The notes under the pieces are model-generated. The model saw nothing but the letters and a program-made list of their open reading frames with translations, was not told the origin of the DNA and did not search any database. Of a stretch of DNA of 31,936 nt, positions 1 through 31,936 are shown piece after piece. The DNA comes from a virus. Numbering within the stretch: the stretch's first letter is position 1; every line of letters starts with the position of its first letter. A program made the translations under genes and the position numbers. The DNA lies in IMG/VR virus record IMGVR_UViG_3300036985_000797, positions 1-31,936 of that record. One strand, given 5' to 3'.

Positions 1-878
1 ATAGAACCAGAGGCTGTGAATTGGTAGACCCGAAAGCCTCCAGCCACAGTGATTGTTGGTGAACCTGTTGTGCTTGTGGCGGCTCTGAATGTGTCTGGAT
101 AGCGGAGGATTACGATACCGCTACCGCCAGAGCCGCTTTGTAAAGTATTTGAACCAGCACCTCCACCTCCACCTGTGTTTGCTGTTCCAGCCGTTGCTTG
201 CGTAGGAGTTGGGTTATAAGCACCACTTCCACCGCCCCCTACACCACCTACGCCAAAAGTTGATGTGGCATATGCCGCCCCACCACCACCTCCAGCATAT
301 CTAGTAACTGTGCCACTAATGGCTGATGCAATACCCGCACCTCCACGACCTCCACCACCAGAACCGCCAGCTAATCCAACAGTTCCCGCACCGCCACCGC
401 CACCGCCAGCATAAGGGCTTGCGCTAGTACCTATACCACCCGCATTGCCTTGACCACTAATGCCAGAACCAACAGCCGAAGTGCTAGATTCACCCAGACC
501 ACCGCCAGAGCCACCGCTTGCGGCATTACCAGCACCCAAAGCACCATAACCACCACCAGAAGCGACGATGTTTCCTGTGGTTGCGGCTGAAGATGTGGCA
601 ATTAAAACTGAATTTCCACCATTTGCGTAAGCTGTGCCGCCAGCACCACCCGCACCAACAGTTACCCATAATTGAGTCCCCGCAGTTACACCAGAAAATC
701 CCGCAAGCAATCCACCAGCACCACCCCCTCCACAGACACCGCTTGATAAATAGCCTCCAGAGCCACCACCAGCAACGACCAAATACTCAACAACAGACGG
801 AGGAACGCCCGTCCAATTCAGGTTTTTGACCGCCTGACTGACTTGACTCAGTGTCCACATTCCGCTGTATGTTGGCAT
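1..878 (-). CDS. glycine-rich tail fibre/adhesin-like protein, 3' end cut by window
   Basis: Open reading frame running off the left edge; 292 codons are visible. It starts MPTYSGMWTLSQVSQAVKNLNW, then VVEYLVVAGGGSGG at about residue 28, followed by roughly 200 residues of Gly/Ala/Ser-rich sequence and GSGIVILRYPDTF. The visible end (GGFRVYQFTASGS) matches the last residues of the three upstream paralogues, which end SGTITF or SGSIIF, so only a few residues are probably missing. Such glycine-rich domains occur in phage adhesins and distal tail fibres, where polyglycine helices carry host-binding loops. It is the fourth member of a tandem family (also 1275-2405, 2415-3893, 3900-4820). A host-range role is inferred from family and position. 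Confidence 0.85.
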   Translation of the reverse strand, partial: MPTYSGMWTLSQVSQAVKNLNWTGVPPSVVEYLVVAGGGSGGYLSSGVCGGGGAGGLLAGFSGVTAGTQLWVTVGAGGAGGTAYANGGNSVLIATSSAATTGNIVASGGGYGALGAGNAASGGSGGGLGESSTSAVGSGISGQGNAGGIGTSASPYAGGGGGGAGTVGLAGGSGGGGRGGAGIASAISGTVTRYAGGGGGAAYATSTFGVGGVGGGGSGAYNPTPTQATAGTANTGGGGGAGSNTLQSGSGGSGIVILRYPDTFRAATSTTGSPTITVAGGFRVYQFTASGS

Positions 879-890
879 CTCTTGCTCCGA

Positions 891-1265
891 TTAAGCTGGT
901 GTTTCTGGTGTTGGAGGTACGACTTCAACCCAAGAAGTTGTGGGTTCGTCCCATTTAAACATCTTGCCTTCTACGACAGGCATAGGTGTAGGTGCGCCCC
1001 ACTGACAAGTATCTTCATTTAACAACCATGAAGCGTAAGGCTTGGGGGGAATAAACGCATCACGAACTGAATCGTATGTGTAGCCAATACCTGCATAGTT
1101 TTTACGCAGTGGCGTACCGCCTTGAGTGTGAACACCGCCTTGGGTGTTGTATGAGGTTTGAACCCAAGATGCTGGGTCGCCCCAGTGACCAAGGTTTAAA
1201 ACGTCCTGCTCGATGACGATGACTTGCGTCACTACACCGTTCTCTACTTTTGCGAAATGGCTCAT
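891..1265 (-). CDS. conserved phage tail-region protein (124 aa)
   Basis: It begins MSHFAKVENGVVTQVIVIEQD and contains WVQTSYNTQGG, LRKNYAGIGYTYD and DAFIPPKPYASWLLNEDTCQWGAP. I recognise this layout from small proteins next to tail-fibre genes in cyanophages and pelagic phages. Their function is not established; a fibre-associated or minor tail role is plausible. It lies 9 nt from its upstream neighbour and sits between two glycine-rich fibre paralogues. The C-terminus is Pro/Thr-rich (PPTPETPA). No signal peptide or membrane segment is evident. Confidence 0.85.
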   Translation of the reverse strand: MSHFAKVENGVVTQVIVIEQDVLNLGHWGDPASWVQTSYNTQGGVHTQGGTPLRKNYAGIGYTYDSVRDAFIPPKPYASWLLNEDTCQWGAPTPMPVVEGKMFKWDEPTTSWVEVVPPTPETPA

Positions 1266-1274
1266 AGTTGCTCC

Positions 1275-2405
1275 TTAGAAAATGATTGAACCAGAAGAAG
1301 TCCAAGTGTAAATTTGATACCCATTAGAATAACTGACTTGGGGGGAACCTGTCACCAAGGCTGGCGCAGAATTGAGTTGTGGGTAACGAACAATAACGAT
1401 ACCGGAGCCGCCATTACCACCAGTCCCACCATCAGCTTCACAACCACCACCACCGCTACCAGAATTAGACGTTGCTGAAGTGCCTGAGCCACTATTAGTT
1501 GAAGTGCCATCACCCCCGCCTGCTGTGCCTAAGCCTCCCGGAATAACACCTGAATAAGCTCCAACTACATTAATACCGCCACCACCACCGCCAGCGTAAA
1601 AAACTCTTTGCCCAGTAATAGTAGAACAAACGCCCGCGCCACCATTACCGCCAGAACTTTTTGTTGAGTCAACTGTAAATGGAACAGTGCCCGCTGAACC
1701 CGCCCCACCACCACCGCCTGCACCGCCATAACTATTTCTATTGGCATTACCACCAGCATTACCTTGACCAGAAGTTCCAGCACCTGCACCTGTATTTATA
1801 TCTTGCCCTGCACCACCACCAGAGCCACCTGAATTACCTGCTACACCGATTATCCCGCCACGACCGCCGCCAGTTGCTGTAATTCCGCTAAATACAGAAT
1901 TACTGCCGTTTGCAGCAGCAGTACTAGGATTTGATCCGCCAGCTCCGCCAGCACCAACAGTAACAGTTAACGCAGAACCAGATGCAACGGCGTAATTAGC
2001 CGCAGTTAATAGTCCACCTGCACCTCCGCCACCGCCTGCCGCACCGCCACCACCAGCAACCACCAAATACTCAACGGTATCAGGAGCGCCAGCATAAGGA
2101 TTAAATGCGCGTTGGGTTACAGCAGTGTGAGTTCCTGTGCCTGCGGTTGTGTAAGCAGTAGCAGAACCGCCTTGAGTTGTAGAAACTTGGCAGGTGTTTG
2201 AGCTTACGCTTCTAACGTAGTACGTTGTGTTTAAAGAAAAACCCGCTGGCAAAGTGCCAGTTGTTGTGAACTGCACGGCCTGACCCACAGCAGGCGTTCC
2301 AGCCACAGAACCAAATGTAAGGTCTGGTGAAGCACCAGTTGTGAACGTGCCAATCGACACGTTGATATTCTGCCCTGCAATAAAACCACCTAATCTGCTA
2401 CTCAT
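1275..2405 (-). CDS. glycine-rich tail fibre/adhesin-like protein (376 aa)
   Basis: Second glycine-rich paralogue. Its own N-terminal part (about residues 1-110) holds Thr/Val-rich beta-type sequence (GTLPAGFSLNTTYYVRSVSS). TVEYLVVAGGGGAAGGGGG begins near residue 110, followed by some 220 residues of Gly-rich sequence ending SGIVIVRYPQ. The conserved C-terminal tail is NGYQIYTWTSSGSIIF. The N-terminal ~100 residues are not shared with the other paralogues and may be a distinct attachment or spacer domain. Host binding is inferred from the family. Confidence 0.87.
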   Translation of the reverse strand: MSSRLGGFIAGQNINVSIGTFTTGASPDLTFGSVAGTPAVGQAVQFTTTGTLPAGFSLNTTYYVRSVSSNTCQVSTTQGGSATAYTTAGTGTHTAVTQRAFNPYAGAPDTVEYLVVAGGGGAAGGGGGAGGLLTAANYAVASGSALTVTVGAGGAGGSNPSTAAANGSNSVFSGITATGGGRGGIIGVAGNSGGSGGGAGQDINTGAGAGTSGQGNAGGNANRNSYGGAGGGGGAGSAGTVPFTVDSTKSSGGNGGAGVCSTITGQRVFYAGGGGGGINVVGAYSGVIPGGLGTAGGGDGTSTNSGSGTSATSNSGSGGGGCEADGGTGGNGGSGIVIVRYPQLNSAPALVTGSPQVSYSNGYQIYTWTSSGSIIF

Positions 2406-2414
2406 GTTAATTCC

Positions 2415-3893
2415 TTAGAAGGTGATTGTTCCACTGGTAGTCCAAGTGTACACACGGTTTTTGTAGCCTGTACCTGTAAATGGCGACAGTTGGTTCCATG
2501 ATGCAACACCTGAGTTTGACACCAATGTTGGTGTTAAATTACTCGCTGACGAATCTAAGAAAGCATTTGGAGACACGGTACTCAATAAGAATTTTGTTTG
2601 TGAAGTTGCCACAAATGGAGCTGTTGGAACCGTGATTGTTGACGCAGTCGCAGTGTAAATGGAGTTACCAACAACAATACGGAAATTGGATAAATAACCA
2701 TTCATGAAGTTAGTTCCAGCACCGTTTTGACCAACGTACAAATTTGAATACGTGTATGTCACGGTATCAGTTGCAGTGGCTACCTTTGTTCCATTCAAGA
2801 ACATAGACGTAACCGTACCTGTGCGGCAAACAACCAAATGATTCCAAGCGTTATTGGTAAACAAAGTTGCGGAGTTTAAATTCACGCCGCCGTACACATA
2901 AAAAGACAAACTGCTTTGTTGGTATATGCCCCACAAAAAGTTTGTTGAGCCAGAAAAATTAGTTGCAACATAAGGCGCCGCGCCACTAGATGAACTCCAC
3001 CAAACAAATGTTTCAATACAAAAGTCGCCAGCACCTAGTGCTGTTGTGTTTGCGCTTGTGTAATAAAGCGATTGGTTTGATGCACCAGCGGGGTTGTTTA
3101 AATACAAACTGCCCGACCCACTTGTACTAGCAGTTGCATTGACTGTTGTTGCCGCCGCATAAGTGTCAGGGTATGAAACTACTACGATGCCTGAACCGCC
3201 AGTAGAAGCACCAGCACCACCACCACCGCCGCCACCTTTGTTTGGAGCGCCATTACTACCGGCGCCAGCATTTCCACCATTACCCCCACCGCCGGCGCCT
3301 CCTGTACCCACAGTCCCAGAGGCATATAAGCCACCCCCGCCGCCACCAGCGTAGGTAGTGACTGTGCCGTTAATAGCTGATGCAATTCCAGCGCCCCCAT
3401 TGCCAGCAACAGACCCTAAGGCTTTTAAACCAACAGTGCCTGCACCACCACCACCGCCAGAGGGATAAGGAGCGCCCGGCGTATTGCCGCCTCCAGCATT
3501 ACCTTGACCTGAAGTTCCTTGACCGCCAATTGAATTTAGCGATGCTCCGTAAGCACCGCCGCCACCTGAACCTCCCGGAAAACCGGTTCCATCTGGAACG
3601 CCGGTTGTTTCTACTCCACCACGACCACCGCCAATAGAAGTAATGTTTCCAAATACAGAGTTACTTCCATTAGCAGGATAAGAACCGCCTCCACCGATAG
3701 TTACAAGAAGTGTTTGACCGTTAGGTACGGGATCAATTCCAGTTAACAAACCACCCGCACCACCCGCACCTTCACCTCCGCCACCACCGCCAGCAACAAC
3801 TAAGTATTCAACTGCGGGAGTTTTCTGAGCAGGCCAGCCACCTTGCTGAACAGCTTGCATGACTTGTTTGAGATTAAATAAACCGTTTGCCAT
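2415..3893 (-). CDS. glycine-rich tail fibre with LamG-like domain (492 aa)
   Basis: The largest glycine-rich paralogue. The N-terminus (MANGLFNLKQVMQAVQQGGW) resembles that of the 1-878 gene (WTLSQVSQAVKNLNW), so the two may share an attachment helix. VEYLVVAGGGGGGEG starts near residue 28 and the Gly-rich domain ends at SGIVVVSYP, about residue 240. A domain of about 190 residues follows with features of the laminin-G/concanavalin-like jelly roll (DFCIETFVWW, NNAWNHLVVCRTG, FLNGTKVATATD, GYLSNFRIVVGNSIYT). It closes with the shared tail YKNRVYTWTTSGTITF. LamG-type folds often bind glycans, so this may be the paralogue with the most direct sugar-binding role; that is inference. Confidence 0.88.
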   Translation of the reverse strand: MANGLFNLKQVMQAVQQGGWPAQKTPAVEYLVVAGGGGGGEGAGGAGGLLTGIDPVPNGQTLLVTIGGGGSYPANGSNSVFGNITSIGGGRGGVETTGVPDGTGFPGGSGGGGAYGASLNSIGGQGTSGQGNAGGGNTPGAPYPSGGGGGAGTVGLKALGSVAGNGGAGIASAINGTVTTYAGGGGGGLYASGTVGTGGAGGGGNGGNAGAGSNGAPNKGGGGGGGAGASTGGSGIVVVSYPDTYAAATTVNATASTSGSGSLYLNNPAGASNQSLYYTSANTTALGAGDFCIETFVWWSSSSGAAPYVATNFSGSTNFLWGIYQQSSLSFYVYGGVNLNSATLFTNNAWNHLVVCRTGTVTSMFLNGTKVATATDTVTYTYSNLYVGQNGAGTNFMNGYLSNFRIVVGNSIYTATASTITVPTAPFVATSQTKFLLSTVSPNAFLDSSASNLTPTLVSNSGVASWNQLSPFTGTGYKNRVYTWTTSGTITF

Positions 3894-3899
3894 AAAACC

Positions 3900-4820
3900 T
3901 CAGAATGTGATAGTGCCAGAGGCAACAAACTTGTATACGCGCCATGCACCTGCAACGTACATTTCAGGAGAGCCTGTTGTTGATGTGGCAGGGGCTAAAT
4001 AAGATGGGTAACGAATGACCACAATGCCTGAACCGCCAGCGCCAGAGAGTACAGCAACGGCACCAGAATCTCGGCTTCCACCAGAGCCACCGCCGCCGCC
4101 ACCTGTGTTGGCTAGACCTGACGTAGGTTGAATAAAAGTTGCGGGGGTATTGTATTGCAGAAAAGTTATTCCGTTACCGCCGCCTGCACTGCCTATGCCT
4201 CCATATCCCGTGCTACCTACTCCGCCGCCACCACCGCCAGCATACTGTATGGGGGACCCTGTTATAGAAGAAACTGCTCCTGTGCCTGCATTACCACCAA
4301 GCCCAATACTGCCTGCACTAGGGCTAGAAATAGCCGCAGAACCTGCGCCGCCACCACCACCGCCTCCGGCTCGGCTTCCTTGAACAGCGCCTGTTGCACC
4401 AGCAAAACCTTGTCCCGCGATTCCTGCGCCGCCAGTGGTTGTGTAACTACCATTACCCCCACCCCCTGATCCTCCAGAACCACCAGCAATATTATTTCCA
4501 GAACCGCCGCCACCACCAATAGCAGTGATAGTTGAACTCCCAACAATACTTGAATTAGTTCCGTTATTTATAGTAGAGGTATATCCAGTTGCAAGAATTC
4601 CTGCACCACCAGCACCCACAGTCACAGTAATAGCTGTTCCCAAAGTTATAGGGTACCCTTGAGCAGTTAAAACGCCGCCACCACCGCCGCCACCTGCAGA
4701 TTGGTCACCACCACCGCCAGCACCACCGCCAGCCACGACAAGGTACTCCACCTGCGTTACAGGTGAATTGATGCCGTCAAGCCCGACAGAGAGAATCCCG
4801 CCCGTATATCGAAGTCCCAT
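3900..4820 (-). CDS. glycine-rich tail fibre/adhesin-like protein (306 aa)
   Basis: The first of the four tandem glycine-rich genes in transcription order. A short N-terminus (MGLRYTGGILSVGLDGINSPVT) leads to QVEYLVVAGGGAGGGGDQSA. About 200 residues of Gly-rich repeats follow, ending SGIVVIRYPSY, then the conserved tail AWRVYKFVASGTITF. The stop is 6 nt from the next gene's start, as expected for a co-transcribed series. Antisense Pro-rich open frames over this gene are by-products of GGN codons. Confidence 0.87.
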   Translation of the reverse strand: MGLRYTGGILSVGLDGINSPVTQVEYLVVAGGGAGGGGDQSAGGGGGGGVLTAQGYPITLGTAITVTVGAGGAGILATGYTSTINNGTNSSIVGSSTITAIGGGGGSGNNIAGGSGGSGGGGNGSYTTTGGAGIAGQGFAGATGAVQGSRAGGGGGGGAGSAAISSPSAGSIGLGGNAGTGAVSSITGSPIQYAGGGGGGVGSTGYGGIGSAGGGNGITFLQYNTPATFIQPTSGLANTGGGGGGSGGSRDSGAVAVLSGAGGSGIVVIRYPSYLAPATSTTGSPEMYVAGAWRVYKFVASGTITF

Positions 4821-4831
4821 AAGACCTCCAA

Positions 4832-5218
4832 TTAAGGTGCAATGGTTTCGTAGCTTACTGTGAACGTCAGTTTACTTGCTACGCTGCTTGTAGCCCACAA
4901 CGTGCTTGCCTCACCAGTAACCGATGTGTCGAGCAAATAAAACATAGTTGTTTTATCAGAAACAATCAAAGACGCATCGGGCGGTACAGAGATTGTAGAA
5001 GCAACTGATCTGTAAGTTGTACCGTCAGCCAAGCGCACTTCAACAGTTGCATCGTAAGCTGCTGTGCCGTCAATGTTAGCCACAATAATTTGGTTGATTT
5101 TTTGTGCTGAACCAGACGAAGGTGCAGCCACCAAAGCGTTACGTGAAGCATCCGCAGGTGTGATAGAAACTGTGTGTGGTGTTGCTGTTGTGCAAGCGAG
5201 AATATTTGGTGCCGCCAT
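4832..5218 (-). CDS. probable tail/virion structural protein (128 aa)
   Basis: A small Thr/Ala/Ser-rich protein with predicted beta character (INQIIVANIDGTAAYDATVEVRLADGT, SLIVSDKTTMFYLLDTS). It lies between the fibre-like gene at 5228 and the glycine-rich adhesins. Similar small proteins accompany fibre genes in environmental podophages, but I cannot assign a named family. No membrane segment or catalytic motif is visible. The structural role is inferred from position and composition. Confidence 0.8.
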   Translation of the reverse strand: MAAPNILACTTATPHTVSITPADASRNALVAAPSSGSAQKINQIIVANIDGTAAYDATVEVRLADGTTYRSVASTISVPPDASLIVSDKTTMFYLLDTSVTGEASTLWATSSVASKLTFTVSYETIAP

Positions 5219-5227
5219 GATTGCTCC

Positions 5228-5968
5228 TTAAATGCTGTATAACATTGCGATTGTTGTAACCTGTGCTCTGGACAAACCAGCGCTCCCAAAAGACAAAGCA
5301 CCCGAGCCGTTTGTTACGAGGGCTTGACCATTTGAGCCATCAGCACTTGGGAGGGTGAAAGTTACGTTACTAGCTACTGTAGCAGGTGCTTGGAGTGCCA
5401 CATAGTTAGAAGAGTCTGAGTCAGCTAAACGCAGGTCACCCTGTGCGCCAATCTGTACGTTGCTGCCGTCAAATGTAAAGTTAGCAGCACCGCCCAAGTT
5501 GCCAGCATTGTTGTACTGGATTTGGGTATCTGAGCCACCAGCCGATGCGCCGATGCGAACGTAGTCCGTACCATTAAACGCAACCAGAGCTTTGTCGCCA
5601 ACACCAACCGTAACGCCTGTTTGACCAGCCGCCTTGATTGTGACTGAGCCGCCTGTAGCTGCGTTAATAAGTATGTATGTCTTACTGTAGCTAGCGCCGC
5701 TAGGGGCCGTGATAATTTTGGTTGTGGTTAATGTGCCAGTAACCTTCAAAATGGCGTACTGCGCGGTGGTGGAGCCAATGTTAGTGCCAGTATAGTCACC
5801 AATAGTGTTTGAAAGCGTAACGGCACCGTCGCCACTCAACGCCAACGTACCGGCAATCGCAATGTCCGTGTATTCAGTAATACCGTTGTTTACAGTACTG
5901 CCCCACGTACCAGATAGCGTCCCCTGCGTTGGGGTTACTAAGCTTAGATTACTTGTTTCTGCTGCCAT
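5228..5968 (-). CDS. tail fibre-like protein (246 aa)
   Basis: It begins MAAETSNLSLVTPTQGTLSGTWGSTVNNGITE, an N-terminus I associate with phage fibre proteins. The middle is Thr/Ser/Gly-rich beta sequence. The segment DTQIQYNNAGNLGGAANFTFDGSNVQIG and the later LPSADGSNGQALVTNGSGALSFG are typical of tail-fibre or spike modules that precede a trimerising tip. The expected product is an elongated trimeric fibre of the virion. There are 9 nt between its start and the upstream stop. Confidence 0.83.
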   Translation of the reverse strand: MAAETSNLSLVTPTQGTLSGTWGSTVNNGITEYTDIAIAGTLALSGDGAVTLSNTIGDYTGTNIGSTTAQYAILKVTGTLTTTKIITAPSGASYSKTYILINAATGGSVTIKAAGQTGVTVGVGDKALVAFNGTDYVRIGASAGGSDTQIQYNNAGNLGGAANFTFDGSNVQIGAQGDLRLADSDSSNYVALQAPATVASNVTFTLPSADGSNGQALVTNGSGALSFGSAGLSRAQVTTIAMLYSI

Positions 5969-5977
5969 TTATAGCTC

Positions 5978-6868
5978 CTAAGTTGGAATATCTGTCCATC
6001 CGGGGTTCTGTGTATTTGACACATCCGCCCAATTTGGTGTTTGTGAATCGTTAATCACTGTCCACCCCCGAATAAACACAGTTCCAATTGCTCCAGTACC
6101 CTGCACACCTGTAACGATGACCCTATCGCTTACTGTAACTGAAACTGTGCCAATCTGTCCAGTAGCGGATACGCCAGTCAAAGTTTTAATTACTTGTGCA
6201 ACTGCCGTTCCAACACTACCCGTACCCACCACACCTGTTGGTGTTGCCCCGCCGTTATAAACAAGCGCTACGCTACCAACAGAACCAATACCTTCAATAC
6301 CCGTTGGGATGATGGTTTCGCTCACATTGATCTGAACGCTACCAACACTACCCGTACCCAATACACCCGCAGGTGTGAACTGCACATACGGAACTGAAGT
6401 ACCTACAGCGCCTGTGCCCTGTACCCCAGTAACCGTGATCGTTCTACCAACTCGAATGAGAGGTGTACCAATCTGACCCGTACCCTCAACACCGATTGGG
6501 ATAATGAAATCATCAACGTTGACTTCAAAGTTACCAATCTGCCCAACACCCTGCACACCTGTTGGCGTGAAAACAACTGTAGCCCTTACATCACCAATAG
6601 AGCCGTTAGCCACCACGCCCGTGAGCGTGAAGTTAACTTTTGGCAGGGTTGTGCCAATCTGACCTGTAGCAGAAACGCCTGTGGGTACAAACGTAACCGA
6701 TACCGAAATCCCAACCGTTCCAACAGCGCCCGTACCCTGTACAGAAACACTGCCCGTGCCCCAAGGAGATTCCCCCCACGCCTGACTACCCCAGCCATCA
6801 AGAGGCAGGACTTTGCCTACGCCTCCCCAGCCGTTGTCACCCCAAGCGTATTCGCCCCATGAAGACAC
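5978..6868 (-). CDS. tandem-repeat virion protein, Trp/Gly-rich N-terminus (296 aa)
   Basis: The N-terminal ~40 residues are Trp/Gly-rich (WGEYAWGDNGWGG, WGSQAWGESPWGTG). About eleven copies of a 20-22 residue repeat follow. Each carries a core like TGVQGTGAVGT (variants VEGTGQIGT, VLGTGSVGS, IEGIGSVGS, VSATGQIGT) and an alternating hydrophobic strand. The protein ends NWADVSNTQNPGWTDIPT. This regular periodicity suggests a stacked beta-strand shaft. I do not recognise a named domain. A fibre-shaft or baseplate-appendage role is inferred from its place between neck and fibre genes. Confidence 0.82.
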   Translation of the reverse strand: MSSWGEYAWGDNGWGGVGKVLPLDGWGSQAWGESPWGTGSVSVQGTGAVGTVGISVSVTFVPTGVSATGQIGTTLPKVNFTLTGVVANGSIGDVRATVVFTPTGVQGVGQIGNFEVNVDDFIIPIGVEGTGQIGTPLIRVGRTITVTGVQGTGAVGTSVPYVQFTPAGVLGTGSVGSVQINVSETIIPTGIEGIGSVGSVALVYNGGATPTGVVGTGSVGTAVAQVIKTLTGVSATGQIGTVSVTVSDRVIVTGVQGTGAIGTVFIRGWTVINDSQTPNWADVSNTQNPGWTDIPT

Positions 6869-6878
6869 TTCAACTCAC

Positions 6879-7334
6879 TTACGCAATACGAATGATCGCA
6901 GTAGCTGCCGCAGCAACAGGGAACTGAATCGTAAAGTCACCGGAACTCACCTGTTGATCGCCGCTAAAGCTCAAAACCGCGCAAGCCGCACCAGAAGCTG
7001 AAGAGTTGTAAATCAACGCGCCGCAAGTTGTAAACGTGGCAGAAGTCCATGTGGTATCGGCAAAGTCACAAACAGCAGTCGTGCCATCAGCAACGGGGGT
7101 CACCGAAGTCAATGTGTTACCGGGCTGTGTGTAGCCCGTTGCCGTAGCCAACTGATCCGTACCCATGTCAGAGTAGTTAGTTGTGGCCGCGCCAAACGTG
7201 CCAGAGCCAGCGGCTGTAGCTTTAAACAACGCAATTTTAAATGTGTTGCCCGTGGTGGTAGTAAAGTTGTGGACAGCTTTTAGGATTTCGACCTTGAAGC
7301 TGGTGGGCATTGCCGTAGTAATAGTAATAGCCAT
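6879..7334 (-). CDS. virion structural protein, paralogue A (151 aa)
   Basis: It shares a layout with the product of 7623-8039. Both have KIALF or KIALY near residue 30, ATGYT in the middle, CGALIYN or RGALIYQ, a C.L.F....S segment, and a QFP.A.....AIIRI C-terminus. This points to an old tandem duplication around the 95-aa gene at 7336. The family is frequent in environmental podophage neck/tail regions, but its exact function is unknown to me. Mostly beta structure is expected. Confidence 0.83.
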   Translation of the reverse strand: MAITITTAMPTSFKVEILKAVHNFTTTTGNTFKIALFKATAAGSGTFGAATTNYSDMGTDQLATATGYTQPGNTLTSVTPVADGTTAVCDFADTTWTSATFTTCGALIYNSSASGAACAVLSFSGDQQVSSGDFTIQFPVAAAATAIIRIA

Positions 7335-7335
7335 T

Positions 7336-7623
7336 TTATATCTCCAATAGAGTTACAAGTTCAGAATGCCCCGCTTCACGGAGACGGTTAGCTAGAGTCG
7401 TGTTATTCGACTCAATTGCGCGTTTCATGTAGAACACCAACACACCACGGATGTGTTCACGGAAAGCTTGCGCCTGATCGCGAATGGCCGGATGGGACTG
7501 ATCCCCAACATAAATAATTTTGTTCAAGGCTTGCTCTGCAAGTTCTTCGGGGTTGAACCCACGATGGCTCACTGCGTGAACCAGCACGTCGCCAATGTCA
7601 CCAGATGATGTTGCTGCAAACAT
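7336..7623 (-). CDS. conserved small helical phage protein (95 aa)
   Basis: A predominantly helical protein (NPEELAEQALNKIIYVGDQ, IRDQAQAFREHIRGVLVFYMKRAIESNN, LANRLREAGHSELVTLLEI). Its ATG overlaps the TAA of the preceding gene by one base (TAATG), implying translational coupling. It sits between two paralogous beta proteins. I recall similar products next to neck genes of environmental podophages, without known function. No signal peptide is seen. Confidence 0.83.
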   Translation of the reverse strand: MFAATSSGDIGDVLVHAVSHRGFNPEELAEQALNKIIYVGDQSHPAIRDQAQAFREHIRGVLVFYMKRAIESNNTTLANRLREAGHSELVTLLEI

Positions 7624-8039
7624 TAAGTGATCCTTATGATTGCGTTAGTGCTGTTAGCAGTTGGAAACTGCACGGTAAGCGATGTAATAGAAGTTTTATC
7701 TGAACCAAAGTCCAATACGCAAACGGTCGGATTAGAGCCACCATCTTGATAGATCAAAGCGCCACGTGCAGTAATTGAACCATACCACGTTACGTTTGCA
7801 AATGAGATATATGTGACGTCGTTAGCCGATATTGGTACAACAGAAACTGGAAGCGCAATGCCACCTGCGGTGTAGCCTGTGGCCACAACTTCATTAGAGC
7901 TTGTATAGACAGCAGTGTCTGGGCCCAGTGTTGCTGAACCTGTGTACAACGCTATCTTGAAAGAACCAGATGTAAAGTTGTAAACACCGTTCATCAGACC
8001 GGTGGCAAACGCATTGGTAGCGCCTTGTTCAAGAGCCAT
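7623..8039 (-). CDS. virion structural protein, paralogue B (138 aa)
   Basis: Paralogue of the 6879-7334 product. It begins MALEQGATNAFATGLMNGVYNF, followed by GSFKIALYTG, VVATGYTAGG, NVTWYGSITARGALIYQDGG, VCVLDFGSDK and VQFPTANSTNAIIRIT. The start overlaps the stop of the adaptor gene by one base. A beta-sandwich virion protein is likely, but I cannot name the component. Confidence 0.84.
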   Translation of the reverse strand: MALEQGATNAFATGLMNGVYNFTSGSFKIALYTGSATLGPDTAVYTSSNEVVATGYTAGGIALPVSVVPISANDVTYISFANVTWYGSITARGALIYQDGGSNPTVCVLDFGSDKTSITSLTVQFPTANSTNAIIRIT

Positions 8040-8704
8040 CAGGTCACCGCCTGTCTAAATTGACCAGAACGATAAGCATCCTGACGCTCCATACCATCGC
8101 CCAGACGTTTAGCCAACGCAAGTGCTTCTTGGTATTTACCGTTGTACAACGCCATCATGTCTTGCTCACCCTTCATGTAAGTGTAAGCCTCAACCAAAGA
8201 GCCATATAAAAGCACAGAATCAAAGTTGTCGCCAAGCCATGTAGTCGATGCTGTAACGATGGACTCAGGGTAATAGTAATAGTGCAACTCAACAGGGTAG
8301 TTAGCGTCAGGTGTTGGGCCTAGAATAAAAGTTAATTCCGCGTCATTAGACGACTGAGGGCCAAACAATGCGTAGTACTTTGGAGTGCCAGTATCATTAG
8401 CTCTTGGGTACGCTTGACGGATAAAGTTGACATCTTTGTTCAACATATACTCATAGTCACCCGAGGCTAACGTGCCATCCACAACTGCAAATGAATACAC
8501 CGCCAAAAAGTCAGAAGGGCACGACACATACTTGTTATCTACCGTGGTAGTGCCTGTTACATTCTTACGAAGTGATGGGAACTGAACGGTGTTGTAAATA
8601 CGCTGCTCAGCCTGCGTAACGAACACGGGGATATTAGCCACGAAATCTGCTTCCGTGTTCTCCGTGTACGCTTGAATAGCAGCGCTAAGTGCGGCGTAGT
8701 TCAT
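8039..8704 (-). CDS. head-tail adaptor protein candidate, SU10-like (221 aa)
   Basis: The N-terminal helix and the segment DFVANIPVFVTQAEQRIYNTVQFPSLRKNVTG are characteristic of the phage adaptor family I associate with phage SU10. YYYYPESIVTASTTWLGDNFDSVLLYGSLVEAYTYMKGE follows, then a helical C-terminus (YNGKYQEALALAKRLGD). Such adaptors dock onto the portal ring and connect it to the tail nozzle. It is the third gene below the neck/tail-tube-like gene at 9534. The family name is from memory and was not searched. Confidence 0.8.
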   Translation of the reverse strand: MNYAALSAAIQAYTENTEADFVANIPVFVTQAEQRIYNTVQFPSLRKNVTGTTTVDNKYVSCPSDFLAVYSFAVVDGTLASGDYEYMLNKDVNFIRQAYPRANDTGTPKYYALFGPQSSNDAELTFILGPTPDANYPVELHYYYYPESIVTASTTWLGDNFDSVLLYGSLVEAYTYMKGEQDMMALYNGKYQEALALAKRLGDGMERQDAYRSGQFRQAVT

Positions 8705-8901
8705 GCCATTGGGCCTCTAGACATTAAACCTTTAGTAGCGCAGCCTGTACCGCGCATCTTGATGCCTGACGTTTTGACGCCGGGATAGTCATTACTATGG
8801 GTGTTAGCCACAGAGACGTTGGCATCTTTCATATACTTCTTGTTGTCGCTCACGCCAGCAGGCTGGATGGGAGCGGGTTTGGGTGACTTGTATGTAGCCA
8901 T
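8701..8901 (-). CDS. small conserved phage protein with GTGCATKG motif (66 aa)
   Basis: A short, Lys/Gly-rich, probably disordered protein. Its C-terminus (KMRGTGCATKGLMSRGPMA) is a pattern I recognise from many small proteins in environmental podophage structural operons (RGTGxATKGxxxRGP). The function is unknown. Its stop overlaps the adaptor gene's ATG (ATGA arrangement), so translation is coupled. Confidence 0.8.
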   Translation of the reverse strand: MATYKSPKPAPIQPAGVSDNKKYMKDANVSVANTHSNDYPGVKTSGIKMRGTGCATKGLMSRGPMA

Positions 8902-8903
8902 GA

Positions 8904-9095
8904 TTAGCCTCCACGACCAACAGAGCGCTGGTTCATTACTTTAGCCATGTTGCGACCATACTTAAGCATGTCGCTGTTTGTCTTGCCACCAGCACGAAGT
9001 TTGGTTGGGGTCTTACCGGGGTGCATGTTTTTCTCATGCTTGCCAACAGCAGACTTAATCATCTTTTTGTCTTGGGCTAAATCTTTCTTGTCCAT
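8904..9095 (-). CDS. small basic phage protein (63 aa)
   Basis: A highly basic protein beginning MDKKDLAQDKKMIKSAVGKHEKNMHPGK and ending VMNQRSVGRGG. The pattern DLAQDKKxIKxAVxKHExxxHPGKxxTKLRxGGKT recurs in environmental podophage structural operons, by recollection. There are two nucleotides between its stop and the next start. A nucleic-acid- or head-associated role is possible given the charge, but nothing proves it. Confidence 0.8.
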   Translation of the reverse strand: MDKKDLAQDKKMIKSAVGKHEKNMHPGKTPTKLRAGGKTNSDMLKYGRNMAKVMNQRSVGRGG

Positions 9096-9105
9096 GTTCG
9101 ACTCC

Positions 9106-9534
9106 TTATGTCGTTATAACCGTAACTGTACCAACTTCTATGTTTAAAACCAAGTAGTTTGGTGTTAAACCGTCATCAGGGCCCCGTGCCCCACCAACAG
9201 GGTTCCACCCCCATTGAAAAACTCTACTACCCTGCTCTGGAAACCCATTAGCATCCACTGCGGTGCTGTTGGTATTTGTAAGCTGCAACCCGCTTAAACC
9301 AGACTGATAATAGCTGCGATCAGGGCGAGGATTCCTCAAGCCTTGTGGGTCATCAACCGGATACATACCCAGTTGCAACTGCGGCTGATCGGGATCCCAG
9401 CACTCAGGGCAAACCAACAAGTCGTAATTCTTTGTCTTGATGATCTCTTTACGCAATACTTTTAGCTTGAACCGCTGGTCACAACGGTCGCACTGCGCAA
9501 TCGCCCACTTGCCAGAAGCAAACCGATTACCCAT
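9106..9534 (-). CDS. zinc-ribbon neck-region protein (142 aa)
   Basis: The frame is open upstream, but the likely start is the ATG at 9534-9532, which overlaps the TGA of the neck gene by one base. This gives MGNRFASGKWAIAQCDRCDQRF. Two Cys pairs (CDRC near residue 15 and CPEC near residue 43) suggest a zinc ribbon. The conserved stretch CPECWDPDQPQLQLGMYPVDDPQ follows, then a beta-type C-terminus. I recall this family in the neck region of environmental podophages; a virion role is inferred. The longer frame would overlap its neighbour by 82 bp. Confidence 0.83.
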   Translation of the reverse strand: MGNRFASGKWAIAQCDRCDQRFKLKVLRKEIIKTKNYDLLVCPECWDPDQPQLQLGMYPVDDPQGLRNPRPDRSYYQSGLSGLQLTNTNSTAVDANGFPEQGSRVFQWGWNPVGGARGPDDGLTPNYLVLNIEVGTVTVITT

Positions 9535-10481
9535 CAGGTGCCTCCAATATACTGCTGACGAGGTACAAACCGCACAGCGGCCTTCTCTCGGTCTTCCGTA
9601 GCCGCTAACTCCCAAGCCTCATCGTATTGCTGCTTTAGTACAGGCAGGCGCTCAGCGCCCCCGGCAATCTTCAAAGCCAAATAGTACGACAGGCCAGCGG
9701 CCAAACATGGAATAAATCTAAACGGCACGTCCATCACATTCACACCGCCACCCGCATCTTGAGTGCGGCGCAAGCGCCAGTAAACAAACGTGTATTGTTG
9801 TGCTGAATCTGGAGTCGGCCAAACCGTAATGGCTGGAACCTGCGCCCAGTACACGGTGACTGCGGCTGTATGACCCACAGCAATCGTATCTTGCTGGCCA
9901 CGGAAACAGTTGTAGAGCGTACCGGTCTTAGAGTTTGCGTTCTGCGTGATGTAGCCGTAGTTGATGATCTCGTCATCAATCTTTACAAAGCCAGTAGCAG
10001 GAAGACCCGTCACGTCGTTCAGCACAATCTCTGTGCTTGTGGCTGTGATAGTCGTTGTAAGAGTTGCGGCAACGGGAGAGTTTTGGCCGTTGAAACGCTG
10101 AATCCAGACCTGAATAGGTCGGGCTTGTTGAATTTTGTTGGGGATCGTAGCGTAAGTAGAAACACTAATACGCGTGATTGTTAAGTCGGCCTGATTGTTC
10201 TGGATGTTGGCACTTGTACGTATAACGTGCTCAATCAAATCTACCGTGTCGTCCGGTAAAGCGTACGTGTTTTGCCCCTGTGTCAGAGTGATTTCACCCT
10301 GCTCGATCGTCCACATATTGATGCCGCGATTGGCCCAATCTGCAAACATGATGTTCAAACTGCGGCGTGCAGTACGCAGGTCATAGCCAGTACGCAGTTC
10401 ACCACCGGCGCGTTCAAACGCCTCCTCGACTAATTCATCGAGTTGGAGATTAAAGCTTGATGCGCCAGAAGTAATTGCCAT
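9534..10481 (-). CDS. neck/tail-tube (TubA/gp4-like) protein candidate (315 aa)
   Basis: The N-terminal helices (LDELVEEAFERAGGELRTGYDLRTARRSLNIMFADWANRG) followed by INMWTIEQGEITLTQGQNTYALPDDTVDLIE match the arrangement of podovirus tail-tube or head-completion proteins below the portal. A middle beta insertion (about residues 140-205, ATSTEIVLNDVTGLPATGFVKIDDE) looks like a small beta barrel. The C-terminal helix FRFIPCLAAGLSYYLALKIAGG follows. The likely role is a neck component that connects portal to tail. Assignment to T7 gp11-like or P22 gp4-like is by pattern only. Confidence 0.8.
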   Translation of the reverse strand: MAITSGASSFNLQLDELVEEAFERAGGELRTGYDLRTARRSLNIMFADWANRGINMWTIEQGEITLTQGQNTYALPDDTVDLIEHVIRTSANIQNNQADLTITRISVSTYATIPNKIQQARPIQVWIQRFNGQNSPVAATLTTTITATSTEIVLNDVTGLPATGFVKIDDEIINYGYITQNANSKTGTLYNCFRGQQDTIAVGHTAAVTVYWAQVPAITVWPTPDSAQQYTFVYWRLRRTQDAGGGVNVMDVPFRFIPCLAAGLSYYLALKIAGGAERLPVLKQQYDEAWELAATEDREKAAVRFVPRQQYIGGT

Positions 10482-10714
10482 TATCTAAAGCCTGCTGTTT
10501 TCTTTGCGATCTTTTTTGGTTGGGCTACAAATTGTTTCCCGGCCTTTTTGCCCTTACGCTTCGCCAACGTTGTTGCAGCGTACTCAGCAGGGCTGAGACT
10601 TTTGATCGCAGCGCTTGGAAGATATCTTTCACCCGTGTCAGAAGAGCGTTTACCACTTTTGGTTCTCCATTTTTGGTCGCCCCAGTCCTTCAATGATTTC
10701 TGAGGCGCTTTCAA
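10481..10714 (-). CDS. small basic phage protein, DUF5872-like, TTG start (77 aa)
   Basis: The recognisable domain spans nearly the whole product: SLKDWGDQKWRTKSGKRSS, GERYLPSAAIKSLSPAEYAATTLAKRKGKKAGKQF, then QPKKIAKKTAGFR. I associate it with DUF5872, of unknown function. The likely start is TTG at 10714, overlapping the stop of the gene before it (ATTGA) with a G-rich stretch about 8 nt upstream. An open frame extends to 10780, but that part overlaps the previous gene and does not resemble the family. The stop TAA overlaps the next ATG. Confidence 0.72.
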   Translation of the reverse strand: MKAPQKSLKDWGDQKWRTKSGKRSSDTGERYLPSAAIKSLSPAEYAATTLAKRKGKKAGKQFVAQPKKIAKKTAGFR

Positions 10715-10986
10715 TCTCGGTAACCCCCGCCAGCCGCCTTGTACTTCTTGGCAACTAACTGCGCTTTGCGTGCTGACCACTGACCTGCGCCAGTTCCTTG
10801 GGTCGCTGCGGCCTTTACTTGGGACACAATCCTCTTGCGAAGACTGGGCTTTGTGTAATTACCGGCAGCGTTTACTTTACCACCATCAGCGTACTGAGTG
10901 AAGTCGGTGTCATCCCTGCGAGACTTACGTTTCGCATTTGGCATTTTGCTAGGGTTTATGTCCCCCATACCTCGGGATGCCATCAT
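10711..10986 (-). CDS. small basic phage protein (91 aa)
   Basis: An Arg/Lys-rich N-terminus (NAKRKSRRDDTDFTQYADGGK) leads to AAGNYTKPSLRKRIVSQVKAAATQGTGAGQWSARKAQLVAKKYKAAGGGYRD. I recognise the second half from many environmental podophages (GxWSARKAQLxAKxYxxxGGGY); it has no known function. It is part of the run of small basic proteins between capsid and neck genes. DNA binding, or packaging into the head with DNA, is possible but unproven. Confidence 0.8.
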   Translation of the reverse strand: MMASRGMGDINPSKMPNAKRKSRRDDTDFTQYADGGKVNAAGNYTKPSLRKRIVSQVKAAATQGTGAGQWSARKAQLVAKKYKAAGGGYRD

Positions 10987-10995
10987 AGTTTCACC

Positions 10996-11580
10996 TCAAT
11001 ACATCTTGCAGTTAGTCTTACCACGAGTGGCAATACCGTCGGCACGCTTAGAAGCAGTCATACCGCCAGAAGCCATCTTCTTGACTTTACCACCACGCTT
11101 CATGCCATCGCCTTTGTAGCTTTCTTCGCTAGGTAAACGAGTACCGTCTTCATAGCGACCAGAATACTCTCTGCGGGCTTTTTCGTTAGCGTCAGTTTCA
11201 CGTCGATAGTTATCAACTTCTTCTTCATCTAAACGAGCTTTAGCATCTTTGGACAACTCAACCTTATCGCGTCGGCTAGCTGCTTTTTCAGCGGCGCTTC
11301 CAAGGCCAGACTTCTCAACCATCTTTTTACCGAGACCAGTCTTTTCGTCAATTGCACGGCCAACTCCGTAGCCAATTTCAAACGCAGCTACACCAGCACC
11401 ACGGCGTCCAACCTTGCGGTTTTCAGCACGTTTGCCAGCTTCACGAACGGCATCTTTAGCGCCGCCAGTAAGTTTAGAAGAATCTACTTCACGGCCCTTT
11501 TTAGCCTTAGCAGTATCTTCGCGGTCACGAGCAACTACGTCGTCTCTGAGCCCGGGTAGGTTGTCCCATCTTGTAGCCAT
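10996..11580 (-). CDS. basic coiled-coil protein with shared C-terminal tag (194 aa)
   Basis: A highly charged protein with Ala/Lys/Arg-rich helices (DAVREAGKRAENRKVG, KDAKARLDEEEVDNYRRETDANEKARREY). A more apolar Gly-containing segment lies near residue 60 (GAGVAAFEIGYGVGRAI). It ends KRGGKVKKMASGG then ASKRADGIATRGKTNCKMY. The last 18 residues are nearly identical to the end of the next gene's product (11590-11892), although the rest is unrelated. I infer that the tail is a common targeting or assembly signal. Confidence 0.82.
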   Translation of the reverse strand: MATRWDNLPGLRDDVVARDREDTAKAKKGREVDSSKLTGGAKDAVREAGKRAENRKVGRRGAGVAAFEIGYGVGRAIDEKTGLGKKMVEKSGLGSAAEKAASRRDKVELSKDAKARLDEEEVDNYRRETDANEKARREYSGRYEDGTRLPSEESYKGDGMKRGGKVKKMASGGMTASKRADGIATRGKTNCKMY

Positions 11581-11589
11581 GATTGCCCC

Positions 11590-11892
11590 TTAATACATTT
11601 TGCAGTTAGTTTTGCCACGTGAGGCAATGCCGTCTGCTCGCTTAGAAGCTGAGCCAACTGACCCGCCCTTAGCCTTGTTTTCGGTAGTCAAAGAACTATT
11701 GTAGTCAGCTTCATTTTTAGCGGTTTCTTTAGCTTCTTTGGCTGCATTCATAGCTGCCTGTTTGCTATCCGAATAAACAACATCGCTTTGAGACCCGGGT
11801 TTGCGCCTAGGTTTGTAGTTCTTCATAGCTTCTTTACCGCCTACGCGTTCCATTTGCGTATAAACGTCGCTGTACAATTTTTCATCTCTCAT
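11590..11892 (-). CDS. small basic protein with shared C-terminal tag (100 aa)
   Basis: It begins MRDEKLYSDVYTQMERVGGKEAMKNYKPRRKPGSQSD. A charged helix follows, then KAKGGSVGSASKRADGIASRGKTNCKMY. Its tail differs at one residue (Ser for Thr) from the end of the 10996-11580 product. The DNA encoding the tails is also similar but carries synonymous differences, so the duplication is not very recent. Function unknown. Confidence 0.82.
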   Translation of the reverse strand: MRDEKLYSDVYTQMERVGGKEAMKNYKPRRKPGSQSDVVYSDSKQAAMNAAKEAKETAKNEADYNSSLTTENKAKGGSVGSASKRADGIASRGKTNCKMY

Positions 11893-11901
11893 GATGTTTC
11901 C

Positions 11902-12351
11902 TTAGCAGGACTTGCCGCCCATGTTCATCTTCTTCATGCCGCCAGCTTTCATGCCCAGAGGCTTACTGCCCTTCATTGCAACCATAGTGCCCTTTGACAA
12001 GCCTTTTGATTGAACGGCGTGCTCGCCCTTACCTTTGTTGCCGCCAGATTTAACAGCGCCCATTTTGGCTGTAGTGATACCGTTACCGGCGCTGCCGCCT
12101 TTTGCCATTTTCTTTGTAGCCATAATTCCACCTTCTTTCATAATTGACATCTTGCCATGAAGTGTCTTAGGTTTGTTAACTTTTTGAAGATCGGCACGTG
12201 ACGTGTCAGTGTCTTTACCAAACTTCATCCCCTTGCTTTTCTCACTAAACTCTTTTGCAACTTTTACAGGAACGCCAGATGCTTTAGCAAACGCTGGGTT
12301 GTGAGCCGCAGCGTCCATAAACTTCTTTTGTTTTGCGCTAACCGAGGGCAC
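11902..12351 (-). CDS. basic Lys/Gly/Met-rich virion-region protein (149 aa)
   Basis: The N-terminus SVSAKQKKFMDAAAHNPAFAKASGVPVKVAKEFSEKSKG is a motif I know from environmental phage and prophage proteins of unknown function. The remainder is low-complexity, with Lys, Gly and Met (KKMAKGGSAGNG, GMKAGGMKKMNMGGKSC). High positive charge suggests interaction with DNA or with acidic capsid surfaces. The gene overlaps the upstream membrane-protein gene by 14 bp. Confidence 0.8.
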   Translation of the reverse strand: MPSVSAKQKKFMDAAAHNPAFAKASGVPVKVAKEFSEKSKGMKFGKDTDTSRADLQKVNKPKTLHGKMSIMKEGGIMATKKMAKGGSAGNGITTAKMGAVKSGGNKGKGEHAVQSKGLSKGTMVAMKGSKPLGMKAGGMKKMNMGGKSC

Positions 12352-12586
12352 TTCGTTGCTCCTTCATAAAGTCGTCTATCTTGCTTTCTAAGCGGTCAAG
12401 ACGTGCTAATACGCGGTTGATGTCATTGTGTACGTCAGCCTTGGTAACGTATTTCTCAGCATTCTCTTCACGAGTTTTGCTCAAAAGAATGCTCAGGCGT
12501 TTCACTTCATCGTGAGACACCTTTACCCAGAACACCAGCAGTGCTGATGCAAAGGAAAGTATTACGTTCCAAACCATCAGTTCCAT
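12338..12586 (-). CDS. membrane-anchored coiled-coil protein, holin-like candidate (82 aa)
   Basis: A single hydrophobic helix at about residues 4-21 (MVWNVILSFASALLVFWV) is followed by a charged coiled coil (DEVKRLSILLSKTREENAEKYV, DINRVLARLDRLESKIDDFMKEQ). Small phage proteins with this layout are sometimes annotated as holins or Rz-like. The gene is embedded among head genes and no endolysin is near, so lysis is not certain. A second in-frame ATG at 12577 is possible. The upstream gene's TGA lies 2 nt before the ATG. Confidence 0.72.
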   Translation of the reverse strand: MELMVWNVILSFASALLVFWVKVSHDEVKRLSILLSKTREENAEKYVTKADVHNDINRVLARLDRLESKIDDFMKEQRSALG

Positions 12587-12587
12587 T

Positions 12588-12833
12588 TCAGCAGTTCCAA
12601 GCTCTCAAAGATTTATTGATGCGTGAGTTCGGGTCTTTGGCCGTCTTCTCGCTTGTCAATTTCTTTTTCATGCCAGTCATCCTTGCGCAGAAAGAGTCTC
12701 GGCGTGAGCCGCCTTCCGGCTGGGGAGGTTTCAAATTCATTCCTTGCTTTTTGGCGGAGGCTCGACCCTTGGCATTCAAGCCACCCTTGGGATTCTTGCC
12801 TTCTTTCCTCTGCCATGCTGGGGACTTAGCCAT
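12588..12833 (-). CDS. small phage protein, DUF6321-like (81 aa)
   Basis: The start chosen is ATG 12833-12831, giving MAKSPAWQRKEGKNPKGGLNAKGRAS and an 8-bp overlap with the previous gene. The sequence SFCARMTGMKKKLTSEKTAKDP, then SRINKSLRAWNC, is the strongly conserved core of a family I associate with DUF6321, common in environmental phages. It is basic with two Cys and has no known function. The longer frame starting at 12893 lies mostly inside the neighbouring gene and is not favoured. Confidence 0.83.
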   Translation of the reverse strand: MAKSPAWQRKEGKNPKGGLNAKGRASAKKQGMNLKPPQPEGGSRRDSFCARMTGMKKKLTSEKTAKDPNSRINKSLRAWNC

Positions 12834-13107
12834 AGAACACCGTAATGTTTGAACTGCCGGGGACATCCGCATAAACATCGGTGGTAAAGACAATACCTTC
12901 GCCGGGGATGCCTACATAGAAAGGCACCAAACTTGTAGAAACGGCAATAACAAGTCTAGTAGTACCGCTTGCACCGCCATCCTTCAGGATAACATCGCCA
13001 GCAGTACCGTCACCTGTAATTTGAATACCTTTAACACGCGTACGGAAAGAAAGCAAAGAGCCGTCACCCGTGATGTGTACGGCTTTTACGTCATATTGCA
13101 TCGTCAT
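12826..13107 (-). CDS. small beta-rich structural protein (93 aa)
   Basis: The start at ATG 13107 has AAGGAG seven bases upstream. Two short repeats near the N-terminus (VKAVHITGDGSLL and VKGIQITGDGTAG) and later beta strands (TRLVIAVSTSLVPFYVGIPGEGIVF) suggest a beta-sandwich. It follows a terminator-like hairpin at 13122-13141, so it may be partly independent of the head genes. A minor head or decoration protein is plausible but unproven. Confidence 0.8.
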   Translation of the reverse strand: MTMQYDVKAVHITGDGSLLSFRTRVKGIQITGDGTAGDVILKDGGASGTTRLVIAVSTSLVPFYVGIPGEGIVFTTDVYADVPGSSNITVFYG

Positions 13108-13121
13108 AATCAATCTCCTTT

Positions 13122-13141
13122 AAAAACGGGGCCAAAGCCCC
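13122..13141 (-). terminator. rho-independent terminator/attenuator, minus strand
   Basis: On the minus strand a GGGGC-TTTG-GCCCC hairpin is followed by G and five T. It lies between the 13151 gene's stop and the RBS of the 12826 gene. It may reduce read-through from head genes into the small-protein operon. Confidence 0.65.
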
Positions 13142-13150
13142 ACGGGTTGA

Positions 13151-13438
13151 TTAGGAAGGAGTAACCGTAGTAGCGTTAGAGCCGTACCAAACAGAACCTG
13201 CGGTAGCGCCAGAAGCGGTGTAAATCACGCCAGTAGCGATGTCTACAACGGTTTTGCCAGTCACTTTGCCAGTGGTGTTGATAGCGTTTGCAATAGCGCC
13301 AAGGGCTGCAGCGGTAGCGGTGGGGAGAATAATGGTTCCTGTAACAGTGCCTGTAACATTGCCTGTGACGTTACCTGTGAAGTCGCCGATAAAGCCGTTT
13401 GCGGATGCTACTGGGCCATTAAAACTTGTGCGTGCCAT
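13151..13438 (-). CDS. head fibre/decoration-like protein (95 aa)
   Basis: It begins MARTSFNGPVASANGFIGDF, followed by TGNVTGNVTGTVTGTI, a short-period repeat typical of phage head fibres and beta-helical spikes. The C-terminus is Ala/Thr-rich (ATGVIYTASGATAGSVWYG). It is the first gene after the capsid terminator. The start has AAGGA six bases upstream, directly following an RNA region with pseudoknot potential. A surface head-fibre role is inferred. Confidence 0.82.
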   Translation of the reverse strand: MARTSFNGPVASANGFIGDFTGNVTGNVTGTVTGTIILPTATAAALGAIANAINTTGKVTGKTVVDIATGVIYTASGATAGSVWYGSNATTVTPS

Positions 13439-13449
13439 GATGTGTCCTT

Positions 13450-13505
13450 ACATGCAAGTTGGGGTGTTCTGTCTGCATGTCGTCAGCCGGGACTGTCAGA
13501 ACACC
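13450..13505 (-). promoter_or_regulatory. candidate H-type pseudoknot in mRNA leader
   Basis: In the minus-strand transcript a 9-bp stem (GGTGTTCTG 13505-13497 with CAGAACACC 13471-13463) interleaves with a 7-bp stem (ACATGCA 13480-13474 with TGCATGT 13456-13450). Loop lengths are 16, 2 and 6 nt. The last strand directly abuts the AAGGA Shine-Dalgarno (13449-13445) of the 13151-13438 gene. The complementarity is direct observation; folding and regulation are inference. Confidence 0.5.
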
Positions 13506-13535
13506 GGAAAGCCCGGATTGAAAGCAATATACACC

Positions 13536-13563
13536 AAAAGAAAAGGGGGCACAAGGCCCCCTT
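13536..13563 (-). terminator. rho-independent terminator after capsid gene, minus strand
   Basis: The minus strand reads AAGGGGGC-CTTGT-GCCCCCTT followed by TTCTTTT, a GC-rich stem with a U-tract 10 bases past the capsid gene's stop. It probably ends or trims the packaging/head transcript and sets high expression of the capsid gene. Confidence 0.85.
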
Positions 13564-13573
13564 CTCACTTTTA

Positions 13574-14485
13574 TCAGGTCGAACCTGAAGATCCAAACAT
13601 ACCGAGAGGATCAGACCAGCCGAAGCTATAACGCTCACGAGCCTTATAGCGAACGTTACCTGTGTCGAAGTCGCCGTCCATGCTGTTTTGCAGCGGTGTA
13701 CGAACGAAGTGCTTCAGACCGTTAGGCACGTCAGTGGTCAAGAACCAACCGTTTGTGTCTGTCAAGAAGTGATTGACAGTGTAACCTTCAGGGATTGCGC
13801 CCATTTGCTTCAACGCGTTGATATCGTTGTCAGCAGTAGCTACACGCAACTCAGTGTCCAACAGGCGCTTGGCCGTGAACATCAAAGCTGGAGGAACAAT
13901 CAACTTCTTAGGCTTAGCAGCAATCAGCAAACCACGCTCATCTGTCCAAGCAGCGATTTGAATAACGGCGGCTTCCAAGGAAGTCTCGTTCAAGTCAGCT
14001 TGTGTAGAAGGAGTGTTGCTGTTGACGCCACCAGAGATCAAGGGGTGAGCTGTGTTAAACAAAGACACGCCATCGCCACCGGGGTAGCTAGTGGAGAAGC
14101 CGTTGTTCAAGACTGCAGCAGCCTTAACTTGCTTGGTATAAGCCATAGCACGAGCCAATGACTTGGTGTAACGAGCAGACAAGCTGTCGTACAAGTTATC
14201 TTCAATCGCTTCTTCAGTGATTGAGAAACCCAAGGCGATGGTTTCGTGTGTGTATCGAGTTGACCATGCTTCTTGTGCATTGTCATAAGCGATGGCTGAG
14301 CCCTCGTTCTTGACAGGTGCGGCTGAGAAGCCAGAAAGCTTGGTCTCTTCTTCGAATGAACGCTCAGAGGTCTCTGTTTCGTAGATCTCTTTGTGCTCTT
14401 CGCCGTAGCGAGCATACTCCATACCGAACAAAGCGTTCAGACCCGGGAGCAACTCTTTCAGCAGTTGTGCGCGTGAAATAGCCAT
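13574..14485 (-). CDS. major capsid protein (303 aa)
   Basis: An HK97-fold-type capsid protein by pattern. N-terminal helices (LLKELLPGLNALFGMEYARYGEEHKEIYETETSERSFEEET) lead to the E-loop-like region with NEGSAIAYDNAQEAWSTRYTHETIALGFSITEEAIEDN. LARAMAYTKQVKAAAVLNNGF and GVSLFNTAHPLISGG, the latter as in Mu gpT-like capsid proteins, then TDERGLLIAAKPKKLIVPP complete the A-domain. The C-terminus contains FDTGNVRYKARERYSFGWSDPLGMFG. Length and position (after scaffold candidate and head protein, before a terminator) fit the main shell protein. No long N-terminal scaffolding delta domain is seen. Confidence 0.9.
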   Translation of the reverse strand: MAISRAQLLKELLPGLNALFGMEYARYGEEHKEIYETETSERSFEEETKLSGFSAAPVKNEGSAIAYDNAQEAWSTRYTHETIALGFSITEEAIEDNLYDSLSARYTKSLARAMAYTKQVKAAAVLNNGFSTSYPGGDGVSLFNTAHPLISGGVNSNTPSTQADLNETSLEAAVIQIAAWTDERGLLIAAKPKKLIVPPALMFTAKRLLDTELRVATADNDINALKQMGAIPEGYTVNHFLTDTNGWFLTTDVPNGLKHFVRTPLQNSMDGDFDTGNVRYKARERYSFGWSDPLGMFGSSGST

Positions 14486-14500
14486 GATTTAGCTCCTTGA

Positions 14501-15157
14501 TTAAACGCCAGAAGCGATAGTGGTTGTATGAATCTCAAAGTTCCAACGAACGATGAGCTCGGGGTACACGACGTTACCAGAACCGTTAACGTATGAAGTC
14601 TCAGGGACAACATCGACAACGTTCATAGGCAATGTACCTGTAGTTGCAGAAGAGGCAACTGCAACACGGCTATCGCCAGTTGTAGTCAAACCAGTGTTCT
14701 GCACCAATGCTACGTTAGTACCAATAACGGTATATTGCGTAGTAGAGGAAGGCAACAGGCCAGAAGTGGCGTCGTTAGCTGTAGCGCCAGCAGCAATCAC
14801 TACTTTAAACAGCGTATTGGGGTCATTACACACAAAAGCGGTAATAACTGTGCCAGTAGGTGCTGCAGTTAAAGCGGGGAAGTACTGAGCAAAAATGACT
14901 TGACCTTGCGCGTTAACGTAAGAGCAACCCAAGAAGACACCAATGATCTGTGACGTAGTCACAGTTGCACGGGCGGTGTTAATAGCAGACTTGATAATCG
15001 TGCCAGAGTTAACAAGCTCTACGGCGTCGCCGTAAAAAATGCTAGTGTCGTAGCCAGAAGCAATCTGATACTGACGAGTAGCGCCCGCAAAGGGCGTACC
15101 ACCGTACAGATTGATCGGCTTGAGCCCGTAAGGGGCATTTACCGTTGGATAAGCCAT
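14501..15157 (-). CDS. head protein upstream of capsid gene (218 aa)
   Basis: The motif PYGLKPINLYGGTPFAGATRQYQIASGYDTSIFYGDAV is familiar from proteins encoded just before the capsid gene in environmental podophages. The rest is Thr/Ala/Val-rich beta sequence ending NVVYPELIVRWNFEIHTTT. It may be a head decoration or cement protein. The gap to the capsid gene is 15 bp, so the two are probably co-expressed. The function is inferred from synteny. Confidence 0.83.
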   Translation of the reverse strand: MAYPTVNAPYGLKPINLYGGTPFAGATRQYQIASGYDTSIFYGDAVELVNSGTIIKSAINTARATVTTSQIIGVFLGCSYVNAQGQVIFAQYFPALTAAPTGTVITAFVCNDPNTLFKVVIAAGATANDATSGLLPSSTTQYTVIGTNVALVQNTGLTTTGDSRVAVASSATTGTLPMNVVDVVPETSYVNGSGNVVYPELIVRWNFEIHTTTIASGV

Positions 15158-15172
15158 AAAAGACTCCTAAAT

Positions 15173-15646
15173 TTATGAACCAGAACCGAAAGTGACCTTG
15201 GTTTTCTTTTCTGAGAAAAGGGGCATCCGAGGATCGCTTTCACGAAGGAAATTGTTGTCCACTGAGTCCATCTGAGCCTTGTTCTGGTTGGAGTAATACT
15301 CCATCCGTTGTTTCAAGAACTCTTCCGGAATTCGGCAGAGCAACAGACCGCCCACTTCAACGTTGCCTTTAAAGCGACCTTCCGTGGTAGCGTGCATCAT
15401 GAGCTCGGGATAATCTTCTGCTTTGCAGGGTTCGTATCCTTCGCGTAACTTCGAAGAAATGTTGCTTGGATCAGCGTTACCTAACGTGCTTATACGCACC
15501 CAACGGTGCGACCAACCCGGACGGTTGTCAGGGCTAGGAAGGGCTTCGGGAGGACGCCACGCTTCGGGGCGTTGCATCACTTGACGAGAATCCGCTTCAC
15601 GAGCAGTACGGTTTTGTGTCTTACCAGACGTTAATACTTGATCCAT
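15173..15646 (-). CDS. conserved head-region protein (157 aa)
   Basis: A conserved block WSHRWVRISTLGNADPSNISSKLREGYEPCKAEDYPEL is followed by GNVEVGGLLLCRIPEEFLKQRMEYYSNQNKAQMDSVD and a C-terminus with PRMPLFSEKKTKVTFG. I recall it beside scaffold genes of environmental podophages, with no defined function. The ATG overlaps the stop of the scaffold gene by one base. A head-assembly role is likely given coupling with the scaffold. Confidence 0.82.
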   Translation of the reverse strand: MDQVLTSGKTQNRTAREADSRQVMQRPEAWRPPEALPSPDNRPGWSHRWVRISTLGNADPSNISSKLREGYEPCKAEDYPELMMHATTEGRFKGNVEVGGLLLCRIPEEFLKQRMEYYSNQNKAQMDSVDNNFLRESDPRMPLFSEKKTKVTFGSGS

Positions 15647-16650
15647 TATTCACCTCTTTTCAGTTGAGCAACCTGTTTAGCGTATTCTTCCAAAGGAACC
15701 CCAAGACGGCGAGCGATCGCTGCTTCGGATGCCTTCAGCCTAATACGATTAGGCGGAGTGCTACGGGAGGCCGGAGCCACCACATTAGCGGGTTTTGTTG
15801 CACGGCGCGGAGGTTCTTCCTCGTAAGCCGGTTCTGATACCTTTTTCGAAGGAGTATCATCTTCATCGCTCTGAGTATCATCTTCATAATACTCAGGAAA
15901 TCTTCGGCGCATTGTAGCGTCTACTCGTTTGTAGTAGTCATCAGACCCCACAAAGTCAGCACCATGTTCCTTAGCCAGCTTTTGATGCAACCCGAGGGCG
16001 GAAGCTGTCATTTCAGGATCGGTACCAAACCAAGTGTTTTTCTGCATCCAACGCTGATCGCGTTGTGACACATTTGGCTGATTTGTACTACGTTGTTGTA
16101 TTTGTACATCATTTTCTTCGACTTGTAAAGGTCTCATGTTCTGAACCTTGTCAAGATTCAGTGTTGCCTTAGCAACTTCAGCCTGCGCGTCTACGACGGC
16201 GTCGGAATCACCAGACTCATAAGCCTCTTTGTACTTCTTCTTAGCGTTCTCAAATTCCATTTCAGCGGAACTCTTTGACTGCTCGATGTACGCTTTTGAC
16301 CCAAGCGACACTTGTTGCTGTAGCTTGCGGTTTTGCTCCCACAATTGCTTGGCTAGCTTCTCAGCCGCCTCGCGTTCACGCAGTGCTTCTTCTTTGGCAC
16401 GGCGCTCATCATGGTAGCCGCGTGTAAATTTCTTCAGACGCGACTGGACTTTCTCGTCATAAGAGGCGAGTTCATCTTCAGTGGGGTCTTCAGGTGGTGT
16501 GTCATCGGGCTTGCGGCCACGATCTTTTTTAGGAGTGTCGTCTTCGATTTCTACATCAAAGCCATCATCCTCTACTGCTTCGGGTTTACCCTTAGCTTCT
16601 TTCTCATCGGGGAACTCAAAGTCCTCGCCTTTAAACTCTGCTTGTGCCAT
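15646..16650 (-). CDS. scaffolding protein candidate (334 aa)
   Basis: A highly charged protein with an acidic N-terminus (GEDFEFPDEKEAKGKPEAVEDDGFDVEIEDDTPKKDRG). A long coiled coil at about residues 65-175 follows (RRAKEEALREREAAEKLAKQLWEQNRKLQQQVSLG), and the C-terminus is basic and helical (RLKASEAAIARRLGVPLEEYAKQVAQLKRGE). Acidic start, central coiled coil and basic end are the usual build of a phage scaffold, which binds capsid through its basic helix. Its position between portal and capsid agrees. Confidence 0.85.
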   Translation of the reverse strand: MAQAEFKGEDFEFPDEKEAKGKPEAVEDDGFDVEIEDDTPKKDRGRKPDDTPPEDPTEDELASYDEKVQSRLKKFTRGYHDERRAKEEALREREAAEKLAKQLWEQNRKLQQQVSLGSKAYIEQSKSSAEMEFENAKKKYKEAYESGDSDAVVDAQAEVAKATLNLDKVQNMRPLQVEENDVQIQQRSTNQPNVSQRDQRWMQKNTWFGTDPEMTASALGLHQKLAKEHGADFVGSDDYYKRVDATMRRRFPEYYEDDTQSDEDDTPSKKVSEPAYEEEPPRRATKPANVVAPASRSTPPNRIRLKASEAAIARRLGVPLEEYAKQVAQLKRGE

Positions 16651-16660
16651 TAGTTACTCC

Positions 16661-17071
16661 TTATGATGCACGTGTAATACCACGGGGGTCTTCCACGACT
16701 GCTTCAACCGAATCATCATTGAGGATGCGGAATTCACGGCCATGAATCTTCAGGCGAGTGCCTGAATTTGGTCGGACGATGATGAAATCACCTTCCTTGC
16801 AACTCGGCCCACTAGGGAAACGAGCGGTGTCTTTGTAGCAGTCAGGCCCAAGCTTGACGACAAATAGAACGGGAGTGAGTACTTCCTCATAGTGCATAGA
16901 CTGGCTGGATTTAAGAATCCCTACGTCACTATCTGCATACTCCTGCATAGCTTCAGGCACCACACACAACATGTGAAATGTGCGTGGGTCAGGCAACTGC
17001 TTGGCTTTATCTTCGGCGGGTTTGTTAAGAATGCCGGACAAGTCCACAGCAGCGATATCATATTCAGTCAT
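16661..17071 (-). CDS. phage GroES-like co-chaperonin (136 aa)
   Basis: The start at ATG 17071 has GGAG 8 nt upstream and overlaps the preceding gene by 8 bp. Cpn10-like elements are TFHMLCVVPEAMQEYADSDVGIL (strand plus mobile loop, about residues 31-62), PVLFVVKLGPDCYKDTARFPSGPSCKEGDFIIVRP (GroES-like VGDxVxx core) and LKIHGREFRILNDDSVEAVVEDP (C-terminal strands). Phage co-chaperonins such as T4 gp31 replace host GroES on GroEL so that the capsid protein can fold. Here the gene lies between portal and scaffold, consistent with capsid folding. Identity is by pattern; GroEL binding is inferred. Confidence 0.8.
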   Translation of the reverse strand: MTEYDIAAVDLSGILNKPAEDKAKQLPDPRTFHMLCVVPEAMQEYADSDVGILKSSQSMHYEEVLTPVLFVVKLGPDCYKDTARFPSGPSCKEGDFIIVRPNSGTRLKIHGREFRILNDDSVEAVVEDPRGITRAS

Positions 17072-17261
17072 CGGATTTCTCCATTTTTTGCACGAGCTCA
17101 TTAATAATATTTTCTGCTAGGTTGAGACCTCGGATGACCCCACAGACTTGGCGATACTCTTCTATGTGGTCGGCTCTACCCGCCGCTACATAGGCTTCTC
17201 GCTCTTGTTTCAACTTATCAATTTCTTTGGCGACATGCGCCAAAAGTTTGTAGTCGTTCAA
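17064..17261 (-). CDS. small coiled-coil protein (65 aa)
   Basis: A charged helical protein (LLAHVAKEIDKLKQEREAYVAAGRAD, then VCGVIRGLNLAENIINELVQKMEK). It overlaps the portal gene's end by 4 bp and the GroES-like gene's start by 8 bp, so translation of all three is coupled. Small proteins at this position are common in environmental podophages and have no known role. Confidence 0.78.
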   Translation of the reverse strand: MNDYKLLAHVAKEIDKLKQEREAYVAAGRADHIEEYRQVCGVIRGLNLAENIINELVQKMEKSDD

Positions 17262-19756
17262 CGTTGCTCCTTCTTAGGTTTTTGAGATGCTCTTTGTGCA
17301 GACTGAACTGCCATCTGAGCGCGGTGCTTGGCGATATCAGCGCCAATTTTGGTTCCTTCAATAAGCTGTTGCTTTTGAAGTTTGTCTTTTGCAGCGGCTG
17401 CGCTTGCACCAACTTGCATAGCCGCGATTTCTTTTTGCGCCTCAATACGCGCTTCCTCAATCCTAAGTTGGTCAGCTTTAGCCGCTGCATCAACCTGTTG
17501 TTTTTGTGCTTTAAGTTGCAACTCTTGCATCTTGATCTGCAACTCTTGCTGCTGCATTTGAACAAGTGGGTCTTGAGCTTGTTGCTGTGCTTGCTGCTGG
17601 GCAGCTTGCGCCTGAGCTTGTTGCGTCAAACGAACAGAGGCTTGTGCAGATAGTTGTGCAACTTGTGCAGCAACTTCTGGAGCCATATTTTTGTCTTGCT
17701 CTTCTGTTGGCAACAGGAGACCAATACTTGCTTCGACTTCTTTGCGATACGCAAACGCCAAGTGCTCGTTGATGTGAGCCATCATTGCAGCCACGATCGC
17801 CTGACCTTGTGGTGTCTGTTGAATAAGCGCCATAACTTTGGGGTTCTGGAGCATTGAAGTGTGCACAGCAATGTGGGCTTGGTGATCCTGTTCAATGAAC
17901 GCTTTGTTAGGTTTACCAGTCAGAGCGTTCTGGTTCTCTTGCACTGGATCAACAGGTCTCGCATCATCCTCAATAGGAATGAGTTTGGCTGCGTTCTTGA
18001 TGCCCAACACCTCAATCATCTGACGATGCAAGAGTGGCAAGTTGTACAGTTGTGGTGCTGTCTGCGCAAGTTGCAGTGCGGCCTGATACTGAACAATTTT
18101 CTGCGCCATCGTTGCAGCGTTTGGATCGCTCACAGGAATAACTGCGACCATGTCGTAGTCAGTCTTCTTCGCCTTACGTGAACCTTCGATTGGCTCGTAG
18201 TCGTAGTCTTCTGGTGTGTAGTCAGCAATGATCGCCTTGAGTAACTTAAACTCTTGCTTCATGCTGTAGTGCATACGCGCTTGCACTGCGCCCATAACCT
18301 TTAACGTACGCTCAAGAATCGCCAGTGTTGTACCCACGGGTGCTTGCGCACTCATGTCACTGACCTTCATGTCTCCTGCGGACGCAAACTGCCTACCCTC
18401 TTGCACAATGTTCTGGAACAAAGTGTAGAGAACTTGACTGGGTTCCTTGTACGGCAGAGGCAAGATATTGTCTCTAATTGAACCACTGGGTACGTCAACA
18501 TCACGAAACTCTCCCGGTGCAATAGGGGTGTCATCACCCTTGATGCGAAGACCACGTGACTTCAAACCACCGGGGAGATTGCTGAGTGTGCCAGCGTCCA
18601 CCAACTGGCGGATCAGCATCGTCGCTGACTTGGCGTAGCCACCAATCAAGTGAATGAGACCATATCCATAAAAGCCAAACCCCGGAATGTATTGGTAATG
18701 TACAAAGTGCTGGCGCTTGGTGTGGAGTTCATCGCCCTCATACCAATTGCGGCGAATCGCAAGAATCTTAGCTGTCGCTTTCTCAACAGTCACCACGTAT
18801 GGAAGCGCAATACCTGTCTTCTCGCCCTTCTTGTTCTCGTGCTCGTAGCCCTTCAAGTCAAGGTCAACGTGCATCTCAAGCACACGGAACCTATCATCCT
18901 GCAGTGCTGACATGCCCATCTCTTCAGCTTTCTGCTTCTCAATATCATCAAGTTCATACGACGGATCACCTAAGTCCACGTCCATATAGAACCCAGCTTC
19001 TTGCAGCTTGGTAACTTCATTCTCAGTCTTACGCATCACGTGCGTAACCCGCTCGGCACGCTCTAAGTTAGATGCGCCGTATGGCACAACAATATCTTCT
19101 GCGGGGATAAACATTGCAACTTGACGTCCAATGCTTGGGTCGTAGTAAACCTTCTTAAATGCACTACCTGCAAGTGGCAGATTCCACAACAGCTTCTCAT
19201 GCTCTGGGCGATACTCAACCATCACATCAGTCAATTGATAGTTCATGTCCTCTCGCACGCGAGTAGCCGCTTCTTCTTTCTCAGGTGTATCTTTACCCAA
19301 GATTTGCGTCTTCACAGGGCCCGCTGCGGGGAATGTCTCCATGATGCCTTCTGACTGAAATCTCACAACCGACTCAGTCAACATGGGGTGGAACACACCG
19401 CAGGCACCCTGCCATGGTTCCGTACGATCCTCGTACTTCAAACCCAGTAACTTCAAGCCATCTACGTACGTCTGTATCCAGTCTTTGCGATCACCAATAT
19501 CTTTAGTGAAATCGGACACTAACTCGGAGCCTAATGAATCTAACGCACTGGCGTCCATAAACTCTGCAAGATTGGCATCAAACTCTTCGTCTGTATCTTC
19601 CTTGCCGGGTGAGAGTTCAATCTCAATATCACCCATGCCGATACGAACTTCTTCGGGGTCTTCAATCTCAATCTCTAGTGGAGGAGCTGACAAGTCCTCA
19701 TCCTCAATACCTAAAGGGGCTGCGTACAAACCTTTGTCGATAGAACTCGTTGCCAT
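17258..19756 (-). CDS. portal protein (832 aa)
   Basis: A large portal of podovirus type. An acidic N-terminus (about residues 1-60) leads to RKDWIQTYVDGLKLLGLKYEDRTEPWQGACGVFHPMLTESVVRFQSE. The core contains YHYQYIPGFGFYGYGLIHLIGGYAKSATMLIRQLVDAGTLSNLPGG-type elements (actual HFVHYQYIPGFGFYG), with the tunnel-region helix near QAPVGTTLAILERTLKVMGAVQARM. The last ~130 residues are a Gln/Ala-rich coiled coil, consistent with a portal barrel. It forms the dodecameric DNA gate at one capsid vertex and docks terminase and adaptor. It is directly downstream of the large terminase with a 9-bp gap. Confidence 0.92.
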   Translation of the reverse strand: MATSSIDKGLYAAPLGIEDEDLSAPPLEIEIEDPEEVRIGMGDIEIELSPGKEDTDEEFDANLAEFMDASALDSLGSELVSDFTKDIGDRKDWIQTYVDGLKLLGLKYEDRTEPWQGACGVFHPMLTESVVRFQSEGIMETFPAAGPVKTQILGKDTPEKEEAATRVREDMNYQLTDVMVEYRPEHEKLLWNLPLAGSAFKKVYYDPSIGRQVAMFIPAEDIVVPYGASNLERAERVTHVMRKTENEVTKLQEAGFYMDVDLGDPSYELDDIEKQKAEEMGMSALQDDRFRVLEMHVDLDLKGYEHENKKGEKTGIALPYVVTVEKATAKILAIRRNWYEGDELHTKRQHFVHYQYIPGFGFYGYGLIHLIGGYAKSATMLIRQLVDAGTLSNLPGGLKSRGLRIKGDDTPIAPGEFRDVDVPSGSIRDNILPLPYKEPSQVLYTLFQNIVQEGRQFASAGDMKVSDMSAQAPVGTTLAILERTLKVMGAVQARMHYSMKQEFKLLKAIIADYTPEDYDYEPIEGSRKAKKTDYDMVAVIPVSDPNAATMAQKIVQYQAALQLAQTAPQLYNLPLLHRQMIEVLGIKNAAKLIPIEDDARPVDPVQENQNALTGKPNKAFIEQDHQAHIAVHTSMLQNPKVMALIQQTPQGQAIVAAMMAHINEHLAFAYRKEVEASIGLLLPTEEQDKNMAPEVAAQVAQLSAQASVRLTQQAQAQAAQQQAQQQAQDPLVQMQQQELQIKMQELQLKAQKQQVDAAAKADQLRIEEARIEAQKEIAAMQVGASAAAAKDKLQKQQLIEGTKIGADIAKHRAQMAVQSAQRASQKPKKEQR

Positions 19757-19765
19757 TTTTAATCC

Positions 19766-21286
19766 TTAAACTGTATAGAACCGCTCACGGCGGTGGCTCT
19801 TAAACCATTGAACTTCTTCAGGCTCATCGCTTGGTAAGCGCAGGAACCCACCTTGACGAAAGCGCATAAGCGCTAAAGTTGTTGCGTCAACCAAGTCATC
19901 ATGCTCGCCTGACGGGAATGCTGCAACCTCGTCCACTAACTCTTCTGCCCAGCGGGTTCGTGGAACCCACACTTTTCCAGACGCAATTATGTCTGAGACC
20001 GAGTTCAAGCGGGCAATTTTGTCTTGGCCCTTACTTGGCGTGTACTCTTGCACCGGTATGCCCATCGCTCTTAAGTCGTAGATCAGCGGCGCACCGGACG
20101 CCTTCTTCTCCACAATCAGTGAGTCAGGCTCATACTCGTTGTACTCCCGCATGACGTCTCGTTTAAGGTCTGGGAACTCAACCCGCTTCTTATATGTGTT
20201 GAGCAGAATAATATTGGGTGCAAAGTTGTCCTCCTCACACGAGAAGATGCCCCAAGTTGTGCCTGCTGAATAGTCAGCACGCTGTGTTTTCTCAAACGCC
20301 GTGTCCCATGACTGAAGAATGTATTCACATACTGGGGGATCATCCTTCTCCCACCATTTCCACCAATCTCTTTTGACAATAGCTGACTCATTACCTACAG
20401 GATTCTGCTGATACTGCGCCTGCCACTTGGCGTTTGGCAGTTCTTCACGCAGTGCAGTCAGCTCTTCAAGGCTCCAAAACTGGGGCCAAAGTGGTCGTCC
20501 AGAGGGCAAAATAGCGGGAAATTCAATCACTTCCCACTCTTCACCTGTCCTTTGAGCCGCCGATTTAAGCACCTGACCGGTCAAATCTCGCTGTGCCCAG
20601 CGTGTCATAACTACAACAATCGCTCCGCCCGGCTGCAAACGCTGACGAGGGCCGGATGTATACCACTCAAACACCTTGTCGTAGACGTCTGGGTTACTTG
20701 CTGCCATCGCAGCCTCTTGTTCTGAGTGTGGATCATCAATAATGAGCACATCTGCGCCCTTACCGGTCACGGCTCCCCCTACACCAATCGCAAAATAGTC
20801 ACCACCCTTGCTGGTATTCCACCTTCCAGCCGCTTTTGAGTCCGCTTGGAGCGCCAAATTGGGAAAAATGTTGTTGTAGACCTCAGAATCCACCAAATTT
20901 CGCACTTTTCGACCAAATCCGACCGCTAATTCGGCTGTGTGGGACGTTTGAATAACTTTTTTATGTGGGAACTTGCCCAAAAACCAAGCTGGCAGCAGAT
21001 AAGAAGCAAACTCAGACTTAGTATGACGGGGAGGCATATTAATAATAAGCCGCTTGCAAGTACCATTTGCCACCCGCTCAAAGGCTTCCGCCATTCGCTT
21101 GTGGTGTGCACCAGAAATGAATGTGGGCCATACTCGTTCAACGAACTTGATGAATTTATCTTGGCAAAGTTCACGATCTTTGAGTTTCTCGAGTTTAACA
21201 AGTGAAGCCTCCAGCACGCGCAGGTCAGCTTCCGACAACTTGCCGGTCTTTATTGCCGCTTCGATGTCTTTAAGCGTCAGGCTCAT
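19766..21286 (-). CDS. terL: terminase large subunit (506 aa)
   Basis: The ATP-driven DNA packaging motor and headful/unit-length nuclease. The ATPase domain shows the phage-type Walker A MPPRHTKS (residues 84-91), Walker B VLIIDD (180-185) and the VVMTRW coupling segment (225-230). The RNase H-like nuclease domain has SWDTA (D328), IVEKKASG (E393) and HDDLVDA (D464/D467). Length is typical. The start overlaps the small terminase gene by 17 bp. Confidence 0.95.
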   Translation of the reverse strand: MSLTLKDIEAAIKTGKLSEADLRVLEASLVKLEKLKDRELCQDKFIKFVERVWPTFISGAHHKRMAEAFERVANGTCKRLIINMPPRHTKSEFASYLLPAWFLGKFPHKKVIQTSHTAELAVGFGRKVRNLVDSEVYNNIFPNLALQADSKAAGRWNTSKGGDYFAIGVGGAVTGKGADVLIIDDPHSEQEAAMAASNPDVYDKVFEWYTSGPRQRLQPGGAIVVVMTRWAQRDLTGQVLKSAAQRTGEEWEVIEFPAILPSGRPLWPQFWSLEELTALREELPNAKWQAQYQQNPVGNESAIVKRDWWKWWEKDDPPVCEYILQSWDTAFEKTQRADYSAGTTWGIFSCEEDNFAPNIILLNTYKKRVEFPDLKRDVMREYNEYEPDSLIVEKKASGAPLIYDLRAMGIPVQEYTPSKGQDKIARLNSVSDIIASGKVWVPRTRWAEELVDEVAAFPSGEHDDLVDATTLALMRFRQGGFLRLPSDEPEEVQWFKSHRRERFYTV

Positions 21287-21875
21287 TAGGTACGTCTTCA
21301 GGTACGTCTTGGCGGGTTTCTTCTGCTGGGCCTAGTAGCGTATCCAGATCATCTAGGGGCGTTACGTCTGTAACTTCTGCATTCATGAGCCGCTTGATGC
21401 GCTCTTTAATAGATTCTTCTAACCCCTTACTTGTGGTGTGGTGCACAGTAATCTCACTGCGTTCAGTGAAAAGGCCAATGTCGGAGTGTTTGCCCAAAAG
21501 CTCAAGAGCTTTGATCTCAATCTTGGGATCACCGCAGTCAGTCATCTTGACTAACTTATTAGTAATGAACGTGCGGGCCTGCTGAATATCTGCAAACGCT
21601 TGGAAGTCAAACGTCTTAATGAGGACTGATGCCGCCTTCGCTTCTGCCGGTACGGATATGTGCTTAGGTGTAGCTGGCTTATCGGTACCGTTAAATAACT
21701 CTGCCGTTTTGTGTAGGTCTTTATCTTCGTAGTCAAGACCGGGGCCGAGCTTGTCGATCAGGTTTGAGGTATTTACAGCGATGGCGATGCCGTCCTTGTG
21801 AGTCTTGGGTTGCTCATCGGACATATCAAATGGCAGAGGCTTGTCTGCGCTTGGCTGTATTTCAATCATAGGCAC
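21270..21875 (-). CDS. terminase small subunit candidate (about 200 aa)
   Basis: First gene of the minus-strand operon, overlapping terL. A disordered N-terminus leads to a helical middle (ASVLIKTFDFQAFADIQQARTFITNKLVKMTDCGDPKIEIKALELLGKHSDIGLFTERSEITVHHTT). The pattern KIEIKALELLGKxxDIGLF is typical of small terminases, which recognise the packaging site and recruit TerL. The C-terminus is acidic. GTG at 21875 or ATG at 21869 could be the start; neither has a clear Shine-Dalgarno. Confidence 0.83.
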   Translation of the reverse strand: MPMIEIQPSADKPLPFDMSDEQPKTHKDGIAIAVNTSNLIDKLGPGLDYEDKDLHKTAELFNGTDKPATPKHISVPAEAKAASVLIKTFDFQAFADIQQARTFITNKLVKMTDCGDPKIEIKALELLGKHSDIGLFTERSEITVHHTTSKGLEESIKERIKRLMNAEVTDVTPLDDLDTLLGPAEETRQDVPEDVPNEPDA

Positions 21876-22085
21876 CGAGTAGTTATCGGGAGGTTACCCA
21901 AGCAAGCTTGTGCAACGGTGCCAAATGTAACACTACTTTTAATTTTTTGCAAAAATTTTTTTCGATTGCCTGATTTATTTTGCACCGGGGGGTGTTTCTA
22001 GATTGGACTTTGTAGCGTTGTGGTACAGAATTGTATAGGGGATGGGGGGATTTTTAAAATAGCTCTTCGGGAGTGCAACACAGTG

Positions 22086-22115
22086 TGTATAGGATCGTGG
22101 GACTCCTTTGGTCAA
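22086..22115 (-). promoter_or_regulatory. candidate minus-strand promoter for structural operon
   Basis: On the minus strand, TTGACC (22115-22110), an 18-bp spacer and TATACA (22091-22086). This is a fair but imperfect sigma70 match, about 210 bp ahead of the small terminase. It is the best candidate I found by eye; others are weaker. Confidence 0.35.
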
Positions 22116-22197
22116 AATCTGGGGGGTGGGTGTCGGTGTCGGCTAAATCTAACATTTTGTTAGGTCTCTCCCCCTATTTAATTTGTTTATTTATACC

Positions 22198-22225
22198 TTG
22201 CATTGTGTACCACAATATGTATAAT
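22198..22225 (+). promoter_or_regulatory. sigma70-type promoter for plus-strand genes
   Basis: TTGCAT (22198-22203), a 16-bp spacer and TATAAT (22220-22225). It lies about 75 bp upstream of the 22301 gene. The spacer contains a perfect inverted repeat, suggesting repression by a dimeric protein. Confidence 0.65.
22202..22216. promoter_or_regulatory. operator-like inverted repeat inside promoter
   Basis: ATTGTG-TAC-CACAAT, a perfect 6-bp inverted repeat lying between the -35 and -10 boxes. A protein bound here would block RNA polymerase. Its half-site resembles the CACAATG core of the next repeat. Confidence 0.55.
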
Positions 22226-22232
22226 AGATAGC

Positions 22233-22255
22233 ATGCACCGCACAATGTGGTGCAT
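22233..22255. promoter_or_regulatory. second operator-like inverted repeat at transcript start
   Basis: ATGCACC and GGTGCAT arms flank a CACAATGTG-containing centre. It starts 7 bp after the -10 box, at or just after the likely transcription start. It could be a second repressor site or a 5' RNA hairpin. Confidence 0.5.
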
Positions 22256-22300
22256 CCCTAGGAATAGGGTTTCATTAGTGTAATTAGAAAAGGTTAGATC

Positions 22301-22849
22301 ATGACTACAAACGTCATCGTGTCGTCTCCCGCCCTTGACACAGGCATTTTGGCTATCGCTCGCAACGCTCTAGTTGAGGAAGCGGTAAAAACAGGCGGTG
22401 TCATTCAGGCTTATGCCAACGCTCTCTGTGATGTATTTGATCGCAAAGACACCAACGGCAAAACCATTGCAAAGTGGTTTGATCTTGTCGGCAAAGACAA
22501 AAAGGGTGTCAAAGCCGAGCGTGCAATGTTTTGCAATGCAATGATGGACAGGGATTCTAAGTTCATCAAATCAACCGATGCTGACGGCAAACGCAAGCAT
22601 ACCGCTACAGTTGACACATACTGGCAACGTGTCAAAGAAGCATCGGGCTATGTGCCAAATGGCAGGGTGTCAGGCGGTAATGACATCGATAGCAAGACCC
22701 TTGCTGAGTTGAAGACCATGATCAACCGTATCTATAAAGCGGATGAAGACGGCATCGAGTGCAACGCTCAGGACTTTTTGGTCAACCTCAAAGATGTGTT
22801 TGAGGGTATGGGCGGAGACGTGATGGACTTGGGCAAAAACCTCAAGTAA
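22301..22849 (+). CDS. first plus-strand early protein, unknown (182 aa)
   Basis: First gene after the plus-strand promoter; ATG follows GGTTAGATC with only a weak Shine-Dalgarno. The protein is mostly helical and hydrophilic (SPALDTGILAIARNALVEEAVKTGGVIQAYANALCDVF, TYWQRVKEASGYVP, SKTLAELKTMINRIYKADEDG). It ends in an Asp/Gly/Lys-rich tail. I do not recognise a domain. Its promoter-proximal position and high codon regularity suggest an abundant early protein, perhaps nucleic-acid-associated; that is inference. Confidence 0.88.
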   Translation: MTTNVIVSSPALDTGILAIARNALVEEAVKTGGVIQAYANALCDVFDRKDTNGKTIAKWFDLVGKDKKGVKAERAMFCNAMMDRDSKFIKSTDADGKRKHTATVDTYWQRVKEASGYVPNGRVSGGNDIDSKTLAELKTMINRIYKADEDGIECNAQDFLVNLKDVFEGMGGDVMDLGKNLK

Positions 22850-22860
22850 GCGGTAAACCA

Positions 22861-22886
22861 AGAACCTAGGGGAAACCCTAGGTTCT
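22861..22886 (+). terminator. strong hairpin with GAAA loop after first early gene
   Basis: A perfect 11-bp stem AGAACCTAGGG/CCCTAGGTTCT with a GAAA tetraloop, 11 bp past the stop codon. There is no clear T-run behind it, so it may be an RNA-stabilising or processing hairpin rather than a classical terminator. Confidence 0.55.
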
Positions 22887-22898
22887 AACAAAAGTTAG
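22885..22898 (+). repeat. 14-bp repeat copy, CTAACAAAAGTTAG
   Basis: One mismatch to the family consensus CTAACAAATGTTAG. It overlaps the last two bases of the 22861 hairpin and lies 18 bp upstream of the 22917 start. Confidence 0.6.
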
Positions 22899-22916
22899 AT
22901 TTTAAAGGGGAAAATT

Positions 22917-23153
22917 ATGTTTGACGATCGAATTACAGATAAGGAAGAATCGGGTCGGCACATCACTTTGATTTGCTTGAATCACCCTGAACTTGAATGG
23001 TCAACAAAAAACATTGGGTCTTCATTACCCGATGGTCGAATTGGTTTCAGTCGCTCTCTGTTTTTCTTTTCTAGTGGGTCTGAATGTGATTGCAAACCAT
23101 CAATGTTACGTTTACATCCCAAGTATTCAACCCTCGAGTCTGTACCCTCTTAA
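22917..23153 (+). CDS. small Cys-containing early protein (78 aa)
   Basis: The ATG is preceded by AAAGGGGAAAATT, a good Shine-Dalgarno. The sequence has ICLNHPELEWSTKNIG and later ECDCKPSMLRLHPKY. The Cys/His spacing (C..H, then C.C and H) could bind a metal. No known family recognised. It is followed 12 bp later by another small gene. Confidence 0.78.
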   Translation: MFDDRITDKEESGRHITLICLNHPELEWSTKNIGSSLPDGRIGFSRSLFFFSSGSECDCKPSMLRLHPKYSTLESVPS

Positions 23154-23165
23154 TTGGAGAAAATT

Positions 23166-23399
23166 ATGACCTTAGATAAAAATCAAATGATGGTAGTTGC
23201 GACATGGTTCAACGTTTACGAAAACGAAACCCAACCAAGTGCCTACGAATACGAACTAATGACCAAGATTTGCCTGACACTCGGCAACACTTTGGGCGCA
23301 GAAGAAAATTGGCGCAAACATCTTTCAACTTTGGAGTACGAGCGTATCGCAGAAGCCGAATGGAAAGCCGAAGAAGAGGAAGAAGCTCGATCGATGTAA
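23166..23399 (+). CDS. acidic early protein (77 aa)
   Basis: The start is ATG 23166, with TTGGAG about 6 nt upstream; the frame extends to a TTG at 23154 but the RBS favours the ATG. The product is helical and acidic at its end (LEYERIAEAEWKAEEEEEARSM). No known domain. Last gene before a strong terminator. Confidence 0.78.
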   Translation: MTLDKNQMMVVATWFNVYENETQPSAYEYELMTKICLTLGNTLGAEENWRKHLSTLEYERIAEAEWKAEEEEEARSM

Positions 23400-23400
23400 C

Positions 23401-23414
23401 CTAACTTTTGTTAG
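23401..23414 (-). repeat. 14-bp repeat copy, reverse orientation (CTAACTTTTGTTAG)
   Basis: One mismatch to the reverse complement of the consensus. It starts one base after the stop codon of the 23166 gene and just before its terminator. Confidence 0.6.
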
Positions 23415-23418
23415 AACC

Positions 23419-23443
23419 AAGCCCCGCTAGTCGGGGTTTTTTT
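23419..23443 (+). terminator. rho-independent terminator
   Basis: CCCCG-CTAGT-CGGGG followed by seven T, with extra A/T pairs at the base of the stem. It ends the short three-gene early operon. Confidence 0.9.
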
Positions 23444-23453
23444 GCGTCTGATG

Positions 23454-23467
23454 CTAACTAATGTTAG
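23454..23467 (+). repeat. 14-bp repeat copy, CTAACTAATGTTAG
   Basis: One mismatch to consensus; flanking G and C extend the inverted repeat to 16 bp (23453-23468). It lies just after the terminator in the non-coding block, with no gene start. Confidence 0.65.
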
Positions 23468-23512
23468 CGTACCCATAATCCACTGTCTATAAAAACAGTC
23501 CCGAGGTTTTTT

Positions 23513-23546
23513 CTGCACCAGTTCTCTGTGCGGGGGTAGTGGCAAG
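23513..23546 (+). repeat. 34-bp direct repeat, copy 1
   Basis: Identical over 34 bases to 23580-23613. It begins CTGCACCAGTTCTCTGTGC, which can form a short stem (GCAC/GTGC), and ends GGGGGTAGTGGCAAG. Confidence 0.9.
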
Positions 23547-23579
23547 GCTCTGCTTAAATTTTGAGCAACGTTACAAAAA

Positions 23580-23613
23580 CTGCACCAGTTCTCTGTGCGG
23601 GGGTAGTGGCAAG
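23580..23613 (+). repeat. 34-bp direct repeat, copy 2
   Basis: Second perfect copy, 67 bp downstream of the first start to start (about six helical turns). It lies 6 bp before a copy of the 14-bp repeat at 23620. Confidence 0.9.
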
Positions 23614-23619
23614 CCTAAT

Positions 23620-23633
23620 CTAACAAATGTTAT
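23620..23633 (+). repeat. 14-bp repeat copy, CTAACAAATGTTAT
   Basis: One mismatch (last base) to consensus, in the non-coding block just after the second 34-bp repeat. No gene starts at its ATG. Confidence 0.65.
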
Positions 23634-23647
23634 GTTTCGTTGTAGCA

Positions 23648-23970
23648 ATGTTACGCCTAATGTTACGTTGCAAATCACGTAAGTTGTTGATTCTAAAGCA
23701 ATGTTATATGTTACGTTTTTTTCGAAATGAGTGTGGCAGTTCACAGAGGCAAAGCTTCTCGCCAAGTGCAAATCGTACTTCAATATATTCTAGGAAAGCC
23801 ACACACACTATTCTTCAAAAAATATAACTTTATAACATAACCCATTTTTTCGCTTCTAACCCCTTGATTTCATTGAGTTTTATAATGTTATATGTCAAAA
23901 CTTTTCGACGTAACATTCCACAACATTACCCCAAAAAACGTAACAACTCATGCCCATAAAAACGTAACAG
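23648..23970. repeat. TGTTACG / CGTAACA heptamer cluster
   Basis: Three direct ATGTTACG copies (23648, 23660, 23708) and three inverted CGTAACA copies (23909, 23939, 23963) flank an AT-rich centre. This resembles paired initiator or repressor binding sites around a melting region; function is inference. Confidence 0.5.
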
Positions 23971-23987
23971 AAGCATCGCCCCATTAC

Positions 23988-24016
23988 TTGACTTATCTGT
24001 AACTTTGTGGTATAAT
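23988..24016 (+). promoter_or_regulatory. strong extended -10 sigma70 promoter
   Basis: TTGACT, 17-bp spacer, TATAAT (24011-24016), with TGG just before the -10 box as in extended -10 promoters. It reads into the small-gene array starting at 24099. Confidence 0.85.
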
Positions 24017-24075
24017 TAAGTATGGGTTGGGGATGTTGTTTTTATAACATTAGGTTTGCCCCCAACCTTGCAAAC

Positions 24076-24089
24076 CTAACAAATGTTAG
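24076..24089 (+). repeat. 14-bp repeat, exact consensus
   Basis: Exact CTAACAAATGTTAG, 60 bp after the promoter's -10 box and 9 bp upstream of the 24099 gene. Its ATG (24083) opens a different frame of about 43 codons that I do not consider a gene. Confidence 0.9.
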
Positions 24090-24098
24090 AAGGGTTAG

Positions 24099-24320
24099 AT
24101 GATGACTATTCGTTGGACAACTATTCGTGTGGGCTTACGCACCACCGCAACAGGCGCGAAGTTGGCGCTATTCAAAGCCTCCATGCTCGACATGGACATG
24201 CTCAAAACCGATGACGATGTTATCGACTACGCACGCAGAAGCATCCGAAGCTCTTGGGGCAACCGCGAGTTGTTGCTTAACTGCATCGACAACAACGACT
24301 ACTCAATCGAAAGGGGCTAA
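24099..24320 (+). CDS. small early protein, unknown (73 aa)
   Basis: Starts MMTIRWTTIRVGLRTTATGAKLALFKASMLDMDMLK; the second ATG at 24102 has better spacing from AAGGG. The C-terminal half is helical (DDVIDYARRSIRSSWGNRELLLNCIDNNDY). The stop TAA is inside the next copy of the 14-bp repeat, 3 nt from the next start. No domain recognised. Confidence 0.8.
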   Translation: MMTIRWTTIRVGLRTTATGAKLALFKASMLDMDMLKTDDDVIDYARRSIRSSWGNRELLLNCIDNNDYSIERG

Positions 24321-24330
24321 CAAATGTTAG
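24317..24330 (+). repeat. 14-bp repeat, exact, holding a stop and a start codon
   Basis: Exact consensus. Positions 2-4 are the TAA of the 24099 gene and positions 8-10 the ATG of the 24324 gene. Confidence 0.95.
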
Positions 24331-24554
24331 GAACTGACTGGAAAGAATGTATCGACTGCGGTGACGATGTACCAACCGAAAGGTATCAAGCGTTCTGCAA
24401 GTTCTGCGAACAAGACCGAGAGCGTAGTGCAGGTGAGGAGCGTCTCTCTTGGTGCGTAGTCCAAGAGTATGGCAAGGGTAACTACCAACTTGTTACACCT
24501 GCGAGCGCACGCACAACGCTCAAACAGACTAATCAAAAAGAACTGAGGGGCTGA
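24324..24554 (+). CDS. small zinc-finger protein, DksA/TraR-like finger (76 aa)
   Basis: Begins MLGTDWKECIDCGDDVPTERYQAFCKFCEQDRER. The C-x2-C, 15 residues, C-x2-C arrangement and the surrounding sequence resemble the zinc finger of DksA/TraR proteins, but the coiled-coil that reaches into RNA polymerase is absent. A regulatory or nucleic-acid role is possible. The ATG lies in the 14-bp repeat; AAGGGG precedes it. The C-terminal half (WCVVQEYGKGNYQLVTPASARTTLKQT) has no recognised domain. Confidence 0.82.
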   Translation: MLGTDWKECIDCGDDVPTERYQAFCKFCEQDRERSAGEERLSWCVVQEYGKGNYQLVTPASARTTLKQTNQKELRG

Positions 24555-24556
24555 GC

Positions 24557-24742
24557 ATGAACAAAGAAGTATTGATTGCGGGCAAAACTGTACAAGATGT
24601 TAAGTATGCCGACCCATGGGGCGAGGGCATAACCATTCGGTTCACGGATGGTAGCGAGCTTTATATCTACGAGCGCATGCAAGCGGGCGAGATTATTGTT
24701 TTGTTTAACGGGCAAGAAGTTGCCCATGGGAGGAGTGAGTAA
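24557..24742 (+). CDS. small beta-rich protein (61 aa)
   Basis: MNKEVLIAGKTVQDVKYADPWGEGITIRFTDGSELYIYERMQAGEI; a likely small beta-sheet protein. GAGGGG is 7 nt upstream of the ATG. Its stop overlaps the next gene's ATG by one base (TAATG). Function unknown; the ITIRFTDGSEL strand pattern is seen in several small phage proteins. Confidence 0.78.
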   Translation: MNKEVLIAGKTVQDVKYADPWGEGITIRFTDGSELYIYERMQAGEIIVLFNGQEVAHGRSE

Positions 24743-24912
24743 TGACCGCAAGACCAAGACACGTGAAGGTTGACCGCTTGAGCAGACCAATTCGGCAGAC
24801 CGACTACTTACAAATGTTAGGTGAGGCGATGAAGTTCGCAAGGGTGGAGGAGAGCAAGCCTGTACTCAATGCTAGAGAGTTACCCATACAAACCAAGAGG
24901 GAGGTCAAATGA
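24742..24912 (+). CDS. small basic protein (56 aa)
   Basis: MTARPRHVKVDRLSRPIRQTDYLQMLGEAMKFARVEESK, ending KREVK. It is coupled to the gene before (TAATG) and after (ATGA). The frame contains a copy of the 14-bp repeat at 24807, encoding LQMLG. Function unknown. Confidence 0.7.
   Translation: MTARPRHVKVDRLSRPIRQTDYLQMLGEAMKFARVEESKPVLNARELPIQTKREVK
24807..24820 (+). repeat. 14-bp repeat copy inside a gene, CTTACAAATGTTAG
   Basis: One mismatch (position 3) to consensus, inside the 24742-24912 gene. Its ATG is in the reading frame of that gene (Met at codon 25), so an internal start is possible. Confidence 0.6.
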
Positions 24913-25079
24913 CACCGGAAGAAATCAAGAAGCACTTTGGCAAGGAAGCCTTGGACATGCTTTACGACTGCATATTGGAGAGCCCAGTACATGAGCTTGC
25001 CGATTGGATACTTTCGTACCACGAAGAGAAGGAGATTGCTCAGTGGATAAGCGATTTGAAACAAGACATGGAGGACTAA
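24909..25079 (+). CDS. small acidic helical protein (56 aa)
   Basis: MTPEEIKKHFGKEALDMLYDCILESPVHELADWILSYHEEKEIAQW, ending DLKQDMED. It is predicted helical and acidic. The ATGA overlap with the previous gene and GGGAGG upstream support the start. The stop TAA is embedded in the 14-bp repeat that opens the next gene. Confidence 0.75.
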   Translation: MTPEEIKKHFGKEALDMLYDCILESPVHELADWILSYHEEKEIAQWISDLKQDMED

Positions 25080-25089
25080 CAAATGTTAA
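25076..25089 (+). repeat. 14-bp repeat copy holding a stop and a start codon
   Basis: CTAACAAATGTTAA, one mismatch at the last base. It contains the TAA of the 24909 gene and the ATG of the 25083 gene. Confidence 0.8.
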
Positions 25090-25172
25090 CTAAATGGGAG
25101 AAGCTAGAGCGAGTTCTTTTTGTACTCGGTTTAATTGTAATTGCCCTTGACCTATTCTATTGGAGACCATGA
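25083..25172 (+). CDS. single-span membrane micropeptide (29 aa)
   Basis: MLTKWEKLERVLFVLGLIVIALDLFYWRP: a charged start, then a hydrophobic helix of about 14-17 residues. GGAGG lies 8-9 nt upstream of the ATG, and the stop overlaps the next gene's ATG. A membrane or host-modulating peptide is possible; function unknown. Confidence 0.65.
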   Translation: MLTKWEKLERVLFVLGLIVIALDLFYWRP

Positions 25173-25294
25173 TGACGCCAGCAGAGTTCTATTTTATGGT
25201 TGCGCAGATATTCCTAGCGCGGTCATTGACTCCGTTCACTGCGCTATTGTTTGCGGTGATGTGGTTGTGCGTTGCTATCTATAAGGGGTGGTGA
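25169..25294 (+). CDS. small membrane protein (41 aa)
   Basis: Starts MMTPAEFYFMVAQIFLARSLTPFTALLFAVMWLCVAIYKGW; one or two short hydrophobic segments. TTGGAGACC lies upstream, and ATG overlaps the previous stop. Its own TGA overlaps the next ATG (TGATG). Function unknown; it may pair with the 29-aa peptide before it. Confidence 0.65.
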   Translation: MMTPAEFYFMVAQIFLARSLTPFTALLFAVMWLCVAIYKGW

Positions 25295-25536
25295 TGCCGA
25301 GGCGCAAGAAAACTTGGATGCTCTTGCGTGGGTACTCGGGCAGTTTCATTGTGGTTGAGCGTAGGTGGTACGACTACGTGGGCATAGCTAGACAACGAGG
25401 CGATCGCAAGCAATGGTGGATAGTTGCCGAGAGTGACGACCATGGGGCTATGCAAGCAATGGCAGGGCTGAGTGGTAAATACAGAAAGATGGAGGTGAAC
25501 CATGAACAAGATGGGGTTGTTACAAGACGAGAGTGA
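25294..25536 (+). CDS. small basic protein (80 aa)
   Basis: Starts at ATG 25294 (TGATG coupling with the previous gene, AAGGGGTGG upstream). The sequence MPRRKKTWMLLRGYSGSFIVVERRWYDYVGIARQRGDRKQWW has beta strands with many Trp/Tyr/Arg. No recognised family. The frame also opens 6 nt earlier at GTG. Confidence 0.72.
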   Translation: MPRRKKTWMLLRGYSGSFIVVERRWYDYVGIARQRGDRKQWWIVAESDDHGAMQAMAGLSGKYRKMEVNHEQDGVVTRRE

Positions 25537-25720
25537 GGGGTACGAGCCCCAACGATTGAGCCGATGGTTCGCTAGCCGACTGGATGCTAGAGAAGTGGTA
25601 CGAAATAATTTTAGAAAGGAACTAACAAATGTTAGAAGCAAGCATGAAGATGAAACTGTTCTACCCCATACGACCATGGGAGAACGAGCCCGACCATGCG
25701 GAGTGGACTCAGGAAGTTAG
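25502..25720 (+). CDS. possible small overlapping gene (72 aa), doubtful
   Basis: ATG 25502 has GAGGTGAACC upstream. It fills the gap of about 90 bp between two better genes, but overlaps the earlier one by 35 bp and the next by 92 bp. The first 40 residues (MNKMGLLQDESEGYEPQRLSRWFASRLDAREVVRNN) look protein-like and the end does not. It may be a real short gene or the remnant of a frameshifted one. Confidence 0.35.
   Translation: MNKMGLLQDESEGYEPQRLSRWFASRLDAREVVRNNFRKELTNVRSKHEDETVLPHTTMGERARPCGVDSGS
25622..25635 (+). repeat. 14-bp repeat, exact, at gene start
   Basis: Exact consensus. Its ATG (25629) opens the 159-aa gene; AAAGGAA precedes it at Shine-Dalgarno distance. Confidence 0.95.
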
Positions 25721-26108
25721 CGGGTACAAGTGCCGTATCGTGCGCAATGAAATCACAGGCGTCTTGCTTGGTTACGTGGGCATACCCAAAGGGCATAGGT
25801 TCTGGGGCATGGGCTATGGCGGGGATGCTGATGCTGAGCTAAGCGACATAAGTTACCACGTGCATGGAGGCTTGACTTACTCTGACAAGGGTGACGATGA
25901 CTATTGGTACTTTGGTTTTGATACCAACCACATGGATGACTTTGCCCCGAAGATGATTGAATTATTGCTTGAACGTAAGCACGATGTTGGGACTTTGACC
26001 GACTGCGCCAAGTACAAAACATGGGAGTATGTCGAAGACCAAATCTATTGGTTAGGCAAACGACTGTGGCAGTACAACGAGTACCACAAGGAGGGTGGTG
26101 ATGAGTGA
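25629..26108 (+). CDS. conserved phage protein with HVHGGLTYS motif (159 aa)
   Basis: Contains GVLLGYVGIPKGHRFWGMGYG, YHVHGGLTYSDKG and DYWYFGFDTNHMDDFAPKM, a pattern I know from phage and plasmid proteins of unknown function. The conserved His and Asp residues (HVHGG, DTNHMDD) could bind a metal. The rest is helical (EDQIYWLGKRLWQYNEY). The start lies in the 14-bp repeat; a second Met six codons later is possible. The stop overlaps the next ATG by 8 bp. Confidence 0.85.
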   Translation: MLEASMKMKLFYPIRPWENEPDHAEWTQEVSGYKCRIVRNEITGVLLGYVGIPKGHRFWGMGYGGDADAELSDISYHVHGGLTYSDKGDDDYWYFGFDTNHMDDFAPKMIELLLERKHDVGTLTDCAKYKTWEYVEDQIYWLGKRLWQYNEYHKEGGDE

Positions 26109-26307
26109 CACCTATTACTTATGCCATGTGCCTATGCATGGGTGGAATATTATTTTGCCCCAAAAGGACTACAAGTACATGCGTCACCACGAGGAAAGGT
26201 TGAACGTGCCTGACCCCAAGAATGAACTAGTGCTACTGGCACAGGGTACGAAGCGAGAGATGATACTGTATTACAAATTAGCAGGAGAACTAACAAATGT
26301 TAGCTAG
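26101..26307 (+). CDS. small protein, unknown (68 aa)
   Basis: MSDTYYLCHVPMHGWNIILPQKDYKYMRHHEERLNVPDPK, then VLLAQGTKREMILYYKL; GGAGGGTGGTG lies upstream. Its last codons read through the 14-bp repeat in another frame (LTNVS), overlapping the next gene by 11 bp. No known family. Confidence 0.75.
   Translation: MSDTYYLCHVPMHGWNIILPQKDYKYMRHHEERLNVPDPKNELVLLAQGTKREMILYYKLAGELTNVS
26290..26303 (+). repeat. 14-bp repeat, exact, at gene start
   Basis: Exact consensus. It encodes the end of the 26101 gene in one frame, and its ATG (26297) opens the 53-aa gene in another. AGGAG precedes it. Confidence 0.95.
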
Positions 26308-26458
26308 ATACTACGTGACAGGGTGGAGTGGAAGGTTCAGCATGTGGGTTGCCGAGAGCCTCGAAGCGAAGAGTAAGGCAGTAGCGAAGGAGAGATTCCT
26401 AAGCAAGTACCCGACTCTGAAGAAGATTAAATTGTACAAACTAAGGGGAGAAGCATGA
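26297..26458 (+). CDS. small basic protein (53 aa)
   Basis: MLARYYVTGWSGRFSMWVAESLEAKSKAVAKERFLSKYP, ending in a Lys-rich helix (LKKIKLYKLRGEA). The pattern of short strand-helix with basic end suggests RNA or DNA contact, but no family is recognised. The start is in the 14-bp repeat; the stop overlaps the next start (ATGA). Confidence 0.75.
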   Translation: MLARYYVTGWSGRFSMWVAESLEAKSKAVAKERFLSKYPTLKKIKLYKLRGEA

Positions 26459-26778
26459 GTAAGGATAACGTAACTGGAAAAGACAAAGAGTTCTACGAGA
26501 TAGGTAAGAGAATGTTTGATCGAATTAAACCGCTCAAGCCGATCAAGCCGTATTTTGACACCATCGAAGCCGACATTGAGTTGATGTGGCAAGTTAACAG
26601 CGCAGACATTGAAGCGTTGGAAGACGCAAAGTTTACGTTAACTGCGATTAGGGAAGCAGAAGCAGGGGTGTACGACAAGATCATTGATGAGTCATTGGCA
26701 TTGATAAACAAAGCACTAGGCATGAGTTATGCCGATGCAATGGAAAGAGTTATGGACAGAGCAAGGGGGAGCAAATGA
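26455..26778 (+). CDS. helical protein, unknown (107 aa)
   Basis: MSKDNVTGKDKEFYEIGKRMFDRIKPLKPIKPYFDTIEADIELMWQVNSADIEALEDAKF; all helical, mixed charge. AAGGGGAGAAGC precedes the ATG. Overlaps the next gene by 4 bp (ATGA). No family recognised. Confidence 0.8.
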   Translation: MSKDNVTGKDKEFYEIGKRMFDRIKPLKPIKPYFDTIEADIELMWQVNSADIEALEDAKFTLTAIREAEAGVYDKIIDESLALINKALGMSYADAMERVMDRARGSK

Positions 26779-26957
26779 CAAGTGACAAAGTTTATAAACT
26801 GATCGAGGACAACGGACTAACTTTGCATGGGGACATTGAACACTTTGCCGAGTTGGTTGCACGAGCCGAGCGTGAGGCGGTTCTTGATTTGATTGACGGC
26901 TACGCAAAGAACAATACTGACTTAGCTGAAGCCATCCGAGCAAGGGGAGAAATGTAA
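26775..26957 (+). CDS. conserved small phage protein (60 aa)
   Basis: VYKLIEDNGLTLHGDIEHFAELVARAEREAVLDLIDGYAKN is a layout frequent in small phage proteins (IxxxGLxLxGDIExFAxLVxxAEREA), with no known role. AAGGGGGAGC precedes the ATG. It is the last gene before a new promoter. Confidence 0.8.
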   Translation: MTSDKVYKLIEDNGLTLHGDIEHFAELVARAEREAVLDLIDGYAKNNTDLAEAIRARGEM

Positions 26958-26977
26958 CGAAACATACCACGAGAAAC

Positions 26978-27006
26978 TTGACATACCCATTTAAATGTGG
27001 TATAAT
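26978..27006 (+). promoter_or_regulatory. perfect-consensus sigma70 promoter for MoxR/vWA region
   Basis: TTGACA, 17-bp spacer, TATAAT (27001-27006), plus an extended -10 TGG. This should be a very strong promoter. A 125-bp leader follows before the ATPase gene. Confidence 0.92.
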
Positions 27007-27089
27007 ATAAGTTACTTTGGATAATTGTGTCCATAGTAGCGTAGGTGTAGGTGTAAAAAAGTGCAGAGTTAATTTGCAAAACATCAACA

Positions 27090-27103
27090 CTAACAAATGT
27101 TAG
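27090..27103 (+). repeat. 14-bp repeat, exact, in mRNA leader
   Basis: Exact consensus, 84 bp after the -10 box and 27 bp before the ATPase ATG. Its ATG starts a seven-codon frame (MLELSAY, stop at 27118-27120). Confidence 0.95.
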
Positions 27104-27130
27104 AACTATCAGCGTATTAGAAAGATCATC

Positions 27131-28195
27131 ATGGCAGAAATCAATTTCGGTAAATCAATTACCCTCAAGCAAGCGGCAAATCTTATCCGCACAAACCCAA
27201 CGACTCGGTTCTTGTTGCAAGGCGAGCCCGGCATCGGCAAGTCATCCCTACTAGAGAATATCGCAAGCGATCTAGGCTTTGAGTATGCCTATATTGACGT
27301 ACCCAATATGGACTTGGGTGACATCGCAATGCCTGTGATCGACCACGATACCAAGACCACAAGGTATTACCCCAACGCACGTTTCCGTATCCATGAGCAG
27401 AAACCTTTGGTCATCATGCTCGATGAGTTCACGAAGGGTGCTGACCCAGTGAAGAACATGCTTCACCCTATGCTTGAGAAGGCAAACCCACGACTCGGTG
27501 ACATACCCCTCACCGCCAATACCATAGTATTCTTGACGGGTAATCTGACAACCGATGGCGTAGGCGACTCCCTCAAAGCGCATAGCCGTAACCGCTTAGT
27601 CCCAGTAACTATTGCCAAGCCCGATGCCGAGCAGTGGATTGAGTGGGCTATTGGTAAGGGACTCGAAGCTGAGGTGATTGCATGGGTGAATCGTTTCCCT
27701 CACGTACTCGCAAGCTATACCGATGCGGCACAAGGTGACAACCCATACATCTACAACCCACGCAAGTCTCAGCATGCGTTCGTATCACCACGCTCGTTGG
27801 AGACAGCATCGAACATTGTCCGGACTCGCAAAGAGAACGACCCTGATTCGGTGATTGCCGCTTTGACCGGTGCGATTGGTGAATCGGGTGCGCGTGATAT
27901 GCAAGCGTACATTGAGTTCTCTGACCAACTGCCTACTTGGGAGGCGACGATCAAAGAGCCAAAGACTACGACTGTACCCACAAGCCCCGGTGCATGTGCC
28001 ATTGTGGTGTTCGGTGCTATCGCTCGCATTACGAAAGAAACCATTGCCCCATTCATGGAGTACTTGGGTCGATTCGATGCCGAGTGGCAAGCCGTATTCG
28101 CAATCAACATTGCCAAGAACCCTGCGAAGCAGAGTATCGCTTTCTCAAGCAGTGCGTTCAAGGACTGGGTTGTTAAGAACCAAGACCTACTCTAA
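27131..28195 (+). CDS. MoxR-like AAA+ ATPase (354 aa)
   Basis: Walker A GEPGIGKS (residues 31-38), Walker B VIMLDEF (94-100), sensor 1 TGN (136-138), an arginine-finger candidate in HSRNRL (153-155) and sensor 2 VSPRSLE (218-224). The spacing and the DVPNMDLGDIAMPVID segment fit the MoxR/CobS-type AAA+ clade. These ATPases act with vWA-domain partners to remodel or activate target proteins or insert metals. A vWA gene lies two genes downstream. The Shine-Dalgarno is weak (AGAAAG). The stop lies in the next 14-bp repeat. Confidence 0.92.
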   Translation: MAEINFGKSITLKQAANLIRTNPTTRFLLQGEPGIGKSSLLENIASDLGFEYAYIDVPNMDLGDIAMPVIDHDTKTTRYYPNARFRIHEQKPLVIMLDEFTKGADPVKNMLHPMLEKANPRLGDIPLTANTIVFLTGNLTTDGVGDSLKAHSRNRLVPVTIAKPDAEQWIEWAIGKGLEAEVIAWVNRFPHVLASYTDAAQGDNPYIYNPRKSQHAFVSPRSLETASNIVRTRKENDPDSVIAALTGAIGESGARDMQAYIEFSDQLPTWEATIKEPKTTTVPTSPGACAIVVFGAIARITKETIAPFMEYLGRFDAEWQAVFAINIAKNPAKQSIAFSSSAFKDWVVKNQDLL

Positions 28196-28205
28196 CAAAT
28201 GTTAG
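28192..28205 (+). repeat. 14-bp repeat, exact, holding a stop and a start codon
   Basis: Exact consensus. TAA at positions 2-4 ends the ATPase gene and ATG at 8-10 starts the 28199 gene. No strong Shine-Dalgarno lies upstream, suggesting coupled re-initiation. Confidence 0.95.
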
Positions 28206-28420
28206 GAATGAACGGCACAAGTGCAACCGACTTCAGGCGGTACATAGTTAGGTGGGTAACTGAACATGGTGAACACACTAACTGGAATCTGCAAGTGGTC
28301 GGGTACTGTGTATACGACACAAGGGATTGCATATCTTTGTTTGAGCATGAGGACAAACATGTATGCGAGAAAGTTTTACAAATGATATTGGAAGGTTTAG
28401 ATCATGGGATACAGAAGTAA
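28199..28420 (+). CDS. small protein, unknown (73 aa)
   Basis: MLGMNGTSATDFRRYIVRWVTEHGEHTNWNLQVVGYCVYDTRDCISLFEHEDKHVCEKVLQMI; small alpha/beta protein. It starts in the 14-bp repeat, directly after the ATPase stop; the Met at codon 4 is an alternative start. The next gene begins inside its last codons (17-bp overlap). No family recognised. Confidence 0.75.
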   Translation: MLGMNGTSATDFRRYIVRWVTEHGEHTNWNLQVVGYCVYDTRDCISLFEHEDKHVCEKVLQMILEGLDHGIQK

Positions 28421-28778
28421 TGTGATGGCGGTGTTCTACACCTACGACCCTATCGAGTATCCGTCAATCAAGTTGTTCATTGACGAGCATGTACCTGAGT
28501 GGTGTAGGGGTGACGAGTATATGACTACGTTCACAGGCAGTAACAACTTGCAGGGGATTAAGTTCGACTTGCAAGATGTGAAGTGGTACGAGTCATACCC
28601 CGATGTGCGAGCGTTTGAGGAAGCGTTGAAGAAGTTCGAGAAGTTAGCCGATGAAGGCAGTAAATGGAATTGGGAGTTCGTGCGTATAGGAGAGGAGGTA
28701 GAAGACGTAGAGCAGAAGCGTAGCTACAACGCAGACCCTCTACTGTATTTAAGTAGAAGTATTGAGTGTGATTTTTAA
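28404..28778 (+). CDS. conserved phage protein starting MGYRSNVMA (124 aa)
   Basis: The MGYRSxVMA start is familiar from small phage proteins of unknown function. The rest is alpha/beta with an acidic middle (VRAFEEALKKFEKLADEGSKWNWEFVRIGEEVEDVEQ). GGAAGGTTTAGATC precedes the ATG. It lies between the ATPase and its likely vWA partner. Confidence 0.82.
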   Translation: MGYRSNVMAVFYTYDPIEYPSIKLFIDEHVPEWCRGDEYMTTFTGSNNLQGIKFDLQDVKWYESYPDVRAFEEALKKFEKLADEGSKWNWEFVRIGEEVEDVEQKRSYNADPLLYLSRSIECDF

Positions 28779-28788
28779 ACAACGAAAG

Positions 28789-28802
28789 GTAACAAATGTT
28801 AG
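28789..28802 (+). repeat. 14-bp repeat copy at vWA gene start, GTAACAAATGTTAG
   Basis: One mismatch (first base) to consensus. Its ATG (28796) opens the vWA/metallopeptidase gene; GAAAGG precedes it. Confidence 0.9.
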
Positions 28803-30061
28803 AAGAACGTAAGGTACAGAAGGCGAAGATTACATTGATGCGTGACCCGAGGTTTGCCCTTTGGTCTGGCATCTTGATGGTTGGTCGTACGAGTGTAGTG
28901 GATAACATCCCAACTGCATGCACCAATGGGCGTGACGAGAAGTATGGTCGCAAGTTCGTGGCTATGCTCAAAGAGCCTGAGTTGAATTTCGTGGTACTCC
29001 ATGAGAATCTACACAAGGCTTTCCGTCACCTGACTACATGGCGTAAGTTACATGACGAGAACCACTCGCTGGCAAATGCGGCTTGTGACTATGTGATTAA
29101 CCTTAAGCTCAAAGACCTCGATCCTAGCGAGCGTGTCATTGCGATGCCACGTTGGGCAGATGGTGAGTTGAAGGGTAAGCCGATGGGCTTGGTTGACGAG
29201 AAGTATCGTGGACTCAATGCCAAGCAAGTGTTCGATCTACTCAAAGATGAGCAGAAGGGCGGGGGCGGCGGAGGCGGTGACGACGAAGGCGACGGCGCAG
29301 GAAAGGGTTCCGGTGGTACAGGTACGAGCCAAGGTCAAGGCAATGGCGGAGGGTTCGATGACCACGATTGGGATGGTGCGAAGGAGATGACCGAGGAGGA
29401 GAAGAAGGTTCTCGAGCGTGAGATCGATCAGGCTATTCGCCAAGGTGTAATGGCGCATCAGAAAATAGCGGGAACTGGTGGTGGTGATCTCGATCGGGAC
29501 TTGCTTGAGTTGCTCGAACCAAAGGTCGACTGGCGTGAAATGTTGCGTGAGTTCGTGAAGTCTACGTGTAGCGCAAAAGATACATCGTCATGGCGTAGGG
29601 TGAATCGTAGGTTCTTGTCTATGGGTACGTACATGCCTAGCTTGATCGGTGAGAAGGTTGGTCACATGGTTATTGCCGTAGACACATCGGGTTCGGTTGG
29701 GCAAGAAGAGTTGTCGGGCTTCCTAACAGAAGTTAAGGGTATCGCAGAAGAAGTAAAGCCTAGCCAAGTGGACTTGATCTATTGGGATAGCCGAGTAGCC
29801 GGACACGAAGAGTACACCGAAGGTATGGTGGGCGACATTATCAATTCCACTAAGCCTAGGGGCGGTGGAGGTACGTCACCCTCTTGTGTATCAGAGTATC
29901 TGAAAGAGAAACGTATCGTGCCTGAGTGCGTCATCATGCTCACCGATGGGTATGTTGGTAGCGATTGGGGCAGGGATTGGACTGCGCCTGTACTGTGGGC
30001 GATCGTAGGAGGAAACGATTGTGTTGCAGACAATGGCAAAACGATTCTTGTCAAGGATTAA
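28796..30061 (+). CDS. vWA protein with N-terminal HExxH metallopeptidase-like motif (421 aa)
   Basis: The N-terminal domain has VLHENLHKAFRH, an HExxH zinc-protease signature (HENLH, residues 69-73), as in DUF2201-type putative metallopeptidases. A Gly/Asp-rich linker (about 155-190) follows. The C-terminal von Willebrand A domain has the MIDAS elements DTSGS (296-300), a Thr in GGGGTSP (360) and LTDGYVG (D384). Proteins of this build accompany MoxR-like ATPases. It probably serves as the partner that selects targets. Whether the protease motif is active cannot be told. The start is in the 14-bp repeat. Confidence 0.92.
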   Translation: MLEERKVQKAKITLMRDPRFALWSGILMVGRTSVVDNIPTACTNGRDEKYGRKFVAMLKEPELNFVVLHENLHKAFRHLTTWRKLHDENHSLANAACDYVINLKLKDLDPSERVIAMPRWADGELKGKPMGLVDEKYRGLNAKQVFDLLKDEQKGGGGGGGDDEGDGAGKGSGGTGTSQGQGNGGGFDDHDWDGAKEMTEEEKKVLEREIDQAIRQGVMAHQKIAGTGGGDLDRDLLELLEPKVDWREMLREFVKSTCSAKDTSSWRRVNRRFLSMGTYMPSLIGEKVGHMVIAVDTSGSVGQEELSGFLTEVKGIAEEVKPSQVDLIYWDSRVAGHEEYTEGMVGDIINSTKPRGGGGTSPSCVSEYLKEKRIVPECVIMLTDGYVGSDWGRDWTAPVLWAIVGGNDCVADNGKTILVKD

Positions 30062-30074
30062 ACGTAGGTTATTT

Positions 30075-30088
30075 ATAACAAATGTTAG
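30075..30088 (+). repeat. 14-bp repeat copy, ATAACAAATGTTAG
   Basis: One mismatch (first base) to consensus. Its ATG opens a seven-codon frame (MLGGIRW, stop at 30103-30105) that overlaps the start of the 30099 gene. Confidence 0.8.
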
Positions 30089-30098
30089 GAGGTATCAG

Positions 30099-30350
30099 AT
30101 GGTAGTAGTCGATATAGGTTATCGCAAGCTCGTGATGACCAAAGAGAAAGCAATGCTCTTGGTCGAGTGCCTTGAGAGTGCGGAAGTATACGAAGAGAAG
30201 TGGTGGAGTGATGATGTGCGTAAAGAGAAAGGAATGGATAGCACTTACACCTACCACGTGTATCCGAATGAAGCCCACTTCAGTATGAAGATTGTTAGCG
30301 ATTCACATTTTCAAATGGCTAGATTAGCCGGTAAACCACAGGGGAATTAA
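30099..30350 (+). CDS. small protein, unknown (83 aa)
   Basis: The start at ATG 30099 is preceded by TAGGAGG, the best Shine-Dalgarno in the region; a longer frame to 30021 would overlap the vWA gene. MVVVDIGYRKLVMTKEKAMLLVECLESAEVYEEKWW; small alpha/beta protein. The Gly-Gly of AGGAGG partly overlaps the 14-bp repeat. No family recognised. Confidence 0.8.
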   Translation: MVVVDIGYRKLVMTKEKAMLLVECLESAEVYEEKWWSDDVRKEKGMDSTYTYHVYPNEAHFSMKIVSDSHFQMARLAGKPQGN

Positions 30351-30351
30351 A

Positions 30352-31200
30352 ATGAGTATTAGTGCATCAGCAGTATTAGTAGAGTTGAACATCAGCGTTT
30401 GGCCTGCCGCAAAGATTGATCGTGAAATCACGAGCCAAGTCAATGCAAGCGCATCAGCACACAAAGATGCGTCACAGACCAAGAAGAATCTGTTTGCGGG
30501 TACAAGCCTACGAGCAGACATTGAGAAGTTTGCGGCCCGAGTACGTCTCTATAACAACCAACACACCTTACCTTGGGCAGACAAGGGTGAGCGCATGTTG
30601 CCGACCAAGTTGTTCATGGATTACAAGCAGACCATGAATGGCTACGAGCGTACGTTCAACATGTTGTGCGATAACTTCTTTGATGAGTACGAGCGACTGG
30701 TTGAGGAAGCCAAGATTAACTTGGGTTCTATGTACAAAGCAGAGGACTACCCTGACCTAACAGAAGTTAGGAAGAAGTTCAGCTTTAGACGTAGCGTGAA
30801 GCCTTTGCCCGAGGCTGGTGACTTTCGCTTGGACATTCCCGCGCATGACTTAGCGGAGATGCGATCGGCATACGAGACTCAGTATTCGGAGAAGTTGGCC
30901 GAAGCAATGCGTACACCATGGGAGCGCCTGCACGAAGTTCTCTTGGGTATGTCCAAGAAGTTGGAAGACTCAGGTGACGGGAAGAAGCGTTATCACGACT
31001 CATTGATTAGCAACCCATTGGAGTTGTGTGAGTTGTTGACGAAGCTGAACGTGACTAACGACCCCAAGTTAGAGGATGCACGTAGGCAAGTAGAACTAGC
31101 CATGCTCGGAGCTGACATTGAAGAGGTCAAAGAGGATGCGTTGGTTCGTGAGAATCTAAAGTCCAAGGTCGATGCTATTCTTGGTAAGTTCGAGTGGTAA
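30352..31200 (+). CDS. helical protein, possibly DUF3150-like (282 aa)
   Basis: A long, helical, charged protein: VLVELNISVWPAAKIDREITSQVNASASAHKDASQTKKNLF, then LRADIEKFAARVRLYNNQHTLPWADKGERMLPTKLFMDYKQTM. This layout distantly recalls DUF3150 proteins, which in some mobile elements lie beside CobS/MoxR-like ATPases and CobT-like vWA proteins. If right, it is the third part of the same module. Its frame contains a weaker copy of the repeat (CTAACAGAAGTTAG, 30757). The start is one base after the preceding stop. Confidence 0.82.
   Translation: MSISASAVLVELNISVWPAAKIDREITSQVNASASAHKDASQTKKNLFAGTSLRADIEKFAARVRLYNNQHTLPWADKGERMLPTKLFMDYKQTMNGYERTFNMLCDNFFDEYERLVEEAKINLGSMYKAEDYPDLTEVRKKFSFRRSVKPLPEAGDFRLDIPAHDLAEMRSAYETQYSEKLAEAMRTPWERLHEVLLGMSKKLEDSGDGKKRYHDSLISNPLELCELLTKLNVTNDPKLEDARRQVELAMLGADIEEVKEDALVRENLKSKVDAILGKFEW
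30757..30770 (+). repeat. degenerate repeat copy in a gene, CTAACAGAAGTTAG
   Basis: Two mismatches to consensus, but keeps perfect 5-bp arms (CTAAC/GTTAG). It lies inside the 30352-31200 gene with no start codon. Confidence 0.4.
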
Positions 31201-31213
31201 TAACATTTGTTAG
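31200..31213 (-). repeat. 14-bp repeat copy, reverse orientation
   Basis: ATAACATTTGTTAG, one mismatch to the reverse complement of the consensus. It starts at the last base of the 30352 gene's stop, and its end (TTAG) leads into the AGGAG Shine-Dalgarno of the next gene. Confidence 0.75.
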
Positions 31214-31224
31214 GAGTAATGGAC

Positions 31225-31936
31225 ATGAGTATGAATACATTGAGTTTGAGCAACGTAGTTGTAGGTGAAGACTTACAGAAGTCTATGGACAAGGAAGGGT
31301 TAAAGTTGTCGGGCGTGTATGCGATGCTTGACCCTGTGATTAGCCGACTGGCTTCATTGAATCCACTGTGGACTTTCGTTATCAATAGCAGTGCGCCTAG
31401 TATGGGCAGTAGCCGAGTGGCATCGGGCTTTATGGTTAAGCTAGATGGTGAAGAGCTAGGGTCTATTGGCTTGTCATATATGGGTCAACGCGGGAAGGTT
31501 ATCGCTATCTGCAACGATCGTATTGGTAAGGGCAGACAACGATCGGACTCGTATCGCACTGTGGATGCAGACAAAGCTATCCTCATGGCGAAGAAGATGT
31601 TCGGCAAGATGAACCCCTCCGAGCGTATCAGTAAGGCTAAGGATGCGGCAGAACGTGTAGTGACTCGGGCAAGCTGGAACAAAGAGCGTGAGCGTACTCA
31701 ACACCAAGCCAATGTCAAGAATGAGATGTTGGTATGGGCTGAGACTAAGGGTCATGCTATGTTCTTGGAATACCTAAAAGCAGAAGCGATACCCTCACTC
31801 AGACACAAGGTTACTACCTCTATGGAGAAGGTAGAGTTACTCGATACTGAGATGAAGACTATCGAGCGAGTGCAAGAAGACTTTACTAAGAATAAGACTG
31901 CGCTAGTAGTCAAAGACTTGGGTAAGTACCTAGTAA
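31225..31936 (+). CDS. plus-strand protein, unknown, cut by window end (237+ aa)
   Basis: ATG 31225 has AGGAG 8 nt upstream; ATG 31219 is an alternative that is too close to it. The frame stays open to the end of the window. MSMNTLSLSNVVVGEDLQKSMDKEGLKLSGVYAMLDPVISRLASLN begins a mixed alpha/beta N-terminal part (to about residue 100). A long charged helical region follows (MAKKMFGKMNPSERISKAKDAAERVVTRASWNKERERTQ). No family recognised. Confidence 0.85.
   Translation, partial: MSMNTLSLSNVVVGEDLQKSMDKEGLKLSGVYAMLDPVISRLASLNPLWTFVINSSAPSMGSSRVASGFMVKLDGEELGSIGLSYMGQRGKVIAICNDRIGKGRQRSDSYRTVDADKAILMAKKMFGKMNPSERISKAKDAAERVVTRASWNKERERTQHQANVKNEMLVWAETKGHAMFLEYLKAEAIPSLRHKVTTSMEKVELLDTEMKTIERVQEDFTKNKTALVVKDLGKYLV

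Follow-up and report, generated by a model that had tools for sequence, protein, structure and literature searches.

The window, that is, the whole stretch of DNA that was analysed, is a virus record of 31,936 bases (IMGVR_UViG_3300036985_000797). On its minus strand, the major capsid protein gene is followed by an intrinsic terminator, and a non-coding gap of 135 bp (13439-13573) separates the capsid stop codon from the next gene, which codes for a short head protein.

13574..14485, minus strand: major capsid protein gene (PF25209, phrog_371)
13540..13566, minus strand: intrinsic terminator after the capsid gene (11-bp stem, 5-nt loop, T-run)
13151..13438, minus strand: downstream gene, coding for a 95-residue fibre-like head protein with an N-terminus of the MAxTTFxGP type

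The 95-residue product corresponds to no Pfam family. Its AlphaFold model (mean pLDDT 89.5) resembles fibre-type phage proteins in BFVD, with the best match to an unnamed phage protein (E = 3.5e-8); it also matches a phage pectate-lyase-type protein in the same collection (E = 1.1e-5), and no PDB match was obtained at E <= 0.001. Elsewhere in the window, at 28796-30061 (+), the opposite strand encodes a DUF2201 metallopeptidase-like and VWA-like protein.

In the gap, downstream of the capsid terminator (13566-13540), the earlier note had described a possible H-type RNA pseudoknot ending at a ribosome binding site. The two stems that it described are present on the minus strand: GGTGTTCTG (13505-13497) and CAGAACACC (13471-13463) form a first stem of 9 Watson-Crick bp, ACATGCA (13480-13474) and TGCATGT (13456-13450) a second one of 7 bp, the linker of the third loop has the claimed 6 nt (CCAACT), and the 3' strand of the second stem is directly followed by AAGGA (13449-13445). 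On the sequence of the window alone, such a knot is unremarkable: of 200 dinucleotide-shuffled windows, 34% contain an H-type pseudoknot of at least 9+7 bp, and when folded without knots the leader gains no stability over shuffled sequences (z = +1.10). A second 9+7-bp H-type knot, probably a chance occurrence, is seen by sequence near 24079 (-). The significance of the element comes from its relatives.

The earlier note had missed two additional helices, A (13516-13512 with 13491-13487) and D (13495-13493 with 13486-13484), as well as a -10-like TATATT box. The parts of the leader RNA, called helices A to D hereafter, are listed with the evidence for each of them.

13526..13531, minus strand: -10-like box TATATT; transcription would start near 13519-13517
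13512..13516, minus strand: helix A, 5' strand, CCGGG (z 10.4 for own over swapped partners, 78 leaders)
13497..13505, minus strand: helix B, 5' strand, stem 1 of the earlier note, GGTGTTCTG (10/10 alignment pairs changed on both sides; z 29.6)
13493..13495, minus strand: helix D, 5' strand, CAG (middle pair found as A-U, U-A, C-G and G-C)
13487..13491, minus strand: helix A, 3' strand, CCCGG, within the loop of D (partner swapping)
13484..13486, minus strand: helix D, 3' strand, CTG (covariation in the alignment)
13474..13480, minus strand: helix C, 5' strand, stem 2 of the earlier note, ACATGCA (6/6 counted pairs changed on both sides; z 13.8)
13463..13471, minus strand: helix B, 3' strand, CAGAACACC (partner swapping and alignment)
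13450..13456, minus strand: helix C, 3' strand, TGCATGT, abutting the Shine-Dalgarno (SD) sequence (alignment and SD-distance count)
13445..13449, minus strand: SD sequence AAGGA (sequence)

From 5' to 3', the order of the element is A 5' strand, B 5' strand, an A, D 5' strand, A 3' strand, D 3' strand, AC, C 5' strand, GA, B 3' strand, C 3' strand, SD sequence and start codon. The fold consists of two pseudoknots that interlock around a core made of B and D, and it extends from near the likely promoter start to the SD sequence. In the first pseudoknot, stem B encloses hairpin D, the loop of which pairs with the upstream strand of A; in the second, the strand between D and the B 3' strand pairs with the strand at the SD sequence to form helix C. 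The pseudoknot of the earlier note is retained, but not the H-type architecture by itself, as hairpin D lies inside B and its loop pairs upstream. We consider it near-certain that the structure of this leader RNA is real. Our best explanation, which we hold to be probable, takes the element as the conserved 5' leader, about 75 nt long and encoded on the minus strand, of the head-fibre/cement mRNA. Of the side features, a minimal AUG-UAA start-stop (13453-13448, minus strand) overlaps helix C and the SD sequence. An AUG-UAA/UGA pair overlapping the C 3' strand or the SD sequence is present in 145/261 leaders, but it is not regarded as essential because only 29/77 non-redundant ones have it.

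IMG/VR searches with the capsid and downstream proteins yielded 80 + 80 loci, the leaders of which follow the same plan with very different sequences. From matches to a model built from helices B and D only (R1) and from pattern scans, we gathered 341 elements (264 unique, 262 anchored and 78 below 80% identity), those too close to contig ends being dropped. A MAFFT alignment (A1) comprises 57 of 79 distinct leaders, eight chance matches having been removed by hand beforehand. Both sides have changed at 10/10 pairs of helix B (9-10 bp long), at 6/6 counted pairs of helix C and at one of the three pairs of helix D, the remaining two of which never vary. The covariation score of A1, 0.719, falls to 0.225 after shuffling and does not exceed 0.154 after sliding. 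The earlier note had named covariation among homologous leaders as a check to perform; compensatory changes are present in both of its stems, and the simple 9-bp hairpin that it had kept as an alternative was rejected because helix C also covaries.

Because A1 loses the register of helix A, this helix was judged by partner swapping and in the pelagiphage alignment A2 described below. Across the 78 leaders below 80% identity, the comparison of own with swapped partners gave z-scores of 10.4 for A, 29.6 for B, 13.8 for C and 10.4 for D. Few single leaders beat 95% of their own swaps (13/78 for A, 15/78 for C and 3/78 for D) because many leaders have identical helix sequences, and the group z-scores carry the point. 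Helix A occurs as CCGGG/CCCGG, CTAGG/CCTAG, CTGGG/CCCAG, CCAAG/CTTGG, CTCGG/CCGAG and GGAAG/CTTCC, among other forms. In helix B, G-U cells are far more frequent than A-C cells (178 versus 13 in 261 leaders), and the fold therefore belongs to the mRNA strand.

We also scored a permissive version of the joint architecture. A mere 9-bp hairpin flanked by accidental pairing, or a wholly accidental structure, would agree with the ordinary frequency of 9+7-bp knots in the window alone and with the finding of the joint architecture in 56/1,000 shuffles of the window's leader. This explanation is hardly credible given that covariation is seen separately in C, A and D and that the joint architecture is found in 64/78 leaders versus 87/1,560 shuffles. 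The corresponding scan is not a detector by itself because 17 places in the window score 24 or more.

The leaders share a common core, namely an A before D, AC after D and GA before the B 3' strand, which amounts to five unpaired near-invariant nucleotides. The anchoring rule demanded an A both before and after D; at the positions free of this rule, the C is found in 53/54, the G in 52/54 and the A in 53/54 leaders. This small invariant core argues for a role of shape or protein binding, and it would be unlike a metabolite pocket because only five unpaired core nucleotides are near-invariant. SAM-II and preQ1 riboswitches are compact pseudoknots with a 3' strand at or beside the SD sequence, and the element resembles them in this respect. 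Unlike them, it has no conserved pocket and no Rfam match, and it precedes virion genes. A metabolite riboswitch of either of these types would share the compact knot ending at the SD sequence, but it appears improbable, as few unpaired nucleotides are conserved, the regulated genes encode virion proteins rather than metabolic functions, Rfam 15 gave no match at the gathering cutoff in the window or in 18 relative loci, and a lax cmscan search of three leaders returned no riboswitch family and nothing relevant.

Nested pseudoknots could also evoke a self-cleaving ribozyme with an HDV-like double pseudoknot, and HDV-like theta ribozymes reportedly exist in phages. In HDV, P1 and P2 form a nested pseudoknot, with the P3 and P4 hairpins. 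Here, the strand order is A5-B5-D5-A3-D3-C5-B3-C3, with A pairing into the loop of D, no HDV family is found among the lax Rfam matches, and the helix sequences vary freely, all of which makes a ribozyme very improbable.

The genetic environment of the element is conserved, with the major capsid gene on one side and a short head-fibre/cement-like gene on the other. A search by RNA pattern alone gave 201 elements; 162 were counted as having 1,200 nt or more upstream, and 160 of these have a capsid homologue there; the two apparently capsid-less loci (L248 and L320) proved to be index artefacts, with the element at the contig edge. The products encoded downstream of 261 leaders start with an N-terminus of the MAxTTFxGP type (233), STTQSIW (12), GFATHLGP (10) or others (6). 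In phage DSL-LC04, the subject of PMC10611076, the gene downstream of the element is annotated 'cement protein'. Some relatives have an extra gene after the capsid gene, and the element is still found directly before its own gene, with promoter-like sequence. In six loci (L011, L023, L029, L030, L038 and L072), the inserted gene codes for the N-terminus ..TNLPKTR.EA.ATGA.YYFTGEPCK.GHIAPRKTKGAC.EC; it looks mobile, of the homing type, and the element stays before the decoration gene where the contig is long enough. A tRNA suspected in one locus (L001) was not confirmed by ARAGORN.

R1 matches were obtained at 72/80 capsid loci and 64/80 downstream-protein loci, at 24/80 pelagiphage-type loci (E <= 1) and at 34/80 roseophage-type loci (E <= 1; 20 of them also at E <= 0.001). 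On ten named-phage regions and the window, the model matched the window, HTVC023P and DSL-LC04, and weakly HTVC027P (E = 1). For the pelagiphage-type leaders, alignment A2 (n = 34) brings together 33 of 47 distinct leaders from 80 loci and that of phage 023Pt_psg01, recognised by eye. In A2, 98.5% of the cells are paired, both sides have changed at 14/23 pairs, including all nine B pairs, and the covariation score is 0.318 versus 0.121 shuffled; helix A reads ACTATAC/GTATAGT, helix B is variable, and helix C is CCTAG/CTAGG, within the SD sequence.

The roseophage-type set (80 loci) divides into a full and a minimal form. In the full form (A4, 10 leaders), 98.4% of the cells are paired and only 2/19 pairs have changed on both sides; this weaker covariation was counted against our best explanation. 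The minimal form (A5, 26 leaders) is devoid of A and C and has a short B stem, the 3' strand of which reaches the SD sequence. It keeps hairpin D and the same GAC/GAC/GAC-like core, with 4/8 pairs changed on both sides and the outermost pair unpaired in 16/26 leaders. Hundreds of related phages that live in water carry this fold, kept by matching mutations, before the same gene.

Ten of 14 whole records have an R1 match at E <= 1, with about one copy per phage. One contig (G002) has two matches, at ends each bearing a capsid gene, and is probably chimeric, and a second match in DSL-LC04 (E = 0.2) looks like coding sequence. The type I core pattern was found in one contig only of the genome_contigs collection, a metagenome bin, and two patterns were each found in at least 120 stretches of viral contigs, which identifies the element as a phage element.

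Upstream of the element, a -10-like hexamer (at least 5/6 positions) recurs at an almost constant distance, lying at offsets 38-42 in 30/76 leaders, and the best single offset holds 11 leaders versus at most 4 in shuffles. The window has no good -35 sequence and a promoter scan reports none here; the -35 is weak in many leaders. We can only infer a transcription start near the A 5' strand, because the -35 is weak and the scan finds no promoter. At the other end of the element, helix C abuts the SD sequence in 168 of 261 leaders and overlaps it in 17; a distance of 1-6 nt separates the two in 75 leaders, and a longer one in 1. In all 34 aligned leaders of pelagiphages, the CTAGG/TTAGG that it pairs lies within the SD sequence. 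SD-to-start spacings are mostly 5-8 nt, and in most of the 261 leaders the start codon lies 7-16 nt after the C 3' strand. A conserved helix covering or abutting the SD sequence, as in an SD-proximal translational-control leader, is thus present in 185/261 leaders, with another 75 within 1-6 nt. Since helix C stops short of the SD sequence in 76/261 leaders, blocking of the ribosome is not necessary in all of them.

The element is most likely a cis-acting translational-control leader, and judging from the sequences a control function is probable. In this model, the mRNA would start just before the A 5' strand, the leader would fold during synthesis and helix C would cover or crowd the SD sequence, so that translation of the decoration protein would depend on the opening or remodelling of the fold. 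Its probable purpose would be to match the decoration protein to the capsid supply. It might act via a protein common to these phages, such as the capsid protein or the host translation machinery, rather than via the variable downstream product. As the proteins encoded behind the RNA are diverse, we favour a factor that these phages share (capsid protein, host ribosome or ribosomal protein) over the product itself; the inference is weak, because most products also have conserved N-termini. We estimate it to be reasonably likely that, as a whole, an SD-tied leader fold governs translation of the decoration protein.

The same leader could instead stabilise the mRNA or help initiation. The main rival that remains is a stabiliser or expression booster at the 5' end of the mRNA, in which the knotted end would block 5'-dependent decay and present the SD sequence without being a control element. 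That the element begins about where the promoter would start transcription, that the mRNA encodes a virion protein, needed in abundance, and that only five unpaired core positions are near-invariant, so that the fold itself seems important, are all consistent with this proposal. It needs no SD-tied helix, however, and C, or B in the minimal form, pairs at or beside the SD sequence across lineages; we consider it unlikely. The earlier note's reading as a translational RNA switch is strongly supported as regards a pseudoknotted RNA at the SD sequence, with its compensatory changes; for the switching itself, no ligand or trans-acting factor was identified and no alternative 'open' fold was established. 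An assembly-feedback switch, in which the leader would sense free capsid or decoration protein or the host translation state and open or close the SD sequence, is a tentative extension. If true, it would keep the decoration protein in step with the capsid, and freshwater phages and pelagiphages would have such a switch in common, with divergent and minimal forms of it in roseophages.

To our knowledge, there are few descriptions of dsDNA phages that regulate their structural genes through structured mRNA leaders, and T4 gene 32 is the best-known phage pseudoknot case. The element represents a family of phage leader RNAs that is new, although its kind is known. This strongly covarying family, absent from Rfam 15, is found upstream of a capsid-decoration gene in phages, those of Pelagibacter among them, and with its two interlocked pseudoknots at the SD sequence the finding is larger than the earlier note described. 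Control of the capsid-to-decoration ratio becomes directly testable, with the cultured HTVC023P and HTVC027P as experimental systems. No description of this leader RNA was found in the literature searched, subscription journals lying mostly outside it. In the accessible part of the HTVC027P transcriptome paper (PMC12753301), the decoration gene is not treated and 'promoter' and 'capsid' are absent from the main text; the accessible part of a pelagiphage paper (PMC9599517) mentions neither promoters nor pseudoknots. Further earlier work considered is PMC8040213.

According to a 2010 review (PMC3014915), the gene 32 leader of T4, T2 and RB69 harbours a pseudoknot bound by gp32, which represses its own translation. 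This H-type knot lies 67 nt upstream of the start codon and is followed by an unstructured A+U-rich stretch, and it was possibly the sole viral pseudoknot in translational autoregulation (PMC3014915). It resembles our element as a pseudoknot in a phage mRNA leader upstream of a translation start. Unlike the gene 32 leader, with two coaxial stems well upstream of an A+U-rich ribosome binding site, the element has helices in the order A-B-D-C, its two interlocked pseudoknots end at the SD sequence itself, and the gene encodes a head protein. The S4 operator of the Escherichia coli alpha-operon mRNA and the rpsO (S15) operators are pseudoknots at ribosome binding sites that regulate initiation, as reported in PMC10931766. 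They share with the element a complex mRNA pseudoknot covering or adjoining the ribosome binding site, but they belong to cellular ribosomal-protein genes and have other folds, and the element shows no Rfam similarity. Finally, the leader of Planktothrix phage Pag-Yong1 (L162:3895-4030) gave no R1 match; by eye, it has a 9-bp stem and an SD-complementary loop strand, and may represent an independent H-type knot.

Follow-up and report, generated by a model that had tools for sequence, protein, structure and literature searches.

Palindromic sites dispersed through the early region of a family of uncultivated phages vary in spacing with the first early gene: a candidate stoperator-like array

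The early half of a 31,936-nucleotide viral sequence (IMG/VR record IMGVR_UViG_3300036985_000797, referred to here as the window) carries a short repeated inverted sequence, some copies of which lie over the start or stop codons of genes. This arrangement raises the question of whether the repeat acts in RNA or in double-stranded DNA and, in the second case, which protein would read it. A scan of the window recovered all six exact copies and all nine one-mismatch copies of the original prediction (Table 1), those at 23401 and 31200 being reversed (one mismatch, - strand). From the two copies described as looser, only that at 30757 is truly weak, and it is intragenic; that at 22149 has perfect arms around a 3-bp centre. 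An extra weak copy at 29723, within the 28796-30061 gene, may be a chance occurrence. Matches with up to three mismatches number 35 in the window versus 3.0 ± 1.8 in shuffled sequences (largest shuffle 7), and the reported absence from the structural half holds, the only two matches there having three mismatches each. The non-coding stretch 23415-24075 is rich in sites and holds other repeats too. The window belongs to a family of uncultivated phages with about 10-20 site copies per genome dispersed through the early genes, and in the relatives those sites that have the spacing typical of their genome lie almost exclusively in the early arm. The control, two 30-kb stretches from N4-like phages whose ATPase is distantly related, showed no sites with 1-3 bp centres, and no known Rfam element matches the motif.

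Table 1. Palindromic sites and associated features of the early region of the window
Feature	Position	Strand	Remark
Palindromic site CTAACATTTTGTTAG, 15 bp, 3-bp centre variant	22149..22163	.	Upstream of the first early gene's promoter
First early-operon gene, 182 aa, proposed site-binding regulator, type A	22301..22849	+	Covaries with site spacing
Site CTAACAAAAGTTAG	22885..22898	.	Directly 3' of regulator gene
Site CTAACTTTTGTTAG	23401..23414	.	Between gene end and terminator-like hairpin with T-run
Site CTAACTAATGTTAG	23454..23467	.	Non-coding stretch
Site CTAACAAATGTTAT	23620..23633	.	Non-coding stretch; L161 and L168 have a similarly placed site
Sigma70-like early promoter TTGACT-17-TATAAT	23988..24016	+	
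Exact site	24076..24089	.	Centre ~67 bp downstream of -10 element end
Exact site	24317..24330	.	TAA is upstream gene's stop; ATG is start of 24324-24554 gene
Site CTTACAAATGTTAG	24807..24820	.	Within small gene 24742-24912
Site CTAACAAATGTTAA	25076..25089	.	TAA is stop of 24909 gene; ATG is 29-codon ORF start
Exact site	25622..25635	.	ATG is start of 25629-26108 gene
Exact site	26290..26303	.	ATG is start of 26297-26458 gene
Sigma70-like early promoter TTGACA-17-TATAAT	26978..27006	+	
Exact site	27090..27103	.	5' leader of AAA ATPase gene; position kept in relatives
Exact site	28192..28205	.	TAA is ATPase gene stop; ATG is 28199 gene start
Site GTAACAAATGTTAG	28789..28802	.	ATG is start of DUF2201/VWA gene 28796-30061
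Site ATAACAAATGTTAG	30075..30088	.	Gene junction
Weak site CTAACAGAAGTTAG	30757..30770	.	Within gene 30352-31200
Reversed site ATAACATTTGTTAG	31200..31213	.	Gene junction

The six motif ATGs taken as start codons (24324, 25083, 25629, 26297, 28199 and 28796) are plausible, that at 25083 opening an ORF of just 29 codons, and the relatives retain the protein starts MLET, MLEAS, ML-RYYVTGW and MLEER. An RNA-level element, in which a CUAAC-AAAU-GUUAG hairpin placed over the start codon would control translation, could be read from this overlap, since the ATG is always sense-oriented at start-codon sites and the 14-mer is predicted to fold at -2.4 kcal/mol. However, the predicted folds are weak (-1.1 to -2.7 kcal/mol, the 1-bp-centre form reaching just -1.1), and 160 of 169 single mismatches break the pairing, G-U accounting for just 9. 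Sites that do not serve as starts have no strand preference (AAT 76 versus ATT 92; AAAT 53 versus ATTT 43), sites are present within genes and upstream of promoters, and the orthologous genes of L077 and L080 begin normally without a site. The earlier idea of a hairpin masking the start codon is therefore very improbable. Nor do the relatives lose the upstream arm and keep only the Met-Leu codons: both arms are kept, non-start sites included. Within early genes 31 intragenic sites were counted versus 0.68 in a synonymous-codon control (45x), and within late genes (355 kb) none versus 0.45 expected. Judged from these comparisons of sequence, the motif is a double-stranded DNA palindrome, VTAACA-N-TGTTAB, under selection at that level and restricted to the early region. 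The start codon, placed inside the site, is carried by 188 of 528 distinct sites, about a third, and at 24317, 25076 and 28192 the motif TAA doubles as the stop of the upstream gene. The sequence TAA-CAA-ATG would allow a site to fit into tight gene junctions; the overlap is probably an accommodation to short junctions and would need no translational role for the sites.

The centre of the palindrome measures 1, 2 or 3 bp among the relatives and is nearly always uniform within a genome; the 28789 site, for instance, has a 1- or 3-bp centre instead in relatives. This spacing follows the first early gene far better than it follows six other markers compared. The gene opens the early arm in 94 of 96 cases and has flanking sites. 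Of 105 relatives, 91 have a site no more than 300 bp upstream of the gene and 84 have one no more than 200 bp after its stop; sites occur in all 129 distinct records that carry the gene. The nearest neighbour in the first-early-gene protein predicts the spacing in 44 of 47 cases, at every relatedness cut-off, whereas the other markers drop to 21-61% at the strictest one. Along the ATPase tree, eight independent pairs gave, as averages, agreement of gene type and spacing in 6.3 and opposition in 0. In the sister records L161 and L168 corresponding sites occupy identical positions and differ by one central base pair, and the first early gene is replaced. For this pair, a switch of spacing by recombination of whole blocks alone was rejected, because the sequences around the sites align and at several of them the centre is the only difference. 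A pure CTGACA set occurs only in L079 and L080. Their ATPases are 91% like those of CTAACA phages with 1-bp centres, but their gene is of type A, with the conserved Y107 changed to I. In the seven type A records in which 1-bp centres predominate, the two predicted helices are separated by one residue fewer. Type B is represented, for instance, by the L023 gene at 5281-5799. Exceptions occur: L047 and other type A phages have 1-bp centres, the type B phages L064 and L315 have 2-bp centres, some genomes are of mixed spacing (e.g. L198 and L240), and L319 has an L315-like insertion, yet 1-bp centres. Since the first early gene adjoins sites, part of the correlation could be linkage.

The operators could be real and another phage protein bind them: the 82-aa Cro-like HTH, the 68-aa ribbon-helix-helix-like, the HTH-DUF3310 or the zinc-finger protein. 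All four are early and conserved, and several probably have DNA-binding folds; conservation extends to their predicted DNA-contact segments, as it does to the site arms. However, without near relatives three of them do not predict the spacing (ribbon-helix-helix 35%, DUF3310 21%, zinc finger 57%), the neighbours of the 82-aa protein mostly differ in spacing (10 genomes only), and the ribbon-helix-helix protein is nearly identical across phages with 1-, 2- and 3-bp centres, which makes a binder among these four unlikely. The change of spacing in step with the first-gene protein indicates instead that early transcription is probably switched by this protein, acting as a dimer.

This 182-aa protein matches no Pfam or PHROG family. 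The profile of type A has no match below E 0.3 among PDB sequences, and the AlphaFold2 (AF2) monomer model, all-helical with pLDDT 80.6 and pTM 0.60, has none among PDB folds; a helix-turn-helix may be present, as read from the model. Searches of PDB sequences, PDB folds and the phage collection found no kinship with L5 gp71 or the TipsytheTRex repressor. The present analysis assigns a likely function to this previously undescribed protein family without annotation.

The geometry of the promoters bears on how such a protein would act. Relative to site centres, their -10 ends are most frequent at 56-65 bp on the upstream side and at 65-79 bp on the downstream side. We consider it probable that the sites form an operator array on which the first-gene protein, binding as a symmetric dimer, exerts an autoregulated, stoperator-like brake on early transcription; direct binding, dimerisation, repression and roadblock are what we infer for it. 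The 22301-22849 protein would bind each site with one subunit per VTAACA half-site, and would occupy the site adjoining its own promoter, those that follow other early promoters at about 50 bp or, in some cases, precede them by about 70 bp, and those at gene junctions and within genes. With dimers bound at numerous positions impeding the host RNA polymerase, early transcription would be throttled as the regulator accumulates.

The effect could instead be activation or DNA looping at promoters, with about 119 bp between the upstream site and the downstream one. In the E. coli gal operon, palindromic GalR-type operators flank the promoter without overlapping it and are separated by just over 110 bp. 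Here, 27 promoters likewise have palindromic sites on both sides, typically about -62 and +57 relative to the end of the -10 element; at 65 promoters the upstream site is the only one. Unlike in gal, a single flanking site is the rule here, at 179 promoters the downstream one alone, and many sites lie far from recognised promoters, at gene junctions and within genes; activation or looping is accordingly the doubtful option against a roadblock. A structural or replicative role (nucleoid-like binding, centromere or origin iterons) would suit the repeat-bearing non-coding stretch, but the sites extend over 7-20 kb following promoters and gene junctions, and no ParB family match was found in 14 genomes, so that such a role seems improbable.

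The original proposal of a repeated palindromic family limited to the early half, fit for a dimeric DNA-binding protein and stoperator-like, is thus supported, and the roadblock reading can be set beside known systems. Across the genomes of cluster A mycobacteriophages (L5, Bxb1, TipsytheTRex) more than 20 short stoperators are dispersed in short gaps between genes, and their consensus, specific to each genome, follows a phage repressor of about 180 aa (PMC6550527, PMC9283540). The arrays described here resemble them in having numerous sites scattered through short intergenic spaces and a site consensus that covaries with a phage regulator, here a putative binder. However, cluster A stoperators are asymmetric 13-mers in one orientation, non-functional when reversed, and their repressor binds as a monomer with two DNA-binding domains (PMC6550527, PMC9283540), whereas the present sites are palindromic, about equally frequent in both orientations at non-start sites and found in the early arm only, and the protein is unrelated by the searches run. 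The SAS/ESAS of cluster K, 11-19 repeats per genome near start codons, which virtually all copies precede by a few bp, are likewise confined to the non-structural half, but the SAS is an asymmetric GGGATAGGAGCCC that includes the Shine-Dalgarno, lies 3-7 bp before the start and is of unknown function (PMC3203893); most of the present sites are not at start codons, the others have the start inside and not downstream, and the constraint is at the double-stranded DNA level. The temperate Bacillus phage SPbeta has a repeated element in many intergenic regions under one master repressor, MrpR, of tyrosine-recombinase fold, with 15-bp sites in promoter regions (PMC10516654). One regulator with an element repeated in many places is also proposed here, but the relatives have no PF00589 match and the AF2 model no fold match. 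Integrase, resolvase and ParB (PF00589, PF00239, PF02195) were all absent from 14 relatives, whose records are perhaps incomplete, and a search of 84,980 bacterial and archaeal genomes found nothing related to the type A regulator; on these grounds classic temperate-phage immunity was rejected. Literature searches returned neither a lytic phage with an array of palindromes in its early region nor a case of spacing co-evolution.

We give even chances to a broader interpretation, a new regulator family of two diverged types that would act as a stoperator-like brake in apparently virulent phages. The system would have been re-tuned repeatedly by a swap of the regulator followed by insertion or deletion of one central base pair at many sites, a one-residue change between helices matching the one-bp change in spacing. 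Close relatives offer a natural series of matched regulator and operator sets with spacings of 1, 2 or 3 bp, which makes the evolution of the specificity of a whole regulon directly testable. Moreover, distributed transcription roadblocks, known from temperate phages, are suggested for phages without signs of lysogeny.

The window is a 31.9-kb IMG/VR fragment in which the terminase, portal and head genes occupy the minus-strand half and the AAA ATPase, the DUF2201/VWA metallopeptidase and small genes the plus-strand half; gene calls came from a simple script that for some genes chose later starts than the original prediction. The palindromic motif was matched 35 times at up to 3 mismatches, against 3.0 expected and a maximum of 7 among 100 shuffles, and a mismatch scan confirmed the positions first described for six exact copies and nine with one mismatch. 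Its reported absence from the structural half holds for close copies, although two matches, both with 3 mismatches, lie there. The arms CTAACA/TGTTAG are common to the 80 IMG/VR records that have the ATPase, all of them metagenomic and possibly incomplete. Among these relatives the centre measures 1, 2 or 3 bp and is uniform within one genome almost without exception, and arm variants affect whole sets (CTGACA in L079/L080, GTAACA in L081, ATAACA in L071). In ten relatives of 43-66 kb the sites of the genome's own spacing are found in the early arm or next to it; two 30-kb stretches of N4-like phages with distant ATPase relatives contain no such sites with 1-3 bp centres. Three records (L198, L240, L227) mix 1-bp and 2-bp sites and were possibly caught in the middle of a switch.

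The original prediction considered an RNA hairpin over the start codon, and the features of the sites speak against it. Start codons are contained in 188 of 528 de-duplicated sites, and in the other 340 the centre is found in either orientation (AAT 76 and ATT 92 at 1 bp; AAAT 53 and ATTT 43 at 2 bp). The would-be stem is broken by 160 of the 169 single mismatches. The outermost base pair takes 137 of them, C>A being equally frequent in both arms, which defines the half-site as [CAGt]TAACA. Under synonymous-codon shuffling, early-gene coding sequence holds 31 sites against 0.68 expected, and late-gene coding sequence none against 0.45; the codons for ASNIVRS in the ATPase of L161 include a site, while L168 codes the identical residues without it. 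The constraint on the motif, as read from these sequences, is at the DNA level and not at that of RNA. About one third of the sites overlap start codons and stop overlap is also common, but no role in translation has to be assumed for this: in L077 and L080, where the site is missing or shifted, the genes still have normal starts.

The candidate regulator, which may bind the sites as a dimer and repress transcription, is encoded by the gene that opens the early arm. Sites are present in all 129 distinct records having this gene, within 300 bp upstream of it in 91/105 and within 200 bp past its stop in 84/105, and a divergent gene precedes it in 94/96. Its two types, A and B, are diverged but homologous (hhalign probability 97.4, E 1.2e-11), 2-bp centres occurring mainly with type A and 1-bp centres mainly with type B. 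When relatives with ATPase similarity above 0.90 were excluded, the nearest neighbour by the candidate regulator still predicted spacing in 44/47 cases, against 43% for the ATPase, 61% for DUF2201, 52% for the 282-aa gene, 35% for the ribbon-helix-helix (RHH) protein, 57% for the zinc finger and 21% for DUF3310. The ATPase tree implies 12 changes of spacing and 15 of regulator type; in 8 independent pairs differing in spacing, gene type was concordant in 6.3 on average and opposite in 0 (median p 0.03).

The change of spacing can be traced at individual sites. Across most of their shared early region, the 1-bp type B record L161 and the 2-bp type A record L168 align at ~77-92%; several orthologous sites have flanks that align and centres that differ in length by one base pair, as in GACAGCAACTAAC-AATGTTAGGCAACAAAGGAG versus GACAGCAACTAACAAATGTTAGGTAACAAAGGAG. 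At the DUF2201 start (ggagCTAACAATGTTAG, ggagCTAACAAATGTTAG, gggGTAACAAAATGTTAG among relatives) spacing varies, while relatives retain the two arms as well as the start codon, and not the Met-Leu codons alone with the upstream arm lost. In L079/L080 the ATPase shares 91% identity with its counterpart in 1-bp-centre phages, yet the regulator gene is type A and the sites form a 2-bp CTGACA set; among aligned type A proteins theirs alone lacks Y107, in the predicted recognition helix. This residue is not the whole story, since L234, with mixed CTGACA and CTAACA, retains it. In seven records dominated by 1-bp centres the type A protein has 15 residues between two predicted helices instead of at least 16 (counted by eye in L228), a link that is suggestive only because these records fall in few lineages. 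Both types are predicted by AF2 to be mostly helical (pLDDT 80.6 and pTM 0.60 for type A, pLDDT 75.1 and pTM 0.46 for type B), with a putative helix-turn-helix; the models gave no PDB fold match under E 0.001, and searches of Pfam, PHROG, annotated phages and 84,980 genomes found no family or relative.

Features located in the window and in related records
Feature	Record	Position	Observation
Candidate regulator gene	Window	22301-22849	182 aa
Site upstream of candidate regulator	Window	22149	3-bp centre; remaining sites of the genome 2 bp
Same site in near relative	L014 (record G003)	28311	Same 3-bp centre; 2 bp elsewhere
Non-coding region	Window	23415-24075	Duplicated block (CTGCACCAGTTCTCTGTGCGGGGGTAGTGGCAAG); many half-site-like words (GTAACAT, ATGTTACG); similar block in L161 and L168; no Rfam match; possibly an origin or regulatory RNA
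Cys4 protein	Window	24324-24554	76 aa; by eye its Cys4 motif resembles the DksA/TraR zinc finger; conserved in 10/11 records compared
DUF2201 metallopeptidase with VWA-like domain (Pfam)	Window	28796-30061	'HNH endonuclease' by PHROG 1314, a label that looks wrong
RHH-like protein	L101	17743-17949	Arc/CopG-like by eye; conserved, adjacent to next; further candidate regulator in early arm
DUF3310 protein	L101	17168-17746	HTH-like N-terminal part; conserved; further candidate regulator in early arm
HTH protein	L101	8797-9045	82 aa; near primase gene; recognition helix SRMTIYNWFKG almost invariant

By behaviour the closest known system is the L5 stoperator array (PMC6550527, PMC9283540), a likeness already drawn in the original prediction that does not extend to symmetry, orientation, protein family or signs of lysogeny. 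The parallel with the start-associated sequences of cluster K (PMC3203893) stands for the half-genome distribution and fails in that those sequences are asymmetric and located upstream of starts. The SPBRE/MrpR system (PMC10516654) has in common with this array the logic of one repressor acting at many sites.

Early promoters were taken as consensus matches, often TGTGGTATAAT. Distances between a site centre and the end of the -10 element are most commonly 56-65 bp where the element lies upstream, and peak again at 65-79 bp where it lies downstream. The 271 promoters with a flanking site have it downstream only (179), upstream only (65) or on both sides (27); therefore, the sites avoid the promoter core. 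They are located in transcribed DNA, at gene junctions and within genes. Judged by position, this placement matches what a repressor acting as a roadblock or by looping would produce, rather than a classic promoter-overlapping operator.
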